Shown here: positions 1 through 37,284 of the stretch, in pieces | Layout: every line of letters begins with the position of its first letter | How positions within the stretch are numbered: the first letter of the stretch is position 1 | IMG/VR virus record: IMGVR_UViG_3300010883_000141 | Coordinates: 1 to 37,284 of that record | From: a virus | Reading direction: 5' to 3' (one strand) | Length of the DNA: 37,284 nucleotides | Notes under the pieces: generated by a model | The model's input: only the letters and a program-made list of their open reading frames with translations | Told to the model about the DNA's origin: nothing | Databases searched by the model: none | Translations under genes and position numbers: made by a program

Positions 1-1008
1 ACTAACAATCCAAGACAGATGAAAAGAAGTGTTTGCATTGAATGCAGTCAACAATTGAATATCTTCAAAATATGGATTTATTGTTGCAGTAGCCATTATG
101 GTTCCTGCTCTAACATCAACAGACCCCAGACTTCCAATAGCTTTCAATTCACGCAAAGCGTTATCATAAGAAAAAGACAAAGTTGTGAATCTAATTGCTG
201 TTGTGATACCTGCTCCAACTGCTGTTATTTGATTTACATTTCCAACTGATGCCATTACGGGAGTTGTAGTTACTGCTGTATTTGAAAGACCAGAAATTTG
301 AGTTTCTGTTGTTGTTGAATTCAATGCAGTAAATCCAAAAGCCATAGTAGCTAAAGAGCCAACAGCCAATTCTTGAGACATTGTAGAAACTCTTGCTCCT
401 CTAAAGTTTTGATAAACAGTTGTAGCCAAACCAGTATGTGATTTTTGAATAGTGTAAGAGTGATCAGTTTTTCCGCTTTTTATTGTTGACCCTTTTATGA
501 CAAATGAACTTCCTGCTGACTCTGTAGCAACAGGAACAGGATAGGTTGTAATAACTCCAGCAGCTAAAGTTACAACTCTATATTTAAGAATATTATTGTA
601 ACCGTTTGCTGCTCCGGACAAAGAAAAAGTTTGTCCAACTTGCAAGCCTCCAGAAATAAAACCGTTTCCTGAATCAGTAAATCCTGTTGCAGTAATTGCA
701 ATTGTTGTTGCAGTGATAGAAGTGTTTGTCCAAGTTGCATCAGTGAACAATGCGCCTTCCATTAAAGCGTCAAAGCTTGTTGCTGTAAGCTCTACGTTTA
801 TTTCTCCAGCGTTAGATTGATCCGTTAAAACAAGATCAGAAGTTGCTCTGTCTGTTCTAATTTCTTCAGAACTTGTTGTTGTGTTTGTTGACTCCAAACT
901 TTCTCCAGTAAAACGCAAAAGCTGCATAGCTGGAGATGAAGGAGTTGTTCCTGCTGTTGATTCCTTAATAAAGGAAAGGGTTGTTGAATTACTTGTTCCA
1001 ATGGTCAT
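1..1008 (-). CDS. Major tail tube protein (C-terminus cut by window edge)
   Basis: An open minus-strand frame runs from ATG at 1008 (protein begins MTIGTSNSTTLSF) to the window edge without a stop, about 336 residues. A GAGGGGAG ribosome binding site precedes the start. The protein is rich in Thr, Ser, Gly and Ala with alternating beta-strand character (for example the stretch near 820-640), as is typical of siphovirus tail tube subunits that polymerise around the tape measure protein. It lies directly downstream of the tail-terminator-like gene, the usual position of a tail tube gene. The gene is AT-rich compared with 1029-2670. The tube assignment rests on composition and synteny, not on a diagnostic motif. 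Confidence 0.7.
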   Translation of the reverse strand, partial: MTIGTSNSTTLSFIKESTAGTTPSSPAMQLLRFTGESLESTNTTTSSEEIRTDRATSDLVLTDQSNAGEINVELTATSFDALMEGALFTDATWTNTSITATTIAITATGFTDSGNGFISGGLQVGQTFSLSGAANGYNNILKYRVVTLAAGVITTYPVPVATESAGSSFVIKGSTIKSGKTDHSYTIQKSHTGLATTVYQNFRGARVSTMSQELAVGSLATMAFGFTALNSTTTETQISGLSNTAVTTTPVMASVGNVNQITAVGAGITTAIRFTTLSFSYDNALRELKAIGSLGSVDVRAGTIMATATINPYFEDIQLLTAFNANTSFHLSWIVS

Positions 1009-1028
1009 AGGTTGTTCTCCCCTCAGGG

Positions 1029-1421
1029 TTAAGAATAGACATCGTACTGAAAAACGGTATTAGCATTCACCTGGTACCAACCTCCGCTCTCTCCCACTTT
1101 GATGGTGCTTGTAGCATAACACTGAACACCTACAAAAGTCTGGTTTTGAAAAATTGACTTAACTTCGTCTGCCATAAGAAGTAAACCCCTTTCTCCTGTG
1201 TTTGTGGGAGCGAAACACTGCACAACAATTTCGCCCTCCGTTCGTTGTAGTGAACCGCCCACGTCGATGTTGTCCGTGCCAAACGGTTGTGTCTGTATCC
1301 GGACCCAGGTCGCATCAACGGGCGGATCAAATTTATGATTCGACCCGCGATCAACATAGGAGCCAGACCACAAAGAGTCAAACCGATCAACTACGGCTTT
1401 CCGTAGGGACTCAGCACTCAT
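1029..1421 (-). CDS. Tail terminator / tail completion protein (DUF4128-like)
   Basis: A 130-residue protein beginning MSAESLRKAVVDRF. The pattern of an N-terminal helix, then a stretch with WVRIQTQPFG, then EGEIVVQCFAPTNTGERG and a C-terminal FQYDVYS is characteristic of the small tail-terminator proteins (DUF4128/gpU-like) that cap the tail tube and contact the head connector. Its ATG overlaps the stop of the HK97-gp10-like gene by 4 bases (ATGA), and the tail tube gene follows, which is the standard siphovirus order. Family recognition is by eye. Confidence 0.65.
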   Translation of the reverse strand: MSAESLRKAVVDRFDSLWSGSYVDRGSNHKFDPPVDATWVRIQTQPFGTDNIDVGGSLQRTEGEIVVQCFAPTNTGERGLLLMADEVKSIFQNQTFVGVQCYATSTIKVGESGGWYQVNANTVFQYDVYS

Positions 1422-1831
1422 GTGACCCGCTCGGCAGCTTTAACAGCCTTACGGATAACTCGCTCCACCCATTTGGGTTCTTTTTTCTGAGAACTCGATC
1501 CTTCGTTTAGAAAAACAATATGGGCTACAAAATTTGAAATGTGGTATCGGTCTCCGATAGTGTTAGCTCCCAGTGAAGGCGTGGGCGGAGGAGGTATTAA
1601 TGCTCCGCTAGAACCCGAGGGTCTTGAAACCTCTCCTGGAACGCTCTGTATCATGTGGTTAAGGCCAAAGTTCCATCCTGCTCTAGCTTGACCTATGTCA
1701 ACCGGCGTGGACTGTACAAGGCCTGTATGGATGGCTAAGGCGGTCAGGTCCAAACGCTTAATAGTCTGCCTAGTCACTTCCTTCCCGACATTCGTAATAA
1801 AAGTGCGATTGAAAGGCTTATTGGCCGGCAC
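1418..1831 (-). CDS. HK97 gp10-like head-tail connector / tail assembly protein
   Basis: A 137-residue protein starting at a GTG codon (MPANKPFNRTF). It contains VQSTPVDIGQARAGWNFGL, matching the signature of HK97 gp10-family proteins, in which a long N-terminal helix is followed by TPVDTGxxRxxW. A proline-rich loop (LIPPPPTP) and the segment HIVFLNEGSS are also typical of the family. The product would sit at the head-tail interface. It overlaps its upstream neighbour by 14 bases and its downstream neighbour by 4, so the three genes are probably translationally coupled. Confidence 0.7.
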   Translation of the reverse strand: MPANKPFNRTFITNVGKEVTRQTIKRLDLTALAIHTGLVQSTPVDIGQARAGWNFGLNHMIQSVPGEVSRPSGSSGALIPPPPTPSLGANTIGDRYHISNFVAHIVFLNEGSSSQKKEPKWVERVIRKAVKAAERVT

Positions 1832-2207
1832 GATTTCTCACCTGCAAAAGGTATATGATAGCAGCACTTGCCCCACCAGGTACAATCTCTCTAGCAACAA
1901 TATCCCTTGAAGAACCGTCGGACAAAACAATCGATTCATCAACCTCCGGGGATACGGCTAGGTCTACCGCATTTACAACTAATTTTTCATCCCCGGGTTT
2001 AATATTTAAACGAGCAAGTTCTGCAGAACCAAAAGCGCCAAAAACTCCTTCCCCCGGGTAAACCGTATCCGTCGTTTCATAGGCGTCCGTAGAAGAATTA
2101 TAAGCTCCCTGTATAGAACGAGTCAAAGTGAATGTAGAAACAACGTCCGCTAGAGCTCCTTTCATTGCAGCTGAAAGAGCGACCTGAATGTCTGCGGTTA
2201 GTCCCAA
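1818..2207 (-). CDS. Putative head closure / head-tail joining protein
   Basis: A 129-residue protein (MGLTADIQVALSAAMKGALADV). It combines an N-terminal helix, a beta-rich middle and the segment VDLAVSPEVDESIVLSDG, resembling small head-closure proteins (SPP1 gp16-like) that seal the portal after packaging. It lies between the adaptor-like gene and the gp10-like gene, the usual place for a stopper. The function is inferred mainly from synteny and size. Confidence 0.5.
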   Translation of the reverse strand: MGLTADIQVALSAAMKGALADVVSTFTLTRSIQGAYNSSTDAYETTDTVYPGEGVFGAFGSAELARLNIKPGDEKLVVNAVDLAVSPEVDESIVLSDGSSRDIVAREIVPGGASAAIIYLLQVRNRAGQ

Positions 2208-2210
2208 AAG

Positions 2211-2669
2211 TTATCTCCGGATCATAGGAACGGTAGCTAGACCGCTTCGCTTAGTAAGAATAAATCCCGCATTCGCTAACATAGCCGAGACAGCAGGATA
2301 TGGATCAGTCCACTGTTTAGAAACATAAGGGTCATAGAGTTTGGAACTGGATACAACATCTGCCTTAATTGTTTCACCTATTAGTCCCTTAGCGGGAGCT
2401 GCATCTTTTACCGCAGTAAATATCGAGCCCGTGTCTGTAGCGCTTTCCGGGAGTTGTGCATTGGCTAACATCGCATTCGCATTTTTTAACGCTTGAACGG
2501 GAGCATTAATAGCGGAAATGGGAATTTGATATGTGGTGTTCATATAAACAACCGCCCATTCTAGTGCGGTTTGTTTTTCTGCTGTTTCTGCATTATCCCA
2601 AGGAAGAGTTTCCCCGAGTATTACATTAGACTCAGTAACACTGGCATAGGTAGCTTCTACAATACTCAT
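2211..2669 (-). CDS. Head-tail adaptor, DnaT-like family
   Basis: A 152-residue protein (MSIVEATYASVTESNVIL). The helical N-terminus with WDNAETAEKQTALEWAVVYMN and the later PYPAVSAMLANAGFI match the phage family often labelled 'putative DnaT-like ssDNA-binding protein'. In structural operons this family occupies the gp6/gp15-type adaptor slot on the portal ring. Nothing supports an actual DNA replication role here, since it sits deep in the late operon. Confidence 0.6.
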   Translation of the reverse strand: MSIVEATYASVTESNVILGETLPWDNAETAEKQTALEWAVVYMNTTYQIPISAINAPVQALKNANAMLANAQLPESATDTGSIFTAVKDAAPAKGLIGETIKADVVSSSKLYDPYVSKQWTDPYPAVSAMLANAGFILTKRSGLATVPMIRR

Positions 2670-2670
2670 T

Positions 2671-3018
2671 TTAGTTCACCGCTTTAACTTTGTCTTGACT
2701 GAATTTAATTGTGCCTTCAGAGATCGTATAAATATCTCCGGAAGCATCAACGACCTGTGCATCATAGTAAGTAGTTCCAACATAATCCGCGTTAGATGTT
2801 GTTGGTCTAAATTCTATCTTTCCTGCTGCTGGAGTTGTTCCAACCATTTCAAATAATTTTGTCGCTTCACTTGGAGGATTTTTTTCTGTTCCAACAAGCA
2901 TACGCATACTGAATCCAGAAAGGTTTTGATCCACTCCGGACTCTGTTTTTATAGTAAAACGGAAAGGTTTTGTGTCTCCTCTTTTTCTGGTTATATTCGC
3001 TTCAATTGGTAGGATCAT
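2671..3018 (-). CDS. Small structural protein, BppU N-terminal-like fold
   Basis: A 115-residue protein (MILPIEANITRKRGDTKPFRF). The pattern RGDT, polar strands, LSGFSMRMLV and then YYDAQVVDASGDIYTISEGTIKF resembles the Ig-like N-terminal domain of phage baseplate upper proteins and small fibre-attachment proteins. It is a stand-alone domain here, just downstream of a repetitive surface-protein gene that overlaps it by 1 base (TAATG-type junction). It is probably a virion surface or fibre-attachment component. The exact role is unknown. Confidence 0.5.
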   Translation of the reverse strand: MILPIEANITRKRGDTKPFRFTIKTESGVDQNLSGFSMRMLVGTEKNPPSEATKLFEMVGTTPAAGKIEFRPTTSNADYVGTTYYDAQVVDASGDIYTISEGTIKFSQDKVKAVN

Positions 3019-4055
3019 TAGATCTCCTGCGCTATTTGATATTTATCACTTGAAACAGAAGTGCAAGCGTATTTATCTTCAGAAATTTCTATAGAATATT
3101 TATCTTCAACAATCGCTATAGAATATTTATCTTCTAAAAAAACAATTGAAGGAGGAGCTTCTATTATAAATCCAACCTGTAGATTTCCTACAGCTTGAGC
3201 AAAAGCAGAAACTGAAACATCTAACAAAACTTCAGTGAAAAAATTTGCAGAAGTTAAAGATGTCCCAGAAACGCTCGTAACAAAATCTATTGAAGTTAAT
3301 AGGTCTGCGGTTGTTAAAGCGTTAGAAACTTCTGCTCCAGACATTAAAATTTCAGTTGAAAATCCTGCTTGAATTGCAGTAGTCCCAACAACATCAACCT
3401 TAAAAGTTATGGAAGTTTCAAACACTGATGAAGTAGAAGAGACTCCTAACAGGTCCCCATTAAAAACTATATCTGTTGAAAAATTTGCTGAGGTTGCAAC
3501 TGCTCCAGTGACATTAGACGCTAAGTGCATTTCGTATTGATAGCTATAAGAAATTGCATCAACTAGAACATTGGTATCCCCAAGATAAGCAGAATTTATA
3601 AGAGTATTAAAAATTACAAAATTACTACTCTGCAAATTAGAAACGGTAAGATTTGCAGGAGTGAATCCCCAATATCCATCCCCACTAGGAAGTGCTTCCA
3701 ACCAGACATTAGAATTTGTTGTTGTTGTTACAACTGTTCCTGATGAACCTGTTCCAACTCCTCCACCAATTTTAGGCTGGAGAATAACTCCATCTCTTCC
3801 TGCAACAGTTGTTGAACGCATCATTACAAAAATATCTAGCGAAACAACGGTGCAATCTGTATTTACAGATGCAGAAGAAAAATCTCTGTAATTGTATTTG
3901 TCAGAGTTTTGATTTTTTGTTAGGTCTGTTGTTGATGTTGCATAAACATTATTTACAGAATAAACATTTTCAGGATTTGAAACTCTAGTGTCATTAGTAG
4001 CTTTTAAATTATTATCACTAGGAAACAATTTAGCAGTAGTTAAAGTAACGGCCAT
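3018..4055 (-). CDS. Repetitive virion surface protein (fibre- or decoration-like)
   Basis: A 345-residue protein with no catalytic motif. The middle (about residues 175-300) is built from imperfect repeats of roughly 25-30 residues, each carrying a core like ANFSTDIVF, AGFSTEILM, ADLLTSIDF or ANFFTEVLL. The C-terminus has a short repeat EDKYSI/EDKYAC in four copies. It is Ser/Thr/Val rich and lacks charged active-site clusters, as expected for a beta-structured fibre or decoration protein. Codon use is strongly AT-rich compared with the portal and terminase genes, suggesting a different origin from the packaging module. Confidence 0.5.
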   Translation of the reverse strand: MAVTLTTAKLFPSDNNLKATNDTRVSNPENVYSVNNVYATSTTDLTKNQNSDKYNYRDFSSASVNTDCTVVSLDIFVMMRSTTVAGRDGVILQPKIGGGVGTGSSGTVVTTTTNSNVWLEALPSGDGYWGFTPANLTVSNLQSSNFVIFNTLINSAYLGDTNVLVDAISYSYQYEMHLASNVTGAVATSANFSTDIVFNGDLLGVSSTSSVFETSITFKVDVVGTTAIQAGFSTEILMSGAEVSNALTTADLLTSIDFVTSVSGTSLTSANFFTEVLLDVSVSAFAQAVGNLQVGFIIEAPPSIVFLEDKYSIAIVEDKYSIEISEDKYACTSVSSDKYQIAQEI

Positions 4056-4492
4056 TACAGAACAAACTCTCTGATTAGATCATCAGAAACTTCTTCACTA
4101 TTTTTAAAAACTTCTTTCATGCCTTCGTCTTCATTTCCTTCATAAAATTCATAAGGCAATCCGTAAGGAAAAACATAGCGCATTAAAGAAATTCCCATGT
4201 GATCTTCTTTGCATAAATCTAAATAAAAAGATCGCGTTTCTTTATCAAATAAATTATCAAAAGCTGGATAAATTAATAGCGCACCAAAACCAAAGAAGAC
4301 GCTTCTATTGTAGTAATTTTCGCAACACTCCATTAGACTTTTAAGAGTAGTCAAAGAGTGAGCAGAAATATATTCTTCAACTTCATATCTCATGCTGCAA
4401 TCTATATACATTATTTCAGCAATAGAACCCGTTTGCAGAGTAGCCGGAAGGGTAACTGCAAGAGGTGTTTCTATTCCTAATGGAGCAGTCAA
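4055..4492 (-). CDS. Hypothetical structural-module protein
   Basis: Function not recognised. The open frame extends up to ATG at 4561, but that start would overlap the upstream gene by 68 bases. I prefer TTG at 4492 (LTAPLGIETP), which begins 1 base after the upstream stop and has an AGCAGG ribosome binding site. The resulting 145-residue protein contains several Cys (DCSMRYEVEEY, LMECCENYYN, LDLCKEDH), aromatic patches (YPAFDNLFDKETRSFY, MRYVFPYGLPYEFYEG) and an acidic C-terminus. No membrane segment remains with the TTG start. Confidence 0.55.
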   Translation of the reverse strand: MTAPLGIETPLAVTLPATLQTGSIAEIMYIDCSMRYEVEEYISAHSLTTLKSLMECCENYYNRSVFFGFGALLIYPAFDNLFDKETRSFYLDLCKEDHMGISLMRYVFPYGLPYEFYEGNEDEGMKEVFKNSEEVSDDLIREFVL

Positions 4493-4493
4493 T

Positions 4494-4835
4494 CTATTGT
4501 CCTGCTTGAGCCAAAACAAGATAACGAGTAACGCGATTAACTTCCGCTTGAATCTCATCATTTGTATAAGAATTTAAAACAGATAGATCTTCTAAATCTT
4601 TATTGCGAGCAAGAATAAAATTAAAAGCTTTTATGGCTTCATTATTCGCATTATACAAAACAGCTCTTGCCCAAGTTTTTTCTGCGACAGTAGGATATTT
4701 CTCATTATCCTTTTCATCCGCAAACCTAACGGTTTTCGTTGCGATGTCTTCAGCATTAACTTTTAGAGCGGTTCTAATTTTAGAAAGCATTTCTTCATCA
4801 GTACATTTTGCATCAATATCTTTATAGCTTGCCAT
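4494..4835 (-). CDS. Hypothetical helical protein of the structural operon
   Basis: A 113-residue, predominantly helical, charged protein (MASYKDIDAKCTDEEML). It resembles small conserved proteins often found beside decoration genes in phage structural operons, with the segment EKTWARAVLYNANNEAIKAFNFILARNKDL. I do not recognise a defined family. It sits 11 bases downstream of the Gp80-like gene and 1 base before the next gene, so it is surely co-expressed with them. Confidence 0.55.
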   Translation of the reverse strand: MASYKDIDAKCTDEEMLSKIRTALKVNAEDIATKTVRFADEKDNEKYPTVAEKTWARAVLYNANNEAIKAFNFILARNKDLEDLSVLNSYTNDEIQAEVNRVTRYLVLAQAGQ

Positions 4836-4846
4836 AGTAGAAGCCC

Positions 4847-5254
4847 CTATCCTTCTGTTACTGTCAATTGACCAATGTTAAATTTCGGAGCCGGATCGCC
4901 ATTGTTAACACTTTTTGGATTAGTAAGCGGTCCCCAATATAAAAAGTTTCCGCTGCTTGAAGCGTCAAGAATAGCGAAAGCTACAATGCTTCCCCAGCTT
5001 CCGGAAGGAGTTGGAAAAGTAACCGCCGCAGTGTTTGCAGTTTTTCCATTCGAACCAGAAGTTGCATCCCAATTCGCATTTAACGGAGGAACACTAACTC
5101 TTGCATATCCTCCACCAGAACATTCGGTTCCTCCTCCTGCATCACTTGGAGTAACTGTATAGAGCGCAACATAAAGAGCCGAAGGCTTTGAAAAAGTTGC
5201 AGTACGAAACACATGATTAATTAATTCGTTTTCAAGATAATTACTTTTAGGCAC
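4847..5254 (-). CDS. Phage surface structural protein, Gp80-like family
   Basis: A 135-residue protein (MPKSNYLENELINHVFRTATF). The N-terminal helix SNYLENxLxNHVxR, then SALYVALYTVTPSDAGGGTECSGGGYAR, then FPTPSGSWGSIVAFAILDASSSGNFLYWGPL is a highly recognisable small phage protein family found between capsid and tail genes, annotated variously as tail fibre, decoration or Gp80-type protein. Membership is clear; the exact virion position is not known from sequence. Confidence 0.7.
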   Translation of the reverse strand: MPKSNYLENELINHVFRTATFSKPSALYVALYTVTPSDAGGGTECSGGGYARVSVPPLNANWDATSGSNGKTANTAAVTFPTPSGSWGSIVAFAILDASSSGNFLYWGPLTNPKSVNNGDPAPKFNIGQLTVTEG

Positions 5255-5308
5255 GATACCCTCTCCGCAAAATTTTAGACTTTGTTAAGGTTTTAACTAT
5301 AGAACTCC

Positions 5309-5488
5309 CTAACTTTTTCGATTCTTTTTTTCGGGTGCTGGAGTGTCTTTTTTCGCCGTTTTTATTTTTGCTGGCGACTCTTCTTTTTTACCAGGTGGCA
5401 GCTTAGTGAGACCGTGCTCTAACATCTGAGCCATCTGGCTCGGGTTAACTTCAATTGAATTTCCTTCTTTGTCAAATAACACTGGCAT
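5309..5488 (-). CDS. Small Lys-rich hypothetical protein (59 aa)
   Basis: A 59-codon frame from ATG at 5488 to TAG at 5309, preceded by GGAGAATTGGAGAAAACAA with two good ribosome binding sites. The product begins MPVLFDKEGNSIEVNPSQM and ends in a Lys/Pro/Ala-rich tail (PPGKKEESPAKIKTAKKDTP). Small proteins that start in this way are common just downstream of coat genes in phages. They may be structural accessory proteins, but no function is known. Confidence 0.55.
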   Translation of the reverse strand: MPVLFDKEGNSIEVNPSQMAQMLEHGLTKLPPGKKEESPAKIKTAKKDTPAPEKKNRKS

Positions 5489-5526
5489 TTGTTTTCTCCA
5501 ATTCTCCTGCTTTGCCTGTTTAAATT

Positions 5527-5560
5527 AAAAAATTCGAACCGCGCCGAAACGCGGTTCGAA
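5527..5560 (-). terminator. Strong intrinsic terminator after the coat gene
   Basis: A perfect 11-bp stem (TTCGAACCGCG and its complement) with a 6-base loop is followed, in the minus direction, by six T residues. It lies about 20 bases downstream of the coat protein stop. It would end or attenuate transcripts of the coat gene before the decoration and tail genes, so coat mRNA could be the most abundant late message. Confidence 0.85.
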
Positions 5561-5581
5561 ACTCACCATTCTACGAGGTGT

Positions 5582-6727
5582 TTAGCTTGCATCGCCGAGG
5601 AGAGTAATACGACGAGGGTCGTAAGACTTCGCACCGATGAGCAGATCAAGAGACACTGTTTCGGTTTTAGTGTCCATGTCGTACCCTTGAACAACACGAA
5701 TAGAGTATCCGTTATTGCTCGCAGTAAACGACGGCTTATCAGACGCAGGGTCCAGCATTGGCGAAGCAACTGCTAGTGAACGATCATCAAAAATTGCTCC
5801 AGCAATCACAACATCATTTCCGGAACTGACGACTGTAACCGCTGCACCTGCAGGAACCAATTCGCTAATTGGATCTACTAAGTTAATCGCGGCGGGAGTA
5901 GTTTGATCCGCTACCACTCGCAGAGGACGTCGCATTCCAGCAATTTTAATATGATCACCCGCTTTGAAGGTTCCAGTTGCGGCAGCCTGCAAAGTTAGGA
6001 CTTTAAGCCCGACCAGGTTTTCTGTAGCTGAGGGAGAAGTTTTAGTTGCTCCAGCACCGTTGCCCGCAGTCCATGAAAGACTAGGAAAGTTTAGAGAAGA
6101 AAAGAAGCCCATCCCCATAGCTCGTCCTAGTGCACCATCATTAAATACTCGCTCGCCCGATTCGCCTCGGTTGTCATAAGTATTAAAGTAAGGAAGGCCT
6201 AGGAGTCTCGCTTCTGTGGAATCGTTTAGCATACAAAAACGACCAGTTGGCGAGAGTTGTTGATAGGTTGCTTCTTTTTTAGCTAAAGCCATATCAGCAG
6301 CGGTACCCAAAACAGAAGCGGAAGTGTATAGACCAGCTCCTTCTAGGATTTTTGTGCCGACATAACGATCGCATTTTTCAGCAAGCGCATAAGCCGCAGG
6401 AAGAATAACTTCCTGTGCAAAGTTGCACATATCCATCCGCTTTTCTTTAGCCGTGACCTGCACAGACACATCGAAATGCTTCTCTATAGTCATGGATCGT
6501 GAACTACTGCGAATGTTCTGACTACTAATCGTCCCAGCGAAATCTTTTGCTTCGTATACGGGATTGTTTTTGATTTCAACAGAACTACCGATTGAATAGC
6601 CGTTGGGCTTAGTATTAAAGTCTTCAGTTTTGTCCCGAGCTGCTAACTGAGTGATGACAAGTGCATCATCCAGGTATGTTAGAGCTTCGGAAGCGATCCA
6701 CTGGACTTGGGTCCATGCATTTGCCAT
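5582..6727 (-). CDS. Major capsid protein, P22 coat-like
   Basis: A 381-residue protein (MANAWTQVQWIASEALTYL). The early segment GYSIGSSVEIKNNPVYEAKDF, the middle RFCMLNDSTEARLLGLPYFNTY, a beta-rich central insertion (FKAGDHIKIAGMRRPLRVV) and the C-terminal SIRVVQGYDMDTKTETVSLDLLIG...DPRRITLLG fit the P22 gp5-type coat family. That family has an HK97 fold carrying an extra I-domain. It sits downstream of the scaffold gene, as expected for a scaffold-dependent coat. A hairpin in its leader (6752-6787) and a strong terminator just after it suggest a separate transcript. Confidence 0.8.
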   Translation of the reverse strand: MANAWTQVQWIASEALTYLDDALVITQLAARDKTEDFNTKPNGYSIGSSVEIKNNPVYEAKDFAGTISSQNIRSSSRSMTIEKHFDVSVQVTAKEKRMDMCNFAQEVILPAAYALAEKCDRYVGTKILEGAGLYTSASVLGTAADMALAKKEATYQQLSPTGRFCMLNDSTEARLLGLPYFNTYDNRGESGERVFNDGALGRAMGMGFFSSLNFPSLSWTAGNGAGATKTSPSATENLVGLKVLTLQAAATGTFKAGDHIKIAGMRRPLRVVADQTTPAAINLVDPISELVPAGAAVTVVSSGNDVVIAGAIFDDRSLAVASPMLDPASDKPSFTASNNGYSIRVVQGYDMDTKTETVSLDLLIGAKSYDPRRITLLGDAS

Positions 6728-6751
6728 TAAGGAATTCCCCTATCTGGGTTA

Positions 6752-6787
6752 AGTCCTTTTGGCCTATAGCCACAATAAAAAAGGACT
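6752..6787 (-). promoter_or_regulatory. Leader hairpin upstream of the coat gene
   Basis: AGTCCTTTT pairs with AAAAGGACT, with an inner TGGC/GCCA stem. In the minus direction it ends about 25 bases before the coat ATG and its GGGGAATT ribosome binding site. It could be an mRNA 5' stabilising hairpin or a processing site. It is not followed by a T run, so it is not an intrinsic terminator. Confidence 0.45.
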
Positions 6788-6951
6788 CAACGTTATTGTT
6801 TGAGTTCAAATTTACTGGGCTCGGCTCTGCTCTGCTCAGTCCCGAAGGATAACCGGTTAAAAGAATCCCCGACGTTCGGCTCAACCTCCCGTGGTTCATG
6901 CTTTCGACGAAATGCTCAACAGATCGTCTGTTTCCTTGACCGGATATGTAG

Positions 6952-6980
6952 AATCTATCTCACTTAGAATTCGTGTGCAA
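6952..6980 (-). promoter_or_regulatory. Candidate sigma70-like promoter for the coat gene
   Basis: On the minus strand TTGCAC and TAGATT are separated by exactly 17 bases, about 220 bases upstream of the coat ATG and after the terminator of the scaffold transcript. The match to consensus is partial. The interval 6728-7018 otherwise holds no gene that I can support. Confidence 0.35.
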
Positions 6981-7018
6981 TCCTATTTAAAAAAAGATCC
7001 CCGGACTTTTTTGCGGTT

Positions 7019-7165
7019 TTAATCCCCGCGACTTCTTTTTGTTTCAACCCTTGCACGTTCTTCCCGTTTCTTTTTTGTTCTTTTTTTAGCGGTTTCATGA
7101 CGCCTTAAGACCGCGGACGTCTTCGCAGCTTTTTGGTATTCCGGTGAATAGTTTTGTTTAGCCAT
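7019..7165 (-). CDS. Small very basic hypothetical protein (48 aa)
   Basis: A 48-codon frame from ATG at 7165 to TAA at 7019, with GGGA about 10 bases before the start. The product (MAKQNYSPEYQKAAKTSAVL) becomes almost entirely Lys/Arg in its second half (ETAKKRTKKKREERARVETK). It may bind nucleic acid, possibly packaged DNA, since it sits between scaffold and coat genes. There is no family match by eye. It could be a spurious frame, but the length, start signal and placement argue for a real gene. Confidence 0.45.
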   Translation of the reverse strand: MAKQNYSPEYQKAAKTSAVLRRHETAKKRTKKKREERARVETKRSRGD

Positions 7166-7180
7166 TTTTATAAGTCCCTT

Positions 7181-7216
7181 AAAAAACTGCCGCTTTAGAG
7201 TTTTAACCTAAAGCGG
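7181..7216 (-). terminator. Intrinsic terminator after the scaffold gene
   Basis: CCGCTTTA and TAAAGCGG form an 8-bp stem with an 11-base loop, followed by CAG and six T in the minus direction, 15 bases past the scaffold stop. A second inverted repeat (GGATTCTA/TAGAATCC, 7226-7252) overlaps the scaffold stop codon. Confidence 0.7.
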
Positions 7217-7230
7217 GGTGACACAGGATT

Positions 7231-8043
7231 CTATCGGGAAACTCTAGAATCCCGCACTTTTCTTAACTCCCGGAGCTTACTAAAATCGCCGGAGTTAGTA
7301 GCTGCAAGAATCTGAGCTTCCAAAGAGTTGCTCCCTTCCGCGCCGCTATCCCCGCCACCCAAGTCCCCGCCTTCGCTGTTTGGAAAAAGGTGTGGAGCGA
7401 TTTCCTTAAGATTAGCTGCCCACTCAGACATAGTGAGTGGTCCTTTCGCACCTGCACGAATAAGCCCGTTCTCATCTCGTGCGACGGGTTCCCCGTCTTC
7501 AACTCTCCATTCTTTTCGTGCGCGAGCGGCAACATCTTCAAGCGCTGTTTGTCGACCGCCAACTTCCATAAAAGACTGCTGGGCACCGCCATCGATTAAA
7601 AGGGATTGCACTAGGTTCGTATTTGTTTCCGCTTCTAGTCTTAGAGATGCCATCTGTTCATTTATAGTCGTCATCTCAGACTGGTGAGTTACCTGAAGTC
7701 GTTCCGTTGCTTTTTCAATAGCGCCAGTGTGGTCGCCCGCGGCAGCGAGCTTAAGAACTTCATCCCCTTCAACTGTTTTTTGAAGTGCAAGAAGTCCTTC
7801 AACGTCAACTCCTTCGAACGCTTTTAAAGACCTCCGAGCGTCTTTTAGTTCGCTCATAAGTTCCGTGTTCTTAGTTGACAAACCTTGAAGCGGGGCAGTC
7901 GCGGCGGATACTGCGGAATCAATTGCTGACTGAATGTCCGCAAGAGCTTGTCCTCCTCCGCCGCCTTCCCCTTCGCCTGTATCATCTGCCATGCTATAAA
8001 TGGCGGCTAGGCTTGTGTGACCCATTAAGTTTTTTCGTTTCAT
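7231..8043 (-). CDS. Scaffolding protein
   Basis: A 270-residue, acidic, mostly helical protein. It has a Gly/Glu-rich N-terminal linker (DDTGEGEGGGGGQ), a long coiled-coil middle (about 50-155), a glycine-rich hinge (SEGGDLGGGDSGAEG) and a short basic C-terminal helix (KLRELRKVRDSR). A basic C-terminal helix that binds coat protein is typical of P22-type scaffolds. AGGTGA sits 5 bases before ATG 8043, supporting that start over the internal Met18. It lies between the minor head protein and coat genes. Confidence 0.75.
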   Translation of the reverse strand: MKRKNLMGHTSLAAIYSMADDTGEGEGGGGGQALADIQSAIDSAVSAATAPLQGLSTKNTELMSELKDARRSLKAFEGVDVEGLLALQKTVEGDEVLKLAAAGDHTGAIEKATERLQVTHQSEMTTINEQMASLRLEAETNTNLVQSLLIDGGAQQSFMEVGGRQTALEDVAARARKEWRVEDGEPVARDENGLIRAGAKGPLTMSEWAANLKEIAPHLFPNSEGGDLGGGDSGAEGSNSLEAQILAATNSGDFSKLRELRKVRDSRVSR

Positions 8044-8055
8044 AATATCACCTGT

Positions 8056-9168
8056 TTATATTTTGCCTCTCGCAAGAGGATTAGTCACTGGACTTTGCGC
8101 TCCGAGTTGCGCCAGGGTGACTTTCCCGTCGCGAAACGCCTGTGCTGCTTTTTTACTTCCTAGAACATCAGACGCGAAATCAATGTTCTTTTTAGATTGT
8201 TCTCTTAGCCAACCTTCATAGTGAGTTCGAGAGGTTTTTTGTTGAACTTTTATTATTCCCTCTTCTCTTAGTTTTTTAGTATTTTTTCTAACTTTACCCG
8301 TGCTGGTCGTGTTATCCCCGCGAACATATTTTTTCCCGGGACCAATGGCAGGCCTTTCCGACTGCCCTGGATCGATGCCCGCAAGCCGCGGTGCACTGGA
8401 GGATCGACAGTTCCAATGAATTCGTCCCGGTCCTGCGTCCCAACTAATCCCATGTTCAATAGCTTCATGCCCTAGAGTGTATTCAAGTCCGTCCCGGATG
8501 CCGCAGATGTTTGGCGTCGTTCTCCCATCCAGTGTACTGATCCAAATAATCGCTTCAACGAGTTCCGGGTTCCGTTGAAAAACTGCATTCTTTGCCTCTG
8601 TTGCATTGTGCATGAAGTAACTACGAGTAATCGTTCGGACATCAGCGTTAGCTTTGCCTAATGTTCCTTTTAGTCCTCGTGTCATCTCCTGGACATTCTT
8701 ACCGCCAATATACCCTCTTTCTAGTTGTTTGTTAATCCTGAGAGATTGAGCGCCGAAAGCTTTTTTCGTATGGTAAGCAAAAGTGTGACCCTGATAGGTT
8801 CTTTTCCTTGCGGACTTTACAACATTCGCAGCACGAGCGGCGACAATGGATTCAGTAGACGCGATCGCTAGATTGTTTTGGGTCCATGCTAGTTCCGCAG
8901 TAATCGCTTCGGATTCAATTTCAAGTAGTTCCGTTGGCCAGTCTTTCTTGTAAAATTTTTTCAGACGTTTGGTAACTCGGGTCTGCAAACTTTCTAACTT
9001 GCGCCGAGTGCGAGAACCTCCTGCGAATGCGACGTCTACGTCCTGTAAGATCGCTGAATGAATTTTACGAATCCGCTTGGACATATCTACTGCTTCACCT
9101 TCAGCTGCACGGAGGAGCGTCAGTGTCCGTCTAGTGTAGTCCTCAGTGACCTCTGCCTGCTTGGTCAT
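8056..9168 (-). CDS. Minor head protein, Mu F / SPP1 gp7 family
   Basis: A 370-residue protein. Its C-terminal half carries the diagnostic phage Mu F/SPP1 gp7 domain: RTITRSYFMHNATEAKN, then WISTLDGRTTPNICGIRDGLEY, then GPGRIHWNCRSS, with the conserved Cys and His residues in order. Members bind the portal and enter the prohead, and some help DNA ejection. The N-terminal 150 residues are basic and helical. Its stop and the portal start meet at 9168, so translation is coupled to the portal gene. Confidence 0.85.
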   Translation of the reverse strand: MTKQAEVTEDYTRRTLTLLRAAEGEAVDMSKRIRKIHSAILQDVDVAFAGGSRTRRKLESLQTRVTKRLKKFYKKDWPTELLEIESEAITAELAWTQNNLAIASTESIVAARAANVVKSARKRTYQGHTFAYHTKKAFGAQSLRINKQLERGYIGGKNVQEMTRGLKGTLGKANADVRTITRSYFMHNATEAKNAVFQRNPELVEAIIWISTLDGRTTPNICGIRDGLEYTLGHEAIEHGISWDAGPGRIHWNCRSSSAPRLAGIDPGQSERPAIGPGKKYVRGDNTTSTGKVRKNTKKLREEGIIKVQQKTSRTHYEGWLREQSKKNIDFASDVLGSKKAAQAFRDGKVTLAQLGAQSPVTNPLARGKI

Positions 9169-10724
9169 TAGTCATCCTGAAGTGTTGGATCATCATTATC
9201 ATCAGCGAACTCACCCATGTCTGGAGAGGAAGAAGGTGCTTCGTTAAAAATTCTAGCAAGTTCATCTTCTACTTCCTGGGCGCTATCGATTAAACCATTT
9301 TCAATAAGAATTTTAATAAAGGATTCTTTTGAATATAAACCGTTCTGCCAAAGTTGCATAAGGGCTAACGCCATCGGAGCGTCGAGAACAGTTTCAGCGA
9401 AGTCCGTTGACATATTAAAACTAACCAGTTCCGGGTCCGCACCTTCGATCTGTGCTACAACTTTCAAAGCATCATTAATTCCGCGAATAATATTGTTCAC
9501 AACTCCAATCAGTGTTGCACCTTGCTGACTCTGCCGAATTTTTACCGTGTCCGTTGCTTCTGCACTGGTCTGACTTGGTCCTAATAGTGTAGCTCCATAC
9601 TTAGCGGCTTCGTCAAACAGTTGAACGATTGAACGCCCGACATGATCCAACGCTCCTGTGTCAGTAGCGGGAAAAAAAGCTTTCGCTTGGGGGTTTTCTA
9701 AAACGAGCGCCACTGTGGAGCCAAAGGCGACAGGTAATTGCTCTGCCTCTGCGCCCGTAATAGTAAAAATAGGATTGCAAGTCATATACTGAGCCTGAGA
9801 CAGATCAGCGTCTTTACGATAGATAGATAAAGCGATTTCAGTAATCGACGCTAACGGTACCGGACCAGGTGTAAACTCATTCTCTAGTGACCCAATAGGT
9901 ATAACGGGCACGGTTTCAAACTCCGTGCCTTGTAGCTGCGGGATTGTCTGACTGATTAGAATGTCATTCATGTATTTTTCTAGAACAACTTTTCCCGCAA
10001 GGTCTCTGTGGACGTTTGTTTCCTCAGCTCCGGTATCTTCATTCGTCGAAGTAACTAACGCTGGATACTGTCGGTAAACATAGAAAACGTCCTCATCATC
10101 ACAACAAAAACCATCGTCGCCGGGAATTTCAACGCATTCTTTTAAGACAACCATTTGAGTGGCGCCCGACATTTCATTAACTCGCCAATTCGTAATATTT
10201 TGGGTTTTATACAAAACGAGTCGAGCTTCGTTTGTGACTGGATCAATATCAACAGCTAGAGCACACCTACCTCCTGACAAAGTAGCTATCAGCATTTGGA
10301 CAAAAAGATCCTTTAGATTAGAACCTTTTTTCGTCGCTGCTGTTTCTAAATACGCCATAGACGTTGGCAGTTCCATTTCAGGATTAGCCTTAGTCGCAAC
10401 ACCAATTAAACCTCGAAGAGTGTTTAGAGTAATTTCAGGAAACCTTGCTCGCTGAAGATAGGCGCGGTAAGCGGGATTCGGATGCCACCAAGGAGCAGTC
10501 GTTTGGTCATATTGGTCTATTAAGTTATCAATAGCTGATATTGTGTGCGGGTAGCTAACTGACGGCGAGGTGTCATTAACCTCGAAGCCCGCAGGCATTG
10601 GGAGATAAACAACATTCCCTCTTTTAACTGTATCCGATCCTTCGATCGATTCCCTAACTGTTCGCCATTCAAACTTTCGGCGACTGAACTGTTTATGTTC
10701 CGTTTCAACTCCGGTCTTACTCAT
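9168..10724 (-). CDS. Portal protein (DUF4055-like)
   Basis: A 518-residue protein. The N-terminal region (YLPMPAGF...YDQTTAPWWHPNPAYRAYLQRARFPEITLNTLRGLIG), the middle VPVIPIGSLENEFTPGPVPLASITEIALSIYRKDADLSQAQYMTCNPIFT and the C-terminal DFAETVLDAPMALALMQLWQNGLYSKESFIKILIENGLI are typical of DUF4055 portals. It would form the dodecameric ring at one vertex, serving packaging motor docking and DNA exit. It overlaps the terminase stop by one base. The C-terminus is very acidic. Confidence 0.85.
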   Translation of the reverse strand: MSKTGVETEHKQFSRRKFEWRTVRESIEGSDTVKRGNVVYLPMPAGFEVNDTSPSVSYPHTISAIDNLIDQYDQTTAPWWHPNPAYRAYLQRARFPEITLNTLRGLIGVATKANPEMELPTSMAYLETAATKKGSNLKDLFVQMLIATLSGGRCALAVDIDPVTNEARLVLYKTQNITNWRVNEMSGATQMVVLKECVEIPGDDGFCCDDEDVFYVYRQYPALVTSTNEDTGAEETNVHRDLAGKVVLEKYMNDILISQTIPQLQGTEFETVPVIPIGSLENEFTPGPVPLASITEIALSIYRKDADLSQAQYMTCNPIFTITGAEAEQLPVAFGSTVALVLENPQAKAFFPATDTGALDHVGRSIVQLFDEAAKYGATLLGPSQTSAEATDTVKIRQSQQGATLIGVVNNIIRGINDALKVVAQIEGADPELVSFNMSTDFAETVLDAPMALALMQLWQNGLYSKESFIKILIENGLIDSAQEVEDELARIFNEAPSSSPDMGEFADDNDDPTLQDD

Positions 10725-12133
10725 TATATTCTCCTTCGAACGGAAGCGGCGGCACCATACCCAGCACTAACGCGGATAATGGGAAACCTCTTCGCAATAA
10801 AATATCCACCCGCCTCGGTGATATGGTCTAGTCCTGAACTTTTATCCGGGATGCCATTGTCATCCCAAACAATCTGCTCGAGAGCGTCCGTATACTGCGG
10901 ACACTGCTCGGTATTTACTTTGTAACTTCGGACCTGCTTACCATTGCAGAACTGAGCGTTCATACAGTTGACCCTATCACGGATAAGCGGGTTAGAAAAA
11001 TCATTTTTCATAACGTATCCAGCCTTCGTTAGCATAGCCAAGTCTGTCCTTGTAGGTGAACTGTTTGAACTGCTTCGCTTGTTACCACTTGCGTCAGGGT
11101 AACAGTGAATAGGGTTGTTCGGATACCGTTCATCCCATGCGGCGATCTGCGCTTCGGTGTCATAAGCGTTAAACACTTCGCTGATGGCGACAGGTTGCTC
11201 GTCCCGAATAACATGAGCGACCGAAGCGCCAACCTCTACGTTAAAATCCATTCCGATGTGCACGACTTCACCTTCAAACGGAGCAGAAATGTCGCTGTGA
11301 CTGTCGATACGGTTAAATCCTTTATAGACATTGCTAGAGTTTAAGTTAACGAACTCGCCACGGAGATACGCTCGAATCAACTGATCGGGATATGAACTAA
11401 GAAGTCCATCAATGTATCCTTCGGGCAAGTGAGGGTTGGAGTATGTACTGGCTCGATAAATCCCGTAATCTGCATTCCCTTCTTTCACCCAGCGCTTGTG
11501 GGCAAACCTGAATCCTTCTGGCGTCGTATACGCTGAGACCCGATTAAGCTCAGTCTGATATAGTTCAACTTCCTCGCCTCTTTTGGCTTTAGATTTTACC
11601 TCCTGCCAATCAGTGCGGAGAATGCGCTGATCATTTTGATCGAAGATGTAAATTTTTTGTCTGTTCCTAGCTATGACCGCGTTCCAAGCTGCCTCCGCTT
11701 GTAGTTCTCGCAAGGTGTCTAGTTCATCAACATGGGAACGGAAAACTTCGTAACCAATAATTCGTTCGGGGTTAGATAAACTGCGGCAGTAGATGTCGCC
11801 GATTCCAGAATCACTAACATAGAAAATATGGTCCGACTTGTTAAGTGTAAATCGCAAGTCAGCGTCGTGGAGCCGCTGTATAATAAACGGCTCCGTGATA
11901 AGCTTGAGGAGGTCATACGTCGGCGCATAAGCTCCGATGTTGGCTCCTGGATAGTTAATGAGGTCTGTAGCTGCACTGACAGACATTGTTGTCGACTTGC
12001 CACTACCGAAGCCGCCAACGAACAATGGGTATTTTTCTTTAGCTTTGTAAAACGAAGACTGTGGACCGGTTAACCTTGCTAGTCGGTAAGTGTCTTCGTC
12101 CTCCTCTACGAGAACTGGGAGGGTGTTATTCAT
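10724..12133 (-). CDS. terL: Terminase large subunit
   Basis: A protein of about 469 residues combining packaging ATPase and nuclease. Walker A GGFGSGKS lies at residues 40-47 from the ATG at 12133. The acidic segment FRSHVDELDTLRE serves as a Walker B-type region. The RNase H-like nuclease domain follows with VVHIGMDFNVEVGASV (first catalytic Asp) and a later CYPDASGNKRSSS acidic site. An upstream TTG at 12154 is in frame, but I prefer ATG 12133, which overlaps the TerS stop in an ATGAATAA junction. The product works with the small subunit and portal. Confidence 0.9.
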   Translation of the reverse strand: MNNTLPVLVEEDEDTYRLARLTGPQSSFYKAKEKYPLFVGGFGSGKSTTMSVSAATDLINYPGANIGAYAPTYDLLKLITEPFIIQRLHDADLRFTLNKSDHIFYVSDSGIGDIYCRSLSNPERIIGYEVFRSHVDELDTLRELQAEAAWNAVIARNRQKIYIFDQNDQRILRTDWQEVKSKAKRGEEVELYQTELNRVSAYTTPEGFRFAHKRWVKEGNADYGIYRASTYSNPHLPEGYIDGLLSSYPDQLIRAYLRGEFVNLNSSNVYKGFNRIDSHSDISAPFEGEVVHIGMDFNVEVGASVAHVIRDEQPVAISEVFNAYDTEAQIAAWDERYPNNPIHCYPDASGNKRSSSNSSPTRTDLAMLTKAGYVMKNDFSNPLIRDRVNCMNAQFCNGKQVRSYKVNTEQCPQYTDALEQIVWDDNGIPDKSSGLDHITEAGGYFIAKRFPIIRVSAGYGAAASVRRRI

Positions 12134-12518
12134 CCTCGTCGAGTTCCAACTCAACAGTCTCTACGATTAGTCGTCGGCGTCGTTGTTCTCCATTGCTTTT
12201 GCTACTTGATCCGGTTGTCGTAGACACAGGCTGAATACCTGTATAGTCCAAAAACATCTGAGCGGCTTTCATGTCGCCTTCCACCGCGGCTTGATTAACC
12301 CCGGTGAAAACATTCTGCACACCCATTGACAAGCCACGATCATAATCAGAATTAAAAAGTTCCTTATGGATTTTTTTAAGCTTAGGATAGTCGACGCCCA
12401 TTGCTACCGCAATTCGTTCGAGAGGAGCACCAGATTGAGCCGCAGCTCGAACCTGTTCCCTGTTGAAAGGGGGTAACTGTTCCTCCGGCGTTTCTCGGCG
12501 TCGACGTTTTGTCGCCAT
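12126..12518 (-). CDS. terS: Terminase small subunit
   Basis: A 130-residue protein with a basic start (MATKRRRRETPEEQ), a helix-turn-helix-like segment (REQVRAAAQSGAPLERIAVAMGVDYPKLKKI), an oligomerisation helix region (NVFTGVNQAAVEGDMKAAQMFLDY) and an acidic C-terminus (ETVELELDEDE) that could contact the large subunit. The layout and position directly upstream of the large subunit are standard. It is expected to recognise the packaging initiation site. Confidence 0.8.
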   Translation of the reverse strand: MATKRRRRETPEEQLPPFNREQVRAAAQSGAPLERIAVAMGVDYPKLKKIHKELFNSDYDRGLSMGVQNVFTGVNQAAVEGDMKAAQMFLDYTGIQPVSTTTGSSSKSNGEQRRRRLIVETVELELDEDE

Positions 12519-12573
12519 GTGTTTTCCTCGATGAGTCTCTGGCTAGTGTACTCAAGACTCCAGCGGAGAACAA

Positions 12574-12638
12574 TATCACTTCTCATTAGCAGGTATTCGT
12601 AGATCAACTCCGAGTCGTTCAAGCACATCCCGACATCG
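12574..12638. repeat. 65-bp direct repeat, copy 1
   Basis: Identical to 12813-12877 except for one base (A at 12585 versus G at 12824), 239 bases apart. In the minus frame it encodes the last 20 codons and stop of the small lipoprotein gene. The single difference is synonymous (Asn AAT versus AAC). Confidence 0.95.
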
Positions 12639-12755
12639 ACCAGCATCCACCTCAGAACCAGATCCTTGCTCACATCCGATCAGGGATAGTGGTGCGAGGA
12701 CAACCAACAACATTGCGGCAACAACTCTCCAATCATCAATCCATATCTTTTTCAT
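12576..12755 (-). CDS. Small lipoprotein with a tail copied from the neighbouring DNA-binding gene
   Basis: From ATG at 12755 the product is 59 residues: MKKIWIDDWRVVAAMLLVV, then APLSLIGC, a convincing lipoprotein signal with lipobox LIGC, then a short polar stretch (EQGSGSEVDAG). The last 20 residues, RCRDVLERLGVDLRIPANEK, are identical to the C-terminus of the KorA/TrfB-like protein at 12815-13066, because a 65-bp segment is duplicated in frame. GGA lies 6 bases before the start; a second ATG at 12770 is less well placed. Function unknown. The gene sits just before TerS, away from the lysis cassette, so it is not the obvious spanin. Confidence 0.6.
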   Translation of the reverse strand: MKKIWIDDWRVVAAMLLVVLAPLSLIGCEQGSGSEVDAGRCRDVLERLGVDLRIPANEK

Positions 12756-12779
12756 TATGATTCCATCCATTCGTCGAAC

Positions 12780-12808
12780 GTTTTAATATTATGATCGTGG
12801 CTTGTCAA
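12780..12808 (-). promoter_or_regulatory. Candidate promoter before the lipoprotein and terminase genes
   Basis: On the minus strand a consensus TTGACA (12808-12803) and TAAAAC (12785-12780) are 17 bases apart, just after the KorA-like stop and before the lipoprotein start. It would be a logical start for the late operon. The -10 is weak, and this phage's other promoters use TTTACA instead. Confidence 0.35.
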
Positions 12809-12812
12809 TGGG

Positions 12813-12877
12813 TATCACTTCTCGTTAGCAGGTATTCGTAGATCAACTCCGAGTCGTTCAAGCACATCCCGACATCG
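12813..12877. repeat. 65-bp direct repeat, copy 2
   Basis: The partner of 12574-12638. It covers the last 20 codons and stop of the KorA/TrfB-like gene, where the sequence continues seamlessly into the helix-turn-helix region. This copy is therefore likely the source and the lipoprotein copy the derivative. Confidence 0.95.
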
Positions 12878-13066
12878 TTTATAAACGAGTTGACGAGACA
12901 CTCCGTGCGCGTCCCCTGCTTCTTGCAAAGTTTTTTTCTCTACTAGAACCATTCGAATAAACTGCTTAGTGTGATCAGCATATTTCGACCCCTCGAGAAA
13001 CTTTTCAACTTCCTCGTTGTCATACTCCGACTGTCGGATACTAAACTTGACTTGACCTTTGGGCAT
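12815..13066 (-). CDS. KorA/TrfB-like helix-turn-helix DNA-binding protein
   Basis: An 83-residue protein (MPKGQVKFSIRQSEYDNEEV). The segment KTLQEAGDAHGVSRQLVYKRCRDVL is a good helix-turn-helix and resembles the TrfB/KorA repressor domain, with the pattern of a helix, AG..HGVSRQ and V..R. It lies between the primase-helicase and the late genes, so it is a candidate early-to-late regulator. Possible targets include the inverted repeat at 13111-13145 just upstream of it, or the shared element at 15995 and 17343. Confidence 0.6.
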   Translation of the reverse strand: MPKGQVKFSIRQSEYDNEEVEKFLEGSKYADHTKQFIRMVLVEKKTLQEAGDAHGVSRQLVYKRCRDVLERLGVDLRIPANEK

Positions 13067-13110
13067 CTGAGTTATTCCTTATAAAATTAAAAATTCATTC
13101 GTGAATCCTA

Positions 13111-13145
13111 TCACCGTTGACGCTGAATGTATCTATCAACGGTGA
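13111..13145. repeat. Perfect inverted repeat upstream of the KorA-like gene
   Basis: TCACCGTTGA and its exact complement TCAACGGTGA are separated by 15 bases, 45 bases before the KorA-like ATG. The arms and spacing suit an operator for a dimeric repressor, possibly autoregulation by the downstream gene. No T run follows, so a terminator is unlikely. Confidence 0.7.
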
Positions 13146-13347
13146 AAAATACGCTTGTATTCGAGTCTTTTTAACGATTCAACTTTCCATGCTGCTCACT
13201 GCCAAAAGTCGAAGCGGCTTTAAACCCTTTGTTTTACAGTCTTTTTCCTTTCTTTGATTCATCTTTTCATCTTAATTCAAGTTAATATATATTCTTATAC
13301 CCACACGCTCGCACATCCGGGAGGTAAATTCTTTTTCAGTTGAAAAC

Positions 13348-13462
13348 ATGAAACATGAATTTTAAACTGTTTTCTTTGTAGAATCAGTAGCTTACAAATT
13401 TCATCTTTTTTAAAGAGTTGAATCATATTTTTTAAAGTTTCTTTTTCCGATTCATGTTTCAT
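13348..13462. repeat. Long-spaced inverted repeat, 13-bp arms
   Basis: ATGAAACATGAAT at 13348-13360 is perfectly complementary to ATTCATGTTTCAT at 13450-13462, with an 89-base AT-rich spacer. It lies just past the primase-helicase stop. It could be paired protein-binding sites, a large RNA hairpin protecting an mRNA 3' end, or part of an origin. Confidence 0.65.
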
Positions 13463-13494
13463 ATTATTTCGACTTTTTTTTCAGTTGCTAAACA

Positions 13495-15909
13495 CTATTC
13501 ATCTTCTGCAATTCCCAGAAACTCTCTAACTGTTTCTGCTTTCGGCAGTCTCCAACCTCTTACAACTTCGCCGCGTATCTGTCTTGGCTTACCAATTTCG
13601 GGAAGTAAATGTTTCATTTGCTTAGTTACCATGTGCGGGGTCAGCGTCACATAGTGATTCGTTCTTCTTACGAACTCCTGCACTTCATGATTAAGCCAAG
13701 ACTGAGGAATCCAGTACACCGCCCGATCATTTTCACTTACGACAGGGACTTCCTCATCTCTCTTAATTAACCCTTCTCCGTATGGATCTGCATGGAGTCG
13801 CTGGTCCATTCGCAAGCGATCATGAAATGGGTCCGCTTTAGCAAGTTCGGCCGCAAGGAACGCGCGAACATAGGATTCCGATACGACTGCACTTTGGTCC
13901 TGCTGACTTTCTAAAGCTAAAGTCTGCGGGATGTGATCACCAGGATGCCAACCGTCTGGCAGCTTATAACTTAAAAAGTGACCGAGGATGTCTCCCAAAC
14001 CTTTTTTTATTTCTTGGCGAAGTGGGCCAAAGTATTTTCGATCCTGCTTATATTGATCACCGACTTCGAACACCGCGAAGCGCCTTTCGTCGCCCGCTGC
14101 GGGCACCGCCCAATCATGATTAGTAGTTAACAGAAACTTGGCGCCATTTGCTACCTGGTAGGGGTCCACACCCTTAGGCTCAATCATTACTGTTTTACTA
14201 GTGATTAAAGATTTAAGTTTTCCCTGTCCTTTTTTATCTCCTGCCCAACCTGCTTCTTCCAAGCTCACCCATAAAGCGCCTTCTAGCTGTTTATTAAACC
14301 GCCCCGTTAAACCATCATCATGATCAATTAAAACGCCGTGAGCGCCAAATATGGTACGGAAGGCGTCACTCACCATACTCTTCCCAACACCGCGGCCACC
14401 TTTCAGTACGAGCATAACACCCGGCACACTGCCTGGATTCTGTATGGCCCAAGCAAAAAAGCGCATTAGATATTCGCCGCACTCCTCACTCTCTGCGCCC
14501 AACACTTCCGTGATATGTTTTAAAAAAAGAGGGATAGGTCCGTCAGCGGCTTCAACTGCGAAGCCCTGCCATAGGTTGAGCTGATTAGCATTAGGTTCAT
14601 TTGGAGGTGCTGCTAACTGAACTCCACTGTATCTACGCCGGTAAGAATGATCGATCCATCTTTGTGGAACTTTTCCTTGCGGTGGATCTGTAGGGTCTAT
14701 GGGCATGGTCCGCAATGTGCCGAAGTCGTCTCGGAAGTTGTGCAGACTATGCCATTCCCATTTAATGTCCGGCGTCACCATCTTATCCAAAAGACCTGGC
14801 AAGACAACGACCCGGGAACCTTTACCTTCGGAAACAAACATTGCACGATTATTCATTTCGCGAAACAGTTCGCTGGCTTCCGGTAGGTCAACTGTCGGCG
14901 GATCGATTCCTAGCTTTTTACCTATGTAGAAAATAGTTGTAAGACCAACGTCGCGGGATGTATCCCCTTTCGTAAAAGATTCCCATTTGTCCGGCCATTC
15001 ATCTGGATTAAACTTTTGACCCTGCGCGGACCATTTATAAAATACCCTATACCCAAACTGTTCATTCGGTAAAGTCTTAAGAGCCATACCGATTTTTAAC
15101 CAATCACTATATTCGACATCGGATGGAATATCTTTTAGGATAAGAAGTAGGTCTCGCACCTGGCGGGACATTGTGCCCAAGAACATATATTCCCCGGTTA
15201 AACCTGCGACCCACTTAGCGAAGGACATATCAGTATCCTCCTCATTGGCGATCTGTGCCGCGGCTTTCCGTTCGGAAAATAGCGGCTCAATTCTAAGCGC
15301 TTTCATAAGAGCGTCTAAATCGTAGCGATCCATATCAGGTCGCCATTGTGTGCAAATAGCCTTGTGACCGCCTGCTTCTTTCCGACTTCCTGGTAGCCGC
15401 ATAATTCGATAAGCACCTATCGCCCCGGGATCTGAATAACCTGCGGAGATCAGTGCACTAATACAAGCCTCATAGAATTCCAAAGTTGGCAGATGGCTCA
15501 TGTCTTCATCGTGTATTATATAACCCCACTGCTCATTACCAGGACTCGTTTCTATTACCCAGTGCGGAACAACTTCTGGAGCTTTTGCTTTTGTTCCTAT
15601 ATCATCAAGAACGAAACAATAGGCCGCGACTAGATTTTTTCTTGTTCGGCCGGGGTAAGTATATTCTTCACCGGTTGTTTGATTTACTTTTGTAACTGTT
15701 TCTCCATTTACTGTGCTAACACAGAAAAAGTTTTGAGAAGTAAGTCGTTGTTCTGAACTAAGTTGGGTGCTGCGGCGAGTGGGACAGACTGCGATGTGTT
15801 CTTGTTCTAATGGTTTTTTGTGTAAGCCTTTAAAAATGACCTGAAGAAATTCTTCTTTGAAGACTTTTGATTCTGTGCTGGCCTGAGTTTCCGACATTCT
15901 TAAATCCAT
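13495..15909 (-). CDS. Primase-helicase (RepB-like primase, PriCT, SF3-type helicase)
   Basis: An 804-residue protein. Around residues 95-190 a RepB/AEP-like primase domain shows YCFVLDDIGTKAK (acidic metal site), PHWVIETSPGNEQWGY and YRIMRLPGSRK. Around 270-340 a PriCT_2-like segment follows (WLKIGMALKTLP...WSAQGQKFNPDEW). The C-terminal half is a DUF5906/SF3-type ATPase with LKGGRGVGKS near residue 500, WVSLEEAGWAGDKK as Walker B-like region, and FLLTTNHDWAVPAAGDERRFAVFEV as sensor and Arg finger region. It would prime and unwind DNA for the family A polymerase encoded at 31520. ATG 15909 or 15897 could be the start. Confidence 0.85.
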   Translation of the reverse strand: MDLRMSETQASTESKVFKEEFLQVIFKGLHKKPLEQEHIAVCPTRRSTQLSSEQRLTSQNFFCVSTVNGETVTKVNQTTGEEYTYPGRTRKNLVAAYCFVLDDIGTKAKAPEVVPHWVIETSPGNEQWGYIIHDEDMSHLPTLEFYEACISALISAGYSDPGAIGAYRIMRLPGSRKEAGGHKAICTQWRPDMDRYDLDALMKALRIEPLFSERKAAAQIANEEDTDMSFAKWVAGLTGEYMFLGTMSRQVRDLLLILKDIPSDVEYSDWLKIGMALKTLPNEQFGYRVFYKWSAQGQKFNPDEWPDKWESFTKGDTSRDVGLTTIFYIGKKLGIDPPTVDLPEASELFREMNNRAMFVSEGKGSRVVVLPGLLDKMVTPDIKWEWHSLHNFRDDFGTLRTMPIDPTDPPQGKVPQRWIDHSYRRRYSGVQLAAPPNEPNANQLNLWQGFAVEAADGPIPLFLKHITEVLGAESEECGEYLMRFFAWAIQNPGSVPGVMLVLKGGRGVGKSMVSDAFRTIFGAHGVLIDHDDGLTGRFNKQLEGALWVSLEEAGWAGDKKGQGKLKSLITSKTVMIEPKGVDPYQVANGAKFLLTTNHDWAVPAAGDERRFAVFEVGDQYKQDRKYFGPLRQEIKKGLGDILGHFLSYKLPDGWHPGDHIPQTLALESQQDQSAVVSESYVRAFLAAELAKADPFHDRLRMDQRLHADPYGEGLIKRDEEVPVVSENDRAVYWIPQSWLNHEVQEFVRRTNHYVTLTPHMVTKQMKHLLPEIGKPRQIRGEVVRGWRLPKAETVREFLGIAEDE

Positions 15910-15937
15910 TTTTATCGATGTGTGGTTGGGGATAGTG

Positions 15938-15966
15938 ATAGTAACTATTCAACGGATTTGTGTAAA
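15938..15966 (-). promoter_or_regulatory. Promoter for the primase-helicase gene
   Basis: Minus strand: GGG then TTTACA (15966-15961), 17 bases, TACTAT (15943-15938), about 30 bases before the primase-helicase ATG. The TTTACA -35 matches the early promoter set of the plus strand. Confidence 0.7.
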
Positions 15967-15994
15967 CCCTTTTTAAGTTTTTCGAACTTTCCCA

Positions 15995-16013
15995 TCAATA
16001 CATTGTTGTTTAC
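15995..16013. promoter_or_regulatory. 19-bp shared element (operator candidate), copy 1
   Basis: TCAATACATTGTTGTTTAC is repeated exactly at 17343-17361. In both places it runs into the -35 box. It contains the palindromic core CAAT-AC-ATTG. Only these two early promoters carry it; the rest carry a G run at that position. Confidence 0.65.
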
Positions 16014-16037
16014 AGTTAACCATTGACGGATTATATT
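16009..16037 (+). promoter_or_regulatory. Early promoter for the DUF2800 nuclease gene
   Basis: TTTACA (16009-16014), 17-base spacer, TATATT (16032-16037), followed by a 30-base leader with GAGGAAT before the ATG. It is divergent from the primase-helicase promoter, 43 bases away. Confidence 0.75.
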
Positions 16038-16070
16038 GGACGCTCAAAAATTAAAAACGAGGAATAGAAA

Positions 16071-17318
16071 ATGCCAATCCAACACGCAAAAATCGGCGGC
16101 AGTGTATCCGGCCGGATAATTCAGTGTCCTTGGTTTTTAGCAAACCTGGATCGAGCGCCAGTTGAAACAAGTCAGAATGATGCTGCACTAGAAGGAACGG
16201 CTTTACACAACCTAATGGAAGCCTACTACCAAGACGAAATTGATTCCATAGAAGGAGAGTTAGGAAAAACCCGAGATAATATTGAAATGACACAGGACCG
16301 CATTGACCGGGCACTCGATGCCAGCCGCGCATTGGATAACTACTGTGACGACCTTGAAGAAGAAATCGGCGAGTTGTGCGAAGTACACTTTGAGCGCCAT
16401 GTAAAATTTAACTTGGGCACAGACTTGGACCACCATGAGGCTTACGGCACTTGTGATATTCTACTAAGATGCGGATATGTATTAGGCGTTCTTGATTATA
16501 AGTTTGGCCGGCAAGTTGTGCCCGTTGAAGAAAATCCCCAACTGTTATTTTACGCAGACGCAGCTCGCACTACTTTTCCGGAGGAATATGGTAATTGCAC
16601 CCACGTTGAAATGTCGATCATCCAACCCGCAAGCGACAATTTAATCGACACCTGGAAAACAACCCCGGAGCGACTTGAAGAGTATGCCGACACGCTCTGC
16701 GACGCTGTAGAGAAAGCCGAAAGTCTAACCCGTATATCCAAGCAGGGAATAGACAATGGCAGCCATACCAACTCCTGGACAGCGGCCTACGAGGCTCTTA
16801 GTGATAGTCTTTGCAATATGGGAAAGTATTGCCAGTGGTGTCCGCTTGAATTTGTTTGTCCTAAAAAACGAGCACAGGCTGCGGTAGCTTTGGACTTTAC
16901 TATTCCTGAAAAGAATTCACTAAGCAAAAAAGAAGTCGATGATTTGGCATACTGGATGGACCAAGCGTCAGCTCTAGAATCATTTGCTTCTGCTATTCGT
17001 TCTAAGGTGCAAGGACTACTCGACAAGAATGTTAAAGTACCTGGCTGGAAGTTAGTTGAAAGACGCGCGAATAGAGTTTGGGTCGATGAGGACGCGGCAA
17101 AGGCTTTCGCTAAGAAAGAAAAAATTAAAGCTACTCAATACAACGTAGTGAAGTTTGTGACGCCCGCGCAAATGGAAAAACTAATTGGAAAAAAAACCCC
17201 GATCCCGGAAACACTGATTGCGAGACGTTCTTCCGGTCATACAGTCGCGCCTATGACTGATAAACGGATTGACTTAAATGCGGGTCAGTTCGCTGCACTA
17301 AAGGATCTACCAAAGTAG
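16071..17318 (+). CDS. Cas4/RecB-like nuclease (DUF2800)
   Basis: A 415-residue protein. The PD-(D/E)XK core is visible as GTALHNLMEAYY near residue 42-53 and YVLGVLDYKFGRQVV near 136-150, with the D...K motif in DYKFG. A C-terminal cysteine set, CNMGKYCQWCPLEFVCPKK near 250, has the C-x2-C-x5-C spacing of Cas4/AddB iron-sulfur clusters; an N-terminal Cys (IIQCPWFLANL) would be the fourth ligand. It is probably a DNA end-processing exonuclease in phage recombination or replication. First gene of the plus-strand early region, with its own promoter and a GAGG ribosome binding site. Confidence 0.8.
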   Translation: MPIQHAKIGGSVSGRIIQCPWFLANLDRAPVETSQNDAALEGTALHNLMEAYYQDEIDSIEGELGKTRDNIEMTQDRIDRALDASRALDNYCDDLEEEIGELCEVHFERHVKFNLGTDLDHHEAYGTCDILLRCGYVLGVLDYKFGRQVVPVEENPQLLFYADAARTTFPEEYGNCTHVEMSIIQPASDNLIDTWKTTPERLEEYADTLCDAVEKAESLTRISKQGIDNGSHTNSWTAAYEALSDSLCNMGKYCQWCPLEFVCPKKRAQAAVALDFTIPEKNSLSKKEVDDLAYWMDQASALESFASAIRSKVQGLLDKNVKVPGWKLVERRANRVWVDEDAAKAFAKKEKIKATQYNVVKFVTPAQMEKLIGKKTPIPETLIARRSSGHTVAPMTDKRIDLNAGQFAALKDLPK

Positions 17319-17342
17319 AACAACCATAAATGAAGTTTCGAT

Positions 17343-17361
17343 TCAATACATTGTTGTTTAC
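17343..17361. promoter_or_regulatory. 19-bp shared element (operator candidate), copy 2
   Basis: An exact copy of 15995-16013, again merging with the -35 box of a promoter. Confidence 0.65.
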
Positions 17362-17384
17362 TTTTTTGTCAACCGGTATACAAT
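17357..17384 (+). promoter_or_regulatory. Early promoter for the 17449 gene
   Basis: TTTACT (17357-17362), 16-base spacer, TACAAT (17379-17384). It lies between the DUF2800 gene and its neighbour and shares the upstream 19-bp element with the 16009 promoter. Confidence 0.65.
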
Positions 17385-17448
17385 AGTTTTTGTGGTTTCC
17401 AGACGCCACTTTAAAGTCTGATTAGAAATTAGAAATGAGGAAAAGAAA

Positions 17449-18192
17449 ATGAGTAAAGATTTAGAATTGTTCGCCGGTGACTCAGCCGGTCAAATGCCTA
17501 CTAAAGACATCGCATCAAGCCTAAGACGTTCTAGTCTTGACCGCGACACCTCTAATCGTTTTGTTGAAAGCCTTGATGGTCGCGAGTTGCTAAAGTTTGT
17601 TAGCCGCACTCAGAAATGGGTCTTTGGTAAAGACGGTGAACGACTAGGTGATGAAACTCTGGCAGTAAATCCTGGTTCGTTTGTTCACGGCATCTGCTGC
17701 TGGACGGGCGGCAACAACTCATCTTTTGTAGATGAAATTATGGTTCCTATTACAGCAGATCTACCGGAACAACCCGCTGATTGGGAAGCACAGGGAGAAA
17801 CTAACCGGCAGTATCAGGTTGATCTTCAAATTCTTGACGGAGAGTTTAAGAGTGAGCCGTTGCGCTTTCGTGTTAATTCCTACGGCGGAGTTACCGCGGT
17901 ACAAGACCTGGCTGGCAAACTAGCAGACAGACTCGAGGAAGACCACAACGGTTATTTTGTGCCGGTTGTAGAGTTAAGCTTTAGCACTTACAGTCACGCG
18001 ACTTGGGGCGAGCTTGGTAATCCTATTTTCGATGTTGTTGATTGGATGAATGCTGATGGCCAACATGAACCGGAAGGAGTTAAACCTAAAGCAGTGGAAA
18101 AGAAGGCGAAGGCAAAGGAAGTTAATCCTGAGCCTGCAAAAGATAGTGCAGAGCCGGAGGAGAAGCCTCCTCGCCGGCGTCGACGCGCATAA
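17449..18192 (+). CDS. Putative DNA-binding replication accessory protein
   Basis: A 247-residue protein (MSKDLELFAGDSAGQMPTKD) with no motif that fixes a function. Residues 1-200 look like a mixed alpha/beta domain (WVFGKDGERLGDETLAVNPGSF, then GYFVPVVELSFSTYSHATWG). The last 45 residues are a low-complexity Lys/Glu/Pro tail ending in six near-continuous Arg residues. In many phages the DUF2800 nuclease is followed by a single-stranded DNA-binding protein (DUF2815 or similar); position and charged tail fit that, but I cannot see a clear DUF2815 signature. Preceded by GAGGAAAAG and its own promoter. Confidence 0.5.
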   Translation: MSKDLELFAGDSAGQMPTKDIASSLRRSSLDRDTSNRFVESLDGRELLKFVSRTQKWVFGKDGERLGDETLAVNPGSFVHGICCWTGGNNSSFVDEIMVPITADLPEQPADWEAQGETNRQYQVDLQILDGEFKSEPLRFRVNSYGGVTAVQDLAGKLADRLEEDHNGYFVPVVELSFSTYSHATWGELGNPIFDVVDWMNADGQHEPEGVKPKAVEKKAKAKEVNPEPAKDSAEPEEKPPRRRRRA

Positions 18193-18210
18193 AAGTCCCT
18201 GTGGTTGGGT

Positions 18211-18237
18211 AGGCCCGCTCCGGCGGGTCTTTTTTTG
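18211..18237 (+). terminator. Intrinsic terminator after the 17449 gene
   Basis: The stem CCCGC/GCGGG is extended by further pairs on the outside, with a TCCG loop followed by seven T. It lies 18 bases after the stop. Confidence 0.85.
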
Positions 18238-18253
18238 TTTAAAAATTAGGGGG

Positions 18254-18316
18254 TTTACAAAGGTCGGGGTTATATAATAAAATGGTACTGGCGCCCGATG
18301 TTTTGGGGGGGAGGGG
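18254..18316 (+). promoter_or_regulatory. Promoter with G-rich initial transcribed region (type B), copy 1
   Basis: TTTACA (18254-18259), 18-base spacer, TAAAAT (18278-18283), then directly GGTACTGGCGCCC, GATGTTTT and a G7-A-G4 tract. The same arrangement occurs at 26225 and, on the minus strand, at 33617. No gene starts within 100 bases; an ordinary early promoter follows at 18363. Confidence 0.6.
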
Positions 18317-18362
18317 ACGCACCCGACTGGAACAAACCCGGAACTATTTTCACTTAGGGGGG

Positions 18363-18391
18363 TTTACGGATCAGAAAGCATACCCCATGAT
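18363..18391 (+). promoter_or_regulatory. Early promoter (type A) for the 18437 gene
   Basis: A G6 run, TTTACG (18363-18368), 17-base spacer ending in ACCC, CATGAT (18386-18391). The leader TGATCACAAGTTCAAC is the same as at 28348 and 28820. Confidence 0.7.
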
Positions 18392-18436
18392 GATCACAAG
18401 TTCAACAACAACTTAAAACCAAAAAAGGAAACGATC

Positions 18437-18841
18437 ATGAAAAGCACACCTTTTAACAAAGACAACTTTATTTGGGACGGGATGTACTTAGTTTATTCCG
18501 GTGACCAAGGCGATGCAGGTTATTACTACATTGCTACTAAAAACACTCACCCTAGTCGTGTTAGAACTGCTGCTCCCATATTCGTTGCTCGATTCAAATA
18601 CGGTAGCAAGCCCTGGAAAAGCTGGGTCAACTTTATTGTTAAAAACTTTAGCGTAGAAGAGTGGTATGCCCTGCAGCAAAACGGTGTGACTCCCGTAGAC
18701 GCGATGTCCAGCAAAGAATTTATTCACAGCACAGAAAGAAAACTTATGAAAGAGTTCGGTTTACGCTGCACTCCACGCAATGTAAAAGTCGCTTGGGAGA
18801 TGTTTAAGGTCCGAGAGGATGCTCGCTACGCGGCATCCTAG
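18437..18841 (+). CDS. Hypothetical early protein
   Basis: A 134-residue protein, function not recognised. It is aromatic and basic (FIWDGMYLVYSGDQGDAGYYYIATKN, FVARFKYGSKPWKSWVNFIVKNFSVEEWYAL). The second half looks helical (ERKLMKEFGLRCTPRNVKVAWEMFKVRE). It is soluble with no signal peptide. It is transcribed from its own promoter, with an AAGGAAACGATC leader and a terminator just after the stop, so it is a single-gene cassette. It may be a host-takeover protein, by position only. Confidence 0.65.
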   Translation: MKSTPFNKDNFIWDGMYLVYSGDQGDAGYYYIATKNTHPSRVRTAAPIFVARFKYGSKPWKSWVNFIVKNFSVEEWYALQQNGVTPVDAMSSKEFIHSTERKLMKEFGLRCTPRNVKVAWEMFKVREDARYAAS

Positions 18842-18861
18842 TCCAGGGTGCTCTACCCTAC

Positions 18862-18883
18862 GCCTGCCTCGTGCAGGCTTTTT
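18862..18883 (+). terminator. Intrinsic terminator after the 18437 gene
   Basis: GCCTGC/GCAGGC stem with a 5-base loop, then five T. Outer ACCC/GGGT can extend it. The same hairpin type recurs at 28731. Confidence 0.8.
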
Positions 18884-18934
18884 GGGTGAAGCCCCACAGG
18901 GGGTAAAATTTAAAACTTAATCAGGAGAAGTATC

Positions 18935-19285
18935 ATGGCAAATCTTACTAATTCACAAAAGGCTGCACTTGAAGCAATTAAAAACGCGGTTGGGGCTAAC
19001 GGCGGCGAGGATGTAAACAACGGACAGGTATCAATGTTCCTTAAAAATAATCAGCGGCCTCACAGTGACGTTTTAAAAGCCTTAGAAGAAAGCGGATATA
19101 TTACTCGTCCAGCGAAAGGCAAACTGAACCTCCCTGTTAGCAAGGCGAAGCCTGCACCTAAAAAAGCGAAAAAGGTTTCAGGTGTCGCAATGACTCGTAC
19201 CAGTGTCTCCTTCCCTGACAATGAAGCAGACAGGAAAGCAGTGCTGGAATTCTGCGCTAACCTGCGAGCCAAAGCCGCGGCTTAA
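18935..19285 (+). CDS. Small protein with winged-helix-like N-terminus
   Basis: A 116-residue protein. The N-terminus (NSQKAALEAIKNAVGANGGEDVNNGQVSMFLKNNQRPHSDVLKALEESGYITRPAKG) has the helix, helix, helix and wing pattern of a winged-helix DNA-binding domain. A Lys/Pro/Ala linker (KAKPAPKKAKKVS) follows, then a short helical C-terminus (ADRKAVLEFCANLRAKAAA). CAGGAGAAG precedes the start. No consensus promoter is visible between the preceding terminator and this gene, so it probably depends on read-through. It may be a regulator or nucleoid-type protein. Confidence 0.6.
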   Translation: MANLTNSQKAALEAIKNAVGANGGEDVNNGQVSMFLKNNQRPHSDVLKALEESGYITRPAKGKLNLPVSKAKPAPKKAKKVSGVAMTRTSVSFPDNEADRKAVLEFCANLRAKAAA

Positions 19286-19305
19286 AACAGTCGCTCCATT
19301 CACAG

Positions 19306-19327
19306 AGGCCCTACGGGGCCTTTTTTA
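19306..19327 (+). terminator. Intrinsic terminator after the 18935 gene
   Basis: AGGCCC/GGGCCT stem with a 4-base loop (TACG), followed by a run of T. Confidence 0.85.
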
Positions 19328-19334
19328 TTTCTAT

Positions 19335-19426
19335 TAGGGGGGTTTACATTACCCCCGGGTAGGGGTTTACAATAAAGCTACCGGAAAATTTTAGGGGGGG
19401 GGGGTCAAAATAGGGGGTGGGGGGGG
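19335..19426 (+). other. Tandem TTTACA boxes and G-tract cluster
   Basis: Two G-run/TTTACA units (19343 and 19366) without good -10 boxes are followed by G11 (19394-19404), G5 (19413-19417) and G8 (19419-19426) separated by short A/T stretches. It looks like a degenerate or compound copy of the promoter elements found elsewhere. The G clusters could form a quadruplex on the plus strand. No gene fits here. Confidence 0.5.
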
Positions 19427-19435
19427 TCAAAAAAG

Positions 19436-19501
19436 ATTAATTTATTTTCAGTAGGGGGGTTTACAAAGATCTGATCTGACCCCATAATTCTCCCAAGTTA
19501 A
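19436..19501. repeat. 66-bp promoter cassette repeat, copy 1
   Basis: Identical to 19785-19850 except at two positions. It contains the promoter at 19460-19488 and the beginning of the leader. Confidence 0.9.
19460..19488 (+). promoter_or_regulatory. Early promoter (type A) for the 19527 gene
   Basis: G6, TTTACA (19460-19465), 17-base spacer ending in GACCC, CATAAT (19483-19488). Confidence 0.75.
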
Positions 19502-19526
19502 CTAAAACCACAAAAAGGAAAAGATC

Positions 19527-19730
19527 ATGTCAAACCAAATGAGCGATGTCCGAACTACTAACGACGCAATCCGTGTTATCACTGAGTCAATCGAAGAAAA
19601 CAATGAAATGGCACTTGACGAGTTGGGCGGTCACATACAAGACTGGATGATCGATGAGGAGTCGCGTCAAACACTAACTAACCTTATTGACCTTGCCGTA
19701 GACCTAATTGAAGAACGCCTAAGTCGATAA
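19527..19730 (+). CDS. Hypothetical small acidic protein (67 aa)
   Basis: A 67-residue acidic helical protein (MSNQMSDVRTTNDAIRVIT...LTNLIDLAVDLIEERLSR). No family recognised. It has its own promoter, an AAAAGGAAAAG ribosome binding site and its own terminator, so it is a self-contained cassette. Acidic small early proteins of phages often inhibit host enzymes, but nothing here shows a target. Confidence 0.6.
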   Translation: MSNQMSDVRTTNDAIRVITESIEENNEMALDELGGHIQDWMIDEESRQTLTNLIDLAVDLIEERLSR

Positions 19731-19751
19731 GTCCTTAAGTCCTGCACACCT

Positions 19752-19773
19752 AAGGCGCTCCGGCGCCTTTTTT
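19752..19773 (+). terminator. Intrinsic terminator after the 19527 gene
   Basis: AAGGCGC/GCGCCTT stem with a TCCG loop, followed by T residues. Confidence 0.85.
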
Positions 19774-19784
19774 AATAGTAAAAA

Positions 19785-19850
19785 ATTAATTTATTTCCAG
19801 TAGGGGGGTTTACAAAGATCTGATCTGGCCCCATAATTCTCCCAAGTTAA
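19785..19850. repeat. 66-bp promoter cassette repeat, copy 2
   Basis: The partner of 19436-19501, 349 bases downstream. Confidence 0.9.
19809..19837 (+). promoter_or_regulatory. Early promoter (type A) for the 40-aa peptide gene
   Basis: G6, TTTACA (19809-19814), 17-base spacer, CATAAT (19832-19837). Confidence 0.75.
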
Positions 19851-19870
19851 ACGAAACAGAGCAAAAAAGC

Positions 19871-19993
19871 ATGAAGTCAATAATCCTCACCGCCCTCCTT
19901 GCTACCACCGTCGCTTTTGCGGGCATAGGTGCGGTGCGGCTTCAGACTCAAACAGTTGCAGCGGCTAAAGGGGGTTTACACTTAGTCGTCTAG
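19871..19993 (+). CDS. 40-aa hydrophobic peptide with signal-like N-terminus
   Basis: A 40-codon frame begins 33 bases after a strong early promoter. Product: MKSIILTALLATTVAFAGIG, then AVRLQTQTVAAAKGGLHLVV. It has a lysine at position 2 and a hydrophobic core of about 17 residues, so it is either a single-pass membrane peptide or a secreted one. Its last codons overlap the next promoter: the codons for GGL contain the G run and most of TTTACA. No ribosome binding site is strong (AGCAAAAAAGC), which lowers confidence. It may be an inner-membrane early peptide such as a superinfection-exclusion factor, by analogy only. Confidence 0.45.
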   Translation: MKSIILTALLATTVAFAGIGAVRLQTQTVAAAKGGLHLVV

Positions 19994-20003
19994 ACCCCAT
20001 ACT
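19975..20003 (+). promoter_or_regulatory. Early promoter (type A) for the 20040-21092 group
   Basis: G run, TTTACA (19975-19980), 17-base spacer ending in GACCC, CATACT (19998-20003). It sits inside the 3' end of the 40-aa peptide gene. Confidence 0.75.
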
Positions 20004-20039
20004 TCTTAAAACTTAACTAAAACTAAAAAGAGACAGACT

Positions 20040-20246
20040 ATGAACAAACGAATGAAACTTCTCTCCGCTGTCGTCACGCTAGACTTCCAGATTAAAGACT
20101 TAGATAAAGAGATCGAAGTCAAAGCGGCTTCCCTTAACGAGCTTGCCGCATTTACTCCCAGCGCTAAGTTTCTGGAACAACAACTTGAAACCCTGCACGA
20201 ACGAAAAGCTTCTCTTTTAGTTCAACGCAAAGAAGTGAAAATATGA
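20040..20246 (+). CDS. Small coiled-coil protein (68 aa)
   Basis: A 68-residue protein predicted by eye to be one helical hairpin (VTLDFQIKDLDKEIEVKAASLNELAAF, then AKFLEQQLETLHERKASLLVQRKEVK). No family recognised. It is the first gene of a four-gene group whose members overlap (ATGA and TAATG junctions), so it is co-expressed with the next three. Confidence 0.6.
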   Translation: MNKRMKLLSAVVTLDFQIKDLDKEIEVKAASLNELAAFTPSAKFLEQQLETLHERKASLLVQRKEVKI

Positions 20247-20566
20247 TTGAACGAGACGAATACAATATTGTCCTGGACACTGAAGGGGTCCGGTTTCGAG
20301 GATGCTACCATACAATGGCGGAGGCGGAAAAGTCAGTTGCCAAGCAGCGATTCAACACCTATATTTTCGATGATCCGATGCACCTAATTAAATATGAATG
20401 TATTTCTTTGAGCCAGTTGGTGAAACTACTCAAGCAGTTTGAAACAGATACGAGCGAACGCATACTAACGGATAGACCAACAGTTGTCCAGCGCCTTTGG
20501 CATCACTGGACGGACTGGGGCTTTAGACCTTTTAGGAAAGACTCACTCAGAAAGGAGAAAGGATAA
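20243..20566 (+). CDS. Hypothetical early protein (107 aa)
   Basis: Function not recognised. Its ATG overlaps the upstream stop (ATGA). The N-terminal YNIVLDTEGVRFRGCYHTMAEAEKSVAKQRFNTYIFDD looks like a small beta-alpha domain; the C-terminus is basic and aromatic (LWHHWTDWGFRPFRKDSLRK). Confidence 0.55.
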   Translation: MIERDEYNIVLDTEGVRFRGCYHTMAEAEKSVAKQRFNTYIFDDPMHLIKYECISLSQLVKLLKQFETDTSERILTDRPTVVQRLWHHWTDWGFRPFRKDSLRKEKG

Positions 20567-20811
20567 TGGCCGAGACTTATTGGGTATGCGGCAAGTGTGA
20601 CAAAGTATGCGAATCCACTGAAACTGAAACTGTTGACCACGAGTCGTTTTGGGGCGCTCCCGTGCGGCGAGTAGGTTACGAAACCTCTAGTAGTTGTTGC
20701 AAGGACGACTGTTACACGGTGGAGGAGTGGTTAGAAAACGGGTGGAGTCTGCCGGACTTACCCAAAGTTGATTTAATCGAGTACGGATTTATAAGGAGCA
20801 AACTATTGTGA
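20566..20811 (+). CDS. Small zinc-ribbon-like protein (81 aa)
   Basis: An 81-residue protein. The Cys pattern WVCGKCDKVC near the N-terminus and SSSCCKDDCY at about 46-55 suggests a zinc ribbon with a CxxC first half. The C-terminal part is acidic. The start overlaps the upstream stop by one base (TAATG). It may be a protein-protein or nucleic-acid adaptor. Confidence 0.6.
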   Translation: MAETYWVCGKCDKVCESTETETVDHESFWGAPVRRVGYETSSSCCKDDCYTVEEWLENGWSLPDLPKVDLIEYGFIRSKLL

Positions 20812-21092
20812 ATCTTTTTTTAGAATGGTGCGGGAACTTTATTAAGGACTGGAAACATCGGAGACAAGTTAACGGCTACACTCGCGGATACGAACACGGT
20901 ATGGATCGCGTAGAAAAGCTGGGTCTGAAAACTGCTAAGACTGAATATGAAAAAACAGTTTGGGTTGGAACCATGGACGATTTCGATTGGGGTCATAGGG
21001 ATGCAGTTGACGCACGATTCAACCGCGCGTTAAGACCATGGGACACTGCACGAAAAAGCCGCAGAGATGCGGGAAAAAAACTAGGGGACTAA
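20808..21092 (+). CDS. Hypothetical early protein (94 aa)
   Basis: The start is GTG at 20808, overlapping the upstream stop by 4 bases (GTGA). The protein is basic and aromatic (LFLEWCGNFIKDWKHRRQVNGYTRGYEHGMDRVEKLG). The motif of Gly-Tyr repeats (NGYTRGYEHGMD) resembles a pattern in other small phage proteins but has no assigned function. Confidence 0.5.
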   Translation: MNLFLEWCGNFIKDWKHRRQVNGYTRGYEHGMDRVEKLGLKTAKTEYEKTVWVGTMDDFDWGHRDAVDARFNRALRPWDTARKSRRDAGKKLGD

Positions 21093-21103
21093 CAGAAAAA
21101 AGG

Positions 21104-21132
21104 TTTACCCCTAAAGGGTTTCACGGTACAGT
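21104..21132 (+). promoter_or_regulatory. Early promoter for the modification cluster
   Basis: TTTACC (21104-21109), 17-base spacer, TACAGT (21127-21132), 24 bases before the first gene of the 21157-25528 group. It lacks the G6 run and the ACCC spacer end of the other type A promoters, so it may be controlled differently. Confidence 0.55.
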
Positions 21133-21156
21133 GCTCGTTCTTTAAAAGGAAATAAA

Positions 21157-21720
21157 ATGTCATTCGAACTACTAAAGAAAACAGTCGTGACAGGTGCAGA
21201 TGGCATGGGCAAGTCCCAACTAATTTCTAACCTAATATCTCCACCTTTCAGTCTTCACTATCTTGGTCATGAAGGCGGTCCTATTGAATCCGCTTCCGAT
21301 GCGGCCCTGCGACTTTTATCCTTTGCAATCTCCCCTCCTGGTCTGCTTGATCGATGTTGTGCGGTTGATGATCCGATATACAGTACAGCGTTTGATCGCC
21401 AAGCTCAAGTTGACTGGAACTTCTATAGTGACTTCTTGCAAGAAGTTGACCCCCTTATTATTTTTGTGGACAACGATGAGCCAGCAGTCTGCGAGACTGC
21501 GAAAGCTCACAAGTCCCCCCAACTCCTTGCAGGAGTACAGGAAAAAGCACAACTAATCCGCGAACTCTACCATGAGCGAATAGCTTACTTGGAAGATGAT
21601 CTCGGTCTAGAAGTTTTTTACTATAACTGGCGGGTTGATCAAACTGCAAAGAAACTTATGCGCAGACTTTACCAGTCGCAAATTGTTTTATCCGAAGAGG
21701 ACTTCCCATGTGTGGATTAG
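21157..21720 (+). CDS. P-loop (deoxy)nucleotide kinase-like protein
   Basis: A 187-residue protein with Walker A GADGMGKS at residues 13-20 right after the first strand (KKTVVTG), as in thymidylate kinase-fold enzymes. RCCAVDDPIYSTAFDRQ near residue 67 parallels the DRxxYSxxVY region of nucleoside monophosphate kinases; LIIFVDNDEP is a following strand, and a Lys/Arg-rich lid lies near RVDQTAKKLMRRLYQ. Similar proteins in phages are dNMP kinases that phosphorylate a modified dNMP so it can enter DNA. It begins a five-gene set and overlaps the asparagine synthetase gene by 13 bases. The exact substrate cannot be read from sequence. Confidence 0.65.
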   Translation: MSFELLKKTVVTGADGMGKSQLISNLISPPFSLHYLGHEGGPIESASDAALRLLSFAISPPGLLDRCCAVDDPIYSTAFDRQAQVDWNFYSDFLQEVDPLIIFVDNDEPAVCETAKAHKSPQLLAGVQEKAQLIRELYHERIAYLEDDLGLEVFYYNWRVDQTAKKLMRRLYQSQIVLSEEDFPCVD

Positions 21721-23042
21721 TCGTTTTTACTAAACCCTCTTCTTCTACACAACAGGATCGGGCGCTCCAAGCGATTCGCCACCGCGGTTATATAACGACT
21801 GAAAACACTATTACTCATGGCCCATATACTTTCTGTCACACTCGACTTCCAATACAGGGTCTAGCGACTAAGTTTAATCAACCCATGAGAATTAACAGCG
21901 AGTCCGGGGTCTTTGCTGGCGAGGTATTTAACTTACCAGGTGAAAATGATGCAGAGGCCGCATTGACTGCGGTTACTACTGAAGGTCCGGAGATTGCAAA
22001 AACATTCGACGGGTTTTTTGCTATGGCCTACACTCGCGGCGACTTCATGTATGCACAAACAGACCACCTGGGCATTAAACCTCTTTACTACGATTTAGAA
22101 AACGGGATTATCGCTTCTGAGTTAAACGCGATTCGTGCTGCTACTGAGTCCAACTATAAACTAGATGAGCAGTTTTTTTCTACTGCTACTAAGTGGGGAT
22201 ATGATCCGTCTGGCAGAACACCTCTAAGAAACGTGCGGCGAATCCCGCCGGGGACTTTTCTAACCTTTCATCGCGGCAAGTTAATCGAGGCAAAAAAATA
22301 CTGGGACATCGGGACAGAGGCTCAGTTTTTTTCCTTGGACATCGTGCTCCGTGAAGCTGTTGAGCGTCGAGTTAGAATGTCAGACGTTCCCGTAGCTACT
22401 CTATGCAGTGGCGGGCTGGACAGTACGATCATCACACTGCTCGCTCAAGAAGTTAAACCGGATATTCAAGTGTTCCATATTGCTGATGACGGACCGGACT
22501 CCGCCGCGTTCGATTTACTGCGACATAGATTCCCTACAGATTCTATTCATACGGTAAGTCTATCCTCCGTTTCATTGTCCGATGCAATTATAGCCGCAGA
22601 CATTCCAGTCGACCTCGGTAGTGTTCAACCACAATACGCTCTAGCCTGTGCACTGAAAAGTGCGGGCGTTAAAGTAGTCCTATCGGGAGATGGTGCGGAC
22701 GAACTGTTTGGTGGGTATCGTCGCGCTAAAGAATATGATTCGCAGCATAGTGACACCTTTGTTGAACTTCCTCACTACCACCTGCCGCGGCTTGACGCAA
22801 TTATGATGAATCAGACTATTGAACTTCGTTCTCCGTTCCTAGCTCCCAAGGTCGTGCAGTGTGCCCTAGCTTTGCCATACCACAGCCGCACAGAAAAGCA
22901 GGCCTTAAAAATGTATTTTTGCGATCTAGTGCCGAGGCATATTCGGGACAGGGATAAACACCCTTTAAAAACCAAGGACGTGATTGAAGGGGGTATTCCT
23001 TACCGCCGTCGCATCCAAGAAATCTGGAGGAAAAATATATGA
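21708..23042 (+). CDS. asnB: Glutamine-dependent asparagine synthetase-type amidotransferase
   Basis: A 444-residue protein with two domains. The class II glutaminase starts with Met-Cys (Cys2 nucleophile after Met removal), followed by IRHRG, HTRLPIQGL and a GEVFNLPGEND segment. The synthetase domain has the PP-loop SGGLDS at 234-239, LSGDGADELFGGY at 325-337, ELRSPFLAP at 372-380 and a Lys/Arg-rich C-terminus (RDRDKHPLK). All catalytic motifs look intact, so it should hydrolyse Gln, adenylate a carboxylate and transfer ammonia. It is shorter than cellular AsnB (about 550). Asparagine or a carboxylated nucleotide could be the acceptor; the location among nucleotide-modification genes favours considering the latter. 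Confidence 0.85.
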   Translation: MCGLVVFTKPSSSTQQDRALQAIRHRGYITTENTITHGPYTFCHTRLPIQGLATKFNQPMRINSESGVFAGEVFNLPGENDAEAALTAVTTEGPEIAKTFDGFFAMAYTRGDFMYAQTDHLGIKPLYYDLENGIIASELNAIRAATESNYKLDEQFFSTATKWGYDPSGRTPLRNVRRIPPGTFLTFHRGKLIEAKKYWDIGTEAQFFSLDIVLREAVERRVRMSDVPVATLCSGGLDSTIITLLAQEVKPDIQVFHIADDGPDSAAFDLLRHRFPTDSIHTVSLSSVSLSDAIIAADIPVDLGSVQPQYALACALKSAGVKVVLSGDGADELFGGYRRAKEYDSQHSDTFVELPHYHLPRLDAIMMNQTIELRSPFLAPKVVQCALALPYHSRTEKQALKMYFCDLVPRHIRDRDKHPLKTKDVIEGGIPYRRRIQEIWRKNI

Positions 23043-23434
23043 GCATTGAACTGGTACGAGCGTTCCATGAAAAATTTGATTTAAACGTGGGCGACAACGA
23101 GTCGCAGTTACTAAATGATAACGACTTTGAATTCAGACACGACTTTTTACAAGAGGAGTTAAATGAGTTTCACCTCGCACAGGAAAACGGGGATCTCGTT
23201 GGATGTTTCGACGCTTTGCTTGATCTAGTGTATGTTGCTCACGGCACGGCATTAATGATGAATATTTCCCCAAAGCAGTGGAACGCCGGTATGGCTGTAG
23301 TCCAATCAGCTAACATGAGCAAAGTCCGTGCGGCGGATGCTAGTGAGTCCAAACGGGGTTCCTCTCTTGATGTTATTAAACCTAAAGACTGGACAGGACC
23401 GGAACCTGCTCTTAGAAATATTCTCAGCAATTAA
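23039..23434 (+). CDS. MazG-like nucleotide pyrophosphohydrolase
   Basis: A 131-residue all-helical protein. The metal-binding pattern is visible as FLQEELNEFHLA (EExxE-type) at about 36-46 and CFDALLDLVYVAHGTALMM at 60-78, the order and spacing of the all-alpha NTP pyrophosphatase superfamily (MazG, dUTPase-like, phage dCTPase-like). The C-terminus ends in an acidic and Pro-containing tail (DVIKPKDWTGPEPALR). In phages with modified bases such enzymes destroy the unmodified dNTP. The ATG overlaps the AsnB stop in ATGA. Confidence 0.75.
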   Translation: MSIELVRAFHEKFDLNVGDNESQLLNDNDFEFRHDFLQEELNEFHLAQENGDLVGCFDALLDLVYVAHGTALMMNISPKQWNAGMAVVQSANMSKVRAADASESKRGSSLDVIKPKDWTGPEPALRNILSN

Positions 23435-23447
23435 AAAAGGAAAAACC

Positions 23448-24725
23448 ATGTCAAATAAAAACAAATTAAAAGCGATTGGTCTTATTAGCGGCGTTGGTAC
23501 CCTCCTTATTGGCGCTAGACGTGCGGGCTTCGACATCGTAGGCAACATAGAGCCTAGACCTTATTATCGCGTAGGCGCTTTGCAGGAAGGCGAAAAGAAC
23601 ACCTTTGAAGAATACTTTGACGGCGCTCCAATTCGAAACACCTTTGCAGAACTCGAGGCAGAGATACAAGCGCAAATGAAAGGCGCTGATCTTGCTATGC
23701 TTCACAACGAATGCGGCAACGGTTCCACTCTTTCATTCAGTGGCAAAAACTGGAAAGAACGGCAGCTAGACGTCGGCGACTTTCCCTGGGTCTTTGAACA
23801 TCTAGCTATGACTTTTCCTAAAATTTTCGTATTAGATAACCTAGCCCCGAGTTTAAAAGCGATACCGCCAGAACGGTGGATTGAAGAGTTTCCGGATTAC
23901 TACATCTATCCTTTCCCCGTAGACAATGCACGATACGGAAACCCGCAGCGGTGTCGCACTCGAACCTTTTTTATTGGTGTGCACAAAGATTTAGACTTCG
24001 TTCCTTTCCCGGGCGAGGTTGATCATATTCCTACAACTCGTGACGTGATCGGAGACCTACAAGGTAAGGAGGGCACAATTCCAAACCATGACCCGCACGT
24101 CACAAACATTGTTGCGACGGGCTTTCGTTCCCCAATTCACGGAGAGTTTGATCGCAAACTTCTTTGGAGTGAAGTTAGTGATTATGTCTTAAACGATATG
24201 CGAGAGGCTCAAGTGTGGCCGTACTGGGCAGCAGACGGAACGCAGAAAGTAAAGATCGGCGTATACAAAGGAAAAAAAGACGGCGGTGTAAACACTCTAA
24301 ACGGCGGCGTAGGTTCATTCAATCCTTGGACGGGTCTGCCTTACAGTCTGCGAGAGCGTTTGCGGATTCAGGGTTTCCCGGATGATTTTATTTTGTACGG
24401 CACGAAGTTGGAAGAAGACGGTAGTTGGAACGCGATGCGAAACGGCAACATGACCCGACAGACCGGAAAAGGTATGCCCGTTCAATGGGCTACTTTTATC
24501 GCGCAGCAGATCGCAGATTATTACAACGGAGTAGAAACAAAACTTGTCCATACCAAACACCACTACACCCCGCCCATCGTTAGCGAAGCCAAACAGACGA
24601 TCTGTCGCGACCTCGGCGGGTACGGCAAAAACCAAGACCGGGCCTGTGAAGTTTGTTGGCTTCGAGAAAAGTGCACTATCCGGGACACAGCTCAAATCAC
24701 AATGAATTTCGAGGAAACAGAATGA
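23448..24725 (+). CDS. Divergent DNA cytosine-C5-methyltransferase-like protein with Cys cluster
   Basis: A 425-residue protein with the Dcm fold in order: motif I ISGVG (13-17), acidic IEP (34-36), motif IV at 87-93 reading NECGNGS (Cys89 conserved, but the usual PCQ is ECG), motif VI at 129-132 reading LDNL in place of ENV, motif VIII-like NPQRCRTRTFFIGV (165-178), the RIQGFPDDF segment (306-314) and motif X GKGMPVQWATFIAQQI (340-355). C386, C400, C403 and C409 give C-x13-C-x2-C-x5-C, like the WhiB iron-sulfur motif. The fold is clear, the reaction is not: it could be an ordinary methylase or act on a modified cytosine. AAAAAGG precedes the ATG at 23448. Confidence 0.75.
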   Translation: MSNKNKLKAIGLISGVGTLLIGARRAGFDIVGNIEPRPYYRVGALQEGEKNTFEEYFDGAPIRNTFAELEAEIQAQMKGADLAMLHNECGNGSTLSFSGKNWKERQLDVGDFPWVFEHLAMTFPKIFVLDNLAPSLKAIPPERWIEEFPDYYIYPFPVDNARYGNPQRCRTRTFFIGVHKDLDFVPFPGEVDHIPTTRDVIGDLQGKEGTIPNHDPHVTNIVATGFRSPIHGEFDRKLLWSEVSDYVLNDMREAQVWPYWAADGTQKVKIGVYKGKKDGGVNTLNGGVGSFNPWTGLPYSLRERLRIQGFPDDFILYGTKLEEDGSWNAMRNGNMTRQTGKGMPVQWATFIAQQIADYYNGVETKLVHTKHHYTPPIVSEAKQTICRDLGGYGKNQDRACEVCWLREKCTIRDTAQITMNFEETE

Positions 24726-25528
24726 CCTTTCCGTTCGAATACACGTTTAACACCTTGCGGATGGAACTCCTTTCTGCGCCGACTGTTACAACTTACAAAT
24801 GGCAAGGCGTTAACACTAATCCAAACGCTCTGCGGATGAAGGAGTTGCTTCACTCTACAGTTCAATACGACGTGCCTGACGACTTGGGGCTTTTGCAGCA
24901 AGAAGTTGAACCGTTTCTACCTTGGGCCGATAACCACTTTGAACAGGAACGGGTCAGTGGCCAACCTATTAACCCGGGCAAGACTTACAAGGAGTGGCGG
25001 TATCCGGCAAGTGCTTCCGAACATACGGGTTTCCAGTTCAATCATTCGTATGCTGAAAGGTACTGGCCCCAATACGCCGGCCAGACTTTAGGTGGAGCTA
25101 TTGAAGCTAGCAACTTAGTTAATTTAAGAATGCGGCCTCACCGCGGCATCCGTCATGACTACGGAGATCTGGGAACAGTTGTAAAACTACTAGCGAAGGA
25201 TTTAACTACCCGTCAAGCGTACCTGCCAATTTTTCATCCGGAAGATTTAATGGCCGCAGCAAAAAGCGAACGGGTGCCTTGTTCACTTGGGTATCACTTT
25301 ATCTGCCGCCAAGGTCGACTAGACGTGATGTACCCTATGCGCTCATGCGACTTCGTTAGGCATTTTCGCGATGATGTCTACTTGACTAGCCGACTCTTGC
25401 TTTGGGTAATTAAAGAGATGAAGTCCGTTAGCGAGGACCCGTCCGTTCAAGCTGTCGTACCTGGAAGGCTTATCATGCACATCACCTCCCTTCACTGTTT
25501 CGACAGTGATAACCTCGACGAACTTTAG
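24722..25528 (+). CDS. Thymidylate-synthase-family nucleotide C5-modifying enzyme (dCMP-type candidate)
   Basis: From the ATG at 24722 (overlapping the previous stop in ATGA) the protein has 268 residues. Thymidylate synthase landmarks are in order: SYAERYWPQYAG (109-120), DLTTRQAYLPIFHPEDL (160-176), catalytic Cys187 in RVPCSLGYHF, MRSCDFVRHFRDDVYL (206-221) and RLIMHITSLHCFDSD (249-263). In thymidylate synthase the position after RSxD...PF is Asn, which reads uracil; here it aligns with Asp218. T4 dCMP hydroxymethylase has Asp there, so dCMP is the likely substrate and hydroxymethyl- or methyl-dCMP the product. A further Asp217 precedes it. A true dTMP synthase is less likely. A longer in-frame start at 24653 is rejected because of overlap. 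Confidence 0.7.
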   Translation: MTFPFEYTFNTLRMELLSAPTVTTYKWQGVNTNPNALRMKELLHSTVQYDVPDDLGLLQQEVEPFLPWADNHFEQERVSGQPINPGKTYKEWRYPASASEHTGFQFNHSYAERYWPQYAGQTLGGAIEASNLVNLRMRPHRGIRHDYGDLGTVVKLLAKDLTTRQAYLPIFHPEDLMAAAKSERVPCSLGYHFICRQGRLDVMYPMRSCDFVRHFRDDVYLTSRLLLWVIKEMKSVSEDPSVQAVVPGRLIMHITSLHCFDSDNLDEL

Positions 25529-25536
25529 GAGTTCTT

Positions 25537-25908
25537 ATGAATCAGAATATAGAATTAACACCCGGAGACGTAAAAGCCTTAATCGCGGCCGGCGGAAGTT
25601 TTACGATAGAAACTTTTAGCACTATCCCGGACAACATTAAACCTACGGATTCAGTTTTTATTAATATGGAAAACACGGACCTTGGTCATGGTCCAGTAAT
25701 TGACAGGGGCGAAGCGGTTCGTCGGACGGTAAAACGTCTTGGCCGCCGTCGTCGTTTTTGGTCTAGGAAATCTTTAACCCAACAGGTGTGGGACTTGTTA
25801 GGTGTTCCGCCAGGTATTACGGAAAAAACCGCTCGCGCTACTATGAACCGTCAACTAAAAACTATGATGGAAAAAGGTGAACTCCTCGGCGTTCATCTTT
25901 CCCAGTAG
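25537..25908 (+). CDS. Hypothetical early protein with basic hinge and helical C-terminus
   Basis: A 123-residue protein. The N-terminus (MNQNIELTPGDVKALIAAGGSFTIETFST) looks like a small domain. A strongly basic segment (RRTVKRLGRRRRFWSRKS) leads to a helical C-terminus that could be a winged-helix-like DNA-binding unit (LTQQVWDLLGVPPGITEKTARATMNRQLKTMMEKGELLGVHL). TAGGAG is the ribosome binding site, 8 bases after the thymidylate-synthase-like gene. It may be a DNA-binding partner or regulator; no family recognised. Confidence 0.5.
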   Translation: MNQNIELTPGDVKALIAAGGSFTIETFSTIPDNIKPTDSVFINMENTDLGHGPVIDRGEAVRRTVKRLGRRRRFWSRKSLTQQVWDLLGVPPGITEKTARATMNRQLKTMMEKGELLGVHLSQ

Positions 25909-25929
25909 CTTTTAACTTTTGAGGTGCTT

Positions 25930-26244
25930 ATGCTAGAAAAAGATATTGAACAAAGTTGGCAGCGACGAATTAAAAAACACGGCTGGGAAACAATTAAACT
26001 CGACACAGGCAGAAGTTCTCGCGGTTGGCCGGATCGGCTAATCTGCCTCCCAAACAACGTCGCAATTTTTATTGAGTTTAAAACACTGAAAGGAAAAGTC
26101 ACACCCCTGCAAGAACATCGTCACACTCGCCTCCGCGCGTTGGGCTTTCAGGTGCACGTCTGCCGCAGTGCAATAGACGCGGAAAAGGTGTGTTTAGAAG
26201 CTGCAGGCCCCGCAGAATTAAGGGTTTACTTTTCCCAGCCGTAG
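25930..26244 (+). CDS. VRR-NUC family nuclease
   Basis: A protein of about 104 residues. It shows the VRR-NUC core: EKDIEQSWQRRIKKHGWETIKLD, GRSSRGWPDRLICLPNNVAIFIEFKTLKGKVTPLQEHRHTRLRALGFQVHVCRS, with PD (WPDRL), E-x-K (EFKTLKG) and the downstream Q (PLQEHR). Members are PD-(D/E)XK nucleases, often Holliday-junction-type resolvases or single-domain phage nucleases. ATG 25930 with GAGG 5 bases upstream is preferred over GTG 25924. Its 3' end overlaps a promoter element at 26225. Confidence 0.85.
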   Translation: MLEKDIEQSWQRRIKKHGWETIKLDTGRSSRGWPDRLICLPNNVAIFIEFKTLKGKVTPLQEHRHTRLRALGFQVHVCRSAIDAEKVCLEAAGPAELRVYFSQP

Positions 26245-26284
26245 ACCCCATAATGGTCCTGGTCCCCAATGTTTAGGGGAGGGG
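26225..26284 (+). promoter_or_regulatory. Promoter with G-rich initial transcribed region (type B), copy 2
   Basis: TTTACT (26225-26230), 18-base spacer ending in GACCC, CATAAT (26249-26254), then GGTCCTGGTCCCC, AATGTTTA and G4-A-G4. It begins inside the VRR-NUC gene; the next gene is driven by a separate promoter at 26320. Confidence 0.65.
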
Positions 26285-26319
26285 ATGGGAATAAATCAGA
26301 TCTTTTTTTAAAAGAGGGG

Positions 26320-26348
26320 TTTACAGATCTCCTCTTTGACCCCATACT
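26320..26348 (+). promoter_or_regulatory. Early promoter (type A) for the SNF2-type helicase
   Basis: G4, TTTACA (26320-26325), 17-base spacer ending in GACCC, CATACT (26343-26348), then a leader with CTCCCAAGTTAAAC as at 19495 and 19844. Confidence 0.75.
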
Positions 26349-26389
26349 TCTCCCAAGTTAAACAAAACCAAAAAACCCGAGGCTATATC

Positions 26390-27784
26390 ATGAAAACTTT
26401 TACTCCCCACAACTACCAGAACGAGGCTAGCCAATTCGTCCAGGACAATCTTAACTCCGGTCTTTTTCTGGATGCAGGCATCGGCAAAACTGCTACGACT
26501 CTGGACGCGATTGTTAAGCTGAAAGCTGCGGGCAAAGTTAACAAGGTTTTGATTATGGCCCCTCTTCGTGTTATCCACGGAGTTTGGAAGCAGGAAGCGG
26601 CTAAGTGGGACAACTTTAGTCATCTCAAGTTTATGACTCTACACGGTAAAAATAAGCAAACTAATTTTAATACGATTGCAGAGTCGGACGCTGACATAGT
26701 TCTTATGAACTACGATGGTCTTAAGTGGTTTCGCGAGCAAATGAAAAGCACTGAAGAGTCGCCGTTTGATATGTTAGTCCTTGACGAGTCTACAGCTATT
26801 AAGGACACAAGGACTAAGCGCTTCCGTCATCTAAAAGTTTTACTCCAACACTTTGAACGAAAAGTTCTGCTCACAGGTACTCCCGCTCCAAACAGTATGC
26901 TTGATCTTTACGGTCAGTTTTTTGTTCTAGATCAAGGAGCAGCTTTAGGTCGCAATATGCAAACTCACCGCAATCTTTTTTGGGAATCAGATCCTTTCAA
27001 TGTTTATAGCTGGATCCTAAAGCCTGGCGCGGACGAGGAAATTACAAAGCGAACCGCGCCTCTTGTTAAGCGGATGTCTGCTGAGATGTACTTAGAACTC
27101 CCGGAGATGATCATTCAAGATATCAATGTCCAGCTGCCAGAAAAAGTTCGCAAGATGTACAACGATGTAGAAGCAAACTACTTTTCAATGCTAGATGATG
27201 GAATTATCGAAGCGGCGAACGCTGCGGTCGCTGCTGGTAAACTTCGTCAAATCGCTTCTGGCGGTTTCTACTACGAGCCTGAACCTGGTGTTCGTTCTAT
27301 TAAGCAGGTGCACGATGTTAAGACTGAGGCAGTCGTTGAAACTGTTGAACAGTGCGGCGATGAGCCCGTCATGGTCATGTACGAATTCAAGCACGAACTC
27401 CAGCGTCTGCAAAAAGCTTTCCCCGATGCGCCGGTTATTAAAGGCGGTATGTCCGGCAAGCAACTTCAAGCAGTCACTGACGAGTGGAACGCAGGCAACA
27501 CTCCCGTCCTACTAGTTCAGCCTCAGTCAGCGTCCCACGGTCTTAACCTCCAGTCCGGCGGGCGTCACATGATTTGGGCGACACTTACTTGGTCTGGCGA
27601 GCGATACTTACAAGCCATGAAGCGCTTGCACCGCCAAGGGCAAGAACAGACTGTCTTTATCCATCGTATCATTGCAGAAGACACTATCGACGAAGCTGTC
27701 ATGGCTAACCTCGCAGGCAAAGAAGCGAACCAAACCGCTTTCCTCGATGCGGTGTACGAGTACCGTAAAAACCGCGGCTTGTAA
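26390..27784 (+). CDS. SNF2-type (superfamily 2) DNA helicase/translocase
   Basis: A 464-residue protein from the ATG at 26390. Motifs in order: GLFLDAGIGKT (Walker A, 24-34), VLIMAPLRVIHGVW (Ia), MLVLDESTAIK (II, DExx-type), KVLLTGTPAPNS (III), then in the second lobe the segment YEFKHELQRLQKAF, VLLVQPQSASHGLNLQSGGRHMIW and RYLQAMKRLHRQGQEQTVFIHRI (V and VI). This is the compact phage/viral SNF2-helicase form, likely acting in recombination or fork restart. It contains no zinc or nuclease domain. Upstream in-frame ATG 26336 is rejected because it precedes the promoter's transcription start. Confidence 0.9.
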   Translation: MKTFTPHNYQNEASQFVQDNLNSGLFLDAGIGKTATTLDAIVKLKAAGKVNKVLIMAPLRVIHGVWKQEAAKWDNFSHLKFMTLHGKNKQTNFNTIAESDADIVLMNYDGLKWFREQMKSTEESPFDMLVLDESTAIKDTRTKRFRHLKVLLQHFERKVLLTGTPAPNSMLDLYGQFFVLDQGAALGRNMQTHRNLFWESDPFNVYSWILKPGADEEITKRTAPLVKRMSAEMYLELPEMIIQDINVQLPEKVRKMYNDVEANYFSMLDDGIIEAANAAVAAGKLRQIASGGFYYEPEPGVRSIKQVHDVKTEAVVETVEQCGDEPVMVMYEFKHELQRLQKAFPDAPVIKGGMSGKQLQAVTDEWNAGNTPVLLVQPQSASHGLNLQSGGRHMIWATLTWSGERYLQAMKRLHRQGQEQTVFIHRIIAEDTIDEAVMANLAGKEANQTAFLDAVYEYRKNRGL

Positions 27785-27828
27785 GCTGCGGTCTAAACTG
27801 TAATCCACTAAGCCTTAGGAACTATCTA

Positions 27829-28299
27829 ATGAACATTTTCTATCTAGATCCCAATCCAAAAAAAGCTGCCGCCATAATGTGCGACCAGCACGTTATTAAA
27901 ATGATTCTCGAATCAGCTCAGATGCTATCTACCGCCCACCACCTCTGCGGCAGCACGGCAACTTACAAAAAAACCCACGAGAATCACCCTTCCGCTATTT
28001 GGGCCCGTTCTACTCACGCTAACTATGAATGGCTACACCTTCACATGGTAGCACTGGGCCAAGAGTATACTCGGCGATTCGGAAAGATCCACAAGACAAT
28101 ACGAGAGCAATCAATACCCCTCGCCGTAGTTCCTCCAGGAGTGCCACGCGGGGCACTCACGGAAATGCCGCAGTGTATGCCTGTTGAATACCAAGGGTTA
28201 GATCCTATCGTGGCGTATACGGCCTACTACGCGGGCAAAGCCGCAGACTGGCAGGCGCTAGGGAGACCGATGAGGTATCGCATCTTAGCCGAAAATTAA
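27829..28299 (+). CDS. Conserved phage protein of unknown function (DxHVxKMILE family)
   Basis: A 156-residue protein beginning MNIFYLDPNPKKAAAIMCDQHVIKMILESAQMLSTA, a start I have seen as a conserved family in many phages without a proven function. His residues are frequent (QHV, AHH, THENHP, THANYEWLHLHM), so a metal-dependent enzyme is possible. The C-terminal PIVAYTAYYAGKAADWQ is typical of the family. Its final codons and stop lie inside the 85-bp promoter cassette repeat. AGGA precedes the start. Confidence 0.65.
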   Translation: MNIFYLDPNPKKAAAIMCDQHVIKMILESAQMLSTAHHLCGSTATYKKTHENHPSAIWARSTHANYEWLHLHMVALGQEYTRRFGKIHKTIREQSIPLAVVPPGVPRGALTEMPQCMPVEYQGLDPIVAYTAYYAGKAADWQALGRPMRYRILAEN

Positions 28300-28375
28300 T
28301 TTCAGTTATTTTAGCCTAGGGGGGTTTACAGATAAGCTTTCAGACCCCATAGTGATCACAAGTTCAACCCAAAAC
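28291..28375. repeat. 85-bp promoter cassette repeat, copy 1
   Basis: Matches 28763-28847 with two differences (28304, 28305). It contains the promoter at 28325-28353 and supplies the last codons and stop of the 27829 gene. Confidence 0.9.
28325..28353 (+). promoter_or_regulatory. Early promoter (type A) for the 28398 gene
   Basis: G6, TTTACA (28325-28330), 17-base spacer ending in GACCC, CATAGT (28348-28353). Confidence 0.75.
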
Positions 28376-28397
28376 TAAAACCAAGAGGCACTACAAA

Positions 28398-28715
28398 ATG
28401 AAATTCCAAGCAATCACAGGCAACACCATCAACGGCATCTTCAAAAACATTAACCGCGGCAACTGGTCAGGCGAGTCAGTCGACGTAGAAGTTAAAGACG
28501 GTTACTTCCAAATGTACGACTACACTTTTCGCATCGGCGAAGGCGAGCAGATGTTTTACAACATTAAAGGAGGACAGCAGGAAGGCAAGCCTGCAGGCGC
28601 TGGATTTAGACTGCACATGAACGACGACGACGGCGAGTCACTTTACGTTGACGAACTGGCCACTCCAGAAAAAATAATACGCGCCGCAGTCCAGTGGGTC
28701 AGCAACCACGTCTAG
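28398..28715 (+). CDS. Hypothetical early protein (105 aa)
   Basis: A 105-residue acidic protein (MKFQAITGNTINGIFKNINRGNWSGESVDVEVKDGYFQMYDYTFRIGEGEQMFYNIKGG). It looks beta-rich, and no family recognised. Own promoter and own terminator, so it is a single-gene cassette. Confidence 0.6.
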   Translation: MKFQAITGNTINGIFKNINRGNWSGESVDVEVKDGYFQMYDYTFRIGEGEQMFYNIKGGQQEGKPAGAGFRLHMNDDDGESLYVDELATPEKIIRAAVQWVSNHV

Positions 28716-28730
28716 GTCAAACCCTCCATT

Positions 28731-28763
28731 CACCCAGCCTGCCCTGTGCAGGCTTTTTGGGTG
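28731..28763 (+). terminator. Intrinsic terminator after the 28398 gene
   Basis: GCCTGC/GCAGGC stem with a CCTGT loop, then five T; an outer CACCCA/TGGGTG pairing is also possible. It nearly duplicates the terminator at 18862. Confidence 0.85.
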
Positions 28764-28847
28764 AAAATTAATTTCATCTATTTTAGCCTAGGGGGGTTTA
28801 CAGATAAGCTTTCAGACCCCATAGTGATCACAAGTTCAACCCAAAAC
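28763..28847. repeat. 85-bp promoter cassette repeat, copy 2
   Basis: The partner of 28291-28375, 472 bases downstream. Confidence 0.9.
28797..28825 (+). promoter_or_regulatory. Early promoter (type A) for the 28870 gene
   Basis: G6, TTTACA (28797-28802), 17-base spacer, CATAGT (28820-28825). Followed by the same TGATCACAAGTTCAAC leader as at 28348 and 18386. Confidence 0.75.
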
Positions 28848-28869
28848 CAAAAACCAAAGGAGCTACACC

Positions 28870-29511
28870 ATGTCAACAATTCACTACCTTCACGACGCCG
28901 AGTACCAGTGGGGATTTCAGACCTCGAGCGTTCCCGGTCAGGACGATCAAACCTGTGTTCATATTATAAAGTTGGACAGTGCGGAACCTGTCAGCTCCGA
29001 CATTTTGCAAGTGGAACACGCCCGTCTAGTGTACCGCACGGTAATGGAAAACGGCGGCGTGAAAGGGCCTGCTAATCAGGCGCTGAATGTTCAACCTATT
29101 AAAGTAAAACTAGACACCGCACATCGTAACGGCATCAAAGCGCCTAAGATGTTGGTCGAGGGTTTCTGCTTTACTCGCGCTAAAGATTCCAGCAAAAATC
29201 CAGGCTGTATTTATGTCAAAGCAGGTAAAGACTGGGAAGCGACTTACTATGGCAAGATCACGCCCGAAGGGGCTTTCCTTCCTAGCAACGACTGCACTCA
29301 AAAAGTACGAGACAACCTGGCAGCGATTACCGTAGACATTGTTGAAGCTGCAAAGGCCTATGGTCGCAAGACAGGCCACTGCTCCTTCTGCTCGCGCACC
29401 TTAACTCACGGTGTCAGTATTGCATTGTCGTACGGTCCAGTCTGTGCGGAAAACTACGGGATGCCGCACGACTACGATGACCGCAGTGTAATTGAAAAGG
29501 ATGTTGCGTAA
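28870..29511 (+). CDS. DUF6011-like zinc-finger protein
   Basis: A 213-residue protein. The C-terminal TGHCSFCSRTLTHGVSIALSYGPVCAENYGM is the DUF6011-type motif (GxCxxCxRxLt....S...GxxCxxk), a small zinc finger common at the C-terminus of phage and actinobacterial proteins. The N-terminal 170 residues include a segment around ARLVYRTVMENGGVKG and a Lys-rich tract; no enzyme motif is visible. It overlaps the next start by one base (TAATG). Confidence 0.7.
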   Translation: MSTIHYLHDAEYQWGFQTSSVPGQDDQTCVHIIKLDSAEPVSSDILQVEHARLVYRTVMENGGVKGPANQALNVQPIKVKLDTAHRNGIKAPKMLVEGFCFTRAKDSSKNPGCIYVKAGKDWEATYYGKITPEGAFLPSNDCTQKVRDNLAAITVDIVEAAKAYGRKTGHCSFCSRTLTHGVSIALSYGPVCAENYGMPHDYDDRSVIEKDVA

Positions 29512-29705
29512 TGCATAGACAAAACCTTAGAACTCAATTAACGGGCGAGGAGAAAAAAAAGTTGATGCAGATCGCGGAGCATTACGAAACCTCGCTCACG
29601 GGTCTGCTTCGACTGTTTATAGAAAACGAATATAGAAGACTGCCCCAGGAGTTAAAAACGGGGGAAAATAATTCGTTAAAGGGGTTTACACCTAATCCTT
29701 CTTAA
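29511..29705 (+). CDS. Ribbon-helix-helix-like small protein (64 aa)
   Basis: A 64-residue protein. LRTQLTGEEKKKLMQIAEHYETSLTGLLRLFIENEYRRL fits a ribbon-helix-helix pattern (short strand, helix, turn, helix), so it may be a transcriptional regulator. Its C-terminal 10-12 codons overlap the next promoter (29685): the G run and TTTACA encode the GFT part of the peptide. Confidence 0.6.
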   Translation: MHRQNLRTQLTGEEKKKLMQIAEHYETSLTGLLRLFIENEYRRLPQELKTGENNSLKGFTPNPS

Positions 29706-29713
29706 CCCATAAT
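29685..29713 (+). promoter_or_regulatory. Early promoter (type A) for the DUF932 gene
   Basis: G4, TTTACA (29685-29690), 17-base spacer ending in AACC-C, CATAAT (29708-29713). The -35 lies inside the ribbon-helix-helix gene. Confidence 0.7.
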
Positions 29714-29778
29714 TCATTCAAGGTCAAAAGACCGACAATCTAACCACAAACACTAGACAGCCCCGGAGGGCACTTAAG

Positions 29779-30564
29779 ATGGGATTACTTTACGGCACAG
29801 GCAACATCACTCGTCAAGAACTTTCACAGCTTGACACTCCAGAAGCAAACGGACCTTGGCATCGTCCAGTCCCTTTCGGTGACTATATTGACATGGTTAC
29901 GGATAGCCTTATTGGGCGTGGCGCTACAATTGTTAGCGAAGAGTTTCAGCTCACTAATAACTCGCAGCGCTTTTTTGGCGCGATGCAAATCCGTCCAAAA
30001 AACGTCGACACCTTCCTGCCAGGTACGGGCACAGACTTAATCGTTGGCCTGCGTGGTAGTCACGACAAAATTGTTCCCCGCGGTATCTGCATCGGCACTC
30101 GCGTCATGGTGTGTTCTAACCTTTGCTTTGACGGCGACATGGGCAACCTTAAAACTCGTCAAACAACTAACGTGATGGAGCGGCTGCCAGTCATGATCAC
30201 CAGTGTCGTTGGCGAAATTGATAAAATTGTCCAAACGAATGTTACCCGCATTGAAGCGTACAAAAACCACAACGTTAAAACCAGTCAGGCTGGAGACGCT
30301 GTTATCGTAGACCTTTTCCGCCGCGAAGTAATAAACTTGCAACAGATGCAAACTGCGCTTGGCGAGTGGATAGAACCTAGCTTTGGCGAGCATCAATCGG
30401 ACGGCGACTATACTGCCTGGTCCGTGTTTAACTCTGTGACCCAAGCGTTCAAGCCCGTTGGTCAACGCGCGGCTAACCAGTACAATCACGCAGAGCTTAA
30501 TCGTCGCTCCACTCAGTTAGTTGAATCCCTAGACCAAATCGTAGGTCTAAAAAAAGCAGCTTAA
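29779..30564 (+). CDS. DUF932 family protein
   Basis: A 261-residue protein. LIVGLRGSHDKIVPRGICIGTRVMVCSNLCFDGDMGNLKTRQTTNVMERLPVMI is the DUF932 core (nSHDKs....G..VfVCsNl.f.G....+..). DUF932 proteins are widespread in phages and plasmids beside replication genes, with no established function. A strong GGAGG ribosome binding site and its own promoter suggest high expression. Confidence 0.8.
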   Translation: MGLLYGTGNITRQELSQLDTPEANGPWHRPVPFGDYIDMVTDSLIGRGATIVSEEFQLTNNSQRFFGAMQIRPKNVDTFLPGTGTDLIVGLRGSHDKIVPRGICIGTRVMVCSNLCFDGDMGNLKTRQTTNVMERLPVMITSVVGEIDKIVQTNVTRIEAYKNHNVKTSQAGDAVIVDLFRREVINLQQMQTALGEWIEPSFGEHQSDGDYTAWSVFNSVTQAFKPVGQRAANQYNHAELNRRSTQLVESLDQIVGLKKAA

Positions 30565-30571
30565 AACTCTC

Positions 30572-30600
30572 GCGGCTCTCCGGGGCCGCTTAACTTTTCT
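30572..30600 (+). terminator. Possible terminator after the DUF932 gene
   Basis: GCGGC/GCCGC stem with an 8-base loop, then TTAACTTTTCT. The T run is imperfect and starts after two bases, so termination may be partial, allowing the 30617-33553 genes to be transcribed from 29685. Confidence 0.45.
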
Positions 30601-30616
30601 CTACGAGGGTCAGGCC

Positions 30617-31090
30617 ATGTTGAGAACACTTCTACAAGATCAAGTTGACGCCTTTACTAAGTTAGGAGCAGCCGGGGGACAACTCATTCCCCGCTGCATT
30701 TTAGAAATCGCTGACTGTGAAACTACTAAAGCTGAACCCCTTCCAGAACTCTGCACTCCTAAAGAGTGTTTTGTGAACGCGGGCAAACTCGTCTTAGACA
30801 CTTCTTCTCTTTTGTATGTAGAAGGTTTTATTGTGACTGAAGACATGGCTTTTCCGATCCACCATGCTTGGGCGTATGATCCAGCGCGAGATATAGTTAT
30901 CGAAACAACTCTCCGAGCAAAAGGCCGCACTGTCCACTACCTTGGCAAAAAGTTTAATCAAGACCAGTTCATAAAGGAGTTAGCGCTTTGGGAATACTGG
31001 GGACTCTTTGACGGAGTAGGACCTAATCTAGATTTAATAAGTCGGCTCAGTCCAACCTTAAAGGACGAAATTAATGCGACCTTCTCGTGA
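30617..31090 (+). CDS. Conserved phage protein with Cys-His pattern
   Basis: A 157-residue protein. PKECFVNAGKLVLDTSSLLYVEGFIVTEDMAFPIHHAWAYDPARDIVIETTL has the order Cys, EG, His-Ala-Trp, Asp/Glu-x-T. This recalls small phage and plasmid proteins with a transglutaminase/papain-like arrangement of Cys and His, though shorter. Function unknown. It overlaps the dCMP deaminase gene by 17 bases. GAGG precedes the start. Confidence 0.6.
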   Translation: MLRTLLQDQVDAFTKLGAAGGQLIPRCILEIADCETTKAEPLPELCTPKECFVNAGKLVLDTSSLLYVEGFIVTEDMAFPIHHAWAYDPARDIVIETTLRAKGRTVHYLGKKFNQDQFIKELALWEYWGLFDGVGPNLDLISRLSPTLKDEINATFS

Positions 31091-31532
31091 CGTTTACTTT
31101 TTAAAAATGGCAGCCCTTGTTTCTTCCCGTGCAACCTGTCAACGTCGTGCGGTTGGATGTGTTCTTGTGGATTCGCATAACCATGTTCTTTCGACTGGAT
31201 ACAATGGCGTCCCCCAGGGTATTGCACACTGCTGGGACGTGCCCTGTGCCGGCGTTAATGCTCCGTCAGGTAAATCACTTGAAAAATGCATGGCAACTCA
31301 TGCGGAACAAAATGCGCTTCTTCAGTGTAAAAACACGAACGAGATTGGAACTGTATACTGTACTCACGAACCTTGTATACACTGCGCGAAACTTCTTATG
31401 AACACGGGAGCAAGTCGGGTCGTCTTCGCGAATCCATATCCTGGGGCCTCAAGAAAACTTTGGGAGCAGGTGCATCCAGCAAACACTTGGCAACATCGCG
31501 CTGACAAAGGAATAAATTTATGGCCCGTATAA
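31074..31532 (+). CDS. dCMP deaminase-family protein
   Basis: A 152-residue protein with both zinc motifs: HAEQNALLQC (H-A-E at about 77-79) and EPCIHCAKLLMN (P-C-x2-C), plus the family's RRAVGCVLVDSHNHVLSTGYNGVPQG. It should convert dCMP to dUMP. In a phage making a modified dCMP it could either supply dUMP for host thymidylate synthase or lower the pool of unmodified dCMP. AAGGA precedes the start, and its end overlaps the DNA polymerase gene by 13 bases. Confidence 0.85.
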   Translation: MRPSRDVYFLKMAALVSSRATCQRRAVGCVLVDSHNHVLSTGYNGVPQGIAHCWDVPCAGVNAPSGKSLEKCMATHAEQNALLQCKNTNEIGTVYCTHEPCIHCAKLLMNTGASRVVFANPYPGASRKLWEQVHPANTWQHRADKGINLWPV

Positions 31533-33553
31533 CTCACCAAAACTTAGTTCATATTGATATTGAAACTAGGTCTTTTGTAGACTTAAACGAACGGGGAGTT
31601 TATCTCTACGCTGATCCAAACTTTACAGATATTCTGTTTGTGAACTGGGCAGTCGGCGACAGCGACATTTTTAACTGGATACCCTGGCTTGAACCCTGTC
31701 CGCAGGAACTGTTAAATCTCATGCTTAATTCCAATTTTTTCTTTGCTGCTCACAATGCTCAGTTTGAACGACTAATTTTTAACAATGTTTCTACTGTAAA
31801 GTACGACACTCCTGTTGTCCCGCTCGAGCGTTGGTTCTGCACCATGTACCAGGCGGCAGTTAATAACCTTCCAGCAAGCTTGGCAGACGCGGGTCGAGCT
31901 TTACATACTAAAGCGCAAAAAGATGAACGCGGCAAGTTCCTCATCCGAACTTTATCTAAGCCCTGCGACGACGAAGGTAACTTCGATGAAACGCCTGAAC
32001 TGCTTACGGAGTTCAACGACTACTGTAGGCAAGATGTAGAAACTGAGCGGAACATTTCACTCATTTGCAGAATGCCTTCCGATAATGAAATGCTAGATTA
32101 TTGGGCGAGTGAAGTTGTAAATGACCGCGGCGTAAAAATAGATCGAGCCCTTGCAAGAAAGGCGGTAGGCCTGGCTGACGCTATTGCAGAAGACGCTGAG
32201 GAACAAATAACGAAGTTGACGGATGGCGCGGTACTAAAACCGCGAGGGGCTAAACTTACCGCCTGGGTCTTTAATCGTATGGATGAAAAAGGCCAACGTA
32301 TGATGACAAAGCAGGTGAAAGACGGGGACACAGGAAAGTTCACTAATAAAACAACCCTGGACAGAAACGCTCGCGAGCTTTTAATGGACTACGAAGGACT
32401 AACGGGATTAAGTCGCGAAGTCGTTGAACTAGCGGAGTCCGTTGGCAGCGGCTCTGTGGCGAAATTTAACGCAATGCTGAAAGGTGTACAGGCCGATGAT
32501 CGCGTACGAGGATCTTATATCTGCAGTGGTGCACCCGCCACGGGTCGATATTCCGCTAGACGTCTCCAGCTGCACAACTTCTCCCGCGACACCTATAAAA
32601 ATCCGGAGCCTGTCATTCAAAAGTTTATTGAAACCGGAGAACTGCCAGACTCACCTATGCTAGCGATGAAACGACTACTCCGTCCAGCTCTTATGGCGGA
32701 AGAAGGTAAGACTTTTGTCTGCTCGGACTGGAGTGCTATCGAAGGTCGTGCCCTACCTTGGTTAACTTTAGATTCGCGCTGCGAAGAAAAGCTAGAAATC
32801 TTTCGTCGGAACGAATGTGTTTACCTAGCGACAGCTTCTGATATCTATCGCGAAAAAATTACAGAAAAAAAAGACCCACGTCGCCAGGTCGGAAAAGTTG
32901 CCGAGCTTGCCTTAGGTTACCAAGGAGCCGCCGGATCGTTTTTAGTAATGGGAGCAAACTACGGGGTTGACCTTCCGGCTCATGAAGTCAACAAAATCGT
33001 ACACGACTGGCGAAAAGTAAATCCCGGCATTGTAGCGTTCTGGTACGACTTGGAAAAGCAAGCGATGAAAGCAGTTGACAAACCCGGTACAGTTTTTGAA
33101 TCGGGTCGCGTTAGTTTTTACTTCCATGAACATCTCTGCGGCGGCACGTTATGGATTAAGCTACCGTCTGACCGTTTACTTTCCTACACGGACTGTAGAT
33201 TGGAGTGGGATTCAAAATGGGAAAAGTATTCATTGACTTCTTTAAACGCTACGGTGAAACCAAAAGCCGGCGCAAAAGAATGGACACGGCGCGGACTGTA
33301 CGGCGGACTTCTTGCAGAAAACATTACTCAGGCCGCTTGCGGAGATCTACTTCGCGAAACTATTCGCGCTCTTGTTGCTGACGACTTTCCGGTTGTGGCT
33401 CATACGCACGACGAAACCATGTTGGAGGTCAACACTGCTCAGGCGGATGAGTATTTAGAAATGCTTGAAGAGTATATGCTTTTCGTTCCGGAGTGGGCCA
33501 CAGGCTTGCCCCTCGCGGTAGAAAGTTGGATCGGCCCACGCTACCGCAAATAA
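31520..33553 (+). CDS. Family A DNA polymerase with 3'-5' exonuclease
   Basis: A 677-residue protein. The DnaQ-like exonuclease begins at once (VHIDIETRSF, Asp13 and Glu15), with later NAQFERLIFNN and a YCRQDVETER motif (third acidic site). The polymerase domain shows FVCSDWSAIEGRALPWL (motif A, near residue 403), the O-helix-like RRQVGKVAELALGYQGAAGSF (near 455-470) and HTHDETMLEV (motif C, near 630). This is the phage-type family A enzyme without a 5' nuclease domain; it probably replicates with the primase-helicase at 13495. Confidence 0.9.
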   Translation: MARITHQNLVHIDIETRSFVDLNERGVYLYADPNFTDILFVNWAVGDSDIFNWIPWLEPCPQELLNLMLNSNFFFAAHNAQFERLIFNNVSTVKYDTPVVPLERWFCTMYQAAVNNLPASLADAGRALHTKAQKDERGKFLIRTLSKPCDDEGNFDETPELLTEFNDYCRQDVETERNISLICRMPSDNEMLDYWASEVVNDRGVKIDRALARKAVGLADAIAEDAEEQITKLTDGAVLKPRGAKLTAWVFNRMDEKGQRMMTKQVKDGDTGKFTNKTTLDRNARELLMDYEGLTGLSREVVELAESVGSGSVAKFNAMLKGVQADDRVRGSYICSGAPATGRYSARRLQLHNFSRDTYKNPEPVIQKFIETGELPDSPMLAMKRLLRPALMAEEGKTFVCSDWSAIEGRALPWLTLDSRCEEKLEIFRRNECVYLATASDIYREKITEKKDPRRQVGKVAELALGYQGAAGSFLVMGANYGVDLPAHEVNKIVHDWRKVNPGIVAFWYDLEKQAMKAVDKPGTVFESGRVSFYFHEHLCGGTLWIKLPSDRLLSYTDCRLEWDSKWEKYSLTSLNATVKPKAGAKEWTRRGLYGGLLAENITQAACGDLLRETIRALVADDFPVVAHTHDETMLEVNTAQADEYLEMLEEYMLFVPEWATGLPLAVESWIGPRYRK

Positions 33554-33556
33554 TAT

Positions 33557-33617
33557 ACCCCCCCCCTAAACCTCGGGCACCAGGACCATTATGGGGTCTA
33601 CAACTATACAAAGTAAA
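33557..33617 (-). promoter_or_regulatory. Promoter with G-rich initial transcribed region (type B), copy 3, reversed
   Basis: Minus strand: TTTACT (33617-33612), 18-base spacer ending in GACCC, CATAAT (33593-33588), then GGTCCTGGTGCCC, GAGGTTTA and a G9 tract (C9 at 33558-33566 on the plus strand). It points into the 3' end of the DNA polymerase gene, so transcription from it would be antisense. Confidence 0.65.
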
Positions 33618-33633
33618 CCCCCTATTTAGGGGG
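33618..33633. repeat. Short palindrome giving a G run in both directions
   Basis: CCCCCTA-TT-TAGGGGG. On the minus strand it places TAGGGGG directly before the type B -35 box, the same relation as the G run before other -35 boxes. Confidence 0.7.
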
Positions 33634-33665
33634 TAAAATAATTTAACTATTTTCACTTAGGGGGG

Positions 33666-33694
33666 TTTACAGGGTCTCCGATTGACCCCATAGT
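33666..33694 (+). promoter_or_regulatory. Early promoter (type A) for the 33745 gene
   Basis: G6, TTTACA (33666-33671), 17-base spacer ending in GACCC, CATAGT (33689-33694). Confidence 0.75.
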
Positions 33695-33744
33695 TCGTCT
33701 CAAGCAACACAAAAACCAAAAACGAACTAAACAGGTACAAGAAA

Positions 33745-34533
33745 ATGAACAACACCTACCAAGCCCTCGCCGATCAAGCCCGCGCAGCAAACGACAAAGG
33801 CTTCTGCGTTCCTCTAGCCTTCGCGGTTGTAGCTAACAAAAACTTTGACGAAGTAAACCACCAAATGATTGTGCACGGTGTACGCAAAAAAGGTTGTGGC
33901 ACATATCAATCCAAGTGGGAGCCTTTCGGTCGTAACAACCTTAACCTAAACATGGTCGACATCACTAGCGATCTTCGCGACAGCGGCGGCAAGACTGTTA
34001 AGTCTGCGGCTCGCATTCTTCGCAAAGGTAAATTCCTAGTTAAAGTTCGCGGTCACTTACTTGCTATCGTAGACGGCGAAGTCTGCGACTGGACACAGGG
34101 ACGTCAACACAGAGTTGTCCAGGCCTGGCGCATTGTAGAAGACGCACCTGTCGCACCTGTCGCACCTGTCGCACCTGTTGCACCTGTTGCACCTGTCGCA
34201 GTACCTACGCCGCGCCCTGCAGCCCCAAGTCCTGTACGCGACGTTCAAGCGCCGGCTCGTGCACTGCTCAAGACGCTGTTAGACGATTATAACTTTAGCA
34301 ACTTCCAACTGGGTCTATCAGGTAAGTATGTCAAGTTCAACACTCTGCAGGGCACAGTGTACCTAAACCCTAACACTCGCGGAGTGCGACTCTTTATCCG
34401 CAACGAAGAAACCCTAAACCATACACGACCTATTATGGAGGCTCAAGGATTCGGTGCTGGCATCGCTAAGGCAAAGTATACCGCTTGGATGTTAACCTAT
34501 AATGAATTACACTGGCTCAAACAGGCGCTCTAA
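33745..34533 (+). CDS. Cysteine-peptidase-like protein with proline-rich repeat linker
   Basis: A 262-residue protein. Residues 1-130 show DKGFCVPLAFAVV (Cys21), a Gly-Cys-Gly-Thr segment (KKGCGTYQSKW), then KFLVKVRGHLLAIVDGEVCDWTQ (His104, Asp115). The Cys, His, Asp order and GH(L)xAxxDGxxxD are typical of papain-fold peptidases of phages and NlpC-like groups; activity is not proven. Residues 134-152 are six copies of Ala-Pro-Val encoded by perfect 9-bp repeats. Residues 170-262 form a second domain (LLDDYNFSNFQLGLSGKYVKF) of unknown role. It is driven by its own promoter. Confidence 0.6.
   Translation: MNNTYQALADQARAANDKGFCVPLAFAVVANKNFDEVNHQMIVHGVRKKGCGTYQSKWEPFGRNNLNLNMVDITSDLRDSGGKTVKSAARILRKGKFLVKVRGHLLAIVDGEVCDWTQGRQHRVVQAWRIVEDAPVAPVAPVAPVAPVAPVAVPTPRPAAPSPVRDVQAPARALLKTLLDDYNFSNFQLGLSGKYVKFNTLQGTVYLNPNTRGVRLFIRNEETLNHTRPIMEAQGFGAGIAKAKYTAWMLTYNELHWLKQAL
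34144..34197 (+). repeat. Tandem 9-bp repeat encoding (Ala-Pro-Val)6
   Basis: Six units of GCACCTGTC, with GTT in two units as a synonymous change. It forms the linker of the peptidase-like protein. The repeat number could vary by slippage in steps of three residues without a frameshift. Confidence 0.9.
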
Positions 34534-34548
34534 GCGCCTCAGCTTTTT
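34523..34548 (+). terminator. Terminator overlapping the end of the 33745 gene
   Basis: AGGCGCT/AGCGCCT stem with a CTA loop, spanning the stop codon, then CAGC and five T. The gap between stem and T run makes it weaker, so the 34566 gene may still be reached. Confidence 0.5.
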
Positions 34549-34565
34549 AACCTAGGAGAAACATT

Positions 34566-34736
34566 ATGTCAGTAGGAAAAGATGTTAAGAATTACCAAGA
34601 TAAGACTTTGCCGAGTTTAACTGAATCCCCGCCTTCAGTTCCTCTAATTCTAAGTGCTCTTGCTCTGGGGGCAACTGTTGTTGCAGTCGGAATGATCCTC
34701 CTGCGCTGTTTCGCCTACTATCTAACAACCTTGTGA
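34566..34736 (+). CDS. Small single-pass membrane protein (56 aa)
   Basis: A 56-codon frame from ATG 34566 to TGA 34734, with TAGGAGAAAC upstream. The product starts MSVGKDVKNYQDKTLPSL and has one hydrophobic segment of about 25 residues (PLILSALALGATVVAVGMIL), then LRCFAYYLTTL. It is the last plus-strand gene before the convergent lysis cassette. It could be an early membrane-acting protein or a lysis accessory; no family recognised. Confidence 0.55.
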   Translation: MSVGKDVKNYQDKTLPSLTESPPSVPLILSALALGATVVAVGMILLRCFAYYLTTL

Positions 34737-34745
34737 ATCTAACGG

Positions 34746-35009
34746 TTACTTTCTAGACTTTGCGCCCGAACACTTCCAAGCTTTCCTAGATAGATTGTTC
34801 GGGGTGTTGGGGTCATTCTGCTTTGCTTCGCTTAGTCCCTTTTTAATGCCGAGACTTCTTGCACAGTAGGCGTCCCCTTTTGCAGTCCCCGGACGAACAC
34901 GAGACTTCCCATCACTAGACTTTCCGGACTGACCATAGCTGACCTTTTTGCCGGACGCTGTGATCTTAACTTTCGCTTTTCCCTTCGCGGGTTTCTTACT
35001 TACGGCCAT
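34746..35009 (-). CDS. Conserved basic phage protein (YCARS family)
   Basis: An 87-residue protein. GKKVSYGQSGKSSDGKSRVRPGTAKGDAYCARSLGIKKG and then DPNTPNNLSRKAWKCSGAKS match a very widespread small phage protein family with the invariant G.aYCaRS and N.lSR..WkC motifs. Function unproven. A metal site through the two Cys is possible. It is the last gene of the lysis-side minus-strand group, 10 bases from the opposing gene. Confidence 0.75.
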   Translation of the reverse strand: MAVSKKPAKGKAKVKITASGKKVSYGQSGKSSDGKSRVRPGTAKGDAYCARSLGIKKGLSEAKQNDPNTPNNLSRKAWKCSGAKSRK

Positions 35010-35129
35010 AACGGGTTCCTTTCATAGTTATATACCTTCTTAGGCGCTCTTAATCGCTATTAGGCGACTTTTCACCCCCAACCCCTAATACTTACATGGG
35101 TCCAATCGTACAATCGCTTAAAACGCGAC

Positions 35130-35169
35130 ACAGGAGCTCCTGTAAAAACTAAGGTCCCCGTCTTACGGG
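35130..35169. repeat. Two hairpins between 35010 and the 35163 gene
   Basis: A perfect palindrome ACAGGAGCTCCTGT (35130-35143) and, on the minus strand, CCCGT/ACGGG overlapping the stop of the 35163 gene with a TTTTT run 9 bases later. Together they could stop lysis transcripts, but neither is a textbook terminator. Confidence 0.4.
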
Positions 35170-35495
35170 ATAAGCATCGCCGCGAGGGAATATAGAAAAT
35201 ACCCAACAAGGGGCACTCCCAACAGGTGCCCCCAAACCCAGGTCGCGTCATAGTCACCTGAATCTTGAATCTCTCCCGCTTCGACAAGAACGTTTAGAAA
35301 GTTGTGAGTGAGTCGCCAGTCTGTTACCAGGCGAATGAAATGCGGCGACATTCCCCAAGCCCAACACGGAAAGTCGTCAACAAATTTTTGCCAGTCCCGC
35401 TCGATACCGTTTTTTCCCACATAGTTCTGCGGGGACTGTAGACGAGCAGGGCTGGGTCGCCAGTCCCGTATTTTTTTAATAAATCCACATATCAT
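35163..35495 (-). CDS. Hypothetical membrane-associated protein beside the endolysin
   Basis: From ATG 35495, 110 residues (MICGFIKKIRDWRPSPARLQ). GGAGGTGG lies 6-8 bases before this start, which favours it over in-frame starts up to 35606 that run deep into the endolysin. It overlaps the endolysin stop by 20 bases. The C-terminus has a hydrophobic segment (VWGHLLGVPLVGYFLYSLAAML), so it is likely membrane-bound. I do not recognise a holin or spanin family. Confidence 0.6.
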   Translation of the reverse strand: MICGFIKKIRDWRPSPARLQSPQNYVGKNGIERDWQKFVDDFPCWAWGMSPHFIRLVTDWRLTHNFLNVLVEAGEIQDSGDYDATWVWGHLLGVPLVGYFLYSLAAMLIP

Positions 35496-35934
35496 GAACC
35501 ACCTCCACTGTTTTAAAATTGGAACCTTCAAAGTGTGGAAGATCATTAAAGCTTTGATCTTTAGTCCTTCCGTCACCGTTCCAATCTGCTCCGCACCGCA
35601 GATCAAAACTTAGAATTCCTGCTTTAACGAGTTGTCTATGTTTAGCAATTACTTTTCCGACAAAAATATAAAAAGCTCCGGAGTCGCTCCAATCTAATCC
35701 TGAAATTTTAGTATACGGACCAGCATCAACAGCTTGACTTGGGAATCTATTGTGTTTACTGTCCGGCCATTGCACAGAAGAAAATTCTGGATAGACTTTA
35801 CTTTGTTCTTCTTGGTCTCTGTGCCCGCAAATAATTGTATGATCATCTTCTTTTAAAACTTCACGAAATAGGATCTGAAGTTGTTCATGGCAAGTTCTTA
35901 ATCTTGAAACACTTGTTGCGCTATATTTATTCAT
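35476..35934 (-). CDS. Endolysin, M15-type peptidase (VanY/L-Ala-D-Glu peptidase-like)
   Basis: A 152-residue protein from ATG 35934 (MNKYSATSVSRLRTCHEQLQ). The zinc-binding pattern of M15 peptidases is visible: SKHNRFPSQAVDAGPY (H-x6-D region) and later DLPHFEG (final His), with GADWNGDGRTKDQSFND between. It would cut the peptide stem of peptidoglycan. The ATG lies in the ATGAATAA overlap with the holin-like gene. A longer start at 35985 is rejected because it would overlap that gene by 59 bases. No signal peptide, so it depends on a holin. Confidence 0.85.
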   Translation of the reverse strand: MNKYSATSVSRLRTCHEQLQILFREVLKEDDHTIICGHRDQEEQSKVYPEFSSVQWPDSKHNRFPSQAVDAGPYTKISGLDWSDSGAFYIFVGKVIAKHRQLVKAGILSFDLRCGADWNGDGRTKDQSFNDLPHFEGSNFKTVEVVHDMWIY

Positions 35935-36151
35935 TGTCGGAGTCCTTTTGTCTATTCCAATTATAAAAAACAATAGACAATTCAAAAACTGTTATTAAAG
36001 CAACTATTACAGTTGCTTGAGGTCTTTCTATTTGATCAAATTTTACATAGGTCATCCAAACAATAAACGTCACAATTGCTTGCGACCAATGCAAAACAAA
36101 ACGTCTAGCGAATTTATGTTTAGTGTAAAGAGTAGAAATAAAATCACTCAT
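35927..36151 (-). CDS. Holin-like protein with two membrane segments
   Basis: A 74-residue protein with two hydrophobic segments, HWSQAIVTFIVWMTYV and ATVIVALITVFELSIVFY, a basic N-terminal part (TKHKFARRFV) and a charged C-terminus (NRQKDSDNE). Position directly upstream of the endolysin and size fit a class II-type holin or antiholin. No family signature, so the call rests on topology and context. It overlaps the spanin gene by 8 bases. Confidence 0.6.
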   Translation of the reverse strand: MSDFISTLYTKHKFARRFVLHWSQAIVTFIVWMTYVKFDQIERPQATVIVALITVFELSIVFYNWNRQKDSDNE

Positions 36152-36659
36152 CTACGCTTCCTAATTTTTTTAATCCTTTTACCCAATCCTGTAAAGACAG
36201 AAGTTGATTTCTAACGTCTATACAAGTCGCGTAGTTTCCCGTGACGACTGGCAAAAGGTCAACGTCTGTAATTCTTTTGGCTCCTGCATTAATTTCGCTG
36301 GAGGATTCGGAATTCGGGGACAATCCTGTTGCGCTGTTGTGGATACGCACGAAGGAAGCAGGAATATCACACTTGCCAGAGTCAGGATCTTGAACATATT
36401 CTATTACCTTTTTTATAACTTCAATTTCAACAATTTTTGCTTCTCTGCTTCTTTCAATGTCTAAAAGAACTACGCTGTCAGCAAGCGCAAAACCCAGACG
36501 CTCAATTTCTCTATTTGCTTTTTCGCTTTTTAAAATTGACTCGGCGATCGCTTTTTCTTTATTTGCAATTTTGCTCCCATAATACATAGAAGAAATTTTT
36601 GCCCCTAAAGAAAAAGAAACAGCTATAACAACAATTCTCGCTATTAATAGAATATTCAT
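36144..36659 (-). CDS. Inner-membrane spanin (Rz-like)
   Basis: A 171-residue protein. An N-terminal membrane anchor (LLIARIVVIAVSFSLGAKI), a long helical periplasmic region (KANREIERLGFALADSVVLL to EVIKKVIEYVQ) and a C-terminus with VVTGNYATCIDVRNQLLSLQDWVK are typical of Rz-type i-spanins. A lipoprotein gene is nested in the +1 frame (36218-36397), which strongly supports the assignment. It would link the inner and outer membranes and fuse them in the last step of lysis. Confidence 0.8.
   Translation of the reverse strand: MNILLIARIVVIAVSFSLGAKISSMYYGSKIANKEKAIAESILKSEKANREIERLGFALADSVVLLDIERSREAKIVEIEVIKKVIEYVQDPDSGKCDIPASFVRIHNSATGLSPNSESSSEINAGAKRITDVDLLPVVTGNYATCIDVRNQLLSLQDWVKGLKKLGSVDE
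36218..36397 (-). CDS. Outer-membrane spanin (Rz1-like lipoprotein), nested in the i-spanin gene
   Basis: A 59-codon frame from ATG 36397 to TAG 36218 in the +1 frame relative to the i-spanin, fully inside it. Product: MFKILTLASVIFLLPSC with a lipobox-like LPSC, then a proline-containing mature part (CPRIPNPPAKLMQEPKELQT) like the proline-rich lambda Rz1. The coding overlap leaves the same DNA to encode both spanins. Confidence 0.85.
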   Translation of the reverse strand: MFKILTLASVIFLLPSCVSTTAQQDCPRIPNPPAKLMQEPKELQTLTFCQSSRETTRLV

Positions 36660-37132
36660 TTTCTCTGAATGAATTCCATGTTTAAATTATCTTGTTTTGA
36701 ATTTCGATCTATTATTTCATCTTCCATTCTAAAAACATGACGCGACAAATTTTCTTGCCTAAGATCGCTTTCCCTTTGCATTGACAACAGGGCTTCCTGC
36801 GTAGTGTTCGACTGTGCATAGAATAAAAAACCAAAAATACTTCCGAAGACAACAACAACTCCAATTATTAAACTTCCAATTGCAACCCAATTATCTTCTT
36901 TAGGAGTTGATAAAAGAGAAAGCTGTTGACTAACTCTGTTTAGATTTTGGCTTTGATTTGCAAACCCTGCTGATTGCTCTTTTCCTAATCCATCCATTCC
37001 TATTTTTAATCCAGCAATATCCGTTTTAATTTCTCCAATGTCTCGGACATTTTGTTGAGTGATATTAAAATGATAAGCATCTCCACTACCGTCTTCATTT
37101 TTGTTGTCAGTCATTCTTCTATTCCAATTCAT
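36656..37132 (-). CDS. Hypothetical single-pass membrane protein
   Basis: A 158-residue protein. A hydrophilic N-terminus with coiled-coil tendency (DIAGLKIGMDGLGKEQSAGFANQSQNLNRVSQQL), one strong membrane segment (WVAIGSLIIGVVVVFGSIFGFLFYA) and a charged helical C-terminus. It may be a lysis accessory or an accessory holin-type protein. It overlaps the i-spanin start by 4 bases. ATG 37132 or 37114 could be the start. Confidence 0.6.
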   Translation of the reverse strand: MNWNRRMTDNKNEDGSGDAYHFNITQQNVRDIGEIKTDIAGLKIGMDGLGKEQSAGFANQSQNLNRVSQQLSLLSTPKEDNWVAIGSLIIGVVVVFGSIFGFLFYAQSNTTQEALLSMQRESDLRQENLSRHVFRMEDEIIDRNSKQDNLNMEFIQRK

Positions 37133-37156
37133 TGAGGAGCCTAAAATTATAAAGAT

Positions 37157-37284
37157 TTAACTCGTTAAAATTCCAAGCTGCAATTCCGTTTTTCTTTCTT
37201 CAGTAATAAAAGATTGAGCGACTAAAAAAGTATAATAATCTTCAACTTCTCCAGCGTTAATTATTACTGCATTAAGAGGAGGAT
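37157..37284 (-). CDS. Partial gene at right edge (C-terminal end)
   Basis: An open minus-strand frame enters from the right edge and ends at TAA 37157. The visible 42 residues (PPLNAVIINAGEVEDYYTFLVAQSF, then ITEERKTELQLGILTS) are not recognised. AT-rich like the lysis genes. The gap to the next gene is 24 bases, so it belongs to the same operon. Confidence 0.6.
   Translation of the reverse strand, partial: PPLNAVIINAGEVEDYYTFLVAQSFITEERKTELQLGILTS

Follow-up and report, generated by a model that had tools for sequence, protein, structure and literature searches.

The sequence analysed here, termed the window, is a stretch of 37,284 nucleotides (positions 1 to 37,284 of the IMG/VR virus record IMGVR_UViG_3300010883_000141). 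The following genes of the window are considered:

21157..21720, plus strand: protein of 187 aa resembling P-loop kinases, putative dNMP kinase acting on a modified nucleotide (Walker A motif GADGMGKS)
21708..23042, plus strand: AsnB-type protein, 444 aa, with class II glutaminase and ATP-pyrophosphatase domains (PF00733, PF13537)
23039..23434, plus strand: nucleotide pyrophosphohydrolase of 131 aa, MazG/PRA-PH-like, putatively acting as dCTPase (PF01503, phrog_671)
23448..24725, plus strand: divergent 425-aa protein of the C5-methyltransferase fold (Dcm-like), with a C-terminal Cys4 motif (PF00145, AF2, Foldseek)
24722..25528, plus strand: thymidylate-synthase-superfamily protein (TS) of the dCMP type, 268 aa (phrog_160, Asp218)
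31074..31532, plus strand: dCMP deaminase, conserved companion gene (phrog_174, 2e-41)
31520..33553, plus strand: family-A DNA polymerase, conserved companion gene (phrog_17, 1e-84)

The coordinates confirm the five genes and the exact spacing described in the first-pass annotation: The kinase-like and the AsnB-type gene overlap by 13 bases, the AsnB/MazG junction is an ATGA at 23039-23042, a gap of 13 bases (23435-23447) separates the MazG-like from the Dcm-like gene, and an ATGA at 24722-24725 joins the latter to TS. The dCMP deaminase, which is conserved beside TS in relatives, and the family-A polymerase are part of the conserved neighbourhood and were absent from the earlier five-gene set. 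The assignment of the MazG-like pyrophosphohydrolase was borne out by a PF01503 score of 46.4 bits (E-value 5.5e-12), the cut-off being 21.3 bits; phrog_671 was matched with an E-value of 1e-24, and the specificity for dCTP is putative. For the kinase-like protein, the profile search gave only a weak match to thymidylate kinase (phrog_761, E-value 0.02); the protein is alignable with the kinases of the syntenic cassette.

Active-site residues of TS, the Dcm-like and the AsnB-type protein

The Pfam match of the TS homologue (P0002) lies below the cut-off (0.001), and PHROG 160, annotated as thymidylate synthase, was matched at 5e-24. Residues Cys187, Asp210, and Asp218 correspond to C146, D169, and N177 of E. 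coli ThyA, whose numbering is used below. The aspartate reported earlier at the specificity position is indeed present: all 170 relatives (50 + 59 + 61) possess Asp at the dCMP-specificity position 177, and all 170 also at position 169. Asp177, Cys146, Arg166, Asp169, and His207 are invariant across 50 + 59 cassette members; Asp177, Cys146, and Asp169 occur in 61 of 61 TS sequences of AsnB-only members. In this family, Tyr209 is replaced by Phe, and position 147 is occupied by a residue other than His (Ser/Thr). The C-terminal folate cap is missing from TS, as no residue aligned to ThyA 257-262; for nearly all relatives, none aligned to ThyA 263-264. Due to the missing cap and the Phe at 209, the predicted active site is different from those of both thymidylate synthase and gp42. 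Moreover, a separate ThyX was found in nine of 44 records, which argues against TS as the source of the phage's thymidylate.

TS, the MazG-like protein, and the kinase had previously been mapped onto gp42, gp56, and gp1 of the T4 hydroxymethylcytosine pathway. The logical roles are the same and gp42 shares Asp177 and Asp169 with TS; however, the cassette differs by the uncapped TS, by a pyrophosphohydrolase of the MazG/PRA-PH type, and by the additional AsnB-type and Dcm-like proteins. A strict mapping could not be upheld: The best solved relative of the TS profile was the RB69/HY126 (AfhB) type of 5-hydroxy-dCMP synthase (PDB 9iqu/9iqc; PMC13390438), which reached 39 bits versus 25 bits for gp42. 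This enzyme likewise has Asp177, Phe at 209, and no C-terminal cap, but RB69 contains Asn169 instead of the Asp169 of the TS family; this Asn may be tied to FAD use. As judged from the profiles, TS appears to be at least as similar to the RB69-type synthase as to T4 gp42.

The Dcm-like protein matched PF00145 above the cut-off (46 bits, E-value 6e-12), and Foldseek related its AF2 model (pLDDT 90.5) to M.HaeIII, M.HhaI, and CmoX (8yf3). It shares with M.HaeIII and M.HhaI the fold, the Cys nucleophile (Cys89, invariant), and the QxRxR of motif VIII. In contrast to both enzymes, the PCQ of motif IV is replaced by ECG (HNECG in the window, HPECG family-wide), the ENV of motif VI by D(D/N)L (DNL in the window), and the Asn of motif X by Lys (Lys341); in addition, there is a C-terminal Cys4 element. 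The Phe of motif I and the Asp of motif III, which hold the SAM adenine, are not conserved in the family, and the score against TIGR00675 (19.7 bits) is below the cut-off of 100.7 bits. The fold agrees with the earlier description as a divergent Dcm-like protein; the residue pattern predicts that this is no ordinary methylase. Lys occupies motif X in 44 of 44 AsnB-linked Dcm-like proteins, in which a Glu or Asp precedes the catalytic Cys (with one misaligned exception). Among AsnB-less proteins having a readable motif and exceeding the length of a short fragment, Lys, Ser, or Pro precedes the Cys in all cases (7/7). From these patterns, the Dcm-like protein seems to be coupled to AsnB in tailoring.

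The AsnB-type protein matched the Pfam families Asn_synthase (PF00733, 7e-37) and GATase_7 (PF13537, 2e-9); against TIGR01536, it scored 199.6 bits (1e-58), which is below the cut-off of 267.1 bits. In the window, Cys1, Arg49, Glu76, Asp98, SGGLDS, and GDGADE are kept. Calling the enzyme intact was nevertheless an overstatement, as Asn74 of the oxyanion hole is replaced by Ala (Val or Ala family-wide). Because of this loss, and because T4-like members also lack Arg49, hydrolysis of glutamine is uncertain.

Distribution and linkage of the gene partners

A single Dcm-like protein used as query against viral contigs gave no match; an alignment-based search of viral contigs detected 56 Dcm-like loci, and the family comprises 43 clusters at 70% identity. 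Plasmid C5-methylases were rejected as relatives, being merely ordinary remote matches. No close homologue of AsnB or of the Dcm-like protein was found among 50,697 phage records, nor was there one in a named isolate. The partners of the cassette recur in scores of uncultured viruses; the phage-genome search for the neighbourhood, proposed earlier as a check, turned up a recurrent gene set and not a one-off.

TS occurs (i) with another TS-fold protein, which is highly diverged and annotated as "hypothetical" (the second TS-like protein), (ii) with the divergent Dcm-like and the AsnB-type protein, as in the window, or (iii), in T4-like phages, with only the AsnB-type protein. Among 48 records bearing a Dcm-like gene, 47 contain TS, 41 contain AsnB, and none contains the second TS-like protein. 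Of 82 loci with AsnB relatives, 72 also contain TS, and most of the others are short or edge-cut; the second TS-like protein is present in none (0/82). In 47 of the 61 AsnB-only loci TS and AsnB are adjacent (≤200 bases), all on the same strand, and the distance between the Dcm-like and the AsnB gene is at most 3 kb in 46 of 46 cases. The 36 records of T4-like phages possess TS and AsnB but no C5-methyltransferase. The TS tree requires several switches of state (14 parsimony changes for four states). Since the association of TS, Dcm-like protein, and AsnB recurs across the 43 clusters, it is beyond chance. Like the folds and the catalytic residues, this linkage is observed directly, and so is the mutual exclusion between the Dcm-like and AsnB proteins and the second TS-fold protein (Fisher p = 8e-6). 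For the latter protein, hhalign gave a weak match to TS; its identity as a TS fold is based on its AF2 model, on Foldseek, and on the spacing of C/R/D. This second family is conserved in cultured phages of Gordonia, Serratia, Pseudomonas, and Brevundimonas; PMBT14, Serbin, Emalyn, and Polewnik are cultured phages that carry the gene.

The tie of AsnB to TS supports the coupled amide-type step postulated in the first-pass annotation. For the AsnB step, the Dcm-like protein is dispensable, as the T4-like records illustrate.

A candidate cytosine-modification pathway and its alternatives

The closest known systems are the amidation of carboxymethylcytosine by CmoX/CmoY (2025) and the Asp177 TS of MetaGPA. 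In the latter study, contigs of phage metagenomes with Asp177 TS, PF01503, and dCMP deaminase were associated experimentally with modified cytosine (PMC8670742); the present cassette has these three in common with them, as well as the non-His residue at position 147. This finding, together with the universal Asp177, supports the earlier proposal of a cytosine-directed pathway. The MetaGPA cassette contains a carbamoyltransferase, whereas none was detected in 94 records of the present type, and this step was rejected; conversely, AsnB and Dcm-like terms are absent from the MetaGPA main text (PMC8670742). CmoA-CmoX-CmoY of Synechococcus phage S-B43 are linked to 5-carboxymethylcytosine and its glycine amide (PMC12783734). 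This publication of December 2025 provides a precedent for a Dcm-like plus an AsnB-like protein.

There is about an even chance that the cassette is a phage set for cytosine hypermodification, combining a TS step, management of the nucleotide pool, and amide-type tailoring; substrates, cofactors, and product are predictions from sequence. The Asp177-type TS would act at the nucleotide stage and alter dCMP at C5, giving 5-hydroxymethyl- or 5-hydroxy-dCMP, which the P-loop kinase would lift towards the triphosphate. The MazG-like enzyme would remove dCTP, and the dCMP deaminase would supply the dUMP/dTTP side. By means of ATP, the AsnB-type enzyme may activate a carboxylate on the modified base and form an amide with ammonia from glutamine or with another amine. 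The Dcm-like enzyme probably acts on DNA, its Cys attacking C6 and its Lys341 holding a carboxylate-bearing cofactor or co-substrate. The pathway would end in a C5-cytosine that is bulky, bears an amide, and blocks restriction.

More tentatively, and with a probability clearly below even, TS and AsnB build an undescribed amide-bearing cytosine, assisted by a remodelled, possibly non-SAM enzyme of the C5-methyltransferase fold or by no further C5 enzyme. Elsewhere the second TS-fold protein would replace the Dcm-like/AsnB arm, and Cys-C6 chemistry would thus be performed on two unrelated folds. It counts against the cytosine-hypermodification explanation as such that a C5-substituted base would block an ordinary C5 transfer by the Dcm-like protein. 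Moreover, the source of the carboxylate is unaccounted for in T4-like phages, as 5hmC and 5hoC carry none and a Dcm-like protein is missing there; the Dcm-like protein was dropped as a general supplier for the same reason.

A route as in CmoX/CmoY, in which the Dcm-like protein moves a carboxymethyl group from host-made Cx-SAM to C5 of cytosine in DNA and AsnB produces 5-carbamoylmethylcytosine, TS being otherwise employed, is unlikely. Both systems place a C5-methyltransferase-fold protein, here one matching CmoX in fold, beside an AsnB-type enzyme. Arg350 of CmoX, at the motif X position, contacts the carboxylate of Cx-SAM, and a Lys serves in the engineered M.MpeI N374K (PMC12783734); the cassette has Lys341 at this position, as noted for all AsnB-linked members. 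Some CmoY-type ligases described beside CmoX keep the glutaminase domain (PMC12783734), as does the cassette AsnB with Cys1. However, the Dcm-like protein has PECG instead of SPPC and Asp in place of the catalytic Glu, and the residues holding the SAM adenine are not conserved. Contigs with CmoX mostly, though not always, contain CmoA (PMC12783734). In contrast, CmoA (TIGR00740) was found in 0 of 48 Dcm-like and 0 of 36 AsnB-only records (84 in all) and in neither of two MAGs containing such contigs, the E. coli control being positive; one sub-threshold match (15.8 bits, G106) was regarded as noise, and a phage-encoded CmoA supply was rejected. Finally, the cassette differs by its Asp177-type TS and MazG-like companions, this route needs no TS, which is present in 47 of the 48 records, and AsnB occurs without a Dcm-like protein.

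Decidedly improbable is a direct role of TS in which a carboxylate-bearing nucleophile, e.g. glycine (cf. MnmEG in tRNA), is attached by TS to the dCMP C5-methylene and the resulting nucleotide is amidated by AsnB, the Dcm-like or second TS-like protein being alternative accessories. The adjacent and co-oriented TS and AsnB genes forming the core in T4-like phages, and the uncapped TS with its Phe at 209, would fit; the proposal derives from chemistry only, and no TS-family member is known to have such an activity. It is very unlikely that two unrelated functions coincide, with a hydroxymethyl-dCMP pathway of the T4 kind standing next to auxiliary metabolic genes for an ordinary methylase and an ordinary asparagine synthetase: TS, MazG, and kinase on their own match gp42/gp56/gp1 and AsnB scores 1e-58 to TIGR01536, but AsnB and the Dcm-like protein miss the TIGR cut-offs (199.6 vs 267.1 and 19.7 vs 100.7 bits), their active sites are remodelled, and the linkage recurs in many lineages. 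A role in the nucleotide pool or in RNA, instead of in DNA base modification, is highly improbable, for although all members bind nucleotides or pyrimidines and host tRNA-like chemistry is conceivable, the MazG-like/kinase/dCMP deaminase set, the polymerase neighbourhood, and the link to modified DNA in MetaGPA (PMC8670742) point to DNA.

Returning to cytosine hypermodification, this cassette of a bacterial virus probably rebuilds the C of its DNA into an unusual form that evades bacterial defences. The final base is probably undescribed, as the gene set is known from uncultured viruses and from none of the cultured phages searched. If true, there is an amide-forming branch of phage cytosine modification, which starts from a nucleotide-level TS step. 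It would provide enzymes for placing functional groups on cytosine in DNA, and it would account for many phage genes annotated as "thymidylate synthase", "asparagine synthetase", or "hypothetical".

The five-gene run and its thymidylate-synthase homologue

The first-pass annotation had described five tightly packed genes, and the window sequence bears out all five ORFs with their exact spacing (13-base overlap, ATGA, 13-base gap, ATGA):

21157-21720 (+), kinase-like protein
21708-23042 (+), AsnB-type amidotransferase (AsnB)
23039-23434 (+), MazG-like protein
23448-24725 (+), Dcm-like protein
24597-24690 (within the Dcm-like gene), four-cysteine element C-x13/14-C-x2-C-x5-C at the C-terminus of the Dcm-like protein
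24722-25528 (+), thymidylate-synthase homologue (TS)

The proposed AsnB, MazG/PRA-PH, C5-methylase and thymidylate synthase assignments are backed by Pfam and PHROGs; for the kinase, the grounds are a Walker A motif, synteny and a weak profile match. A dCMP deaminase and a family-A polymerase follow downstream. The virus record of 37,284 bases contains head, portal, terminase, primase and lysis genes; no tail genes past the tail terminator were identified among the annotated ones, so the window is probably a partial genome. Upstream of the cassette, the protein of 17449-18192 weakly resembles phrog_9528 (1e-10), a family of phage nucleotidyltransferases, and has no match in Pfam.

According to an alignment with E. 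coli ThyA, T4 gp42 and RB69 ORF048, Cys187, Asp210 and Asp218 of the TS correspond to C146, D169 and N177. The aspartate already noted at specificity position 177 is invariant in 50 Dcm-associated relatives, 59 associated with a second TS-fold protein and 61 with AsnB only. The solved structures closest to the TS profile are 9iqu/9iqc (39 bits; entry title: phage HY126 dCMP hydroxylase AfhB), followed by MilA (34) and T4 gp42 (25), and the TS aligns better to RB69 ORF048 than to gp42. In Mosigvirus, the genus of RB69, 5-hydroxy-dCMP is made by such a homologue (PMC13390438). In lacking the C-terminal cap and in having Phe209, the cassette family resembles RB69, but it has Asp169 as T4 does; the predicted product may therefore be either 5-hydroxymethyl- or 5-hydroxy-dCMP.

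The TS is probably not the thymidylate synthase of the phage, since a separate ThyX gene occurs in 9 of 44 relatives and in the following run of L148, a contig belonging to a Saprospirales MAG:

L148:3095-12241, ThyX, ribonucleotide reductase, dUTPase, kinase, MazG-like, Dcm-like, AsnB, TS and dCMP deaminase

This run, which also holds an extra DNA methylase, was named by reading the translations; Dcm-like, AsnB and TS were additionally identified by profile searches. Among 106 phage records, proteins of many cultured phages labelled thymidylate synthase (even ThyX) fall in the Asp177 family; these are probably dCMP-modifying enzymes.

Dcm-like protein and AsnB

The AF2 model of the Dcm-like protein (pLDDT 90.5) has a C5-methyltransferase fold and matches M.HaeIII, M.HhaI and CmoX. 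The family retains the catalytic cysteine and motif VIII QxRxR; motif IV is PECG (NECG in the window), the motif VI glutamate is replaced by aspartate and the motif III aspartate is lost. In 44/44 AsnB-linked members the motif X asparagine is exchanged for lysine, and Lys341 of the window aligns with that asparagine of M.HaeIII. The four-cysteine element, a possible ligand for zinc or an Fe-S cluster, is kept in most, not all, members. The residue preceding the catalytic cysteine is Glu/Asp in AsnB-linked proteins (except L145, whose N-terminus is missing or misaligned); among AsnB-less members, all seven whose motif can be read have Lys/Ser/Pro. A further one, L122, retains Glu, but AsnB could not be sought on its 4 kb fragment. 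This covariation argues for a common pathway of Dcm-like and AsnB.

AsnB has invariant ATP-pyrophosphatase motifs, SGGLDS and GDGADE, and retains Cys1. Its score is below the asparagine synthetase equivalog cut-off. Asn74, which in E. coli AsnB belongs to the oxyanion hole, is Ala or Val throughout the family; Arg49 is also missing from most members of a T4-like group described below. No close AsnB or Dcm-like homologue was found in cultured phages among 50,697 records. Near AsnB/Dcm-like, DUF6378 (PF19905) proteins were seen (L018:3723-4154, L033:3164-3451, L120:9107-9433), as was a weak DUF1599 match in L098; these may be alternative nucleotide pyrophosphohydrolases.

Alternative cassettes

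The cassette order in isolate phages is kinase, MazG-like, "hypothetical", TS, dCMP deaminase and PolA. Modeling identifies the "hypothetical" as a second TS-fold protein: its AF2 model has a pLDDT of 92, every top Foldseek match is TS-like (best 9iqu, E 1.4e-5), and Cys, Arg and Asp are invariant at TS spacing. Loci include:

L002:8033-8848, second TS-fold protein
L003:5168-5956, second TS-fold protein
L007:5120-5929, second TS-fold protein
L009:5060-5977, second TS-fold protein

In cultured Gordonia, Serratia, Pseudomonas, Brevundimonas and Streptomyces phages, the gene for this highly diverged protein, in most cases labelled hypothetical, directly precedes that of the Asp177 TS. None of the viral contigs retrieved with the TS contains both it and Dcm-like (second TS only 50, Dcm-like only 10, neither 17; Fisher p = 8e-6 in a test ignoring descent). 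Repeated switches of state are seen along the TS tree, where the four states need 14 changes compared with about 75 after shuffling; at several points, members with Dcm-like/AsnB, including the window, nest next to second-TS ones. Of 48 Dcm-like phages searched over their whole records, 47 have the TS, 41 have AsnB and none has the second TS.

Searching with AsnB gave a third group, T4-like phages with adjacent TS, AsnB and dCMP deaminase, in which no C5-methyltransferase was found; both "T4-like" and the deaminase of this group are interpretations from translations and the order of the genes rather than a classification. Uncultured examples are L161, L166, L170, L200, L204 and L220.

Known systems and proposed mechanism

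In the metagenomic study MetaGPA, an Asp177 TS, PF01503 and dCMP deaminase were tied to modified cytosine together with a carbamoyltransferase (PMC8670742), which is absent from 94 records of the present set. The closest precedent for a C5-methyltransferase with AsnB is the carboxymethylcytosine system CmoA/CmoX/CmoY (PMC12783734). The present set may work similarly but is outside that family as defined. The SPPC/Arg350 motif defining CmoX is not found in its Dcm-like proteins, CmoA is absent from 48 + 36 phage records and from two MAGs containing such contigs, and a TS almost always accompanies the set.

The best-supported reading is a nucleotide-level alteration of dCMP, in which the TS would alter C5, the kinase, MazG-like protein and deaminase would manage the nucleotide pool, and AsnB would subsequently carry out an amide-type tailoring. 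Its weakest point is the source of AsnB's carboxylate in phages without Dcm-like; in the branch of the window, Dcm-like would serve as a remodelled C5 enzyme.
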